Source of the DNA: Lentisphaerota bacterium
GTDB lineage: Bacteria > Verrucomicrobiota > Kiritimatiellia > Kiritimatiellales > Pontiellaceae
Assembly: GCA_012729265.1 (NCBI GenBank)
Contig: JAAYDL010000328.1
Span: 1-44,412 of the forward strand
Direction of reading: 5' to 3'
DNA: 44,412 nucleotides
Translations under genes and position numbers: made by a program
Notes under the pieces: generated by a model
The model's input: the letters and a program-made list of their open reading frames with translations, nothing else
What the model was told of the DNA's origin: nothing
Database searches by the model: none
Shown: in pieces, positions 1 through 44,412 of the stretch
Layout: the number at the start of each line of letters is the position of its first letter
How positions within the stretch are numbered: the first letter of the stretch is position 1

Positions 1-1660
1 AAAGTTCCTCTTTATCATCCATTTCGGCTTCAGCAGAAGTAAGGAGATGCTCCTTCATCCGCCGATAACCGCTGAGAATGTCGGGGTATACGGTGCAAAT
101 GAGTGGATCCAGATTTCTTTCCGAGAGTTTTGACAGATGTCGGGAACGCATTTGACGGAACTGGTGTGTAATGGCCTCTCCGCGCGATCGGGCCGCCACA
201 ATAATCCCCGGCTTATCGTCGCAAAATGCCTTGAATATGAACTCATAATACTCGTAAACGGAGTCGTGCAATTCAAGGATGTCTTTCACTTCTTCCTCAT
301 CCAATGTCGTCTTGGCATTTTCAAGACGAAGTAATAGTTTTAAAATGACAACTACATAATCGCTGGCAGACTCGTATTCGTCGGCCCTTTTGATCTGTTC
401 CTGCGTTTCCTTTGCGATTTTTGAGATCAGTTCCTGAGAGAGCAGCGCAGTCAGGAAAACCACAAGCTCCTGCTGCATCCGATCAAGATACTCTTCCTGG
501 TTGAACAGGGTTTCAATTTTTTCCTTTCTGTTCTCGGTCGTGCCGGAAACGATCTCCTTGAGGGTATTCATCATCGAACCGACCACTTCGCCCATGCGAA
601 TCACTTCCCGGCGAGACTGCTCGATGGCGACAACAGGCGTCTCGACCAAACGCTTATCGAGTTTGATAAGGGTCCGTGCCTTGCTGGGCTCTTTATCCAC
701 AAATGCATATTCCAAGAATTGTTTTAAATAATGAATAAATGGAATAAACGCAAGTACCAGCAAGACGTTGAAAATGGTGTGTGAAAGGGCGATTCGGGTT
801 GCGATATCTGCAGTAGGATGGATGATTACGCCCAGTAGTTTTAAATACATGAAGAAAAAGGGAACGGTCAGGAAAACGGCGATAATTTTGATTGCAATAT
901 GGGCATAAGCGACCCTTCGTGCCTGAACGGTAGTACCCATTGACGCTAGAAAAGCGGTGATGGTTGTCCCTATATTCTGGCCAAGAACAAGGGCCACCGA
1001 GGTGTCAAAATCGATTGCTCCGGCACGCGCCAATGTAATTGTAATTGCAACGGTTGCTGAAGATGACTGAATAATTGCCGTTACCAGCGCTCCGATTAAA
1101 ATACACTTAATGACGCCCCAGAATGAGGTGGGTGAAAAGCTGGCGAGGAGATTGGTAAATTCTTTATTATTCCGAAGAGGCTCAACCCCTTCTCCCATGA
1201 GAAACAAACCGAAAAAAACCAACCCCAATCCCATGATCAGCATTGCAATAAAACGGTTACGTTCATTCCGACTGAAAAGGTAGAAAAACCCGGATATGGC
1301 GGTGATTAAAAGGCCGTATTCAGTAACATTGATCGCCACAATCCATGCGGTGACCGTCGTGCCGATGTCTGCGCCAAGAATAACGCCTATCGATTGTTGA
1401 AGTGTCATAACACCGGCATTGACCAGCCCGATTAACATTACTGTTGTAACAGAACTAGATTGAATGATCGATGTGACCACCAATCCGGTTCCGCACGCTG
1501 CAAAACGATTATCCGTAACCACCGCGATCATTCTACGCATTCTATCGCCGGCCACGGCCTGAATTCCATCAGACAGATATTTCATCCCCAAAAGGAATAT
1601 GCAGAGGCCCCCAATCCCATTTGAGATCATCTCGACAATCAATTCGGTTGTTATTTCCAT
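1..1660 (-). CDS. Na/Pi cotransporter family protein with PhoU-like C-terminus (partial)
   Basis: This is a sodium-dependent phosphate transporter of the inner membrane (NptA/PNaS family), and its C-terminus runs off the left edge of the window. About 553 residues are visible from an ATG at 1658-1660. An AAAAGG-like ribosome binding site lies about ten bases upstream. The membrane half carries the two inverted QSSS repeats of the family (TSIIQSSSVTT near residue 65 and TAIIQSSSATV near residue 185), each followed by a GADIGTT or GQNIGTT segment. After about residue 330 the sequence becomes charged and helical, as in the PhoU-like regulatory domain. No pho regulator or phosphatase is next to it. 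The family assignment is firm; phosphate as substrate is inferred from the family. Confidence 0.9.
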   Translation of the reverse strand, partial: MEITTELIVEMISNGIGGLCIFLLGMKYLSDGIQAVAGDRMRRMIAVVTDNRFAACGTGLVVTSIIQSSSVTTVMLIGLVNAGVMTLQQSIGVILGADIGTTVTAWIVAINVTEYGLLITAISGFFYLFSRNERNRFIAMLIMGLGLVFFGLFLMGEGVEPLRNNKEFTNLLASFSPTSFWGVIKCILIGALVTAIIQSSSATVAITITLARAGAIDFDTSVALVLGQNIGTTITAFLASMGTTVQARRVAYAHIAIKIIAVFLTVPFFFMYLKLLGVIIHPTADIATRIALSHTIFNVLLVLAFIPFIHYLKQFLEYAFVDKEPSKARTLIKLDKRLVETPVVAIEQSRREVIRMGEVVGSMMNTLKEIVSGTTENRKEKIETLFNQEEYLDRMQQELVVFLTALLSQELISKIAKETQEQIKRADEYESASDYVVVILKLLLRLENAKTTLDEEEVKDILELHDSVYEYYEFIFKAFCDDKPGIIVAARSRGEAITHQFRQMRSRHLSKLSERNLDPLICTVYPDILSGYRRMKEHLLTSAEAEMDDKEEL

Positions 1661-2093
1661 TCTATAGAAACCTTTTTATTTGAAATAATATCTGTAATTA
1701 TCTGATTTACATACTCAGCCGAGACTGGTTCGCATTCGTTCATCTATCAAATTGTTTCCCTATGGATTCATCCCTTCGGGGTGTAAAAAAACCGCGTTGA
1801 TTCAGAAAAGCAGCCTGTTCGAAACAACTTTGCATCTGATCGCTAAAATCCGACGCCAACCCGCAATCCGACCTTCGATAAAAAAAACAGCCGGATTGTT
1901 AGCATTGTGTTAGCAAATTACTAGGAAAAAGGGCAACAGATCGCTGCATTATTATCTCCGCAATGACCGACAGAACCCGTGATGCCAAAAGCGGGGTGAA
2001 ACGGAATATTCCGGCGTTTCCCGCTTGCGTTTTGCGACTAGGCTTCCATTATTCGTCCCTCATTTCCAACCCCTTAAACCGAAAGGAAGTATA
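1661..2093. other. Intergenic region between divergent transporter and pfp
   Basis: No gene is seen here. The stretch holds the divergent promoters of the transporter (minus) and pfp (plus). Two TTAGCA direct repeats lie 11 bp apart at 1899-1904 and 1910-1915, one helical turn, which would suit a transcription factor. A larger dyad at 1991-2024 is listed separately. Confidence 0.5.
1991..2024. promoter_or_regulatory. Long dyad upstream of pfp
   Basis: A perfect 12-base palindrome, CGGAATATTCCG (2002-2013), lies inside a larger imperfect dyad. GAAA and GTTTC flank it and GCGGG (1991-1995) and CCCGC (2020-2024) form the outer arms. It sits about 70-100 bases before the pfp start codon, so it could be an operator or a 5' leader hairpin. 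No T-run follows, so it is not a terminator. Confidence 0.45.
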
Positions 2094-3320
2094 ATGGCTG
2101 TAAAGAAAGTTGCTCTGCTCACCGCCGGCGGTCTGGCTCCATGCCTCTCCACCGCAGTCGGTCGACTCATCGAGCGCTATACCGAAGTTTCACCGGAAAC
2201 CGAAATCATTGCTTATGTCGGCGGCTACAAAGGCTTGCTGAAGGGTGAATTTATTACTGTGAACGACGAAATCCGCAAAAAAGCAGCGGTTCTCTATAAA
2301 CACGGCGGAAGCCCGATCGGCAACAGCCGCGTTAAACTCACCAATGTGAAAGACTGCGAAAAACGCGGCCTTGTAAAAGAAGGTGAAAACCCGCTGGAAG
2401 TTGCGGCCAATCAGCTCGTCAAAGACGGCGTGGATGTGCTCCACACCATCGGCGGCGACGATACCAACACCACCGCCGCCGACCTTGCCGCCTATTTGGC
2501 TGAAAACGACTACAGTCTGATTGTGGTCGGCCTGCCGAAGACGATCGATAACGACGTCTTTCCGATCAAGCAGAGCCTCGGAGCTTGGACAGCCGCCGAA
2601 GAAGGCGCGAAGTATTTCGCAAATGTTGTGGCTGAACATAATGCCAATCCGCGCATGTTGATCATCCACGAGGTCATGGGCCGCAACTGCGGATGGCTTA
2701 CCGCGTACACCGCCAAGGTTTATCATGAAACCCTTGAAGCGCTTGATTTCCTTCCGAATATCGGCCTCTCGAAAGAGCGAAAGGATGTTCACGCCGTCTT
2801 CATCCCGGAAATGAAAATCAATATTGCCGCTGAGGCTGAACGCCTGAAAAAAGTGATGGACGAAGTCGACAACGTAAACATCTTCATCTCCGAAGGTGCC
2901 GGTGTGGGATCGATCATCAAAGAGATGGAAGCTGCCGGCGAAACTGTTCCGCGTGACGCCTTCGGCCACGTTAAGCTCGACGCCGTAAATCCTGGAGCTT
3001 GGTTTGGCAAGCAGTTTGCCAAGCTGCTCGACGCTGAAAAAGTACTGATTCAGAAGTCCGGCTACTTTGCCCGCGCGGCCGCCTCTAACGAAGCAGATCT
3101 CAAGCTCATCAAGGAATGCTGCGACGTTGCCGTGGAATCCGCCATCGCAGGGATCGGCGGGGTTGTTGGGCACGATGAAGATCAGAACGACGAACTGCGT
3201 GCCTGCGAATTTCCGCGGATCGCCGGCGGAAAACCGTTCAACATTGATGAACCTTGGTTTGGAGAACTCCTCGCCGACATTGGTCAGGAAAAGGGAGACA
3301 GAGTCGAGGTTGCGCACTAA
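2094..3320 (+). CDS. pfp: Pyrophosphate-dependent 6-phosphofructokinase
   Basis: This cytoplasmic enzyme phosphorylates fructose 6-phosphate with pyrophosphate instead of ATP, a reversible step of glycolysis and gluconeogenesis. The ATG at 2094 is preferred because GAAAGGAAG precedes it at 2081-2089; an in-frame upstream start at 2025 lacks such a site. The protein is 408 residues. GGDDTNT at 120-126 has Asp where ATP-dependent enzymes have Gly, and PKTIDND at 148-154 carries the Lys typical of PPi enzymes; both residues mark the pyrophosphate type. MGRNCGWL, a sugar-phosphate binding segment, follows near residue 194. It appears monocistronic and is followed by a strong hairpin. Confidence 0.95.
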   Translation: MAVKKVALLTAGGLAPCLSTAVGRLIERYTEVSPETEIIAYVGGYKGLLKGEFITVNDEIRKKAAVLYKHGGSPIGNSRVKLTNVKDCEKRGLVKEGENPLEVAANQLVKDGVDVLHTIGGDDTNTTAADLAAYLAENDYSLIVVGLPKTIDNDVFPIKQSLGAWTAAEEGAKYFANVVAEHNANPRMLIIHEVMGRNCGWLTAYTAKVYHETLEALDFLPNIGLSKERKDVHAVFIPEMKINIAAEAERLKKVMDEVDNVNIFISEGAGVGSIIKEMEAAGETVPRDAFGHVKLDAVNPGAWFGKQFAKLLDAEKVLIQKSGYFARAAASNEADLKLIKECCDVAVESAIAGIGGVVGHDEDQNDELRACEFPRIAGGKPFNIDEPWFGELLADIGQEKGDRVEVAH

Positions 3321-3333
3321 AAAATCGATCATT

Positions 3334-3356
3334 GACCGCCCCGCTTCGGGGCGGTC
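3334..3356 (+). terminator. Hairpin after pfp
   Basis: GACCGCCCC and GGGGCGGTC form a 9-bp GC-rich stem with a GCTTC loop, 13 bases after the pfp stop. No T-run follows, so it may be a weak or factor-assisted terminator, or an mRNA-stabilising end ahead of the next small gene. Confidence 0.5.
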
Positions 3357-3379
3357 GTTAACCCACTGGAGATTCGAAT

Positions 3380-3562
3380 ATGAAAACGACCCTCATGCTG
3401 CTTGGTACACTCAGCCTCCTGCTGACGGGATGCGTCAGCCGAACGATCAGTTCCGATCCATCCGTTTCCGATTTAAACAGCGGGATCGGGTACAACTCCG
3501 ACGACAAAATCGTCAAAAAAGATATCGTTTGGATCTGGGAAGCCGAATTCTGGGGAAAATAG
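3380..3562 (+). CDS. Small lipoprotein
   Basis: This 60-residue protein has a lipoprotein signal peptide: a charged MKTT start, a leucine-rich core and the lipobox LLTGC, with Cys18 as the predicted lipidation site. The mature part of about 43 residues is polar and ends in a Trp-rich stretch (DIVWIWEAEFWGK). A GGAG sequence lies about nine bases before the ATG. It starts 59 bases after pfp, so the two may share a transcript. I do not recognise the family. Its position in the envelope is inferred from the lipobox alone, and no function can be assigned. Confidence 0.75.
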   Translation: MKTTLMLLGTLSLLLTGCVSRTISSDPSVSDLNSGIGYNSDDKIVKKDIVWIWEAEFWGK

Positions 3563-3576
3563 TTGCACAAAAGCGA

Positions 3577-3605
3577 TTGCTGACTGTTTTTAGATCGGGT
3601 CTAAT
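3577..3605 (+). promoter_or_regulatory. Candidate sigma70 promoter for rubrerythrin
   Basis: TTGCTG at 3577-3582 and TCTAAT at 3600-3605 are separated by 17 bases, about 100 bases upstream of the rubrerythrin ATG. The -10 box matches five of six consensus positions and the -35 is weak. Confidence 0.35.
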
Positions 3606-3703
3606 GTGCACCCTGATTATCTTCAGGCTTTTGATTTCTAAAGGTTTTTGTATGCTTCGGGCGTTCGTTTTTTCATGAACCAATTAAAAACAAGGAGCAG
3701 AAT

Positions 3704-4279
3704 ATGCCGAGTATCAAAGGAACCGAAACCGAAAAAAACCTGCTGAAATCCTTCGCAGGCGAATCGCAGGCGCGCATGCGCTACACCTATTTTGCAAGTG
3801 CAGCGAAAAAAGAAGGTCTCGTCCAGATGGCCGATATTTTTTCAGAAACCGCTGATCAGGAAAAGGAACATGCCAAGCGATTCTTTAAATTCCTCGAAGG
3901 CGGCGAACTGGAAATTACCGCTGCATTTCCTGCCGGTGTAATCGGAACGACTGCGGAAAACCTTGAAGCAGCCGCTAACGGCGAGCACGAAGAGTGGTCG
4001 GATATGTACCCGGCTTTTGCAAAAAAGGCACGGGAAGAAGGTTTTTGCGCCATCGCAACCGTCTGGGAAAAAATCAGCATTGCTGAGAAGCAGCACGAAA
4101 AGCGCTACCGTGATCTGCTGAACAACTTGAATGCGGGCAAGGTATTCAAAAAAGACGGGAAAGTGGTTTGGCGCTGCCGCAACTGCGGCTACATCCACGA
4201 AGCCGATGAAGCGCCCAATATGTGCCCCGCGTGTGCACATCCACAGGCCCACTTCGAAGTGCTGGCCGAGAATTGGTAA
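3704..4279 (+). CDS. rbr: Rubrerythrin
   Basis: Rubrerythrin is a cytoplasmic di-iron peroxidase that reduces hydrogen peroxide in anaerobes and microaerophiles, taking electrons through its own rubredoxin domain. The protein has 191 residues, the usual length. An N-terminal four-helix ferritin-like domain (about 1-145) supplies Glu20 and ExxH pairs at Glu53/His56 and Glu128/His131, with Glu97 between them. The C-terminal rubredoxin-like domain has Cys158-x-x-Cys161 and Cys174-x-x-Cys177. The ribosome binding site AAGGAG is about eight bases before the ATG. It stands alone between a small lipoprotein gene and a terminator shared with the convergent lgt, so it is probably monocistronic. Confidence 0.95.
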   Translation: MPSIKGTETEKNLLKSFAGESQARMRYTYFASAAKKEGLVQMADIFSETADQEKEHAKRFFKFLEGGELEITAAFPAGVIGTTAENLEAAANGEHEEWSDMYPAFAKKAREEGFCAIATVWEKISIAEKQHEKRYRDLLNNLNAGKVFKKDGKVVWRCRNCGYIHEADEAPNMCPACAHPQAHFEVLAENW

Positions 4280-4289
4280 ACTCCGACTG

Positions 4290-4311
4290 CGCCCGATCCA
4301 ATGATCGGGCG
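4290..4311. terminator. Bidirectional terminator between rbr and lgt
   Basis: CGCCCGATC and GATCGGGCG form a 9-bp stem with a CAAT loop. It lies between the convergent ends of rubrerythrin (4279) and lgt (4320). T-rich bases follow on the plus side. Confidence 0.65.
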
Positions 4312-4319
4312 TAATTCTC

Positions 4320-5057
4320 TTAAGCGTCCGGCTTTCTGCTCCTCCAAAGAACAAGGGCGGCAGTTGCGGCGGACAACAGACAGACAAGCTGCGTGAGTGT
4401 GATAGGACCAATAAAAGCAGACAGTTCCCCGTCACCCCGGAATAGATCAATACCTGCACGACCTAAACCATAAACAAAGATAAACCAAAACAATAACAGC
4501 CCTCGCCACCGCTCATTGTTCAGTCGCAGCAAGAACCGCCACAGAAAAAGAACAAGAATGATTTCGTAAACCTGCGTCGGATGAAGCGCCACTCCGGTCG
4601 GAGCCGCAGTACACGTTTCCGGAAAAGTGACCCCCCAAGGCAGACTGCAGGGTCTCCCGTAGCAGCAGCCGTTGAGAAAGCACCCCGTTTTGGCAATGGC
4701 CCACGAGGGTGAAATGGTTATTACGGACAAGTCCAGCAGTTCTCGACGATGTTCAGCGGAAAATCCGGCCAACAGAATAACCAGGAAAAGATAGACCAGC
4801 ATTCCTCCCCACAACCCGCCTTGAATGTATGCATCAACATCAAAAACAATCAAAGGATCAAAGCCGACGGTTCGCCAATGATAAAGAAACTTTGCACCAG
4901 GAAGCATCCCAAGCACATAAAGACCAGTTAAAGCAACCGCCCTCCGCCGTCGAAGATGTAATCCGGGAGCAACACACAGACCGACAACGCCATGCATCAC
5001 GAAGCTCAGATAATACAGAATGCCGTATGTCGTCACAGAACCGATAGTGTTCCACAT
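4320..5057 (-). CDS. lgt: Prolipoprotein diacylglyceryl transferase (Lgt family)
   Basis: Lgt attaches diacylglycerol to the lipobox cysteine of prolipoproteins in the inner membrane, the first step of lipoprotein maturation. The protein has 245 residues with about seven hydrophobic segments. GCFLNGCCYGRP near residue 126 corresponds to the Cys-rich form of the Lgt signature seen in many non-proteobacterial members, and HPTQVYE near residue 158 is the second family signature. It is last in a minus-strand cluster whose first gene is itself a lipoprotein, 49 bases after the unknown membrane protein. Whether this is the only Lgt of the genome or a dedicated paralog cannot be told from this window. 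Confidence 0.82.
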   Translation of the reverse strand: MWNTIGSVTTYGILYYLSFVMHGVVGLCVAPGLHLRRRRAVALTGLYVLGMLPGAKFLYHWRTVGFDPLIVFDVDAYIQGGLWGGMLVYLFLVILLAGFSAEHRRELLDLSVITISPSWAIAKTGCFLNGCCYGRPCSLPWGVTFPETCTAAPTGVALHPTQVYEIILVLFLWRFLLRLNNERWRGLLLFWFIFVYGLGRAGIDLFRGDGELSAFIGPITLTQLVCLLSAATAALVLWRSRKPDA

Positions 5058-5106
5058 CGCTCCTTCATCTCCATATCATCGAAACAGGTCGTACTGATCC
5101 GGGCGT

Positions 5107-6072
5107 TTACTGCACCGGATTAAACAACTGCTGGACCGTACGCAGCTCCTCCTCATAATAACTGATATACTCATCGAAAGCCCGGGAGAGAAGTTCCGCC
5201 TGCTCTGGAGGAAGTATCTGCGAAGCCCTTGCTGAAATCGGAGTTCTCAGTCCCTGCATTTCGTTCAAAAAAGTGTCGATTTTTTCCGGCGTATATTCAG
5301 AAAAGACAGGCACGCCGTCCTTCTCAAAATCAACAGTGAATCGCGGATATGTTGTAATCTCGTCATAAAGCATCTCAACCAACCGCTCCTTACCCCCCTC
5401 TTCAAGTGCCGCATCGGACTGCTGCAGTTTCTTGTTTATTGAATCCACAAAGAGACGTTCGTGCCCTGTTCTTTCGTAGTATCGGAAATATTGACTATCC
5501 AGATCGTTATTCAGGAACCAGTCAATCTCTGCATCAAGCGCATCGGTTTCTGCGGTGATCTCCTGCAGCAAAAGACCTCGTTCTTCTTCGGTCAACATTC
5601 CGGTCATGAGCCGAATTTTCAAGTCCTCCTGAAGCACTCTGCGGGCTGTCAGAAGATCAAGAAAATATTCCTTCTCCTCTGGATTCAAATTATAGGCCTC
5701 AATCAGATCATTGAACGTATTTGAAACCAAAATACGCTGATCCCGCATAATCGCCTGACTTACGCCAGGACTTTTGAGGCTTTGAGAAATATTGCGCATG
5801 AGCCGCTCCTTATGTTCAGACTCCAGTTCTCCACGATGAAGCCGTGTCAGCTCTTCAATATCTAAAACCCACGGTTGCACATCCGAATCCTCAGGCTCCT
5901 TTTTGGGTTCCGATGTTTTGGAATATTCAGCCGGAAATGGATTTTCTGTATCATTTTCCAATCTGACCACGCCGTGCCACATGCCCAGAAAATAAAACGC
6001 AGAACACAAAGCCGTCATAACGATGACTGATACCAAAGAAACCGATCGGTTACTTTTTGATTTCATTCCCAT
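5107..6072 (-). CDS. Membrane-anchored helical protein of unknown function
   Basis: I do not recognise this 321-residue protein. One hydrophobic segment (about residues 12-32) follows a basic start, suggesting an inner-membrane anchor with the rest in the periplasm. The remaining sequence is highly charged and predicted to be mostly helical, with a LNPEEKEYFLDLL segment and an LTEEERGLLLQEI segment that resemble the LTxxQ-type helices of periplasmic sensor and adaptor proteins. It lies 44 bases after the second secretin-like gene and 49 bases before lgt, so it is likely co-transcribed with both. A role in assembly of the secretin-like proteins is only inferred from that position. Confidence 0.75.
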   Translation of the reverse strand: MGMKSKSNRSVSLVSVIVMTALCSAFYFLGMWHGVVRLENDTENPFPAEYSKTSEPKKEPEDSDVQPWVLDIEELTRLHRGELESEHKERLMRNISQSLKSPGVSQAIMRDQRILVSNTFNDLIEAYNLNPEEKEYFLDLLTARRVLQEDLKIRLMTGMLTEEERGLLLQEITAETDALDAEIDWFLNNDLDSQYFRYYERTGHERLFVDSINKKLQQSDAALEEGGKERLVEMLYDEITTYPRFTVDFEKDGVPVFSEYTPEKIDTFLNEMQGLRTPISARASQILPPEQAELLSRAFDEYISYYEEELRTVQQLFNPVQ

Positions 6073-6116
6073 CCCCCTTCCCCCTTTTCTCCCTCGAAGC
6101 GCTTCTTCGACGAGAT

Positions 6117-7145
6117 CTACTCTTTTTCCAGAGCAGATTCAGCGCCAAGAAACTCTCTATTCTCAAAATCGTAAGGGAGCAGAAAGTTTTCTCCGGGGGC
6201 AAGAATGTTCGGCGTAATAAAAAAAAGGATATCTACATTGCGCACAACCTCGTGCCGACTGGAAAAAAACCATTTAATCAATGGAATATGACCGAGTATG
6301 GGTACTTTCTTTTCCTCAACGGTCTTTCGGCGCGTTTTGAGCCCCCCGATTACAAAGGTTTCTCCCTCCCGCAATGTGACTTTAGTCTGGGTTTTAGAAA
6401 GCGTAATGACCGGTCGATCAATGTCCTGCAACGTCATAAAGCGAGAGCCGGAGGAAACTTCAATGTTGGATATATCGAGCGTCACGGCTCCGGGATAATC
6501 AAGCTCAATATACGGGGTAACCTCCAGCTTCACCCCAACCCTTTTCTTCTGAATATTCAGATTGCCTCCATCTTTTATATCGACATAAGGAAGCTCATCG
6601 ACCGTCTGAATTTCAACCTTGGTTTTATTAAGCGCCACGCCGACGGGGCGCGTACGAATAACGGCCTCGCCATGATCCACCAACGCACGTAGCTCCGCAG
6701 AAATCACCGAAGCATCGACATTCATTCCAGCGAGACTGATCCCCAGTCCCGGCATTCGATTTGCAAAACCGATACTGGTGGATCCGTCGGTCTGCTCCGC
6801 CAGGGTTGCAACAGAAGCCGGAGTAAATGCGGACGGACCCAGACCGACATTGCCCCCGTCCAGCACACTGGAAGAATTACCCCCGTTTGAATCCAATGTA
6901 GAAAGCCCATAGTTGAAGCCCAGCTGGCGGGCGCGTTCTTCGTCCACCTCAATCACCAAGGCCTCAATGGCCACCATGTGCCAATCCATCTTATCCTGAT
7001 ATCGCAAACGGTCCGGCAATACCGTTTCCTCCACCTCATTCGTAGTGGTGGATTCTTCTGCGGGCGGAGCGGACGTTTCGTCCGCGGCCATCGCGAAAGT
7101 CGCCGCGAATATGTTCAATCCAATGATGATACCGCGCAGTCTCAT
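6117..7145 (-). CDS. Short secretin-domain protein (second of a pair)
   Basis: This 342-residue exported protein has a signal peptide ending near AMA-ADE and then a secretin beta domain (GspD/PilQ/InvG family) with almost no N-terminal N-domains. HMVAIEALVIEVDEERARQLG near residue 56 matches the start of the secretin domain. FVIGGLKTRR, then VPILGHIPLIKWFFSSR, then DILFFITPNIL is the classical C-terminal order. Full secretins are usually 500-700 residues and carry N0-N3 ring domains, so this one is unusually short. Its ATG overlaps the stop of the preceding secretin-like gene (ATGA), so the two are translationally coupled. An outer-membrane channel or channel subunit is the likely role. Confidence 0.85.
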   Translation of the reverse strand: MRLRGIIIGLNIFAATFAMAADETSAPPAEESTTTNEVEETVLPDRLRYQDKMDWHMVAIEALVIEVDEERARQLGFNYGLSTLDSNGGNSSSVLDGGNVGLGPSAFTPASVATLAEQTDGSTSIGFANRMPGLGISLAGMNVDASVISAELRALVDHGEAVIRTRPVGVALNKTKVEIQTVDELPYVDIKDGGNLNIQKKRVGVKLEVTPYIELDYPGAVTLDISNIEVSSGSRFMTLQDIDRPVITLSKTQTKVTLREGETFVIGGLKTRRKTVEEKKVPILGHIPLIKWFFSSRHEVVRNVDILFFITPNILAPGENFLLPYDFENREFLGAESALEKE

Positions 7146-8065
7146 TCTGCCTCCTCCTCGACATCGTCAAAGTAGTTTTTATAAGGAGTGAGAATCTGCG
7201 CTTTCACCAGAAAGACGAGTTCCTTCTCAACCGTCTCTGTACTGGTGCTTGAAAAAATATATTTCAACAACGGGAGTTCGCCCAGAATCGGGATACCCCG
7301 CCGCCGTTCAACCTGCTGACTGGTCTTCATCAGTCCGGCGATAAACATTTTTCCATCCACCACAATCAGTCGGCTGCTGATGGAACGGCGATCCAGCGTC
7401 GGAACCCGCGTCGGTTGATTCAAATTATTCAATCCGACGTTCACAAAGCCGGTGATATCGGAAACATTGGTATCCATCGTCAAGACGATCAGATGATCAT
7501 CAATCACCTTCTGAACGCTTACCACCAGCGAAACCCCGGCTTTCTGATATTCCGTGATCGAAACCAGATTACGTCCGGCCGCCTTGGTCGACTCATAGGG
7601 GATCTCGGTCTCGTTGCTGAGCGTTGCCGTGTTATTGGCGCCCTTTTTTTCATCATTCAACTCGGCATCAGAAACCTCGGAAGAGGTGACCACATTATAC
7701 GGCTGACTGAGAATCCGTACGGTTCCCGCCCCCTCCAGCGCCTCAATAACAGCATCAAAACTTCCTGCAGAAGTATCCAACTTGTCGAAAAAGAGCCGCG
7801 CAGCGGAACCGAGCGGTTGATCAGACATGGTCGTCAACCCCGCGCTCTGAAGGGCAGAACCACCGCCTTGGTCCCGCTGATAAGCCACAGCAAAATCGAC
7901 ATCAAGTTCTCCCGAATGTTGCCACTCCAATACACAGGCCTCAATACGGACCTGCGGCTTTTCTTTTTCCTTCTCCAGCGCAAACAACGACAAGGGCAAC
8001 GCGAATGCATACACCACCGCAACCCGCAGTGAAGCTTTCAAATATCCTGCCCTTAATAACGTCAT
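7142..8065 (-). CDS. Short secretin-domain protein (first of a pair)
   Basis: This is a 307-residue exported protein whose signal peptide ends near LFA-LEK, followed directly by a secretin-type domain. VRIEACVLEW opens the domain, VRILSQPYNVVTSSE matches the conserved LSxP strand, and MFIAGLMKTSQ, then IPILGELPLLKYIFSS, then ELVFLVKAQIL form the C-terminal signature. It is distinct in sequence from its neighbour, so the pair is an old divergence rather than a recent duplication. It lies 18 bases after the TPR lipoprotein gene and overlaps the next secretin-like gene by four bases. No type II or IV pilus ATPase, platform protein or pilin is nearby. A hetero-oligomeric or accessory outer-membrane ring is a possible role. 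Confidence 0.85.
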   Translation of the reverse strand: MTLLRAGYLKASLRVAVVYAFALPLSLFALEKEKEKPQVRIEACVLEWQHSGELDVDFAVAYQRDQGGGSALQSAGLTTMSDQPLGSAARLFFDKLDTSAGSFDAVIEALEGAGTVRILSQPYNVVTSSEVSDAELNDEKKGANNTATLSNETEIPYESTKAAGRNLVSITEYQKAGVSLVVSVQKVIDDHLIVLTMDTNVSDITGFVNVGLNNLNQPTRVPTLDRRSISSRLIVVDGKMFIAGLMKTSQQVERRRGIPILGELPLLKYIFSSTSTETVEKELVFLVKAQILTPYKNYFDDVEEEAE

Positions 8066-8083
8066 AAAATATCCTTAGAGCCG

Positions 8084-9034
8084 TCAGTGCTCCCAATGCA
8101 GCTCCACATCATAACTCACAATGTTATACAGGTTATCGTAGCTGTCTGCCCGAGAAAGAAATGTTTTTACTTCGCCGGGACCCAGAGTTCCGATTTTAAC
8201 ATAATCCACATCCAGAACACTTTCCGTGATATCCCTGTAAATCACCTCGACTTCGACTCCGCGAAGCAGCTCGTTTCCCTGATTTCGAACACTGCCGGTC
8301 AGGTTATAAAACTGTATATCGCCTCCGGCATCTCCCGACGGGCTGCGCGAAGTGTATGTATGCATGCCATACACCCGCAAGGGTCGACGCCTCACATCCA
8401 TCTGATTCAAAATTTCAGGGGTCAAGGGAATCGGTTGTCCGTCATCATCCAGAATCAGCTTACTGTTGTTCAGATTGCGTTCCTCTCGCGTTGAGACGAT
8501 TTGATTGGCTTTGAAATAGTACGCTACCGCCTCTTCATAATTACCCAGCTTCCACTGCGTATCGCCGATCGCTTCGAGCACGCGCGAATCGGTGGGGTGG
8601 TCCGCGAGCAGAGCAAACAGTTCATTCAGATCTGCCCGAGTCCGTACATCCGCCAACCTTTTTGCTGCAGCAGGAGCGGCTTTTGACATGAGCAGATCGA
8701 TCTTCCGCACATATTCCTCAACGTCTTCAAAATACTGTCCGTGTGGATATTTCTCAAGATAGCCCAGAAAAACGACCCGGGACTCGTGATATGCTGATGC
8801 TGAATAGAGGGCAATGCCCTGCCGAAAGATAATGTCCTGTCGGATCGACGTCTCGGGATATTGGTCCTGGAGCGCTTCATAGCGCGCTGCCGCCAAAATA
8901 TATTCCTGATTGTCAAACGCCCGGTCCGCTTCCACCCGTCGCTCCCTATACGGAAGATCACTAAGCCATACGCACCCCGACAGCAATAACGAGATGACAA
9001 AACAGAGAGATAACTTGGACAACGAACGATACAT
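8084..9034 (-). CDS. TPR lipoprotein with C-terminal FxLYD-like domain
   Basis: This 316-residue lipoprotein has the lipobox LLSGC with Cys21 as lipidation site. Residues about 35-200 contain tetratricopeptide-like helix pairs (for example FDNQEYILAAARYEALQDQY and the segment around WKLGNYEEAVAYYFKANQ). The last 90 residues form a beta domain of FxLYD type (NLTGSVRNQGNELLRGVEVEV and later GTLGPGEVKTFLS). The ATG at 9034 is preferred to an in-frame TTG at 9040 because GAGTGG is correctly spaced for it. It heads the secretin-like cluster. TPR lipoproteins such as PilF act as pilotins for secretins, so a pilotin-like role is a reasonable but unproved inference. Confidence 0.8.
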   Translation of the reverse strand: MYRSLSKLSLCFVISLLLSGCVWLSDLPYRERRVEADRAFDNQEYILAAARYEALQDQYPETSIRQDIIFRQGIALYSASAYHESRVVFLGYLEKYPHGQYFEDVEEYVRKIDLLMSKAAPAAAKRLADVRTRADLNELFALLADHPTDSRVLEAIGDTQWKLGNYEEAVAYYFKANQIVSTREERNLNNSKLILDDDGQPIPLTPEILNQMDVRRRPLRVYGMHTYTSRSPSGDAGGDIQFYNLTGSVRNQGNELLRGVEVEVIYRDITESVLDVDYVKIGTLGPGEVKTFLSRADSYDNLYNIVSYDVELHWEH

Positions 9035-9167
9035 AATCAACCACTCAAATTACTGGTGTTGTATCAAACTGCTATACGGCATGAAAGCGAAAACGGGGAA
9101 AATATGGGGTGACAATGCAGGGCCTTTTTATTTGGACTCATAGTCTTGCGGTGAGCATTGCATAGGC

Positions 9168-9848
9168 TCAGACTTCTTGATCCGCTGGAAGTCCAAGTGT
9201 CCCCGGATCTGAATGTTTGACCGGCGTTTCTGATAAAGAACTGAACACAAGTTTAAGCTCTGTCCCTGGGAAGAGTGTCTCGGTTTCGTTGAGAAGCTCA
9301 AGCAGAACGCGCAGTTCGCGGTTTCATTGAGGTTTGCCGGCACCGTGGAGCCGAACGTGCAGCTCTTTGCGGACGGGATCGGGGCATAGATCGGCGGGAG
9401 TGGTGAATAAGTCCTGCAGGAGCGCTCGGGCTGCGCTCAGCGAGGCGGTGGGTTGACCCAGTGCCGCAGCCAAGGCGGTTTCAGCCCGATAGCTGATCAT
9501 GCCGATCGTGTTCATCAGAGCACGCCGCGATTGCGGCAGTTGCTTGAAGCGCTCTGCTTCGGAAAGTTCGCCCCATGCGATATGTTTGGCTACGCCTTTG
9601 AGAGTTCCTTTGGCCCGTTCGAGCGCGGCGTCGAGCCGAATGATTTCGTCGAGCCAGTCGGCTTTGCTGATGATGGAGGTTTGTCTGCCCGTTTCGGTAA
9701 GACGGCGAACCTCGCTTACGGCGAGGGTGTCCTTCCCGTTTCCGATGGTGGTTTCGCGTTGGGCACGTCCATACAGGGTTGGAACTTCGAAACCGCGCCA
9801 TGAAGCTCTCCAAACGTCGCTGCGGCACGTTCCGAACTGCGCGTGCAT
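9168..9848 (-). pseudogene. Decayed transposase remnant
   Basis: The C-terminal part of a transposase of the kind common in PVC genomes is visible on the minus strand. The first portion is TIGNGKDT, then VRRLTETGRQTSII, then LDAALERAKGTLKG and LHVRLHGAGKPQ. An in-frame TGA at 9324-9326 interrupts it, after which the same frame continues with RELRVLLELLNETETLFPGT and KLVFSSL to a stop at 9168-9170. The catalytic N-terminal part is missing, and a central stretch seems deleted after RQTSII. The family comparison is from memory. No terminal inverted repeats were found. It is inactive debris of an insertion element. Confidence 0.6.
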
Positions 9849-9950
9849 GCCGTGCCCAGAACTTGGACTAAAATAAGCTCAATCAATTGGACGTAAAGGA
9901 ATTACGACACGATGGAATTATTGTGTGGATCAGGAATCCTGAGGCTGATA

Positions 9951-10163
9951 TTACGCCGAACGATTTCCTTGGGTAATGAGGTTGTTTTCCCTCTTGGATT
10001 TTCCGTGTCGCACCGAAATGATGGAGTCGCCGTCGGCCGATTCATTATGCCGGTTAAACAGACGAACCTTGGCATTGTGGCTTCTGACCAGATCCACAAT
10101 TTTCGCGGCGGTACGGCTATGGAGTCCATGGGGAGCCCCGATCGTAAGATTATAGGTCTTCAT
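9951..10163 (-). CDS. HPr-like phosphocarrier protein, short at the C-terminus
   Basis: HPr relays phosphate in sugar phosphotransferase systems or acts as a regulatory protein when transporters are missing. This 70-residue protein keeps the active-site region GLHSRTAAKIV with His15 and Arg17, although the usual Pro18 is Thr. DSIISV supplies Ser47 at the position of the regulatory serine. HPr is normally about 85-90 residues, so the last helix is missing here. The decayed transposase begins about 100 bases beyond the stop. A strong GGAGGAAG ribosome binding site precedes the ATG. It may be a truncated but expressed regulator, or a gene damaged by past insertion. The upstream leader ORF and terminator suggest attenuation. 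Confidence 0.7.
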   Translation of the reverse strand: MKTYNLTIGAPHGLHSRTAAKIVDLVRSHNAKVRLFNRHNESADGDSIISVRHGKSKRENNLITQGNRSA

Positions 10164-10258
10164 CGTTATTTCACTTCCTCCATGGACTCAAAAGGGTTTG
10201 GGGTCCATTGGTTTTTCTGTTGTTCTCTTTTTTTAAAGGTTGCGGGTTAAAAATAAAA

Positions 10259-10288
10259 AACCCGCCTTCCGGTTGCGGAAGGCGGGTT
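10259..10288 (-). terminator. Strong intrinsic terminator upstream of the HPr-like gene
   Basis: AACCCGCCTTCCG and CGGAAGGCGGGTT form a 13-bp stem with a four-base loop. On the minus strand it is followed by TTTTTTATTTTT, the textbook intrinsic form. It ends a transcript that would begin near 10446 and precedes the HPr-like gene by about 95 bases, so it can act as an attenuator. Confidence 0.85.
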
Positions 10289-10317
10289 GTCAAAACGGTT
10301 TCTGTGCGGATTAATCG

Positions 10318-10431
10318 TTAATGCAACTTCTCTCCTTCCGGAAAAGTACAATACCACATGCGCTCGGTGGAGGAGCGATGCAGCTGCTTAATCGATTTTT
10401 TCACACACATTTTCATCATTAAATCATCCAT
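10318..10431 (-). CDS. Candidate leader peptide or small protein (37 aa)
   Basis: A 37-codon ORF runs from an ATG at 10431 to a TAA at 10318. An internal ATG at 10419 has a better spaced GGATG in front of it and would give 33 residues. The peptide is basic in the middle (KKSIKQLHR) and ends with CTFPEGEKLH. A good sigma70-like promoter lies 15-50 bases upstream and a strong terminator starts 30 bases after the stop, so this is a complete short transcription unit. The codons for PEG contain CCGGAAGG, which can pair with the CCTTCCG of the terminator's left arm. No homolog is recognised, and it could be a noncoding leader. Confidence 0.45.
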   Translation of the reverse strand: MDDLMMKMCVKKSIKQLHRSSTERMWYCTFPEGEKLH

Positions 10432-10452
10432 TGGTTTTACCAATTGCCTTTT

Positions 10453-10482
10453 CGTATAGGATTTTCCTCCGGTCGATGTCAA
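10453..10482 (-). promoter_or_regulatory. Sigma70-like promoter for the leader ORF and HPr
   Basis: On the minus strand a perfect TTGACA (10482-10477) is followed after 18 bases by TATACG (10458-10453). The predicted start is near 10446, about 15 bases before the small ORF. The promoter is divergent from that of the GbsR-like gene. Confidence 0.6.
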
Positions 10483-10517
10483 CGCTTATTGTGGGTAAAA
10501 TCCTTCGATAAAATCGA

Positions 10518-10546
10518 TTGCGCAGGCGCAGTTTGTTCAGTATATT
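10518..10546 (+). promoter_or_regulatory. Promoter of the GbsR-like gene
   Basis: TTGCGC at 10518-10523 and TATATT at 10541-10546 are spaced by 17 bases. The predicted start near 10553 falls almost on the ATG at 10556, and no ribosome binding site is seen, so the mRNA may be leaderless. Confidence 0.5.
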
Positions 10547-10553
10547 TTGAACA
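10534..10553. promoter_or_regulatory. Candidate operator for the GbsR-like regulator
   Basis: TGTTCA-N8-TGAACA is a perfect inverted repeat that covers the -10 box and the start of the regulator gene. Such a position suits autorepression by the dimeric HTH protein encoded immediately downstream. Binding itself is inferred. Confidence 0.5.
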
Positions 10554-10555
10554 CT

Positions 10556-11053
10556 ATGGAGCATTCATTTGGAAAAGAGTGTGCATTGGGATTGGTGGAA
10601 CGCGAGGTGGTTGAGTTTTTTGTTCGCATGGCCAACGTGCTGAATCTGCCGCGATCCGTGGGCGAAATTTACGGGGTTTTGTTTGTTTCATCCAAGCCGC
10701 TTTGCCTTGACGATTGTCGTGCGCTGCTGGGGATCAGTAAGGGTTCGACCAGTCAGGGGCTTCGGATCCTGCGTTCTTTCGGTGCGATCCGCACGGTGTA
10801 TGTTCCGGGCGACCGAAAAGATTATCACATTGCAGAAACTTCGTTGCGCAAGATTGTTTCAGGGTTTGCGAAGGAGCAGATTCAGCCGCATGTGGTCAGC
10901 GGCAAGGAGCGGGTTCAGCGAATCCGTGAACTGCTTGAGGACCATAAAGTCGATAATCCCGATGATATGAGAGAAAAGATTGATATGCTGGAAAACTGGC
11001 AGAAGCGGGCGAATTCGGTTCTGCCGTTGGTTTTGAAACTGATTGGAAAGTAG
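10556..11053 (+). CDS. GbsR/MarR-type transcriptional regulator
   Basis: This 165-residue protein is a winged-helix regulator of the GbsR group. The segment IYGVLFVSSKPLCLDDCRAL, followed by LGISKGSTSQGLRILRSFGAI (residues about 38-80), is the family's DNA-binding motif. A helical C-terminus (about 100-165) would dimerise. An in-frame TTG lies three codons upstream (10547), but the ATG at 10556 fits a leaderless transcript from the promoter at 10518-10546. It is followed after three bases by a NusG paralog and then by sugar-nucleotide genes. The pairing suggests control of surface polysaccharide synthesis. An inverted repeat over its own promoter suggests autoregulation. Confidence 0.85.
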   Translation: MEHSFGKECALGLVEREVVEFFVRMANVLNLPRSVGEIYGVLFVSSKPLCLDDCRALLGISKGSTSQGLRILRSFGAIRTVYVPGDRKDYHIAETSLRKIVSGFAKEQIQPHVVSGKERVQRIRELLEDHKVDNPDDMREKIDMLENWQKRANSVLPLVLKLIGK

Positions 11054-11056
11054 AAA

Positions 11057-11596
11057 ATGGACGAACTCGCGCAATTTTTCGAGGGAGAGCGTTGGTATTG
11101 CGTGCGCGCCAAGCCCAAGAAGGAACGGTTGGCGGCGGCGGGCATTTCGGCGCGGCTTCAGCTGGAGGTTTTTTGTCCGCAGATTCGATTTCGTCGAAAA
11201 ACGGTGCGTGGTGCGGTTTGGTTTCAAGAGGCGATGTTTCCGGGGTATCTGTTTGTGCGGTTTGATATGCCGACGATGCGCCGTAGAGTTGCGCACTCGA
11301 ACGGTGTTCTGACGATTCCTTCGTTTAATGGGCGCTATGTTCCGATTCCTGATGCAATTATTGAGTCACTTCACGGAGAAGTGGGCGAGGAAGAGGTCGT
11401 GGATGCTGGACATGCGCTGGAGGTTGGCCAAGAAACAACGATTACAGAAGGCGCATTCGAAGGCATAAAGGTTAAGGTGGTTCGTCTGATTGATGGAGAA
11501 GACCGCGTGGCGGTGCTGCTGGAAATGCTCGGCACCTTGGTTGAGACGGAGTTTCCGGTTTATGCGCTGGAGCATCGGTCTAAATACAGAATGTGA
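11057..11596 (+). CDS. NusG/RfaH-like transcription elongation factor
   Basis: This 179-residue protein has a NusG N-terminal domain (about residues 11-110), seen in RWYCVRAKPKKERLAAAGI and MFPGYLFVRFD, and a C-terminal KOW-like domain (about 125-175). Specialised NusG paralogs such as RfaH and UpxY bind RNA polymerase and carry it through long polysaccharide operons. It is unlikely to be the housekeeping nusG, which normally lies beside secE and rplK, whereas this gene sits between a GbsR-like regulator and glmS. The gene begins three bases after the regulator's stop, with GGAAAG overlapping that stop. Operon-specific antitermination is inferred. Confidence 0.88.
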   Translation: MDELAQFFEGERWYCVRAKPKKERLAAAGISARLQLEVFCPQIRFRRKTVRGAVWFQEAMFPGYLFVRFDMPTMRRRVAHSNGVLTIPSFNGRYVPIPDAIIESLHGEVGEEEVVDAGHALEVGQETTITEGAFEGIKVKVVRLIDGEDRVAVLLEMLGTLVETEFPVYALEHRSKYRM

Positions 11597-11631
11597 AGTA
11601 AACAGTTTATTTTCTCCGAGGGAGGGAACGT

Positions 11632-13470
11632 ATGTGTGGAATTGTTGGGTATTTGGGAAAACGGAAGGCCGCAGAGATTTTGGTGGACGGGCTGCGGCGG
11701 CTGGAATACCGCGGATACGACTCGGCGGGAATTGCCTGTCTTTATGATCAGAAGATTGATGTGATAAAGAATCCGGGAAAGGTTCGGACATTGCGTGAAC
11801 GGGTTGAGTCCTCTGCGCTGGAGTCGATCAAAAAGGCAAATGTGGGTATCGGCCATACGCGCTGGGCAACGCACGGTCCGCCGAATGAAGTCAATGCGCA
11901 TCCACACCAAGATGCAAGCGGACACTTTGTGATGGTGCATAACGGGATCATCGAAAATTATAAATCAATCCGCAGCGGATTGGCGCAGCATGGAATTGAG
12001 TGTATATCCGATACCGATTCCGAAGTGCTGATTCAACTGATTGCCTTCTGCTACGAAGGGAATCTGGAAGAGGCGATCGCTGAGTCGCTCAAGAAAGTGA
12101 AGGGCACGTACGGCATTGTCGTTATGACCGATCATGAACCCGGCAAGTTGGTTGCTGCCCGCTGCGGAAGTCCGATTGTGTTGGGATTGGGGAAAAATGA
12201 AACGTTGGTGGCGAGCGATGCCTCAGCCATTATTCCTCATACGCGCGACGCCGTTTATCTCGAAGATTTTGATATGGCCGTGATCACGGAAACCGGCGTT
12301 CAGATGTTTGATCTGCAGCGTTCTCCGGTGGACCGGGAAGTTATGGAGATGGATTGGGATGCTTGCGCGGCGGAAAAGGGCGAGCATGCGCATTACATGC
12401 TCAAAGAAATGTTTGAGCAGCCCGACTCTATTCGCAACGCCATTCGCGGTCGTCTTGATTTTGAAATGGGCACGGCGATCCTTTCCGGTCTTGATTTTTC
12501 GCCGCGTGATGCTGCGATGATCAACCGGGTACTGGTCGTCGGCTGCGGAACATCGATGCATGCCGGAATGGTGGGAGAGTATGCCATTGAGGAGATGGCG
12601 AGCATTTTGGCCGAAGTGGAGCAGGCGGCAGAGTTCCGATACCGCAATCCGATTATCACGCCGTCGGACCTCGTTTTGGCGATCAGTCAATCGGGCGAAA
12701 CGGCAGACACGTTGGCAGCGGTACGCGAGGCCAAACATAAGGGGGCCGTGGTCGCAGGGATTTGCAACGTGGTGGGTTCTACAATTGCCCGGGAAACGGG
12801 TCGCGGAGTTTATCTGCATGCCGGCCCGGAAATCGGCGTAGCTTCGACCAAGGCGTTTACGTGTCAGGTCTCCGTGATGCTGATGATGGCGCTTAAGCTG
12901 GCAAGGACGCGTCGTATGCCGCTCAACGAAGGCGAGGAATTATGCCGTTGGATTGAGCGTCTACCGGAGTTGGTGGAGCAGGTCTTGGCTCAGAGCGATG
13001 CCATCAAAGCGGTCGCACAGAAGTATGCCGATTGTGAAAACGCATTTTTTATCGGGCGCGGTTATCTTTATCCCGCTGCGCTGGAGGGGGCGCTGAAGCT
13101 GAAGGAGATCAGTTATATTCATGCCGAGGGCTATCATGCCGCCGAGCTTAAGCATGGACCGATTGCTCTGCTGGAGGAAAAAACACCGGTCGTTGCGCTG
13201 CTGAACAATGTGCCCGGAAAAGATAAAACGCTCGGTAATGCGGAAGAATGCCGCGCTCGAAAGGCACCCGTGATTGCGATCGTCAGCGAAGGCGATGAAG
13301 AAGCGGGAGAAGGGTTCAACGATGTGATCGTTTTGCCCGATTGTCCGCCCTGCATTGCGCCGATCCCAACCGTTGTTGCGCTTCAGCTGCTTTCATATCA
13401 CATTGCGGTGGCGCGCGGGTGCGAGATTGACCAGCCGCGAAATCTGGCTAAGTCGGTTACGGTGGAGTAA
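11632..13470 (+). CDS. glmS: Glutamine-fructose-6-phosphate aminotransferase
   Basis: GlmS makes glucosamine 6-phosphate from fructose 6-phosphate and glutamine, the committed step to UDP-GlcNAc for peptidoglycan and polysaccharide. The protein has 612 residues. Cys2 of MCGIVGYLG is the glutaminase nucleophile, exposed after Met removal, and the N-terminal amidotransferase domain spans about 1-220. Two SIS sugar isomerase domains follow, with GCGTSMHAG and SQSGETADT in the first, and the usual NLAKSVTVE end. GGAGGGAA precedes the ATG. No glmS ribozyme-like leader is possible in the 35-base gap to the NusG-like gene, so control is probably through the operon. Confidence 0.97.
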   Translation: MCGIVGYLGKRKAAEILVDGLRRLEYRGYDSAGIACLYDQKIDVIKNPGKVRTLRERVESSALESIKKANVGIGHTRWATHGPPNEVNAHPHQDASGHFVMVHNGIIENYKSIRSGLAQHGIECISDTDSEVLIQLIAFCYEGNLEEAIAESLKKVKGTYGIVVMTDHEPGKLVAARCGSPIVLGLGKNETLVASDASAIIPHTRDAVYLEDFDMAVITETGVQMFDLQRSPVDREVMEMDWDACAAEKGEHAHYMLKEMFEQPDSIRNAIRGRLDFEMGTAILSGLDFSPRDAAMINRVLVVGCGTSMHAGMVGEYAIEEMASILAEVEQAAEFRYRNPIITPSDLVLAISQSGETADTLAAVREAKHKGAVVAGICNVVGSTIARETGRGVYLHAGPEIGVASTKAFTCQVSVMLMMALKLARTRRMPLNEGEELCRWIERLPELVEQVLAQSDAIKAVAQKYADCENAFFIGRGYLYPAALEGALKLKEISYIHAEGYHAAELKHGPIALLEEKTPVVALLNNVPGKDKTLGNAEECRARKAPVIAIVSEGDEEAGEGFNDVIVLPDCPPCIAPIPTVVALQLLSYHIAVARGCEIDQPRNLAKSVTVE

Positions 13471-13514
13471 TTTATGGAAAATAGCAAAGCCCCTTTCCGG
13501 GGAGAGTTGTTTAA

Positions 13515-14396
13515 ATGAAGAATGTTTTAATCATTGGTGCAAAGGGACAGCTGGGCCGCGATTGTCTGGATGTTTTCAAGGATGTTTCCGGACTGAACGG
13601 CGTTGATCTTCCGGAGGCGGATCTTTCTGACCCGGGGGTGTGTCGGGACGTGCTGGACCGCTTGCAGCCGGAGATCATTGTAAACTGCGCGGCCTATACG
13701 GCAGTTGATGCGTGCGAGACCGATAAATCCTGCTGGAAAGCCAACGCCGAACTACCGGGAAATCTGGCGGACTGGGCGGCGGAAAACGGCGCTTTTCTGG
13801 CGCACATTTCAACGGATTATATCTTTTCTGGGGATAAACCGCTCTTTGAAGTGCTGTTGGAGACGGAACCTCCGGCTCCGGTCTCCGAATACGGTCGCTC
13901 CAAGCTGGCGGGTGAGCAGTCCGTGATGGAGCGCTGCGCGAACAGCGCGATTCTGCGCACGGCTTGGCTCTATGGGGGCTCCGGGAAAAATTTTCTAAAA
14001 ACCATGCTTCGGCTTACTCTGCAGAATCCAGGCAAGGAGCTGAAAGTCGTGAGCGATCAGTTTGGTTCGCCGACGTGGTCGTATACGCTGGCGCGCCAAA
14101 TACGCGCGGTTGCGGAAAGGCGGGCGGGCGGAATTTTTCACGCCTCTTCGGAGGAGTATTGCTCCTGGTATGATCTCGCCTGCCGGTTTTTGGGAAAGCT
14201 GGGTGTGGAGCACCATTTTGTGCCGTGTACGAGCGAGGAGTTTCCGTCGCCGACCAAGCGGCCGACGAATTCGATTTTGGAAAATGCGCATTTGAAGGCG
14301 CTGGGGATGAATTTGTTTAAAGGCTGGGAGGACGAGTTGTCCGACTTTGTCGAAAAGCACGGAGAAAGCGTTATGGCGGAGGTTCAGGGTAAATGA
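13515..14396 (+). CDS. rmlD: dTDP-4-dehydrorhamnose reductase
   Basis: RmlD carries out the last step of dTDP-L-rhamnose synthesis, using NAD(P)H to reduce the 4-keto sugar. The 293-residue protein is an extended short-chain dehydrogenase. It has the nucleotide-binding GAKGQLGRD near residue 8, STDYIFSG near residue 95 and the catalytic YGRSK near residue 127. A GGGGAGAG ribosome binding site lies ten bases before the ATG. It overlaps rmlB by four bases (ATGA) and follows glmS by 44 bases, so it is in the same operon. RmlA and RmlC are not in the window, so the pathway must be completed elsewhere. Confidence 0.92.
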
Positions 14397-15478
14397 AAAA
14401 GATTTTGGTTACAGGCGGTGCAGGGTTTATTGGTTCGGCGGTGTGCCGCTATCTCGTGAAAGACAAGCAGTATTCGGTGCTGAATCTTGACAAATTGACC
14501 TACGCCGGAGTCCCGGCTTCGTTGACGGAGATTGAGGAGAGCCCGTTGTATCGCTTTGAAAAAGCGGATGTGTGCGATAAGCAGGCGGTAAGCGCGCTGT
14601 TTGCCGACTTTCAGCCGGATGCGGTGATGCATCTTGCGGCGGAGTCGCACGTGGACCGCTCGATAGATGGCCCTGCGGCCTTTATTGAAACCAATGTGGT
14701 CGGCACCTACACGATGTTGGAGTGCGCCCGTGAATATTGGAACAGCCTGCCTGAAGAGCACAAAGCAAACTTCCGATTTCACCATATTTCCACCGACGAG
14801 GTGTATGGATCGCTTGGTGCGGAAGGGCTGTTTGAGGAGACCACACCGTATGATCCCCGCTCGCCGTATTCCGCCAGCAAAGCGTCCAGCGACCATTTGG
14901 TGAAGGCGTGGTTCCATACCTACGGTCTTCCGGTGGTGGTGACCAACTGCTCCAATAACTATGGTCCCTATCATTTTCCGGAAAAGCTGATTCCGCTGGT
15001 GATTCTGAATGCGCTGGATGAGAAGAAGCTTCCCGTGTACGGCAAGGGCGATAACATTCGTGACTGGCTCTACGTGGAGGATCATGCGCGCGCGTTGGTG
15101 TGCGTCGTGGAGAAAGGAACGCCGGGCGAAACCTACAACGTGGGCGGACGCAACGAGCGGACCAATCTGGAGGTGGTCGAAACGATCTGTTCGATTTTGG
15201 ACGAGCTGAAACCGCGAGCGTCGGGGTCGTACAAGGATTTGATCACCTTTGTAACCGATCGTCCGGGCCATGATCGGCGCTATGCCATTGATGCCACGAA
15301 GCTGGAAACCGAACTGGGCTGGAAGGCGCAGGAAAACTTTGAAACCGGTATTCGCCGCACGGTTCAGTGGTATCTCGACAACGCTTGGTGGTGGAAGCCC
15401 TTGCGTGAATCGCGCTATTCCGGCGAGCGTCTAGGCAATTCTGATAACGGCGTTCGTGTTCAAAAAGCAACCTCTTGA
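14393..15478 (+). CDS. rmlB: dTDP-glucose 4,6-dehydratase
   Basis: RmlB converts dTDP-glucose to dTDP-4-keto-6-deoxyglucose, the entry to rhamnose and other deoxysugars. The protein has 361 residues, the usual length. It shows [15 protein letters not shown] at the N-terminus for NAD+ binding, [10 protein letters not shown] with the Thr-Asp-Glu active-site residues near residue 136, YSASKAS with the catalytic Tyr and Lys near residue 161, and [14 protein letters not shown] near 188. Its start overlaps the rmlD stop. Its last 19 bases overlap the end of the convergent unknown gene on the minus strand, and no terminator separates them. Confidence 0.96.
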
Positions 15479-17196
15479 ATTAGCCCCTTTCTGCTCTCAA
15501 ATCGGATGGCGCGAGTGCCGAGCTGAAGGGTAACCTTTGCTTCTTCACAACGGAGTGTGATTGGGGTTTCGGGATGGCGTTTCTTCCAAACATCAGCCAG
15601 CGCAATGGCGCGCTCCACGCCGTCCCCGCGCTGGAAGTTCCATACTTCGTCAGGCTGAGCAACGCGTGATCCATCATAAACCGATTCATTGGCTATGTTC
15701 GCCAGGGTCTCGATCAGTTCCTCGTCGGATAAGGCCTGCGTTTTTTCCACAACAACGGGGTTGCGGTCGAGCGCGGCCTGTAAAAACGGGCCCCATTGGG
15801 TGATCGAAAGATCACGGCTGGCGTAGAAGGCTAAATCCGCAACGGGGTGACTCGCGCGAAGTCCTTTGAGGTATTCAATAATCTCCTCGCGCTGCATGCC
15901 GGGTTTAATGGCAATCGGCCCGGGGCCGTTGAATCGCTTTTCTTTTACATTCGGAAGCTCCGGTTCCAGATGAATAAAGTCGATGAGGCCTTCAAGGACC
16001 GACATCTTTCGGCTCATGTCCTTGGTGCAGTCAATCTTTTCGGCCAGCTCGGTCATGCTGGCTTTGTCAAAGTGCGAGATGGGATTGTTTTTTAGATAAT
16101 CACTGAGCTTATTGAGCAGAATGCGGTCGGCAATGGGTTCGCAGTAAAAATCGTACTCGTCAATTTCCTCGAGCAGTTTGTCGCGCGTGGCATCGTCCGA
16201 TACTTTATAGGGTGAGCTGTGTTCGTAGGCGAAGGCGCGCTCAATGGGAAGGTATTGCGGTTTGCCGTGGCGTATGTAGCCGATTTGGAAACATGTTTGA
16301 TATTCCGAGCGGTCACGCAGGAAGTTGGCGATAATCTCAAAGGTGATTTCGGTTGTTGTGAATGCATCGAGTTTGCTGCGGAAGAGCGCGAAGCTTTCCG
16401 GGTCAATGGTCGCCTCGGGGTAGACCGTGTGTATAAAGCCGGTGTTGTTGGCGACAATGGTCACCTGTTCATTTCGCAGGGCGCGCTGGGCCTTTGCAGA
16501 GAGGTCGGTGCCGTTGAACCACATGGTCTTCGTGACGAGTCGGCGGTTGTTGGTCAGGATGCCGCCGTTGACGTTGATGAAGTTTTGCGAGTGCAGCGGC
16601 GTGGCCAGCAGAAAAATATCCTCGAGCGGAATGTCGCACACAATAAAGAGCGCAGCGGCATACAAGGTGGAGAGCGAAACGCACTCGCCCGCACCGACGC
16701 GGTATCCGTCCTTATATTTAAAGGCATCCATCGCCTCGAGGGTTTCCGTTTTCCAGTAGGGGATGACGTTAGTCGTATATTTATCGAGCCCAAAGTGTTT
16801 ACGGATATCGAGCGTAAAATAGTGTTTGTCGCCCTCATAACCAAACAGTGCATTACTGCGGCTGATGGTTTCCTCGTCCATGAACGGCGCAAAGCGGGCT
16901 ATTTCGGACTCCTTGGTGGTCAGTCCCCAGGTGTCGAGATCGAGATTGAATTCATAGTTATCGATGATGAACTGCTTGAGACGCTGAATCTTTTTATACG
17001 GTTTCATTTTATCGAGCCCGCGGAACCAGTTGTGCTCTTTCCAAGCCCAGATGCGCGGCGACATAATGTTGGCCAGCACTAAGCTGAACAGCAGTTCAGG
17101 GAAAACAAATATTTCCATGTCCGAAAGGGAGACGGCGGCAGAATATTTTTCAAACTGCTCTTTAGGGATGTCGGGAGTGTTGTTCATGCGGCTCAT
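15460..17196 (-). CDS. Large protein of unknown function with transglutaminase-like core
   Basis: I do not recognise this 578-residue protein as a named family. The segment [18 protein letters not shown] (Cys172), followed by [18 protein letters not shown] (His202, Asn208) and LTNNRR, has the Cys-His-Asn order and spacing of transglutaminase/papain-like folds, so a cysteine-type catalytic core is inferred. No signal peptide is evident, although a hydrophobic patch ([14 protein letters not shown]) lies near residue 35. The ATG at 17196 is preferred over an in-frame TTG at 17226 because GGGA lies seven bases before it. It is convergent with rmlB and overlaps its end by 19 bases. Substrate and role are unknown. 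Confidence 0.75.
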
Positions 17197-17352
17197 TGTA
17201 AAATCCCGACACGTATTTGAAAGCAAAAGGGTGAGGCTTTTTTGGGGGGCCTTCTGGCTTAGGTCTGCAGAACTGAAGGGCTTGCCGGAGTAGGTGTGTG
17301 GTTCTGTGTTTTTGATAAAAAACTATATAGTGCATATTTCTGTTTTTCCAGA

Positions 17353-17381
17353 TTGATTGTGTGTGGCGAAATAAGTATACC
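17353..17381 (+). promoter_or_regulatory. Promoter of the SpoIIAA-like gene
   Basis: TTGATT at 17353-17358 and TATACC at 17376-17381 are separated by 17 bases. Each box matches four of six consensus positions. Confidence 0.5.
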
Positions 17382-17383
17382 TG

Positions 17384-17399
17384 TGAACCTCTAGGTTCA
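17384..17399. promoter_or_regulatory. Inverted repeat at the transcription start
   Basis: TGAACCT-CT-AGGTTCA lies directly after the -10 box at the expected start site, so it could be an operator or a 5' hairpin. It precedes the GGCGGAGGTG ribosome binding site by a few bases. Confidence 0.45.
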
Positions 17400-17415
17400 T
17401 TGGCGGAGGTGAAAA

Positions 17416-17856
17416 ATGTATAGTTTAAAGAAATTGGACGATTGCCTCATTGTTGAACTTGAAGGAAATTTCGGTGTGGAAACCATCCTTCAGGTTTTGG
17501 AGCGGCGGGATGAATCGTCTTTTGAAACTCCTTGCCATAATGAAATGTGGATGGTTGGTGGGCATACGGCCCATCTTCGGCTTAGAGATGTTTTGACGGT
17601 GGTTGAGGGGATTAAATCGACCTGTTCAAAAGAGTCGTGTATTTCGCCCGAAATTTGTCAGAAAAAGATGGCATTTGTTGTGTGTCAGCAGGATTTTACG
17701 TTCTCTATTCTTGAACTTCTTTCTGAAGGAATCAGTCGCCTGTGTCCGTTTGGTTGTCGCGTATTTAATTCGCATGAAGCCGCTTCTGAATGGCTTGGGA
17801 TCGGATCGTATGGCAACGAAGTCGATTCGGAAGAGCATGGAGCAACGAATCTCTGA
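17416..17856 (+). CDS. SpoIIAA-like (STAS-type) hypothetical protein
   Basis: This 146-residue cytoplasmic protein resembles SpoIIAA-like proteins in overall pattern: an N-terminal strand pair (YSLKKLDDCLIVELEGNF), alternating strands and helices, and a final FNSHEAASEWLG motif like the one that ends many of these domains. Five cysteines are spread through the middle. A clear promoter, an inverted repeat and a GGAGGTG ribosome binding site lie upstream, and a T-run hairpin follows, so it is transcribed alone. The similarity is by pattern only and no function is assigned. It could equally be a lineage-specific protein. Confidence 0.65.
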   Translation: MYSLKKLDDCLIVELEGNFGVETILQVLERRDESSFETPCHNEMWMVGGHTAHLRLRDVLTVVEGIKSTCSKESCISPEICQKKMAFVVCQQDFTFSILELLSEGISRLCPFGCRVFNSHEAASEWLGIGSYGNEVDSEEHGATNL

Positions 17857-17908
17857 TTTGCGGATGCGGCTGTGGGCTGTTCTGAAAAGCGTCCTTGATT
17901 GTTTACCC

Positions 17909-17928
17909 CCCGTAAGTATGGGTTTTTT
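17909..17928 (+). terminator. Terminator after the SpoIIAA-like gene
   Basis: A short stem (CCCGT with ATGGG, loop AAGT) is followed by TTTTTT at 17923-17928. The stem is weak, but the T-run and position support it. Confidence 0.5.
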
Positions 17929-18044
17929 CGCTTTTTGAATTTGATTTGTTTTTGGGGATCGCCTACAAACCTTCAATCGCTGGAATGGCAGGGAGCCGCC
18001 AGGTATATATGGAATTAATGAGGAAAGATTGAGGAGAAGATACA

Positions 18045-18323
18045 ATGGGAAAACCTATGACTAAATCGCAGATCATTGCAGCTGTTGCTGAGAAGGCCGA
18101 GATTTCCAAGGCTCAGGCCAAAACTGCTCTTGAAGCACTTGCAGAACTCGCCTACGAAGGCGCAACTGATGGGTTTACCATTCCTGGCATCGGCAAGCTT
18201 GTGAAGGTTAATCGTGCGGCGCGTTCTGGACGTAATCCGGCTACCGGCAAAACGATCCAGATTCCGGCAAAGACGGTTCTGAAGTTCCGTATTGCTAAAG
18301 CGGCTAAAGACGCAGTGCTGTAA
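18045..18323 (+). CDS. HU family DNA-binding protein
   Basis: HU is a small histone-like protein that bends DNA as a dimer and compacts the nucleoid. This copy has 92 residues. It shows the helical N-terminus (MTKSQIIAAVAEKAEISKAQ), the GFTIPGIGKLVKVNRAARSGRNPATG segment that forms the DNA-binding arm including the conserved RNPATG turn, and a basic C-terminal helix. GAGGAG lies about nine bases before the first ATG; a second ATG four codons later is also possible. A strong hairpin follows. It is flanked by genes of other functions, so it is probably monocistronic. Confidence 0.95.
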   Translation: MGKPMTKSQIIAAVAEKAEISKAQAKTALEALAELAYEGATDGFTIPGIGKLVKVNRAARSGRNPATGKTIQIPAKTVLKFRIAKAAKDAVL

Positions 18324-18346
18324 ACCGAGGTTTGCGTAAAGTGAAA

Positions 18347-18369
18347 GCCGTCCTGCTTGTCAGGACGGC
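18347..18369 (+). terminator. Terminator after HU
   Basis: GCCGTCCTG and CAGGACGGC form a perfect 9-bp stem with a CTTGT loop, followed by the T-rich ATTTGTT. The next small ORF starts eight bases later. Confidence 0.65.
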
Positions 18370-18377
18370 AATTTGTT

Positions 18378-18548
18378 ATGAACGTTTTCAAAAAAGTTGT
18401 TTATGTTTTTTTTGCGGTGTCGAGTCTGATGATCTGCGGCTGCGCTGGTCTTTCATATGAAGATGACAGCTATTCGGATATGCCATGGGCCAGATCGCAG
18501 GAGTGGGAGGGTTCAGGATACTTTCCCGGCATGCCTAACGGCTATTGA
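18378..18548 (+). CDS. Tiny lipoprotein
   Basis: A 56-residue protein starts at an ATG eight bases after the HU terminator. The signal sequence MNVFKKVVYVFFAVSSLMIC leads to the lipobox MICGC with Cys22 (or the first Cys, two residues earlier) as lipid site. The mature part of about 35 residues is acidic and aromatic, with SQEWEGSGYFPGMPNGY at the end. No good ribosome binding site is visible, because the terminator hairpin lies where it would be. An intrinsic terminator follows directly. Family and function are not recognised. Confidence 0.6.
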   Translation: MNVFKKVVYVFFAVSSLMICGCAGLSYEDDSYSDMPWARSQEWEGSGYFPGMPNGY

Positions 18549-18561
18549 TCCGTTCAGTCAG

Positions 18562-18585
18562 GCCCGCCTTTTCGGCGGGCTTTTT
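18562..18585 (+). terminator. Intrinsic terminator
   Basis: GCCCGCC and GGCGGGC form a 7-bp GC stem with a TTTTC loop, followed by TTTTT. It separates the tiny lipoprotein gene from murA. Confidence 0.85.
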
Positions 18586-18653
18586 CATTTCTTCCTTTCA
18601 TTCTTCCGTTGGTCTGGGATGCTTGGCACCGTCTAATCTCGGGGAGAGAAGTT

Positions 18654-19931
18654 GTGGCTAAATTTATTATTCAAGGGGGGGAACCCATCCGTGGAGCCTT
18701 TCATCCGCGTGGAAATAAAAATGCGGTGCTGCCGATGTTGGCGGCGTGTGTGTTGACGGATCAGCCGTTGGTGTTGGACAACGTTCCGTTAATTGATGAT
18801 GTTAGGATAATGCTTCAATTGCTTGAAGGCATCGGAGTTGATGTGACGCTGTGCGGCCACACGCTCACGCTCTGTGCTGAGCACCTGAAAACGACGCATC
18901 TGGATCAGACCCTCTGCGCCAAAGTTCGGACATCAATTCTGCTGGCCGGCTCACTGGCGGCCCGCCACGGCGGAGCCGTAATTTATCCGCCGGGCGGCGA
19001 TGTGATTGGACGTCGGCGTTTGGATACACACTTTTACGGGTTGGGGAGACTGGGTGTGGATATTGAGTCTTCGGGGGCATACAGGTTTTCTGCTCAGGGA
19101 TTGATTGGTGCAGATATGGTGCTTGATGAGGCCAGTGTAACCGCTACGGAGAATATTCTGATGGCTGCCGTGCTGGCGAAGGGAACTTCGACGATGTATA
19201 ATGCCGCCTGTGAGCCGCATGTTCAGGATCTGGCCTGTCTGCTCAATAAGATGGGCGCACGAATCAGCGGAATCGGAACGAATAAGTTGACCATCGAAGG
19301 TGTTTCCGTGCTGAACGGGGCGGAGCACCGTGTGCAGCCTGACTATATTGAAATCGGAAGCTTTATTGCGGCGGCCGCGGTCACGCGGGGCCGCCTGATG
19401 ATTTCGGATGCGGGCGACCCGCTCGTGCTCCATGTGATGGAGAAAACCTTCTCTAAAATGGGCGTTGAGTGGACACTGGAGAATGGAACCTTAACGCTTC
19501 CGGAAAAGCAGTCGCTCGAAATTTTACCCGATATAGCCAATGCCACGCCAAAAATTGAAGATGGCATTTGGCCCGCTTTCCCGTCCGATCTTATGAGCGT
19601 CTGTATCGTATTAGCCACGCAGGCGAAAGGGACTGCGCTCTTTTTTGAAAAAATGTTTGAAAGCCGCATGTATTTTGTTGATCACCTTATGGGTATGGGG
19701 GCCAACATTATTCAGTGCGATCCTCATCGCGTGGTGGTTGTAGGGCCCACATTGCTGCGCGGGAGTAAACTGACCAGCCCGGATATTCGCGCGGGTATGG
19801 CTATGCTGATTGCCGCCTGCTGTGCCGAAGGCGAAAGCGTGATTGATAATGCACAGGTGATTGATCGTGGTTACGAAGCCATTGAAGATCGACTTGCCGC
19901 GCTCGGGGCGAGTATTGGTCGCGTGGATTAG
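18654..19931 (+). CDS. murA: UDP-GlcNAc 1-carboxyvinyltransferase with Asp at the catalytic Cys position
   Basis: MurA transfers enolpyruvate from PEP to UDP-GlcNAc in the cytoplasm, the first committed step of peptidoglycan synthesis. The GTG at 18654 is chosen because GGGGAGAG lies six bases before it; an upstream TTG frame lacks this. The protein has 425 residues. RGNKNAVLP carries Lys22 and Asn23 of the substrate site. The active-site loop reads PPGGDVIGRRRLD, so Asp116 replaces the usual Cys115. The same exchange occurs in chlamydial and mycobacterial MurA and is known to make the enzyme insensitive to fosfomycin. It is transcribed alone, downstream of a terminator. Confidence 0.95.
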   Translation: MAKFIIQGGEPIRGAFHPRGNKNAVLPMLAACVLTDQPLVLDNVPLIDDVRIMLQLLEGIGVDVTLCGHTLTLCAEHLKTTHLDQTLCAKVRTSILLAGSLAARHGGAVIYPPGGDVIGRRRLDTHFYGLGRLGVDIESSGAYRFSAQGLIGADMVLDEASVTATENILMAAVLAKGTSTMYNAACEPHVQDLACLLNKMGARISGIGTNKLTIEGVSVLNGAEHRVQPDYIEIGSFIAAAAVTRGRLMISDAGDPLVLHVMEKTFSKMGVEWTLENGTLTLPEKQSLEILPDIANATPKIEDGIWPAFPSDLMSVCIVLATQAKGTALFFEKMFESRMYFVDHLMGMGANIIQCDPHRVVVVGPTLLRGSKLTSPDIRAGMAMLIAACCAEGESVIDNAQVIDRGYEAIEDRLAALGASIGRVD

Positions 19932-20105
19932 TGATTAACCCGTTTTTCGATGCGGGAAAGGATGAAGTGGATAAAGTCACCGGCTATCTCCGCGTTGATC
20001 GTCCCATTCGTCGAGGTGAAGTAATTCATATTCTGGAACAAAAGTGCTTGCCCGGCGCGGGGGAAGTCACTAGCTTCTCCCCCTTTCGCAGAGTTCTGCG
20101 ACTTT

Positions 20106-20193
20106 GGAGGAATGGCTGAGTGGTTGAAGGCGCGCGATTCGAAATCGTGTGTACCGCAAGGTACCGGGGGTTCAAATCCCTCTTCCTCCGCCA
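20106..20193 (+). tRNA. tRNA-Ser (anticodon CGA)
   Basis: The acceptor arms GGAGGAA and TTCCTCC pair perfectly. The anticodon stem CGCGA/TCGTG closes the loop TTCGAAA with anticodon CGA. A long variable arm (GTACC with GGTACC) marks a class II tRNA. The T-loop is TTCAAAT, and CCA is encoded at 20191-20193. It reads UCG serine codons. Confidence 0.96.
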
Positions 20194-20541
20194 CTTTTTC
20201 TCTCTCTTGCGCGGATGCCGCCCCAAAGAGTTGAAGCTATTTTTCGCAATGCCTTTTGCTGGAACGAGATGAGATTGATTCTTCGGTTTTCTGCGTCGTC
20301 TTTATCGTGATATAAGGAGCGTTTTAGTGCGGCTGGGTGGCGGTGCAAAAAAGGATGTTTTTTGTCTGGCATCTTGTGCGGAAGTCTATATTGTACGTGC
20401 CTTTTCCGATAGTTCTGTCTGGAGTGTGGCGCAAGCAATGAATCGCCGCGAGAAGGGCAGAGACCGGAATAAACTGAAGAAAGTGATGTCTTTCGCTTGA
20501 GATGTGTGTGGGAGGTAACTACTCTCCTGCGCCTGTCTTTT

Positions 20542-20574
20542 TGCGAAAAATTTCGCAGCCGTTTTGCGGCAAAA
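20542..20574. promoter_or_regulatory. Two adjacent inverted repeats upstream of rpsL
   Basis: TGCGAAA-AA-TTTCGCA (20542-20557) is followed four bases later by TTTTGC-G-GCAAAA (20562-20574). Both are perfect and share TTTGC/GCAAA-like half sites. They lie about 125-155 bases before the rpsL start and could bind a regulator of the ribosomal operon. Confidence 0.45.
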
Positions 20575-20614
20575 TTTGAATTTTGATTTTTAGATAGTCG
20601 ATTTACGGGTTGGC

Positions 20615-20634
20615 GTCCGCCGTTAGAAGCGGAC
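20615..20634 (+). promoter_or_regulatory. Leader hairpin before rpsL
   Basis: GTCCGC and GCGGAC form a 6-bp stem with an eight-base loop in the presumed 5' leader of rpsL. It could be a target for autogenous control by a ribosomal protein, which is not shown by sequence alone. Confidence 0.35.
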
Positions 20635-20653
20635 TGTTGGAGAGGTTCCGAGG

Positions 20654-20688
20654 GTCGGAGATCGAAAATCGGGAATCGGCAATAGAGG
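20654..20688. repeat. Imperfect heptad repeat array, plus orientation
   Basis: Five units of seven bases (GTCGGAG, ATCGAAA, ATCGGGA, ATCGGCA, ATAGAGG) lie just before the rpsL start. The complementary strand reads ATTGCCG, ATTCCCG, ATTTTCG and matches the array at 21578-21612. It resembles the short heptameric tandem repeats known from cyanobacteria. Confidence 0.6.
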
Positions 20689-20697
20689 ACGATAAAT

Positions 20698-21075
20698 ATG
20701 CCTACAATTAATCAATTGGTGAGAAAGCCGCGAGCACTTGCTAAAAAGAAGAGCAAGTCGCCCGCACTGACGAACTGTCCGCAGCGTCGTGGGGTGTGTC
20801 TGCTCGTTAAGACTCAGACCCCGAAGAAGCCGAACTCGGCTTTACGTAAAGTGGCTCGTGTTCGTTTGACCAACGGTCGCGAAATTAACGCGTATATCGG
20901 CGGTGAAGGACACAACTTACAGGAACATAGTATGGTTCTGATACGCGGCGGTCGTGTAAAGGACTTGCCGGGTGTTCGCTACCACATCGTTCGTGGTGCG
21001 CTGGACTGCCTGGGTGTGAATGATCGTAAACGCGGTCGTTCGAAGTATGGTGCGAAGCGCCCGAAAGCAAAATAA
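20698..21075 (+). CDS. rpsL: Ribosomal protein uS12
   Basis: uS12 is a decoding-centre protein of the 30S subunit and opens the str-type block here. The 125-residue protein contains [17 protein letters not shown] with Lys43, and [13 protein letters not shown] with Lys88 and Asp89, the modified residue. Both lysines are the streptomycin-sensitive form. The start is the ATG at 20698, with GAGGAC about seven bases before it, and rpsG follows after 26 bases. A long structured leader with inverted repeats and a heptad repeat array lies upstream, which is where operon control would act. Confidence 0.98.
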
Positions 21076-21101
21076 ACTGCATTTGAAGGACATTAGGTAA
21101 T

Positions 21102-21575
21102 ATGGCCAGAAGACATAGAGCAGAGAAGCGCGATCTGATTCCGGATCCCCGCTATAATAACAAACTCGTGGCGTATATGATTAACTGCGTAATGGAGCGC
21201 GGTAAAAAGTCTACTGCTGCGAAGATCGTTTACGGTGCCTTGGAAGATATCCAGAACCAGATCAAGGATGAGGATCCGGTTGAGGTGTTCACGATCGCAA
21301 TCGAAAACGTATCCCCGCGTCTGGAAGTAAAATCGCGCCGTGTGGGTGGTGCTACGTATCAGGTTCCGCTGGAAGTCAAGCCGGAACGTCAGATTGCTCT
21401 GGCCGCCCGTTGGCTGATTACCTTCGCTGGTAATCGCAAAGGCGTTCCGATGCAGCGCGCACTGGCGAATGAGCTCATGGATGCCTATCGCGGCCAAGGA
21501 AACGCAATCAAAAAACGCGACGATACGCATAAGATGGCTCAGGCGAATAAGGCTTTCGCGCATTACCGCTGGTAA
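21102..21575 (+). CDS. rpsG: Ribosomal protein uS7
   Basis: uS7 binds the 3' major domain of 16S rRNA, initiates assembly of the 30S head and touches the E-site tRNA. The 157-residue protein has the usual length and motifs, including RRHRAEKRDLIPDPRYNN at the start, ENVSPRLEVKSRRVGGATYQVP in the middle and KRDDTHKMAQANKAFAHYRW at the end. It lies 26 bases after rpsL. A 147-base gap with a heptad repeat array and a long hairpin separates it from fusA, much wider than other gaps of the operon. Confidence 0.98.
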   Translation: MARRHRAEKRDLIPDPRYNNKLVAYMINCVMERGKKSTAAKIVYGALEDIQNQIKDEDPVEVFTIAIENVSPRLEVKSRRVGGATYQVPLEVKPERQIALAARWLITFAGNRKGVPMQRALANELMDAYRGQGNAIKKRDDTHKMAQANKAFAHYRW

Positions 21576-21577
21576 CT

Positions 21578-21612
21578 ATTTATGATTGCCGAATGCTGAT
21601 TGATGATTAGGT
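21578..21612. repeat. Imperfect heptad repeat array, inverse orientation
   Basis: Five seven-base units (ATTTATG, ATTGCCG, AATGCTG, ATTGATG, ATTAGGT) begin two bases after the rpsG stop. With the array at 20654-20688 in the opposite orientation, they bracket rpsL-rpsG. Confidence 0.55.
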
Positions 21613-21676
21613 CGGTCGGCAGCGCGAAACGCAAACGACATAGGAAATCTCCTCAGGGAGGGGATCGCCGATGGAT

Positions 21677-21704
21677 GGAAGGTTCCAGCACCATGGAACC
21701 TTCC
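21677..21704. repeat. Perfect hairpin upstream of fusA
   Basis: GGAAGGTTCCA and TGGAACCTTCC form an 11-bp stem with a six-base loop (GCACCA). No T-run follows, and fusA begins 18 bases later, so it may control translation or processing. The smaller hairpin upstream of rplE shares the GTTCCA/TGGAAC core. Confidence 0.65.
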
Positions 21705-21722
21705 GGTTATTGAATCAAAAGA

Positions 21723-23855
21723 ATGAATATTGTGAGTCAGCAAAATAACAGAGCAGCCGGGGCGGCGGCTTCCCAGCGGGAAGCCGAAGGTCGCTCTCAT
21801 GCTTTGTCTTCGGTTCGCAATATCGGTATTGTGGCGCACATTGATGCAGGCAAGACAACGACTACCGAGCGCATTCTTTTTTACACCGGCAGAGTGTATA
21901 AAATCGGCGAAGTGCACGACGGTACGGCCACCATGGATTGGATGATTCAGGAGCAGGAGCGCGGTATTACGATTACCAGCGCCGCGACGACCTGTTTCTG
22001 GCAGAACCATCAGATCAATATTATCGACACTCCCGGTCACGTAGATTTTACCGTGGAAGTTGAACGCTCATTGCGCGTGTTAGACGGCGCAGTGGGCGTT
22101 TTCTGTGCGGTAGGGGGCGTTCAGCCGCAGTCTGAGACCGTTTGGCGTCAGGCGAATAGGTATAATGTTCCCCGATTGGCCTTTGTTAACAAGATGGACC
22201 GCATCGGTGCCAACTTTGAGAAGGTAATCAAGGAAATGCGCAGCAAGCTTTCTGTCTCTGCTGTTGCCATTCAGCTGCCCATCGGGGCATCCGATACCTT
22301 TGAGGGTGTCGTTGACCTGATCAAAATGCGCGGCATTTCTTTTTCCGAAACCGACTACGGTTCGAAGATTGACTATATTGATATTCCTTCCGAGCTGGCT
22401 GCACACGCAGAAAAAGCCCGCGCTGAACTGGTGGAAACCGTGGCCGAAGTGGACGAAGAGTTGCTCGAAGCCTACATGGAAAGTACCGATGTTTCCGAAG
22501 ATAAGCTGTTGGCTGCCCTTCGCCGTGCAACGATTTCGAATCAGCTCGTTCCGGTGCTCTGCGGCTCTTCGCTCAAAAACAAAGGGGTTCAGCCGCTGCT
22601 CGATGCGGTGGTTGCGTTCCTGCCTTCCCCGCTCGATGTTCCTCCGATGCATGGTGTTTCGCCGAAGAGCGAACAGGTCCTTCATCGCGAGGCTTCCGAT
22701 TTTGAGCCGCTGACGGGTTTGGTCTTTAAAATGGTGACCGATAAGTTTGTCGGTAAGCTGGCGTTTTTACGTATTTATTCCGGCCAGCTTAAGAAGGGGC
22801 AGAACATTTATAATCCGCGATTGAAGAAGCGCGAGCGCATCGGTCGCCTGCTCCGTCTGCACGCCAACCAACGCGAAGATGTGGATGTGCTTTATGCCGG
22901 CGAAATCGGCGGGATGGTCGGTCAGAAATTCTTTACGACGGGCGACACCGTCTGCGCGGAAAATGATCCGATTCTTCTGGAGAACATTGAGTTTCCTGAG
23001 CCCGTTATCTCGATGGCCATTGAACCGAAAACCACAGCAGATAAAGAGGCTCTGGTGGCTTCCCTAAAAGATTTGGCCGACGAAGATCCCACGTTCCACA
23101 CGTCGATTAATGACGAAACGGGTCAGACCATTATTCATGGTATGGGGGAATTGCACCTCGAAATTATCCGCGATCGTATTCTGCGCGAGTATAAAGTGCA
23201 GGCCAACGCGGGCAAGCCGATGGTTGCTTACCGCGAAAGCGTTTCTAAGAAAGGTTCCGCCGGCTATGTCTTTGAACGTCAGATCGGTAATGACAACCAT
23301 TTTGCCGGCATTACGCTGGAAATTTCTCCGATGGCTTCGGGGGCGGGAAATACCCTTGAATTTGATGTGCCTGCAAGCGTGATTCCCTCGGAATACCGCA
23401 AAGCAATTGAAGAAGCCATTCATGATGCCCTGTTGACCGGTGTGCTCGGTAACTTTGCCATCATTGATGTGGCTGTTCGTGTGATCGGCGGCGAAACGCA
23501 TGTCACTGATACCTCGGAAATGGCGTTCCGTTCTGCCGCTGTAATGGCCCTGCGCGCCGCTGTTACCGCCGCTGCTCCCATTTTACTGGAGCCGGTGATG
23601 AAACTGGAAATTGAAACTCCGGAGGAAAACCTGGGCGATGTCCTTGGTGACCTCAACAGCCGCCGCGGCAGTGTCCGCAATATTTCGGCTGAAAATGATC
23701 TGCAGGTCGTGCAGGCGGACGTTCCGCTTGCCGAGGTTTTCGGGTACTCAACTTCGTTGCGTTCCCTGACAAAGGGTAGAGCGAGTTATACGATGGAACC
23801 GCAAGCGTTTGAACCGGTTCCCGCATCGATGACGGATTCTATCCTTAACCGCTAA
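21723..23855 (+). CDS. fusA: Elongation factor G
   Basis: EF-G is the GTPase that drives translocation on the ribosome. The protein has 710 residues. [10 protein letters not shown] (P-loop), DTPGHVD and NKMD are the G1, G3 and G4 motifs, and domains II to V follow in the usual order, with GMGELHLEI in domain III and RRGSVRN and [14 protein letters not shown] in domain V. About 30 residues rich in Ala, Gln and Arg precede the G domain, more than in most EF-Gs. A GTG three codons inside (21732) is an alternative start, and the ribosome binding site is weak for both. rpsJ follows after 12 bases with no tuf gene between. Confidence 0.96.
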
Positions 23856-23867
23856 AAGAGAGAAAAA

Positions 23868-24176
23868 ATGACGAATCAACGTATTAGAATCAGGCTGAAA
23901 TCGTTCGACCATCGCGTCCTCGATATCTCGGCCACGGAAATTGTCGAAACGGCACGCCGTACCGGTGCCCGCGTTGCGGGACCTATTCCGCTGCCGACGC
24001 GCATCGAGCGTTTCACGGTGAACCGCAGCCCGCACGTGAACAAAAAGTCGATGGAACAGTTTGAAATCCGCACGCACAAACGCCTGCTGGATATTATTGA
24101 CCCGACCATCAAGACGGTGGACGAGCTCAAAAAGCTCAACCTGCCGGCCGGGGTGGACATCACCATTAAGATTTAG
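23868..24176 (+). CDS. rpsJ: Ribosomal protein uS10
   Basis: uS10 is a 30S head protein that also serves as NusE in antitermination complexes. The 102-residue protein shows [13 protein letters not shown] at the start, [21 protein letters not shown] in the loop and [13 protein letters not shown] in the C-terminal half. It normally opens the S10 operon. Here it begins 12 bases after fusA, so the str and S10 blocks are joined, with AGAGAGAAAA as its ribosome binding region. rplC follows after 14 bases. Confidence 0.98.
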
Positions 24177-24190
24177 GAAGGAGGGGCCCC

Positions 24191-24820
24191 GTGAAAGGTT
24201 TGATTGGAAAAAAACTCGGAATGACCTCCGTGTATGATGAAAACGGGACGGCTGTGCCGGTGACCGTGATCGAAGCCGGTCCCTGTGTTGTAGTACAGCG
24301 AAAAGACAACGAAAAGGACGGCTACAGCGCTGTACAGCTCGGTTTTGAAAATCAGAAAGAACAGCGTTTGAATAAGCCCGCACTTGGTCATTTCAAAAAG
24401 GCCGGGGTTGATGCAAAGCGCATACTCAAAGAGTTCCGTGTTGAAGGAACGGCTGAGCTGAATGTTGGCGATGTGGTGGATGCCAATGCGTTCGCTGAAG
24501 TAAATTATGTCGATATTATTGCTGCCGGTAAAGGTCGTGGTTTTCAGGGCGTTGTTAAGCGCTACGATTTTGGTGGCGGTCGTGCATCGCATGGCGGAGG
24601 TTGGGTTCGCCGGACGGGTTCAATCGGGATGTGTGAGCATCCGGCCCGCGTTTTCAAGAACAAGAAGATGCCTGGTCAGATGGGTGCCAAGCGTGTGACC
24701 ACGCAGAACCTCAAGGTGATTCAGGTTCGTCCGGGAGAAAACCTGATTCTGGTTAAAGGATCGGTTCCGGGGGCCAACGGCGACATTGTGACGATCAAAG
24801 AAGCCCTGAAAAAGAAGTAA
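24191..24820 (+). CDS. rplC: Ribosomal protein uL3
   Basis: uL3 is an early-assembly protein of the 50S subunit whose loop reaches the peptidyl transferase centre. The 209-residue protein starts at a GTG after GGAGGGG. KGLIGKKLGMTSVYDENG is the N-terminal signature. The central loop reads SHGGGWVRRTGSIGMCEHPA, somewhat changed from the common SHGSHFHR form, followed by RVFKNKKMPGQMG with the Gln of the usual methylation site. Spacing to rpsJ is 14 bases and to rplD 12 bases. Confidence 0.98.
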   Translation: MKGLIGKKLGMTSVYDENGTAVPVTVIEAGPCVVVQRKDNEKDGYSAVQLGFENQKEQRLNKPALGHFKKAGVDAKRILKEFRVEGTAELNVGDVVDANAFAEVNYVDIIAAGKGRGFQGVVKRYDFGGGRASHGGGWVRRTGSIGMCEHPARVFKNKKMPGQMGAKRVTTQNLKVIQVRPGENLILVKGSVPGANGDIVTIKEALKKK

Positions 24821-24832
24821 GCGAGGAAGATC

Positions 24833-25456
24833 ATGAGCAAAGTACCTTTGAAAAATATTAAGGGAGAAAGTGTCGGCGACTACGAAGTTGCAGATGGTCT
24901 TCTCGTTCTCGATAAGGGGGATCAGGTGGTTCATCAGGCCGTGGTCACCTATCTGGCCAACCAGCGTGCTGGTACCGCCAGTACACTGAGCAAGTTTGAA
25001 GTAAACGGCAGCGGCAAGAAACCGTGGAAGCAAAAAGGGCTCGGTCGTGCTCGTGCCGGTTACAAACAGTCGAATGTGTGGCGCGGCGGTTATGTGGCTC
25101 ACGGCCCTGTTCCGCACAGCTTCAACAAGAAAATGACGAAGAAGGCCGCTCAGCTGGCATTCCGTCGAGCTGTCAGCGCCAAGATTGACCAGGGCGATGT
25201 GACCGTGATCGAAGAGCTGGTTCTCCCTGCTCCGAAGACCAAGGAATTCGCGCTTGTGCTGAAGAACCTCGGGCTCGACCGCGGTGGGCTGTTTATTGTG
25301 GATGAAGTGACTGAAGCCGTACTGCTGGCATCCCGCAATATTCCGCAGGTAGAAGTGGTTTCCGCTAAATTGGTGAACACCTATCAGATCCTGCGTTATA
25401 AGAACGTGATCGTTACCAAAGCAGGCATGGAAGCGCTGGAACAGCGCCTCGGATAA
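24833..25456 (+). CDS. rplD: Ribosomal protein uL4
   Basis: uL4 binds 23S rRNA, lines the exit tunnel with an extended loop and in enterobacteria also represses the S10 operon. The 207-residue protein carries the tunnel loop GSGKKPWKQKGLGRARAG and then WRGGYVAHGPVPHSF. No E. coli-like S10 leader is visible, since rpsJ follows fusA directly, so autogenous control in that form is unlikely. GAGGAAG precedes the start by a few bases. It lies 12 bases after rplC. Confidence 0.97.
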   Translation: MSKVPLKNIKGESVGDYEVADGLLVLDKGDQVVHQAVVTYLANQRAGTASTLSKFEVNGSGKKPWKQKGLGRARAGYKQSNVWRGGYVAHGPVPHSFNKKMTKKAAQLAFRRAVSAKIDQGDVTVIEELVLPAPKTKEFALVLKNLGLDRGGLFIVDEVTEAVLLASRNIPQVEVVSAKLVNTYQILRYKNVIVTKAGMEALEQRLG

Positions 25457-25469
25457 AGGAGCCTACGAA

Positions 25470-25754
25470 ATGAAATATTCAACCGACCTGATTAAACGAA
25501 TTTTGTTGACCGAAAAGGGCATGCGCCTCTCTGAGGAGCAGAACAAATATTTGTTCCGCGTGGCCAAGGATGCCAACAAGGTAGAAATTAAACGAGCTGT
25601 GGAAGAGCTCTTCAATGTCCGTGTTATGGCCGTCAATACGATGAGCCGAAAAGGCAAGAAGAAGCGTCAACGCACGGCTCATGCCGGGGAGACGTCTGCA
25701 TGGAAACGTGCGGTCGTTACACTGAATGCTGAAGACAGCATTAACCTGATATAA
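25470..25754 (+). CDS. rplW: Ribosomal protein uL23
   Basis: uL23 lies at the exit of the ribosomal tunnel and docks trigger factor and the signal recognition particle. The 94-residue protein shows the typical LLTEKGMRLSEEQNKYLFRV segment, then ANKVEIKRAVEELFNVRVMAVNT and the basic GKKKRQRT loop. It starts 13 bases after rplD with AAAGGAG as ribosome binding site, and rplB follows after 14 bases. Confidence 0.97.
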   Translation: MKYSTDLIKRILLTEKGMRLSEEQNKYLFRVAKDANKVEIKRAVEELFNVRVMAVNTMSRKGKKKRQRTAHAGETSAWKRAVVTLNAEDSINLI

Positions 25755-25768
25755 GGAGTTAGAATCCA

Positions 25769-26596
25769 ATGGGTTTAAAATTACACAAGCCGACAACGCC
25801 GAGCCGCCGGCACATGGTGTTGTCCGACTTTGCTGAAATCACTAAAAAGTCGCCTGAGCGCTCTTTAGTGAAGGCAAAGAAAAGTAATGCCGGTCGTAAC
25901 AGTGCGGGACGTGTTTCCGTGCGGCATCGTGGGGGCGGGCATAAGCGCCGCTACCGCCTGATCGACTTCAAGCGCGACAAGTTTGGCATTCCCGCCACGG
26001 TTGTCGGTATTGAGTATGATCCTAACCGTTCTGCGCGTATCGCTCTGCTGAACTATGCAGACGGCGAAAAACGCTACATCATTGCACCAGCCGAACTTCA
26101 GGTCGGAGCAACGATTGTTTCCGGTCCGGATGCGGAGCCTTCTTTGGGCAATGCGCTGCCGCTCGGAAAGATTCCGGTCGGTATGGCGGTGCACAACATT
26201 GAGTTGGTTTCCGGAAAGGGCGGCCAGCTGGTTCGTTCCGCCGGCACCTCCGCACAGCTGATGTCTCGTGAAACCGATTTCGCAAACATTAAGATGCCGT
26301 CCGGCGAAATTCGCCGCATCCGCACCAACTGCTTGGCCACCATTGGCCGCGTAGGTAATGTGGAACACGACAACATTGTGATGGGTAAAGCCGGCCGTAA
26401 ACGTTGGCTGGGCATTCGCCCGACCGTTCGCGGTGTGGCCATGAACCCGGTTGACCATCCGATGGGTGGTGGTGAAGGCCGTACTTCCGGTGGTGGTCAT
26501 CCGCAGTCTCCGTGGGGCTTGCTCGCGAAGGGCAAACGTACCCGCAACAAGGGCAAGCAGAGCAACAAGTATATCGTTGAACGGAGGAAGAAATAG
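25769..26596 (+). CDS. rplB: Ribosomal protein uL2
   Basis: uL2 is needed for subunit association and peptidyl transferase activity. The 275-residue protein has the standard [22 protein letters not shown] block near residue 45 and the C-terminal signature [17 protein letters not shown], including the functionally important His, followed by the basic tail. AAGGAG precedes the ATG. It lies 14 bases after rplW and only two bases before rpsS, indicating tight coupling. Confidence 0.98.
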
Positions 26597-26598
26597 TT

Positions 26599-26868
26599 AT
26601 GGCACGTTCCCTAAAAAAAGGTCCATACGTTGACCTGAAACTGGTCAAGAAGGTTCGCCAGTTGGAAGAATCCGGTCGTAAGACTGCCATTAAAACCTGG
26701 GCACGCGGATCACTTGTTGTTCCGGAGTTCGTGGGGCACACGTTCAATGTTCACAACGGCAAAGTTTTCGTTCCGGTGTTTGTTACGGAAAACATGGTCG
26801 GGCACAAACTAGGTGAATTTTCGCCTACCCGAGCATTCAGAACTCACGGTATGGCGACGGAGAAATAG
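26599..26868 (+). CDS. rpsS: Ribosomal protein uS19
   Basis: uS19 forms a complex with uS13 in the 30S head. The 89-residue protein opens with [11 protein letters not shown] and shows [22 protein letters not shown] and the [12 protein letters not shown] signature near the end. It starts two bases after rplB, with the ribosome binding site AGGAAGAAA inside the rplB end. An unusually wide gap of 87 bases, in which I see no gene, separates it from rplV. Confidence 0.98.
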
Positions 26869-26955
26869 TTTTTTGCTGAAATCGCTGGATTTCGAAATGC
26901 AAATACATAAACTGTCCGCTCTTTACACCGTGGACCAAATGAGAGTGAAAACACC

Positions 26956-27291
26956 ATGGAAGTTTCAGCAACAACCAAATATGTGAGAATGTCGCCTACC
27001 AAGGCACGCGATCTGGCAAACGAGATCAAAGGTTTGCCGGTTGCAGATGCATTACGCATTACCGAGTTTAACGCCCGCAAAGCGGCGGTCCACATCGGCA
27101 AGACCCTTAAATCGGCCATTGCCAATGCAGAAAATAATGAAGGACTGCTGGTTGAAGGCCTGTATGTAAAAAACGCCATTGTGGATGGCGGACCGATGAT
27201 GAAACGTTATCGTCCGCGTGCCCGTGGCATGGCGAGTCCGATTCAGAAAAAGACAAGCCATATAACTGTAATTGTAACCGACACCCCGTAG
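26956..27291 (+). CDS. rplV: Ribosomal protein uL22
   Basis: uL22 contacts all domains of 23S rRNA and its beta hairpin lines the exit tunnel at the macrolide constriction. The 111-residue protein has [21 protein letters not shown] at the N-terminus and the hairpin region [21 protein letters not shown], ending in [10 protein letters not shown]. No change at the hairpin tip suggests macrolide resistance. Gaps are 87 bases to rpsS and 19 bases to rpsC. Confidence 0.97.
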
Positions 27292-27310
27292 TCGTCGAAA
27301 GGAGACCATT

Positions 27311-27943
27311 TTGGGTCAGAAAGTAAATCCTATTGGGCTGAGGCTCGCATTGACCAAAGACTGGCGTTCACGCTGGTATGCGGAAAAGCGGGATTTCGGC
27401 GCCATGCTCAAGGAAGACACCGACATCCGTAAACTGGTTGCCGATCGTCTTAAAGACGCGGCCGTCTCGGATATCTACATTGAGCGCTATGCAAACCGTA
27501 TTCGCGTGACCATTAAGAGTGCACGTCCCGGTCTGGTGATTGGGCGCAAAGGCGAAGACATTGATAAGCTTCGCGAAGTGCTCTCCAAGATCACGAATAA
27601 GGAGATCTATATTGAGATTGCCGAAGTTCGTTCTCCTGATCTTGATGCCACCTTGGTCGCCGCTAACGTGGCCATGCAGCTGGAACGTCGTGTTTCTTAC
27701 CGCCGCGCTATGAAGCGTGCGATTCAGATGGCCATGGACAATGGTGCGTTAGGCATCAAGATTCAGGTTGGCGGTCGTTTGGGCGGTGCGGAAATTGCGC
27801 GTACTGAAAGCTATAAAGAAGGCAAAATTCCGCTGCATACGCTGCGTGCCGACATCGATTACGGAACGGCCCGCGCCAACACCGTTGCTGGTGTGATTGG
27901 TATCAAAGTGTGGATCTGCCGCGAACAGGAAAAGAAAGCCTAG
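27311..27943 (+). CDS. rpsC: Ribosomal protein uS3 (TTG start)
   Basis: uS3 is part of the mRNA entry channel of the 30S subunit and its helicase site. The 210-residue protein starts with the uncommon TTG codon, supported by AAAGGAG at 27298-27304 and by the family-typical [12 protein letters not shown] start. A KH-type segment ([20 protein letters not shown]) lies near residue 75 and the C-terminal domain ([13 protein letters not shown], then [12 protein letters not shown]) follows. There is no ATG nearby in this frame, so the rare start is genuine. Confidence 0.97.
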
Positions 27944-27954
27944 GAGTTTAAACC

Positions 27955-28374
27955 ATGCCTTTGATGCCGAAACGAGTTAAATACAGAAAGGTCCAGCGCG
28001 GTTCTCGCCGCGGTCTTGCGCAGGCAGGAAATACGCTGGCCTATGGAGAGTATGGTCTTCAGGCGCTGGAACGCGGCTGGATAACAAGTATCCAGATTGA
28101 AGCGTGCCGTGTTGCTGCAAACCGTGCAATGAAACGTAAAGGGAAGTTGTGGATCCGCATTTTTCCCGACAAACCGATTACAAAGAAGCCGTTGGAAGTA
28201 CGTATGGGTAAAGGTAAAGGCGGAGTGGACTCTTGGGTCGCCGTTGTTAAGCCCGGAACCATGCTCTTCGAAATAGACGGGGTTCCGGAATCGTTGGCCA
28301 AAGAGTGTTTGCGCCTTGCATGCACCAAGCTGCCGATCCGCACCCGTTTTGTTCAGCGGCACGCTCACGATTAA
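27955..28374 (+). CDS. rplP: Ribosomal protein uL16
   Basis: uL16 lies near the A-site tRNA and completes the late stages of 50S assembly. The 139-residue protein has [20 protein letters not shown] at the start, [16 protein letters not shown] in the first third, and [19 protein letters not shown] with the Arg of the modification site near residue 80. It begins 11 bases after rpsC, with AGGAG as ribosome binding site, and rpmC follows after 15 bases. Confidence 0.97.
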
Positions 28375-28389
28375 CCCCGGGGATGAGCC

Positions 28390-28584
28390 ATGAAGGTTAA
28401 GGAATTAAAAGAAATGACGGTGGAAGAACTGGGCCAGCAGTTCGAGGAAATCAAGAAGGAGCAGTTTAATCTGAGACTTCAACAGGTTTCCGGTCAGCTG
28501 GAAAACCCCGCGCGCATCAAAGAATTGCGTCGTACGGTGGCCCGTATCAAGACCATCCAGAAACAAAAGAAAGTTGAAGGGTAG
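28390..28584 (+). CDS. rpmC: Ribosomal protein uL29
   Basis: uL29 is a small protein at the tunnel exit next to uL23. The 64-residue protein consists of two helices, with [18 protein letters not shown] at the start and [19 protein letters not shown] in the middle, then [10 protein letters not shown] at the end. It starts 15 bases after rplP and is followed after five bases by rpsQ. Length and order match the family closely. Confidence 0.96.
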
Positions 28585-28589
28585 AGGTC

Positions 28590-28856
28590 ATGACAGAGAG
28601 CAATAGAAATCTCAGAAAGACCCGCGAAGGCCGCGTTTCCAGTAAGAGCGGCGATAAAACCATCGTCGTACTGATCGAACGTCGTATGCGTCATCCGCTC
28701 TACGGGAAGGAAATTCGTGTATCGAAAAAGGTTCACGCCCACGACGAGGAAAACCGCGCCAAGGTTGGCGACGTGGTTCGCGTGATGGAAACCCGCCCGC
28801 TCAGCCGCCTGAAGCGCTGGCGTTTGGTGGATGTCGTTGCGGAATCGACCAAATAA
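28590..28856 (+). CDS. rpsQ: Ribosomal protein uS17
   Basis: uS17 is a primary 16S rRNA binding protein of the 30S body. The 88-residue protein shows [20 protein letters not shown], then [19 protein letters not shown], and the end signature [20 protein letters not shown]. It starts five bases after rpmC, with AGAGGTC as a modest ribosome binding site, and rplN follows after 12 bases. Confidence 0.97.
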
Positions 28857-28868
28857 GGGGAAGAAGCG

Positions 28869-29234
28869 ATGATTCAGGAACAAACACGTTTGAAAGTTGC
28901 CGACAACTCGGGCGCACGCAGTGTGATGTGCATCCGTATTCTCGGCACAAAGAGTAAAGTGGCTCGCGTTGGCGATGTGATTCGCGTTGCCGTAAAAGAA
29001 GCCCAGCCGAACGGCGTGGTGAAAAAAGGCGATGTGATCAAGGCTGTTGTGGTTCGTACAAAAAGCACGATCCGCCGTCCTGATGGATCCTGCCTGCGTT
29101 TTGACAGTAATGCTGCGGTCATTATCGATGACAATAACAACCCGCGCGGCACCCGTATCTTCGGGCCGGTCGCCCGGGAACTTCGCGATAACGATTTCAT
29201 GAAGCTGGTTTCGCTGGCGCCGGAAGTATTGTAG
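28869..29234 (+). CDS. rplN: Ribosomal protein uL14
   Basis: uL14 forms an intersubunit bridge with 16S rRNA and is the binding site of the silencing factor RsfS. The 121-residue protein begins with [20 protein letters not shown] and ends with [20 protein letters not shown]. The central part carries [15 protein letters not shown] and [20 protein letters not shown], all typical. It opens what is the spc operon in E. coli but is 12 bases from rpsQ here, so the blocks are joined. Confidence 0.98.
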
Positions 29235-29252
29235 TCGCCAAGGAGATTCATC

Positions 29253-29480
29253 ATGAGCAAATGTCATATTAAAAAGGGCGATAGTGTACAAGTGATCGCC
29301 GGAAAAGGCAAAGGCAAGAGCGGTAAGGTTTTGGAGCTTGATCTCCGTACGGGCCGCGCCTATGTCGAAGGTTTGAAGTTAGTTAAGAAACACCTGAAGA
29401 AGACTCAGGACAACCCGCAGGGCGGGATCGTTGAGAAGGAAGCCCCGATCGCGATTTCTAATCTGAAGGTATCGAAGTAA
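29253..29480 (+). CDS. rplX: Ribosomal protein uL24
   Basis: uL24 initiates 50S assembly by binding the 5' domain of 23S rRNA. At 75 residues it is shorter than the usual 100-105; the KOW segment ([20 protein letters not shown]) and the [12 protein letters not shown] loop are complete, and the missing part is the C-terminal tail after [13 protein letters not shown]. Spacing to rplN is 18 bases. A short hairpin with a GTTCCA/TGGAAC stem follows before rplE. Confidence 0.95.
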
Positions 29481-29482
29481 CC

Positions 29483-29499
29483 GTTCCAAGGAATGGAAC
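29483..29499. repeat. Short hairpin between rplX and rplE
   Basis: GTTCCA and TGGAAC form a 6-bp stem with an AGGAA loop, three bases after the rplX stop. Its core matches the stem of the longer hairpin upstream of fusA. The rplE ribosome binding site (GGAGGAAGG) lies downstream and is free. Confidence 0.45.
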
Positions 29500-29522
29500 C
29501 GTAATTTTGGAGGAAGGGTGCA

Positions 29523-30068
29523 ATGGCCCCAACACTGAAAACAAAATATAAAGATGCGATAGCGCCTAAGCTGATGAAAAGCCAGGGCTATTCGAACAAA
29601 ATGCAGGTTCCCGCACTGAAGAAGATTGTGCTCAATCTCTGTGTATCGCTTTCTCATGATCGCGATACCCTGACCGCGCTGGCCGAAGACCTCGGCAAGA
29701 TCACCGGTCAGAAGGCTGTCATTACGAAAGCCAAGAAGAGCGTATCCAACTTTAAGTTGCGTGAAGGTATGCCGATCGGCGCACGGGTAACGTTGCGTGG
29801 AGACCGGATGTATGAATTTATGGATCGTCTGGTTAATGTAGCGCTTCCCCGTATTCGCGACTTCCGTGGAGTTTCCGGAAACTCGTTCGACAGAAAGGGC
29901 AACTATTCAATGGGCCTGAAGGAACAGATTGTGTTCCCGGAAATCGATCCGGACCGAGTTAAACAAACGCATGGAATGGACATTACATTTGTCACCTCCG
30001 CCGCGTCCGATGCGGAAGCCAAGGAGCTTCTGACGCTCATGGGAATGCCGTTTGCAACGGGCAACTAA
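29523..30068 (+). CDS. rplE: Ribosomal protein uL5
   Basis: uL5 binds 5S rRNA and contacts the P-site tRNA. The 181-residue protein shows NKMQVPALKKIVLNLCVS near the N-terminus, GQKAVITKAKKSVSNFKLREG in the middle and the family signature around FPEIDPDRVKQTHGMDITFV. GGAGGAAGGG precedes the ATG. In most bacteria rpsN (uS14) follows, but here rpsH starts only 15 bases after the stop, so there is no room for it. Confidence 0.97.
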   Translation: MAPTLKTKYKDAIAPKLMKSQGYSNKMQVPALKKIVLNLCVSLSHDRDTLTALAEDLGKITGQKAVITKAKKSVSNFKLREGMPIGARVTLRGDRMYEFMDRLVNVALPRIRDFRGVSGNSFDRKGNYSMGLKEQIVFPEIDPDRVKQTHGMDITFVTSAASDAEAKELLTLMGMPFATGN

Positions 30069-30083
30069 GAAAGGTTTTAAGAA

Positions 30084-30482
30084 ATGGTATTATCAGATCC
30101 AATCGCCGATATGTTGACCCGCATTCGTAACGCGAACATGGCCGAAAAGAAAGTGGTGCAGATGCCGCACTCCAAAATGAAGAGTGAGATTGCACGCATT
30201 CTCAAGGCCGAAGGGTTCATCAAAGATTACACCGTGGAAAACAACGAGGGCAAAAGTGTCCTGAACCTTTTCCTCAAGTATACGATTGACCGTGAGCCGA
30301 TCATTCAGGGGCTTCGCCGTATCAGCAAGCCCAGCTGCCGCAAATATGTCAATGCCGAAGAGGTTCCGCGAGTTCTGGGCGGAATCGGTCTGGCGATCCT
30401 GAGTACATCTGCAGGAGTAATGACCGACAATGAAGCCAGGGGAAAGCACATTGGGGGCGAGGTCCTCTGCTACATCTGGTAG
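30084..30482 (+). CDS. rpsH: Ribosomal protein uS8
   Basis: uS8 binds the central domain of 16S rRNA and in E. coli represses the spc operon by binding its mRNA. The 132-residue protein has DPIADMLTRIRNANMAEKKV at the start, and the RNA-binding C-terminal domain with GIGLAILSTSAGVMTDNEAR and GGEVLCYIW. It lies 15 bases after rplE and 21 before rplF. Direct contact with rplE in the absence of rpsN is the notable point. Confidence 0.98.
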   Translation: MVLSDPIADMLTRIRNANMAEKKVVQMPHSKMKSEIARILKAEGFIKDYTVENNEGKSVLNLFLKYTIDREPIIQGLRRISKPSCRKYVNAEEVPRVLGGIGLAILSTSAGVMTDNEARGKHIGGEVLCYIW

Positions 30483-30503
30483 ACAACGCGGAGTTAAGTT
30501 ATT

Positions 30504-31040
30504 ATGTCAAGAATTGGTAAACAATCTGTATTAATTCCCGACGGTGTAACCGTTGAGGTAAAGAGTCAGACCGTGACGGTTAAGGGGGCAAAGGGCGAAT
30601 CCGCCTACACCGCGCCGACCTGCATAGCGGTCGAAGTGAAAGGGAACAGTGTTTTTGTTTCTCGTACCGACAACTCCAAACACGGCAAAGCGATGTTCGG
30701 AACGGTCCGCAGCCTTATTAATAACATGATTATCGGCGTGAGTCAGGGATACAAAAAAGAACTCTCTATCGAAGGGGTCGGTTATAAGGCGCAGTTGCAG
30801 GGGACGGACATTATCCTTTCGCTCGGCTATTCGCATGACATCAACTATTCGATCCCGGAGGGCATTGCGGTTGAGGTCAAGAACGGCACCACGGTTTCTA
30901 TTGAAGGAATCGACAAGCAACTGGTCGGTCAGGTTGCGGCCCGTATCCGCGACTTCGCACCGGCAGAACCGTATAAGGGCAAGGGCGTACGCTACGTGGG
31001 TGAGCAGATTCGCCGTAAGGAAGGTAAGGCGGTTGCATAA
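30504..31040 (+). CDS. rplF: Ribosomal protein uL6
   Basis: uL6 lies near the GTPase-associated region of the 50S subunit. The 178-residue protein has two similar domains. MSRIGKQSVLIPDGVTVEVK opens the first, and the signature YKGKGVRYVGEQIRRKEGK ends the second. AACGCGGAG precedes the ATG as ribosome binding region. It lies 21 bases after rpsH, and rplR starts two bases after its stop. Confidence 0.98.
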   Translation: MSRIGKQSVLIPDGVTVEVKSQTVTVKGAKGESAYTAPTCIAVEVKGNSVFVSRTDNSKHGKAMFGTVRSLINNMIIGVSQGYKKELSIEGVGYKAQLQGTDIILSLGYSHDINYSIPEGIAVEVKNGTTVSIEGIDKQLVGQVAARIRDFAPAEPYKGKGVRYVGEQIRRKEGKAVA

Positions 31041-31042
31041 TC

Positions 31043-31378
31043 ATGAGTACTAAAAGCAAAAAAGATTTGAGAATTCGTCGCCACTTCCGGGTGCGCAATA
31101 AGGTTAAGGGGACTGCAGCGCGTCCGCGTATGGCTGTTTTCCGTTCCAATAAGCGCCTCGAAGTTCAGTTTATCGATGATGATGCCCGCCTGACGCTGGC
31201 CGGTGTTTCGATCAACGGAAAAAATGCGGAGGCCGCTAAGGCGCTGGGTTCCATGGCTGCTGAAGCCGCCAAGGGCAAAGGAATCGAAACGGTTGTATTT
31301 GACCGTGGCGGATTCGCATTCGGTAACAACTTCCGGGCACTTGCAGAAAGCGCCCGTGAGGCTGGACTTAAATTCTAG
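31043..31378 (+). CDS. rplR: Ribosomal protein uL18
   Basis: uL18 binds 5S rRNA in the central protuberance. The 111-residue protein has a basic N-terminus ([20 protein letters not shown]), the [17 protein letters not shown] strand region and the C-terminal [15 protein letters not shown] with [14 protein letters not shown]. It begins two bases after rplF and its ribosome binding site GGAAGG lies inside the rplF end. rpsE follows after 19 bases. Confidence 0.97.
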
Positions 31379-31397
31379 GCATCCAAGGAGTTTCCTA

Positions 31398-31958
31398 ATG
31401 GCAGAAGAACGTAATGAACGTAGTGAACGCAAGGGCCGCCGCGAAGGTGGCGGACGGGGGCGCAAAGGCCGTCGTGACGAGCAGCAGGAAGTCCGGGAAA
31501 AGCCGGAATTTGAAGAGCGTGTGGTTCATATCAGCCGCAACTCAAAAGTGGTAAAGGGGGGCCGTCGCTTCAGCTTCGGCGCTCTGGTTGTCGTCGGTGA
31601 CCACAAAGGGCGTGTGGGGTATGGACTCGGTAAAGCTTCGGAAGTGGCAGATGCCATTCGCAAAGCAGGGGATACAGCCAAGCGTAATCTTCAAACGGTT
31701 ACCATGCGAGGAACCACGCTTCCGCACGATTCAATGGGTAAATTCAGTGGTGCGCAGGTGTTAATTCGCCCGGCCTCTGAAGGTACTGGTGTTATTGCCG
31801 GGGGGCCATGCCGAGCGGTGCTCGAGCTTGCAGGGGTTCGTGATGTCCTGGCAAAATCGCTGGGCAGTAACAACCATCTGAACGTCACGAAAGCAACGAT
31901 GAAAGCCTTGGAAAAACTTCGTTCCAAGGAAGAGGCACTTGCGCTTCGCAAGGGCTAA
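31398..31958 (+). CDS. rpsE: Ribosomal protein uS5 with charged N-terminal extension
   Basis: uS5 maintains decoding accuracy at the mRNA entry site. The ATG at 31398 is right because CAAGGAG lies about nine bases before it and the frame upstream overlaps rplR. The protein has 186 residues. About 38 residues of mixed charge ([20 protein letters not shown] and so on) precede the core domain, longer than in many bacteria. The core shows [20 protein letters not shown], then [15 protein letters not shown] and the end [13 protein letters not shown]. The tail is likely disordered and RNA-binding. It lies 20 bases before rplO with no rpmD between. Confidence 0.96.
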
Positions 31959-31978
31959 TCAAGTAAGAGGATTTAGTT

Positions 31979-32419
31979 ATGGATTTGCATACACTCCAAT
32001 CGCCAAAAGGGTCCAACCACCGTAAAATGCGTGTGGGTCGCGGTCGTGCTTCCGGAAAAGGCAAGACATCCGGACGTGGTCACAAAGGTCAATATGCCCG
32101 TGAGGGTGGAAAGCATAAGCCCTTGTTTGAAGGGGGCCAGATGCCCTTGGTACGTAAGTTGCCGAAACGCGGCTTCAAAAACTTTACCCGCAAGGAAGTA
32201 GTCGGGGTTAATCTGGATGCGCTCAACGTGTTTGAGGACGGCACCGAAGTAACCATCGAACTTCTGAAGGAAAAAGGGCTGGCGAACGGTCGTTTTGATG
32301 CGGTGAAGATTTTAGGTAACGGTGATGTGGGAAAGAAGCTGAGCGTAAAGGTCAATGCTTTCTCTGCCTCCGCTAAAGAAAAAATCGAAGCTGCAGGCGG
32401 CACCTGCGAAGTCGTCTAA
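31979..32419 (+). CDS. rplO: Ribosomal protein uL15
   Basis: uL15 is a late-assembly 50S protein that extends into the rRNA core. The 146-residue protein has the glycine- and basic-rich start [20 protein letters not shown], the [17 protein letters not shown] signature, and a globular end that includes [19 protein letters not shown]. uL30 (rpmD) normally precedes it, but the gap to rpsE is only 20 bases. AAGAGGA supplies a ribosome binding site. Confidence 0.97.
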
Positions 32420-32439
32420 CCAACGAAAGGCCCACAGCC

Positions 32440-33777
32440 ATGCTTTCCGCGTTTCTCAATATGTTTAAGATTAAGGAGCTCCGGAGTCGAATTTTGTTCA
32501 CTCTGGGCCTCGTGTTCATTTGCAGACTGATCGTTTCTGTTCCGCTTCCCGGTGTAAGTGCTTCCATTATTGAATCATGGGTCACTGCATCTGGAGGCCG
32601 CACTGGCGACGGTCTGTTGGGACTCATGAACCTTTTCAGCGGGGGTGCTATGATGAAGTGTTCGATCGGAACACTGGGTATTATGCCCTACATCAGTGCA
32701 TCGATTATTATTCAGCTGATGAGCGGTGTGATTCCTTATCTTGAAAAACTGAGACGCGAAGGCGATGTGGGTCACCAAAAAATTACGCAGTATACCCGTT
32801 ATCTGACGGTAGTTATCTGTGCTGTGCAGGCGGGTTTTATGGCGGTTGCTTTAAGCACCGGAAACTATTGGGGACTGCCAGCAAACGTGGTTCAAGTTAA
32901 TCCGATCGGATTTTTCCTGCTGTGTATTGTCTCTCTGGTAACGGGTTCGCTCTTGTTGATGTGGGTTGGGGAGCAGATTACATCCCGTGGAATCGGGAAT
33001 GGTATTTCTTTAATTATTACCATCAATATTGTCAGCAGTCTCCCAAATGCTGTCCAATTGGTTTTCACTCAGTCCACTGGCGAAGGCGCTCTGATCGGTC
33101 CGTTCCATATTGTATTTATGTTGGCACTGATCTTTGCCGTTGTTCTCGCGGTTGTTGCGATTACGCAGGCTCAGCAAAAAGTGCCTGTACAATTTGCAAA
33201 ACGTATGGTTGGGCGTAAGCCGATGCAGGGAGGAACGCAGCACCTTCCTCTGCGTGTGAATTATTCCGGTGTGATGCCGATTATCTTTGGTTCGGTAATT
33301 CTTCAGGTTATTCCAGCGGTTGCCCGCTGGATGCCTTGGCAAGGGGCAAAAGAGTGGGCTCAGTCTTTCCCCCTCTCCAATATGTATCTATTCCTCTTTG
33401 CTCTAATGATTCTGTTTTTCTCCTACTTCTGGGTTGCGACGCAGTTTAATCCAGTACAGATCGCGGATGACCTTAAGCGTCGGGGTGGATATGTTCCGGG
33501 TATTCGTCCGGGGCGGCCGACCGCCGACTATCTGGACCGTGCAATGACGCGTCTGACGTTGGCGGGGGCAATTTTCCTTGCGGTGATTGCGATTCTGCCG
33601 AACATCATGAATAAAACGTTTAATGTTCACTGGACAATCGCTGAATTTTTTGGCGGTACCAGTCTCTTGATTATTGTCGGGGTGATGCTCGATACCATGC
33701 GTCAGGTCGAATCGCACCTGCTGATGCACCACTATGATGGGTTCCTCAAAAAAGGTAAGATGCGCGGTAGACGATGA
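32440..33777 (+). CDS. secY: Protein translocase subunit SecY
   Basis: SecY is the channel of the general secretion pathway in the inner membrane and works with SecE, SecG and SecA. The 445-residue protein has ten hydrophobic segments. It shows RILFTLGLVFICRLIVSVPLPG at the first, GIMPYISASIIIQLMS at the second, and IRPGRPTADYLDRAMTRLTL, a cytoplasmic loop motif, near residue 355. AACGAAAGG precedes the ATG by several bases. It lies 20 bases after rplO and overlaps adk by four bases. It serves the many exported proteins and lipoproteins of this window. Confidence 0.98.
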   Translation: MLSAFLNMFKIKELRSRILFTLGLVFICRLIVSVPLPGVSASIIESWVTASGGRTGDGLLGLMNLFSGGAMMKCSIGTLGIMPYISASIIIQLMSGVIPYLEKLRREGDVGHQKITQYTRYLTVVICAVQAGFMAVALSTGNYWGLPANVVQVNPIGFFLLCIVSLVTGSLLLMWVGEQITSRGIGNGISLIITINIVSSLPNAVQLVFTQSTGEGALIGPFHIVFMLALIFAVVLAVVAITQAQQKVPVQFAKRMVGRKPMQGGTQHLPLRVNYSGVMPIIFGSVILQVIPAVARWMPWQGAKEWAQSFPLSNMYLFLFALMILFFSYFWVATQFNPVQIADDLKRRGGYVPGIRPGRPTADYLDRAMTRLTLAGAIFLAVIAILPNIMNKTFNVHWTIAEFFGGTSLLIIVGVMLDTMRQVESHLLMHHYDGFLKKGKMRGRR

Positions 33778-34415
33778 AGGCGGTAGTTCTTTTGGGACCT
33801 CCTGGTGCAGGGAAGGGCACAGTCGCGGAAGTTTTGTCCGAAAAGGGATATCGTCACGTTTCAACGGGCGATCTCCTTCGTGCGCAGATAAAAGAACAGA
33901 CTCCGCTGGGGCTTGAAGCCAAAGCGCTGATGGAGCAGGGGAAGTTTGTTCCCGACAACGTGGTCGTTGGAATGATCCGCGATCTGATTTCGAACACCGA
34001 TGGATCGGCAAATTTCCTGCTCGACGGATTTCCGAGAACGCTGGTTCAGGCACAAAAACTGGACGAACTTATTGCCTCTGAAAACGGAACGATTGAACGT
34101 GTGATTCTGCTGCGATGTCCCGATAAAGTGATTGTCAAACGGCTCTCCGGTCGGCGCTCCTGCCCGGAGTGCGGAGCCGTCTACCATATGCTCTATAATC
34201 CGCCGAAAAACGGCGAAGTGTGCGATAACGATGCCACCGCGCTCATACAACGTTCGGATGATAAAGAAGAAACCATTCTGAATCGCCTTTCTGTTTATGC
34301 TGAGCAAACCGCCCCTTTGATTGGCTTTTATGCCGAAAAAGGGCTTGTTCGCGAGGTAAATGCCGATCAAAGCATTGCTGACGTTCGTGCTGATGTAATG
34401 GAGCAATTGGCATAA
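33774..34415 (+). CDS. adk: Adenylate kinase (zinc-binding LID type)
   Basis: Adenylate kinase interconverts ATP, ADP and AMP in the cytoplasm. The 213-residue protein has GPPGAGKGT as P-loop (residues 8-16), STGDLLRAQI and DGFPRT as nucleotide-binding elements. The long LID domain carries Cys130-x-x-Cys133 and Cys150-x-x-Asp153, which fit a structural zinc site. The ATGA overlap with secY shows translational coupling, as in many bacteria where the order is secY-adk-map. map begins two bases after its stop. Confidence 0.97.
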   Translation: MKAVVLLGPPGAGKGTVAEVLSEKGYRHVSTGDLLRAQIKEQTPLGLEAKALMEQGKFVPDNVVVGMIRDLISNTDGSANFLLDGFPRTLVQAQKLDELIASENGTIERVILLRCPDKVIVKRLSGRRSCPECGAVYHMLYNPPKNGEVCDNDATALIQRSDDKEETILNRLSVYAEQTAPLIGFYAEKGLVREVNADQSIADVRADVMEQLA

Positions 34416-34417
34416 TC

Positions 34418-35188
34418 ATGTCCCGGCGTAAAGGCATCATTATTAAGAATGCCTCCGAACTGAAGGCCATGCATATCAGTGCCCGTAAAACGGCAACGAT
34501 TCTTCATAAAGTGGCAGCGAAAGTGGCTCCCGGTGTCACCACCTCGGAGCTCGATGAATATGCCGCAGAACTTGCCCGAAAAGAGGATGGCATCTGCACA
34601 TTCTACGGTTACCACGGTTACCCTGGGCATATCTGTGCATCGATCAATGAAGAGGTTGTTCATGGCATTCCCGGGCGACGAGTCATTCGCGACGGTGATG
34701 TGGTGAGTATTGATTTTGGTCTGACCTACGGCGGTTTTGTTGGCGATACTGCGACTACAGTTGCGGCCGGAACTATTCATCCGGAGTGGCAGCGCTTATT
34801 GGATGTGACCCGGATATGTCTTGAAGTTGCCATTGCAAAAGCGGTGGAAGGTAACCGCCTTTCCGATATTTCTCACGCGGTTCAATCGTTGGCAGAAGGG
34901 GCCGGATTTTCGGTGGTGCGGGACTTTGTCGGCCATGGAATTGGTCGCGAAATGCACGAAGAACCGCAGATTAAAAACTATGGCCCGCCCGGAAGAGGTC
35001 CCGTTCTTAAATCCGGCATGACCTTGGCCATTGAGCCGATGATAAACCTCGGTATTCACCGAACCCAAACACTGGGCGACGGCTGGACGGTCATTACAGC
35101 CGACCGTCAACCCTCCGCACACTTTGAGCACACCGTTGCTGTCGGCAAAGAACGGGCCGAAATTTTGACGATTCCGGATCTGGACTAA
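34418..35188 (+). CDS. map: Methionine aminopeptidase type I
   Basis: This enzyme removes the initiator methionine from nascent proteins. The 256-residue protein has the five metal ligands of the pita-bread fold: Asp99 in SIDFG, Asp110 in VGDTATT, His173 in GHGIGREMHEEP, Glu206 in AIEPM and Glu237 in HFEHTV, with His83 in the substrate pocket (EEVVHGIPG). It ends the ribosomal transcript. infA, rpmJ and the alpha-operon genes that often follow are absent, and a convergent larE lies 14 bases away. Confidence 0.97.
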   Translation: MSRRKGIIIKNASELKAMHISARKTATILHKVAAKVAPGVTTSELDEYAAELARKEDGICTFYGYHGYPGHICASINEEVVHGIPGRRVIRDGDVVSIDFGLTYGGFVGDTATTVAAGTIHPEWQRLLDVTRICLEVAIAKAVEGNRLSDISHAVQSLAEGAGFSVVRDFVGHGIGREMHEEPQIKNYGPPGRGPVLKSGMTLAIEPMINLGIHRTQTLGDGWTVITADRQPSAHFEHTVAVGKERAEILTIPDLD

Positions 35189-35202
35189 CGGGATAGTTCG
35201 GC

Positions 35203-35994
35203 CTATGCGCTTGATCCCATCGTATAACCGTTGAGGTCGAGGGTCACAAAGCGGTAGCCTGTTTCTTTGATGGCGGCCACCAGTTCGGTGCGCTCGCTCA
35301 TGAGTTTATTAAAATCGATCAGATCAATTTCGATCCGGCATAAGGTGTCGTGGTGGCGGATTCGGTATTGGCGATATCCGTATGCGCGAAGAATGTTTTC
35401 AGCTCGCTCCACCTGCGCCATCGCCTCCAACTCAATACGTGTTCCGGTGGGGAAGCGCGAACCGAGGCAGGCGAAGGAGGCTTTGCGGGCGGTCGGCAGG
35501 CCGCGTCGTTCACTCAGTACACGGATTTCGCTTTTATAGAGACCGGCATCTTGCAGCGGTGCAATCACCTCATGATGGACGGCCGCCTGTGCTCCTGGGC
35601 GGATGTCACCTTTGTCATCTTCAATAGCACCATGCGCAAGCACAAGGTCTTCGGAGGCATCCAGCACGGCCTTCATTCGGCTGAAGAGTTCGTTTTTACA
35701 GTGGAAGCATCGGTCGCCTTTGTTTTGCAGGTAGGCTTTATTCTCATGCTCATGAGTTTGGATGATGCGGAGGTTCCAGCCGCGCCCCTCGGCCATCGCA
35801 ATGGCTTCGGCAAGTTCCTCGCGAGGAATCGACGGCGAGTCGGCGATCATGAGGACTGCATTGTCCCCGAGCGCCTCGTGAGCGCAGGAGGCCAGATACG
35901 TGGAATCCACGCCTCCGGAATAGGCGATCGCCAGTTTCGGATGCTGTTTAAGCGCTTGAAGCAGTGCGTTTTCTTTCTCTTCTATCGAATGCAT
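35203..35994 (-). CDS. larE: ATP-dependent sacrificial sulfur transferase LarE
   Basis: LarE supplies sulfur to the nickel-pincer nucleotide cofactor first found in lactate racemase; in the best-studied enzyme its own cysteine is sacrificed. The 263-residue protein has the PP-loop SGGVDST at residues 26-32, CFHCKNELF near residue 96 and the key Cys176 in SFACLGSRFPTG. larA, larB and larC are not in the window, so its client must be elsewhere. The ATG at 35994 has no clear ribosome binding site. The gene is convergent with map and separated from the upstream GH43 gene by a terminator. Confidence 0.9.
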   Translation of the reverse strand: MHSIEEKENALLQALKQHPKLAIAYSGGVDSTYLASCAHEALGDNAVLMIADSPSIPREELAEAIAMAEGRGWNLRIIQTHEHENKAYLQNKGDRCFHCKNELFSRMKAVLDASEDLVLAHGAIEDDKGDIRPGAQAAVHHEVIAPLQDAGLYKSEIRVLSERRGLPTARKASFACLGSRFPTGTRIELEAMAQVERAENILRAYGYRQYRIRHHDTLCRIEIDLIDFNKLMSERTELVAAIKETGYRFVTLDLNGYTMGSSA

Positions 35995-36047
35995 GTGCGC
36001 TGATATAACGGATCGTTTTACGTGCGGCCAACCTGTAATGAAACTAA

Positions 36048-36076
36048 AAGGGAGGTCCCTTTTGAGAACCTCCCTT
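36048..36076 (-). terminator. Terminator after the first GH43 gene
   Basis: AAGGGAGGT and ACCTCCCTT form a 9-bp stem with an 11-base loop, followed on the minus strand by TTTTAGTTT. It lies 22 bases after the GH43-CBM6 stop and ahead of larE. Confidence 0.8.
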
Positions 36077-36098
36077 GCGGAATTAAAATAAGCAGAGC

Positions 36099-37436
36099 TT
36101 ATTCAAAGCTGACCCAGTCGATTTCGGCTTTGCCCTTGGTCAGGACAACGACGAGATCCTTTTCGCCTTCCGGAATGGTCTTGAGCGCGGCAGTTGCTGC
36201 CTTCATCTCTTCACTCTTCGGAATTTCAACGGTGGTCAGCAGCGTGCCGTCCTCTTTCCCGAGGCGGATTTCAACGCTTGCACCTTCGGCAGAGCTGGCT
36301 TGGACGGTGACCGACTTCAGGTCTTTCTTGCCGAAGTCAACACGGTCAAATTTGATCCACGCCTTTTCTTCGGTCATGATCGTTTTCCAACCCTTGAAGG
36401 TGTCTTCCCGGTTGATGTAGTCGACCTTGGCACCGTTTTCACTGATGGCGCTGTAGCGGTCGATCTGCAGCTTGCTTTTCGCGCTGGGCGTGCCGACGCC
36501 GCGCAGGGTGGGGATCACCTTCTTGATGGTTCCGTCTTCATTGAAATAGAGGAAATCAGCGCGGATCGAGCGGTTCTTGTCGAAGTCCGGCGAGAGATCC
36601 CTGTCGTGGTAGAAAAGATACCACTGGTCCTTGTATTCGAGAATGGAGTGATGAACCGTCCAGCAACCGCTTTCGCTCTGATCAAGGATGACGCCCATCC
36701 ACGTATACGGTCCCCAGACGTTGTCGGCCATACAATATTCGAGACGTTCGGCTTCCTGTCCCTGCTCGTTTCTAACCGCATGGGGGAAGGTCAGGTAATA
36801 TTTTCCATTCCGCTTAAAGGTCCAGGAGCCTTCGATGAGGCCGGGCGTCGGCAGATTGGCAATGCGTTCCTGCCCAATTTGACCCTGCTTGTTTTCCACT
36901 TCGACCATATTATCTCTGAGCTTGCCGACCGAGATGCCGCCGGTAAACATGTAGTAGGAACCATCGTCATCGATGAATACGCACGGATCGATTCCACGCG
37001 GACCGTTCACCGGCTGGTCGAGAACTTTCCACGGGCCGTGGGGCGTCGGGGAGGTGGCCACGCCGGTCCGCCCGCCGGCCGGGAAATAGAAATAGTAGGT
37101 GCCGTCTTTTTCCACGCAGTCCGGTGCCCACATATCGTACCCTTTACGGTTCAGCCAGGTGACGTTGGTTTGGTTGAACATGACGCCGTGGTCCGTCCAA
37201 TCGATCAGGTTTTCTGACGAGAAGACGTGGTAGTCTTCCATGCAGAACCAGTCTTGCCGTACACCTTCCGGAGCCGGAATGTCATGCGAAGGATACACAT
37301 AGATCTTGCCTTCGAACACATGGGCCGAGGGGTCAGCGGTGAACTGGTCCATGATGAGCGGGTTCTGGGCCTGCGCCCCAAGCGATGCCAGCCCGGTTAT
37401 ACCCAGCGCCAGCAGCAACGTATTGTTGTTTTTCAT
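36099..37436 (-). CDS. Secreted GH43 glycosidase with CBM6-like domain
   Basis: GH43 enzymes cleave xylosyl or arabinosyl linkages in hemicellulose by inversion. The ATG at 37436 is chosen because GGGAG lies six bases before it. The protein has 445 residues with a signal peptide ending near AQAQ. The five-bladed propeller supplies Asp35 (TADPSAHVF), Asp149 (GIDPCVFIDDDG) and Glu201 (LIEGSWTFKRNG) as the expected catalytic triad. Residues about 330-445 form a carbohydrate-binding module resembling CBM6, with WIKFDRVDFG and a final IDWVSFE. It follows the arabinanase-like gene by 111 bases in the same direction. The exact linkage is not clear. Confidence 0.88.
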   Translation of the reverse strand: MKNNNTLLLALGITGLASLGAQAQNPLIMDQFTADPSAHVFEGKIYVYPSHDIPAPEGVRQDWFCMEDYHVFSSENLIDWTDHGVMFNQTNVTWLNRKGYDMWAPDCVEKDGTYYFYFPAGGRTGVATSPTPHGPWKVLDQPVNGPRGIDPCVFIDDDGSYYMFTGGISVGKLRDNMVEVENKQGQIGQERIANLPTPGLIEGSWTFKRNGKYYLTFPHAVRNEQGQEAERLEYCMADNVWGPYTWMGVILDQSESGCWTVHHSILEYKDQWYLFYHDRDLSPDFDKNRSIRADFLYFNEDGTIKKVIPTLRGVGTPSAKSKLQIDRYSAISENGAKVDYINREDTFKGWKTIMTEEKAWIKFDRVDFGKKDLKSVTVQASSAEGASVEIRLGKEDGTLLTTVEIPKSEEMKAATAALKTIPEGEKDLVVVLTKGKAEIDWVSFE

Positions 37437-37547
37437 TTTCTTCTCCCTGTGTTGGTAGTTTGAGCTGGTCAGATGGTCCTCCATTCAAACCAACTGTTTA
37501 GTGTGTTTCAGTTCATACAGCTTTGTCAATCAAGTGAGTTCCCTTAT

Positions 37548-38576
37548 TTATGGAAGCAGCGCCGCCCGCGGCCACCCTTTTTCCCAGACGAGAGTTGATA
37601 TATGTAGTCGAACGCGACCGTTATTTCCAGCATAAGCGTGAAAAACCAGATAGTCCTGCCCGTCTTCACGGAAGATCGCTTCATGGCCTGGACCTTTCCA
37701 ATTGGGCGTTGTGGCCTGAAGGAGCATGCTCCCACCGCCGTCATTCATGGAGATTCCTTCCTTGTCGAGGTAGGGGCCCGTAATGTTTTTCGAGCGGCCC
37801 ACGCGTATATTGTAGGTACTGTTGACTCCCCGACAGCAGAAGTCATACGAGGCAAACAGATAAAAATATCCGTCGCGCTGAATAATAAACGGAGCCTCGA
37901 TCGCGCCCTCGGTGGGGGGTGTTCGGGGTTCGAGTTCTCGGGGCCGGCTGGCAATGGCATAAGTGGACGCATCTTCCTTCGATGCTTTTCCGGTTGCCGG
38001 ATCAATCTTCCGGATCATGATTCCTCCCCAGAAGCTGCCCCAGGAAAGCCAGACGTTGTCTTCGTCAATTACAATAATATTGGGGTCGATCGCATTAAAG
38101 TCGGTTTCCTCGGGCCGCGAGCGGATCACCATGCCGCGATCTTCCCATTTATAGTCGGGGCTTTTGGGGTCGAGCGTTCGGTTTACAGCCAGTCCGATGG
38201 CTGACTCATTCACACCGAAACTGGAGAGGGAATAGTAGAGGTGGTAACGCCCGTTAAAATAGGAAATATCCGGTGCCCAAGCTTCTTCTGTGCGCGGGAG
38301 TTCTTCTTTAACCCATTCGGGGAGAGTCTCAAATACGGTGCCTTCGCGCGTCCATTCCACCATGTTGGTGGATGTCCAGATCGGAATGTTTCCACCGGTG
38401 CAGAAGAGATAATAGGTGTCGTTCTGTTTGATCATAACCGGGTCATGAGTAGAGGGCCTGCTCTCAATTTCGAGCATACGCGGTTCTTGGCCGCCCGACA
38501 TGCATCCTGTCAAAAGCAACGCTGCAAGCGCTGAAAAACAAAACGGAAAATCCGTTTTTGCCCATACTCTCTTCAT
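37548..38576 (-). CDS. GH43 arabinan endo-1,5-arabinosidase-like lipoprotein
   Basis: This 342-residue lipoprotein (lipobox LLTGC, Cys25) is a GH43 enzyme of the arabinanase type. Asp45 in THDPVMIKQNDTYYLF, Asp164 in DFNAIDPNIIVI and Glu227 in EGAIEAPFIIQRDGYFYLF fit the catalytic triad. The CCRGVNSTYNIRVGRS segment and the SWGSFWGGI segment are typical of endo-arabinanases. GGATCGGGGG lies directly before the ATG. The lipid anchor would keep it on the cell surface or in the periplasm. Substrate is inferred as 1,5-arabinan, for example from pectin side chains or algal arabinan. Confidence 0.87.
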   Translation of the reverse strand: MKRVWAKTDFPFCFSALAALLLTGCMSGGQEPRMLEIESRPSTHDPVMIKQNDTYYLFCTGGNIPIWTSTNMVEWTREGTVFETLPEWVKEELPRTEEAWAPDISYFNGRYHLYYSLSSFGVNESAIGLAVNRTLDPKSPDYKWEDRGMVIRSRPEETDFNAIDPNIIVIDEDNVWLSWGSFWGGIMIRKIDPATGKASKEDASTYAIASRPRELEPRTPPTEGAIEAPFIIQRDGYFYLFASYDFCCRGVNSTYNIRVGRSKNITGPYLDKEGISMNDGGGSMLLQATTPNWKGPGHEAIFREDGQDYLVFHAYAGNNGRVRLHISTLVWEKGWPRAALLP

Positions 38577-38747
38577 CCCCCGATCCTTTCTGATTTCTCG
38601 TCAAAATGCAGACCAGCCGACGCGTCCAACCCCATCCGGCCCATCGGCTGACAATACAAAACGACAGAGCAGCCAAAAGATATGCAGCGTTCTACGCTTT
38701 GATTTCTCGGAAGTTGTTCGAGGTGGGTTCGTCAGCTCGTCCATAAA

Positions 38748-38778
38748 AAAGAGGCTTCCGGTAAACGGGAGCCTCTTT
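38748..38778 (-). terminator. Terminator after the esterase gene
   Basis: AAAGAGGCT and AGCCTCTTT form a 9-bp stem around a partly paired loop. On the minus strand it is followed by a T-run. It lies 26 bases after the esterase stop. The remaining 170 bases up to the arabinanase-like gene hold no ORF and presumably its promoter. Confidence 0.8.
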
Positions 38779-38803
38779 CCCCCTATGAATGGGTTGGAAT
38801 CAA

Positions 38804-41170
38804 TTAGTTCGCTTTAACACCGCTGAGCGGATAGTTGATGACCGTTTTCCAAGCCAGTTCCTGAAGGGCGGTGTTCATTTCCTCGTTCCATTCCGGATGG
38901 CTGGGATTCTTCAGGATCGACGGCATCGGCAGTCCAACCGGGCTGCGCCCGTAGATCGTCGCGAAATGCAGATAGGCATTCAGCGCAACCAGCGGAGGCG
39001 TCGGATGGCCGATCTGGTCGAGGAAGAGCTGCGATTGCTTGGTGAGACCCGGGAACTCGCCGCGGATGATCCGTTCGCGGAGTTCGGTGTTGGCCTGGGA
39101 GGTCGGAATAATGAAGAGGGCTTCGCGGCCCAGCTTTGCATTGATTTCCTTCACCTGGTCCTCGAAGGCCTTTTCACAGGTGGTGTTCAGCGTCTTGAGG
39201 TCTTCCAAGGTGCTCTGGTCCCAGGTCTTGAGCTGGCCCATCATCATCATCGACTGGCGTGCCTGGTTTCCGTCGTTGTTGAATCCCGCCCAGTTGTTCT
39301 GGACGAAGAAGCGCATGTTGGGATTCTGCAGGACCCCCATCATGACAAAGCCTTCCACGCCTACGTCGGGCATGTCCATGGGCGACATGACAAACACACC
39401 GGTCTTGCCCGCCTGTAGGGCCTGCTTGGCTTGGCTCTGTGCTTCGGCTTGGTCCCAGAACTGCGAGGTGCGCGAGAAGCCCATCCGCTGGATGTCGAGC
39501 TTTTGTCCTTCAATGCCGTACGCCTTCACCATCTCTTCGAGCGGTGCCGGAACGTCCCACATCAGGCTGTGCGAAGCGTAGAACATGGTTTCCCCTGCGG
39601 GAATGGCCGACGCAGCTTGGACGGATTCAGCCCCCGAAGGCTTCGAGGACGAGTTGATGTATTTTACAACCCAATCAAAGAAGTGCGGAATGTTTGGACC
39701 GGAGGTGTGGCCGCCTTCGTGCTGACGGAAGGCCAGATCGCCGCCCATGAGCGTACCTACTTCAGGGAGCGGTTCATGAACCCAATCCGCGATATCGTAA
39801 CCATAACCTTCCTTGCCGAGCACTTGATAGACCTTTGAGGCCAGGATACCTGCGCGGTAGCTGCCGGGAGCGTCAACCCAAGCCGGATCGCCCGGAGGAA
39901 CGCCGTAGCTGATGAAGCAGGGGCGCGGGGCGCACAATGCGATCAGCTCGTGGGAGTCGACCGGAAGGTCGGACGCATCCATTGATTTGCCATTGATGTC
40001 CGAAGCACCATATTTCAGGAAGTTGCCGGCCATCCAGTGGTATTCGCCATCGGCGGTAAGGTTTTCGACCGCTTCGCCATAATCGTGGCGATGGAGCTTC
40101 GCGCCGCCTTCGCCGGAAGAGGCAACCAGCGCAACGCCGACGCGCGGATCGAACGCCTGGGTGACTAGGGCGGCCTTGCCATAGCGAGACACACCTTCGA
40201 TCCCTACCTTCAGCGGATCAACTTTCATGTCGGGATTGGTTTCAAAGAAATCGATCAAGCAGCTCACGCCCCAGCCCCAAGCGCGGAGCGCACCCCAGTC
40301 GTCGGGCTTGCGGGGCTGTCCCTTGTTGGTCAGACCAATGATGCCTTGGCGCAGGGCATTCCCTCCGCGGTCGGCCTGGATGCTGCCGGGATTGATCGTG
40401 CCGTAGCCCCAGCCGTGACTGAGCGCCTGATAAGGAACGCCGTTGGTATTCACAGCGCCGCCACCGCCGCCCATTCCACCGAAGCCGCCGCCGAACTGGA
40501 GCAGTACCGGAACTGGTCCAGTCGCATCGACGGGAACGGTAACGCTCGCTTGGATATCCACGGTAATCTGCGGGAAGGCGCTGTTGTCGACATGACCCAC
40601 GAGGGTTTTCGTGATCGTCTTAAAATCGCCGACGCTGCCTTCGGTGGTTGCGGTTACTTCCCAAGTGACGCCCGGTACGTTGTCCGGGATGCGTCCGTAC
40701 ACTTCGCGCTCGAAGTCTTCAAGGATTTCCGCCCGGCGCTGGGTCCACTGCTCTGCGGTGGTTACTTTTGTCCCGTTTTTCAGGAGCAGTGCATTGGGAA
40801 TCGTAGGCATCCAGTCGTTTGCCGTGGCTTCATCAAATCCGGGCCCGGTCTGGTTGCCGCCGTCCTTGCCCGGACGCAGGGTCTTGATGCCGAGCTGGTC
40901 CATCATGTACTGATGGTCGTCGTAGCCCTCCTCGATCCAGGGAGTCGTTGCGGCCTGTCCGCCGCCCATTCCGCCAAAACCCCCCATTCCTCCGAAGCCG
41001 CCCATTCCGCCGCCTCCACCGGCCCGCGTGCCGGCCGGGGCGCCGCCGCCCATTCCACCAAAACCCCCAAATCCTCCTGCGGGAGCTCCAGATCGTTCTT
41101 GTCCTTGTCCATGACAAAGTGCGGCTGCCATTGCTCCGCAGATCATCAGCGTCAGCGTTTTTTTATTCAT
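38804..41170 (-). CDS. Glucuronoyl esterase (CE15) fused to SGNH-like domain
   Basis: CE15 enzymes cut the ester bonds between glucuronic acid of xylan and lignin alcohols. The 788-residue protein has a signal peptide (about 1-22) and then a Gly/Met-rich stretch (31-72, GGFGGMGG-type repeats). The CE15 domain spans about 80-505: GVSRYGK with Ser328 as nucleophile, Glu354 in SSGEGGAKLHR and His488 in HEGGHTSG. A second Gly/Met-rich loop interrupts it at 227-238. Residues 525-788 look like an SGNH hydrolase, with HSLMW (Ser535) and GHPTPPLVALNAYLHFATIYG, then GRSPVGLP. GAGGTAGG precedes the ATG. It diverges from the GH3 gene. Confidence 0.85.
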   Translation of the reverse strand: MNKKTLTLMICGAMAAALCHGQGQERSGAPAGGFGGFGGMGGGAPAGTRAGGGGGMGGFGGMGGFGGMGGGQAATTPWIEEGYDDHQYMMDQLGIKTLRPGKDGGNQTGPGFDEATANDWMPTIPNALLLKNGTKVTTAEQWTQRRAEILEDFEREVYGRIPDNVPGVTWEVTATTEGSVGDFKTITKTLVGHVDNSAFPQITVDIQASVTVPVDATGPVPVLLQFGGGFGGMGGGGGAVNTNGVPYQALSHGWGYGTINPGSIQADRGGNALRQGIIGLTNKGQPRKPDDWGALRAWGWGVSCLIDFFETNPDMKVDPLKVGIEGVSRYGKAALVTQAFDPRVGVALVASSGEGGAKLHRHDYGEAVENLTADGEYHWMAGNFLKYGASDINGKSMDASDLPVDSHELIALCAPRPCFISYGVPPGDPAWVDAPGSYRAGILASKVYQVLGKEGYGYDIADWVHEPLPEVGTLMGGDLAFRQHEGGHTSGPNIPHFFDWVVKYINSSSKPSGAESVQAASAIPAGETMFYASHSLMWDVPAPLEEMVKAYGIEGQKLDIQRMGFSRTSQFWDQAEAQSQAKQALQAGKTGVFVMSPMDMPDVGVEGFVMMGVLQNPNMRFFVQNNWAGFNNDGNQARQSMMMMGQLKTWDQSTLEDLKTLNTTCEKAFEDQVKEINAKLGREALFIIPTSQANTELRERIIRGEFPGLTKQSQLFLDQIGHPTPPLVALNAYLHFATIYGRSPVGLPMPSILKNPSHPEWNEEMNTALQELAWKTVINYPLSGVKAN

Positions 41171-41367
41171 TTTTACCTACCTCTTTTATGGGTTTAAGAC
41201 GAAGAAACGAGAGCCAGCCTCCTCCGTAATCCTCAGTACGCTGTGGTTATAGAAAGAGCCGGCTTAGTGATTATTCCCACGTGTCCCCGTCAAAATAATT
41301 TATAAAACAGGATATCAGGAAAATAATTGCACGCAAGCCGTAGCGTATATTGATTTTTTTAAATGGC

Positions 41368-41396
41368 TTGCGGCGATGCGGTCTAGCGACTATGTT
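41368..41396 (+). promoter_or_regulatory. Candidate promoter of the GH3 gene
   Basis: TTGCGG at 41368-41373 and TATGTT at 41391-41396 are spaced by 17 bases, about 50 bases before the GH3 start. ATGGATAT occurs twice in tandem just after it. Both boxes are weak matches. Confidence 0.3.
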
Positions 41397-41442
41397 CCGC
41401 ATACCATGGATATATGGATATGAAAGCAATCTTGGAGGACGA

Positions 41443-43275
41443 ATGAATAAGAAAAAGTGGGGGAGCGCCGGGCTGGGCATTTTTGTTTTGGGGCTGTTGG
41501 TTTCATGTGCGAGCAGGCCGGCGGGGTTGTCGCGCTATGATGAACCGGCTCGTGAACTGCTGAATAAAATGACCCTGGATGAAAAGATCGGCCAGATGGT
41601 CCAAGCGGACAATGCCGGATTGAAAGATCCGACGGATGTTCAAACCTATTATCTGGGATCGGTCCTCAGCGGCGGAGGATCGGATCCGACCGCCGGAAAC
41701 AGCATGGAGGCGTGGACCGAACACTATGAAGCGCTCCAGAAGCAGGCCGCCCAAACCCGGCTCCGCATTCCGCTGCTGTACGGAATCGACGCCGTACACG
41801 GACACAACAATGTGCTCGGTGCAGTTATTTTCCCCCATAATATTGGGCTGGGCTGTGCAGATAATCCCAAGCTGGTGAAACAGATCGGTCAAATTACCGC
41901 AAAAGAGATGCGCGCAACGGGCATTCAATGGACCTTTGCGCCCTGCGTTACGGTTCCGCAGGATGAGCGCTGGGGACGGACCTATGAAGGCTTCTCAGAA
42001 GATCCTGAGCTCGTAAGCCGACTCGGCGAAGCGTATGTGCTGGGGCTTCAGGCCGACGGCCTTTCCGGCGCGGAGTCGGTACTGGCCTGTGCAAAGCATT
42101 TTGTGGGCGACGGCGGAACGGTCGCGGGAAGCACTCGAAACCGCAGGGGCTGGGATCAGGGCGATACGCAGTGCGACGAAGAGACTTTCCGAAGAATTCA
42201 CCTGTTCCCCTATCAGGACGCGATTAATGCGGGTGCGCTCACGATTATGCCTTCATACAGCAGCTGGAACGGAATCAAGTGCTCCGCGAATAAATATCTG
42301 CTCACCGATGTGCTGAAAGGCGAAATGAAGTTTGAAGGCTTCCTGATTTCCGATTGGGACGCGATTCGCCAACTTGATCCCGACTATAAAACGGCCATCG
42401 CCATTTCGATTAATGCGGGGATGGATATGGCGATGGAGCCGAACGGTTACCGCGAATTCTTCACCCTGCTTAAAGAACTGGTCGAAGAAGGCACTGTGCC
42501 GATGTCGCGAATCGACGACGCGGTATTCCGCATTTTGCGGGTAAAGTTTGCTATGGGAATGATGGACGAAGACTATGTTGGCGAAGGCAATCCGGCACTG
42601 CAGGCGCAGTTCGGCTCGGATGAGCATCGGGCCGTAGCGAGACAGGCCGTGCGCGAATCCCTCGTCCTGCTCAAAAATGAAAAACAGACGCTGCCGGTGT
42701 CAAAAACGCTGGGTCGAATTCATGTGGCCGGACAAGCCGCAGACAATATCGGCTACCAATGCGGCGGATGGACGATTCAGTGGCAGGGCCAATCGGGCAA
42801 CGTTACAACCGGCGGAACCACCATTCTTTCAGCGATTAAGCAGAGCGTTTCCGACCAAACCTCCGTCACCTATTCGAAGGACGGAACCGGCGCAAACGGT
42901 GCGGATATCGGCATTGTTGTGGTGGGAGAACCTCCCTATGCCGAAGGCAGCGGCGACAACCGCGAGCTGAAGCTGGCCCCCGCCGAGCTGGCGGCCGTGA
43001 ACAACCTTAAAGCCTCCGGTATTCCGGTGGTTGTGGTGCTGCTCTCCGGTCGTCCGTTGATCATCAACGATGTGCTGGACCAAGCGGATGCCTTTGTCGC
43101 CGCCTGGCTCCCCGGTACCGAAGGCCAAGGCGTGTCGGATCTTTTGTTCGGTGATTATCCGTTCACCGGAAAACTTTCCTTCACCTGGCCGCGCTCCATC
43201 GATCAGCTTCCGATCAACAAGGGCGACGGAAAAGAAAACCCGCTCTTCCCGTTTGGTTTCGGGCTGACGAAATAA
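41443..43275 (+). CDS. GH3 beta-glucosidase-like lipoprotein
   Basis: GH3 exo-acting enzymes remove terminal glucosyl or xylosyl units from oligosaccharides with retention. The ATG at 41443 follows GGAGGACGA directly; longer in-frame starts lack such a site. The protein has 610 residues with lipobox LLVSC (Cys22). The N-terminal barrel contains [26 protein letters not shown] and the nucleophile Asp304 in [10 protein letters not shown]. The C-terminal sandwich domain carries Glu501 in [12 protein letters not shown] as likely acid/base, as in the ExoP and barley ExoI type. It diverges from the esterase gene and has a strong terminator. Confidence 0.92.
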
Positions 43276-43303
43276 GAGATCACGAGTTCTCGATAACAGA
43301 AAA

Positions 43304-43332
43304 ATGCAAACCTTCGGGTTTGCATTTTTTTT
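43304..43332 (+). terminator. Intrinsic terminator after GH3
   Basis: ATGCAAACC and GGTTTGCAT pair in a 9-bp stem closed by a TTCG loop, followed by eight T. It is a textbook terminator 29 bases after the stop. Confidence 0.9.
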
Positions 43333-43370
43333 GCACAAAGAAGCCGCTGTTACCCGCAAACAGCGAAAGA

Positions 43371-43564
43371 CGCTACGCGCCGGTTCATGCCCATTCGGCC
43401 ATCTCTGAAAACGCCACCGGCATAGCGGCGGCGCTACCTTTTCCCGTACCGCAGCCATCCTGGCTACCTTGTCCCCGTACCGCAGCCGTCTCGGCTGCCT
43501 GCTCCCGTATCGCAGCCATCCTGGCGGCCACGTCGCTGAGCAGGCACCCCGGAAAAGCAATCTA
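43371..43564. repeat. Dispersed repeat, copy 1
   Basis: A 194-base noncoding sequence occurs twice in direct orientation, here and at 43885-44079, about 90% identical by eye. Its middle holds three tandem units of about 30 bases that each begin CCGTACCGCAGCC or CCGTATCGCAGCC (starts 43444, 43475 and 43505). Confidence 0.85.
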
Positions 43565-43884
43565 TTTAAACAGAATAATTAGGACAAAATCATTAATCCA
43601 TTAACCGCTCCTTTAATCGAAAAATCATTCTGCCATAAAATTATCCTGCCCGAATTCATGCCCTTTTCGCGCTTCGCGTCTTCCCTTCTTTATTCACCAC
43701 GCGCTGCGCTGGAGGACACAGAGGGCTCGGACCTTCAGAGTTTAAATCACGCAAAGCCGCCAAGACGCAAGAGAGGATAGAGATATCCGGGTAAAATGAT
43801 TTGGAGGCAGAATGATTTTCAATTCGCTGCTTTTCATCCATTCGTTGCAATCGAATCTCCAGACAAGCGAACCAGTACAGCCTG
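43565..43884. other. Noncoding spacer between repeat copies
   Basis: No supported gene lies here. The sequence carries CACGCAAAGCCGCC then AAGACGCAAG at 43748-43771, a short text that I recognise as a widespread intergenic repeat in environmental genomes. Short ORFs lack ribosome binding sites. Confidence 0.5.
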
Positions 43885-44079
43885 CGCTACGCGCCGGCTC
43901 ATGCACCTTCGGCCATTCCCGGGAAACGCCACCGGCATAGCGGCGGCGCTACCTTTTCCCGTACCGCAGCCATCCTGGCTGCTTTGTCCCCGTACCGCAG
44001 CCGTCTCGACGGCCTGCTTCCGTACCGCAGCCATCTTGGCGGCCACGTCGCTGAGCAGGCACCCCAGAAAACCAATCTA
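43885..44079. repeat. Dispersed repeat, copy 2
   Basis: This is the second direct copy of the 194-base element, with the same order of segments: CGCTACGCGCCGG, the CACCGGCATAGCGGCGGCGC core, three 30-base units, and CACGTCGCTGAGCAGGCACC at the end. Differences are scattered substitutions. Confidence 0.85.
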
Positions 44080-44296
44080 CAGCTCCGACAATAATTCTGC
44101 GCGAATCGCGTGATGATTTTAGCCGCGAAAGATCACACGGAACCCAAAAATGGAGATAATTGAGTCTTTGAGATCCCTGCGTTCCTTGCGGTTAATTTCA
44201 ATATTGAGTCGTAGAAGCGCACGTCCCCGTCGCTTAAGTTCGTAGTTCAGCCTTTAGGCTGCTTTTCACCAAAGGTGCCCGCAGCAAAACACCAAA
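44080..44296. other. Repeat-rich noncoding region beside the integrase
   Basis: No gene is seen. It holds TGCGTTCCTTGCGGTTAAT near 44178 and a hairpin CAGCCT-TT-AGGCTG at 44248-44261 within GTTCGTAGTTCAGCC, both known to me as recurring intergenic text in PVC-like genomes. A convincing integron attC or attI site was not found. Confidence 0.5.
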
Positions 44297-44412
44297 TCAA
44301 ATCAAGTCCAGCGGGCTCTTCACGGCATTCAAATCCTTGCTCATCACGTGCGTGTATATTTCCGTCGTTTTCACATCGGCATGGCCCATCAGTTCCTGCA
44401 CCATCCGGATGT
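44297..44412 (-). CDS. Tyrosine recombinase, C-terminal fragment (integron-integrase-like)
   Basis: The last 38 codons of a tyrosine recombinase are visible; the rest lies beyond the right edge. [20 protein letters not shown] carries the conserved Gly-His and the nucleophilic Tyr of TxxYTHV, and the tail ends in [13 protein letters not shown] end after the YTHV motif is typical of integron integrases (IntI) and less so of XerC/D, so an IntI-type enzyme is suggested. The stop at 44297-44299 is followed by repeat-rich noncoding DNA. The catalytic Arg residues and the IntI-specific insertion cannot be checked here. Confidence 0.8.

Follow-up and report, generated by a model that had tools for sequence, protein, structure and literature searches.

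Could two short proteins that each carry a secretin domain, encoded by overlapping genes next to a tetratricopeptide repeat (TPR) lipoprotein, make up an outer-membrane channel of their own? The question is raised by a stretch of 44,412 nucleotides (the window), which is contig C305 of a 3.4-Mb genome in 385 contigs. Characterised bacterial secretins (GspD, PilQ, SctC) are homomers whose pore is linked through the N domains to a machine in the inner membrane, and the TPR pilotins PilF and TadD are lipoproteins needed for secretin targeting and assembly. The initial annotation of the window had described a five-gene operon on one strand, encoding a TPR/FxLYD lipoprotein, secretins of 307 and 342 residues with a 4-base overlap, a helical protein and an Lgt. 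An ORF check confirmed all five frames, on the minus strand and with their coordinates unchanged:

8084 to 9040, minus strand: TPR lipoprotein, 318 aa from TTG at 9040, or 316 aa from ATG at 9034 (8084-9034)
7142 to 8065, minus strand: secretin A, 307 aa, signal peptide and secretin C domain only (PF00263, 1.1e-24)
7142 to 7145, minus strand: ATGA stop/start overlap of 4 nt from secretin A to secretin B, common to all three genomes that hold the genes
6117 to 7145, minus strand: secretin B, 342 aa, signal peptide and secretin C domain only (PF00263, 1.5e-30)
5107 to 6072, minus strand: helical protein that spans the membrane once, near its N terminus; an optional accessory
4320 to 5057, minus strand: Lgt-like paralogue, co-directional, outside the conserved unit

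The lipoprotein, secretin A and secretin B genes, which in this order span 6117-9040 and are referred to below as the trio, recur with the same order and the same ATGA overlap in two close relatives (Pontiellaceae, class Kiritimatiellae), the Pontiellaceae MAG G004 and Pontiella sulfatireligans F21 (G021). Identity across these orthologues is 57-66%, with 57-59% for the lipoprotein, 62-65% for secretin A and 62-64% for secretin B. The full five-gene order is found in neither relative, since the Lgt-like gene is absent beside the trio in both and the helical gene lies near it in only 2 of the 3 genomes. In G021 the trio stands alone between unrelated, oppositely oriented genes, and three genes therefore suffice as a unit. 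A five-gene operon was rejected because only the lipoprotein and the two secretins are conserved together; as judged from these loci, the conserved unit is three genes, not five. Promoter and terminator scans at the locus performed no better than shuffled sequences.

The two genes left outside this unit have histories of their own. Proteins of the helical family occur in 12 of 28 genomes of the same genus, and most of the copies are encoded at other places in the genome. The orthologue in G004 (41% identity) lies 2.4 kb downstream of secretin B and forms a divergent pair with the window copy, while the G021 locus has none. The helical protein is a divergent paralogue of a genus-wide protein, and a possible accessory rather than a core part. 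This single-span family matches no Pfam model and often occupies the same chromosomal place across the genus (L095:7319-8320, L096:8210-9178, L097:6834-7799, L099:8439-9404 and others). The Lgt-like protein matches PF01790 with 98 bits and reaches 49 bits for TIGR00544, below the Lgt equivalog cut-off of 118.9, and it gave no PDB match; a second, stronger Lgt (221 bits) is encoded on contig C361. It carries a Cys-rich NGCCYGRP motif, and its gene adjoins a convergent rubrerythrin gene (3704-4279).

Orthologues of the lipoprotein were detected in 3 of 346 genomes of the class, all within one genus represented by 28 genomes, and a phylum sample of 289 genomes added no other case. Secretin B orthologues are present in the same 3 of the 28 congeneric genomes, with secretin A between B and the lipoprotein in each, and other congeners have secretins of different kinds. 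Scanning contigs with the secretin B sequence alone returned nothing, and scanning with the secretin B alignment returned only the two known loci. Codon positions 1, 2 and 3 agree in about 0.7, 0.8 and 0.4 of aligned codons, so that the third is about half as conserved as the second, which shows strong purifying selection on the trio. This codon-position pattern, and the presence of orthologous trios in two other genomes with order and overlap unchanged, show that the trio consists of selected genes and not of chance ORFs. The patchy distribution, together with the very long branches of both secretins in trees, could also suit a remnant, in which a full secretin system has decayed to its barrel domains and is kept without defined function. 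We regard this as highly improbable, as the frames are intact in three genomes, lengths and overlap are conserved, and second codon positions are ~80% identical against ~40% at the third. The trio is confirmed, conserved and rare, and no description of its composition was found in the open-access literature searched.

Each secretin has PF00263 as its sole Pfam match, well placed above the Pfam cut-off of 27.5 bits: 106.5 bits for secretin B (residues 154-315 on profile positions 1-168) and 87.3 bits for secretin A (residues 144-292 on positions 21-168). Neither gave a match to PF03958, N0 or any other N domain in Pfam or NCBIfam, and there is no room for one upstream of the C domain. Both proteins consist of a signal peptide and a short linker followed by the C domain, which opens with its conserved V-x-I-E-A motif, and therefore neither has N0-N3; the reduced secretins of the initial annotation are borne out. 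Profile comparison with solved secretins aligned secretin B residues 56-316 to PilQ 448-706 and secretin A residues 28-293 to ExeD 222-480. The best named NCBIfam families were PilQ for B (score/cut-off in bits: PilQ 119/284, GspD 93/351, SctC 72/238) and MshL/GspD for A (MshL 76/250, GspD 62/351), and neither protein reached the equivalog or subfamily cut-offs of GspD, PilQ, MshL or SctC. The signal peptides suggest that both secretins are exported by Sec.

Two other readings of such short secretins were considered and rejected. The proteins are not fragments of one interrupted full-length secretin, a concern that had been raised from the outset, as each has its own signal peptide and a nearly whole PF00263 domain. 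An N domain supplied in trans was likewise discarded, as all six PF03958 matches of the genome sit in proteins that also have PF00263; a stand-alone Secretin_N protein was not found in the genome.

Single-chain structure predictions, based on 36-sequence alignments of secretins from the same genome and relatives, gave a mean pLDDT of 67.7 and pTM of 0.62 for secretin B and a pLDDT of 74.7 and pTM of 0.65 for secretin A. In both models the secretin core is recognisable by its helix and long strands, with its topology retained. One loop modelled with low confidence (residues 80-143 in B and 57-99 in A) is probably the counterpart of the gate region. For each model, the 40 PDB matches with E<=0.001 were without exception secretins, but with TM-scores of only 0.3-0.4, so the overall monomer shape is not settled by the models. 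The matches by sequence are independent of these models.

The relationship between the two secretins bears on whether they would work together. Secretins A and B are ~20% identical over their full length and 29% over the core, and they have lost different consensus residues, with B lacking the ILS motif and A the second G of GGL. Such divergence would suit two separate homomeric channels, or one pore with the other protein as cap, plug or assembly factor, and a second subunit is not needed in principle because mitochondrial GspD without its N domains forms pores by itself (PMC8134430). However, A and B strictly co-occur and their genes keep the 4-nt coupling in each of the three genomes, which argues for a shared A-B complex, and the lip motif P-x-L-G-x-x-P-x-x-K-x-x-F is kept in both; we consider separate roles for A and B unlikely, although a serious contender. 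Even when most of its N region is missing, PulD can multimerise and mix with the full-length protein (PMC4604470). We favour, at about even chances, the reading that the trio specifies a hetero-oligomeric channel in the outer membrane together with a TPR lipoprotein dedicated to it, the channel being either passive or working with machinery encoded elsewhere; in this reading hetero-oligomerisation, the pilotin role and the cargo are all inferred. The rarity of the trio (3 of 28 congeneric genomes) counts against a mixed-ring channel. A stricter form, an obligate hetero-oligomeric ring of two N-domain-less subunits with a dedicated TPR/FxLYD lipoprotein that acts as a free-standing gate without a trans-envelope machine, is put forward tentatively and is on the doubtful side.

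The lipoprotein has the lipobox LLSGC, a BamD/YbgF-like TPR part and an FxLYD-like C-terminal domain, and a lipobox is present in all three orthologues, consistent with predicted anchoring in the outer membrane. Several TPR models matched weakly, below their curated cut-offs, and the FxLYD match was near threshold (21.6 bits against a cut-off of 23). NCBIfam did not recognise the protein as PilF or TadD, and it is weakly BamD-like. By analogy with known systems, it is a candidate pilotin for secretins A and B. In Tad pili, the secretin RcpA binds the TPR lipoprotein TadD through its final residues (PMC10499894), which makes binding of a secretin tail a reasonable guess here. Beyond the barrel, secretin B carries the invariant run PGENFLLPYDF (residues 317-327), the second longest invariant run of the protein, and secretin A has an acidic C-terminal tail in all three genomes. 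The net negative charge of the lipoprotein's TPR part is a reason for caution about this idea.

As the initial annotation had noted, no ATPase, platform or pilin gene lies beside the trio, and this holds in all three genomes. A genome-wide search, which that annotation had proposed, found five ATPase genes of the GspE/PilB type that pass the family cut-off, as well as one pilMNOPQ locus and one Tad locus that lacks a secretin, so the lack of a motor means only that none is nearby. The Tad locus (TadE-TadG-TadE-X-CpaB-TadA-TadB-TadC) raises the possibility that the trio is the outer-membrane part, equivalent to RcpA/TadD, of the Tad-type pilus encoded in this genome. In relatives, nine Tad loci also gave no secretin match by ORF or tblastn, TadD, itself a TPR lipoprotein, binds the tail of a secretin (PMC10499894), and Tad is present in all three trio genomes. 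However, Tad occurs in 15 of the 28 genomes and thus in 12 without the trio, the 3/3 overlap is not significant (p = 0.14 by chance), the trio secretins have no N domain to meet CpaB/RcpC, and contig breaks may hide genes. A Tad role is thus possible but not favoured, and we rate it as quite improbable. The Pontiellaceae Tad loci inspected (G000:C255 (L092) and L137-L145), none with a detectable secretin, share the order TadE-TadG-TadE-unknown 254 aa-CpaB-TadA with FHA domain-TadB-TadC-FHA-like protein-lipoprotein.

Where the two secretins come from was addressed with trees, in which each sits on a branch of ~3 changes per site. In a tree with both, A and B were sisters (95/85), a grouping flagged as possible long-branch attraction. 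In two separate trees, where A and B were each represented by the G021 copy alone, secretin B fell beside exporter-linked short secretins (SH-aLRT 86) and secretin A had no settled place. Outside its orthologues, secretin A is matched most closely by short secretins that precede HlyD/MacB-type exporter genes, and secretin B by those at L011 and L012. Descent from the HlyD/MacB-linked short secretins is not claimed, because secretin A has no settled position although B lies near them.

These relatives form arrangements of their own. At L011, L012, L016, L028 and L031, in other Kiritimatiellae, the gene for a secretin of ~520-655 aa directly adjoins a PilB/GspE-like ATPase gene, and is sometimes between two. 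At two loci in the genome of the window, G000:C222:7016-11853 (L040) and G000:C332:9904-14557 (L042), the gene for a short secretin that carries a single Secretin_N domain has an HlyD-type adaptor gene directly behind it, and genes for an ATPase of the MacB type and a permease of the MacB/FtsX type come next. The pair of secretin and HlyD genes is also found at L148, L150-L154, L157, L163, L165, L171, L172 and L175, across many Verrucomicrobiota families, as if the secretin took the place of TolC in a tripartite exporter. Our literature search found no paper on the secretin and HlyD/MacB exporter arrangement.

In the favoured mixed-channel reading, secretins A and B would be exported by Sec and the lipoprotein would be anchored in the outer membrane through its lipobox. 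There it would bind a secretin tail, most likely the invariant run of secretin B or the acidic C-terminal tail of secretin A, and recruit the secretin subunits to the outer membrane. Made from coupled cistrons, A and B would then assemble through their secretin cores into a mixed ring, which may either release periplasmic substrates directly or serve a machine encoded elsewhere. With no N0-N3, such a ring would have no periplasmic vestibule and no docking of the GspD/PilQ type to an inner-membrane platform. If true, the N-domain-less pair and its lipoprotein would mean that a secretin pore can be freed from the inner-membrane machine and built from two subunits, and the trio would offer a small natural model for secretin assembly.

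Compared with known systems, the trio secretins share the PF00263 core and the lip motif with PilQ/PilF, GspD/GspS and MshL, but they lack N0/AMIN/N1-N3 and have no ATPase, platform or pilin genes alongside. The exporter-linked secretins of Verrucomicrobiota are short like A and B, yet have one Secretin_N domain and exporter genes. RcpA-TadD (PMC10499894) resembles the trio in its reduced secretin N-terminal part, its TPR lipoprotein and the candidate binding through the secretin C-terminal tail, whereas the trio has a second secretin, lacks N domains altogether and has no Tad genes nearby. Its lipoprotein, in contrast to TadD, has an additional FxLYD-like domain, no detectable TadD homology and a net negative TPR part where TadD has a positively charged groove. 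The closest precedent is the GspD/GspDL pair of protist mitochondria, in which GspD without N0-N3 forms pores and a divergent C-domain paralogue, GspDL, co-occurs (PMC8134430). Both cases combine two divergent C-domain paralogues that have neither N0-N3 nor an S-domain of known kind. The V-x-I-E-A start of the C domain, missing in mitochondrial GspD (PMC8134430), is kept in the trio secretins, and split-off N-domain proteins (GspDN), as in the mitochondrial system, were not found for the trio. The trio differs further in that it is bacterial, its secretins carry signal peptides and it includes a lipoprotein of its own; if the favoured reading is true, it would be the bacterial counterpart of the reduced GspD/GspDL pair that has been proposed for mitochondria.
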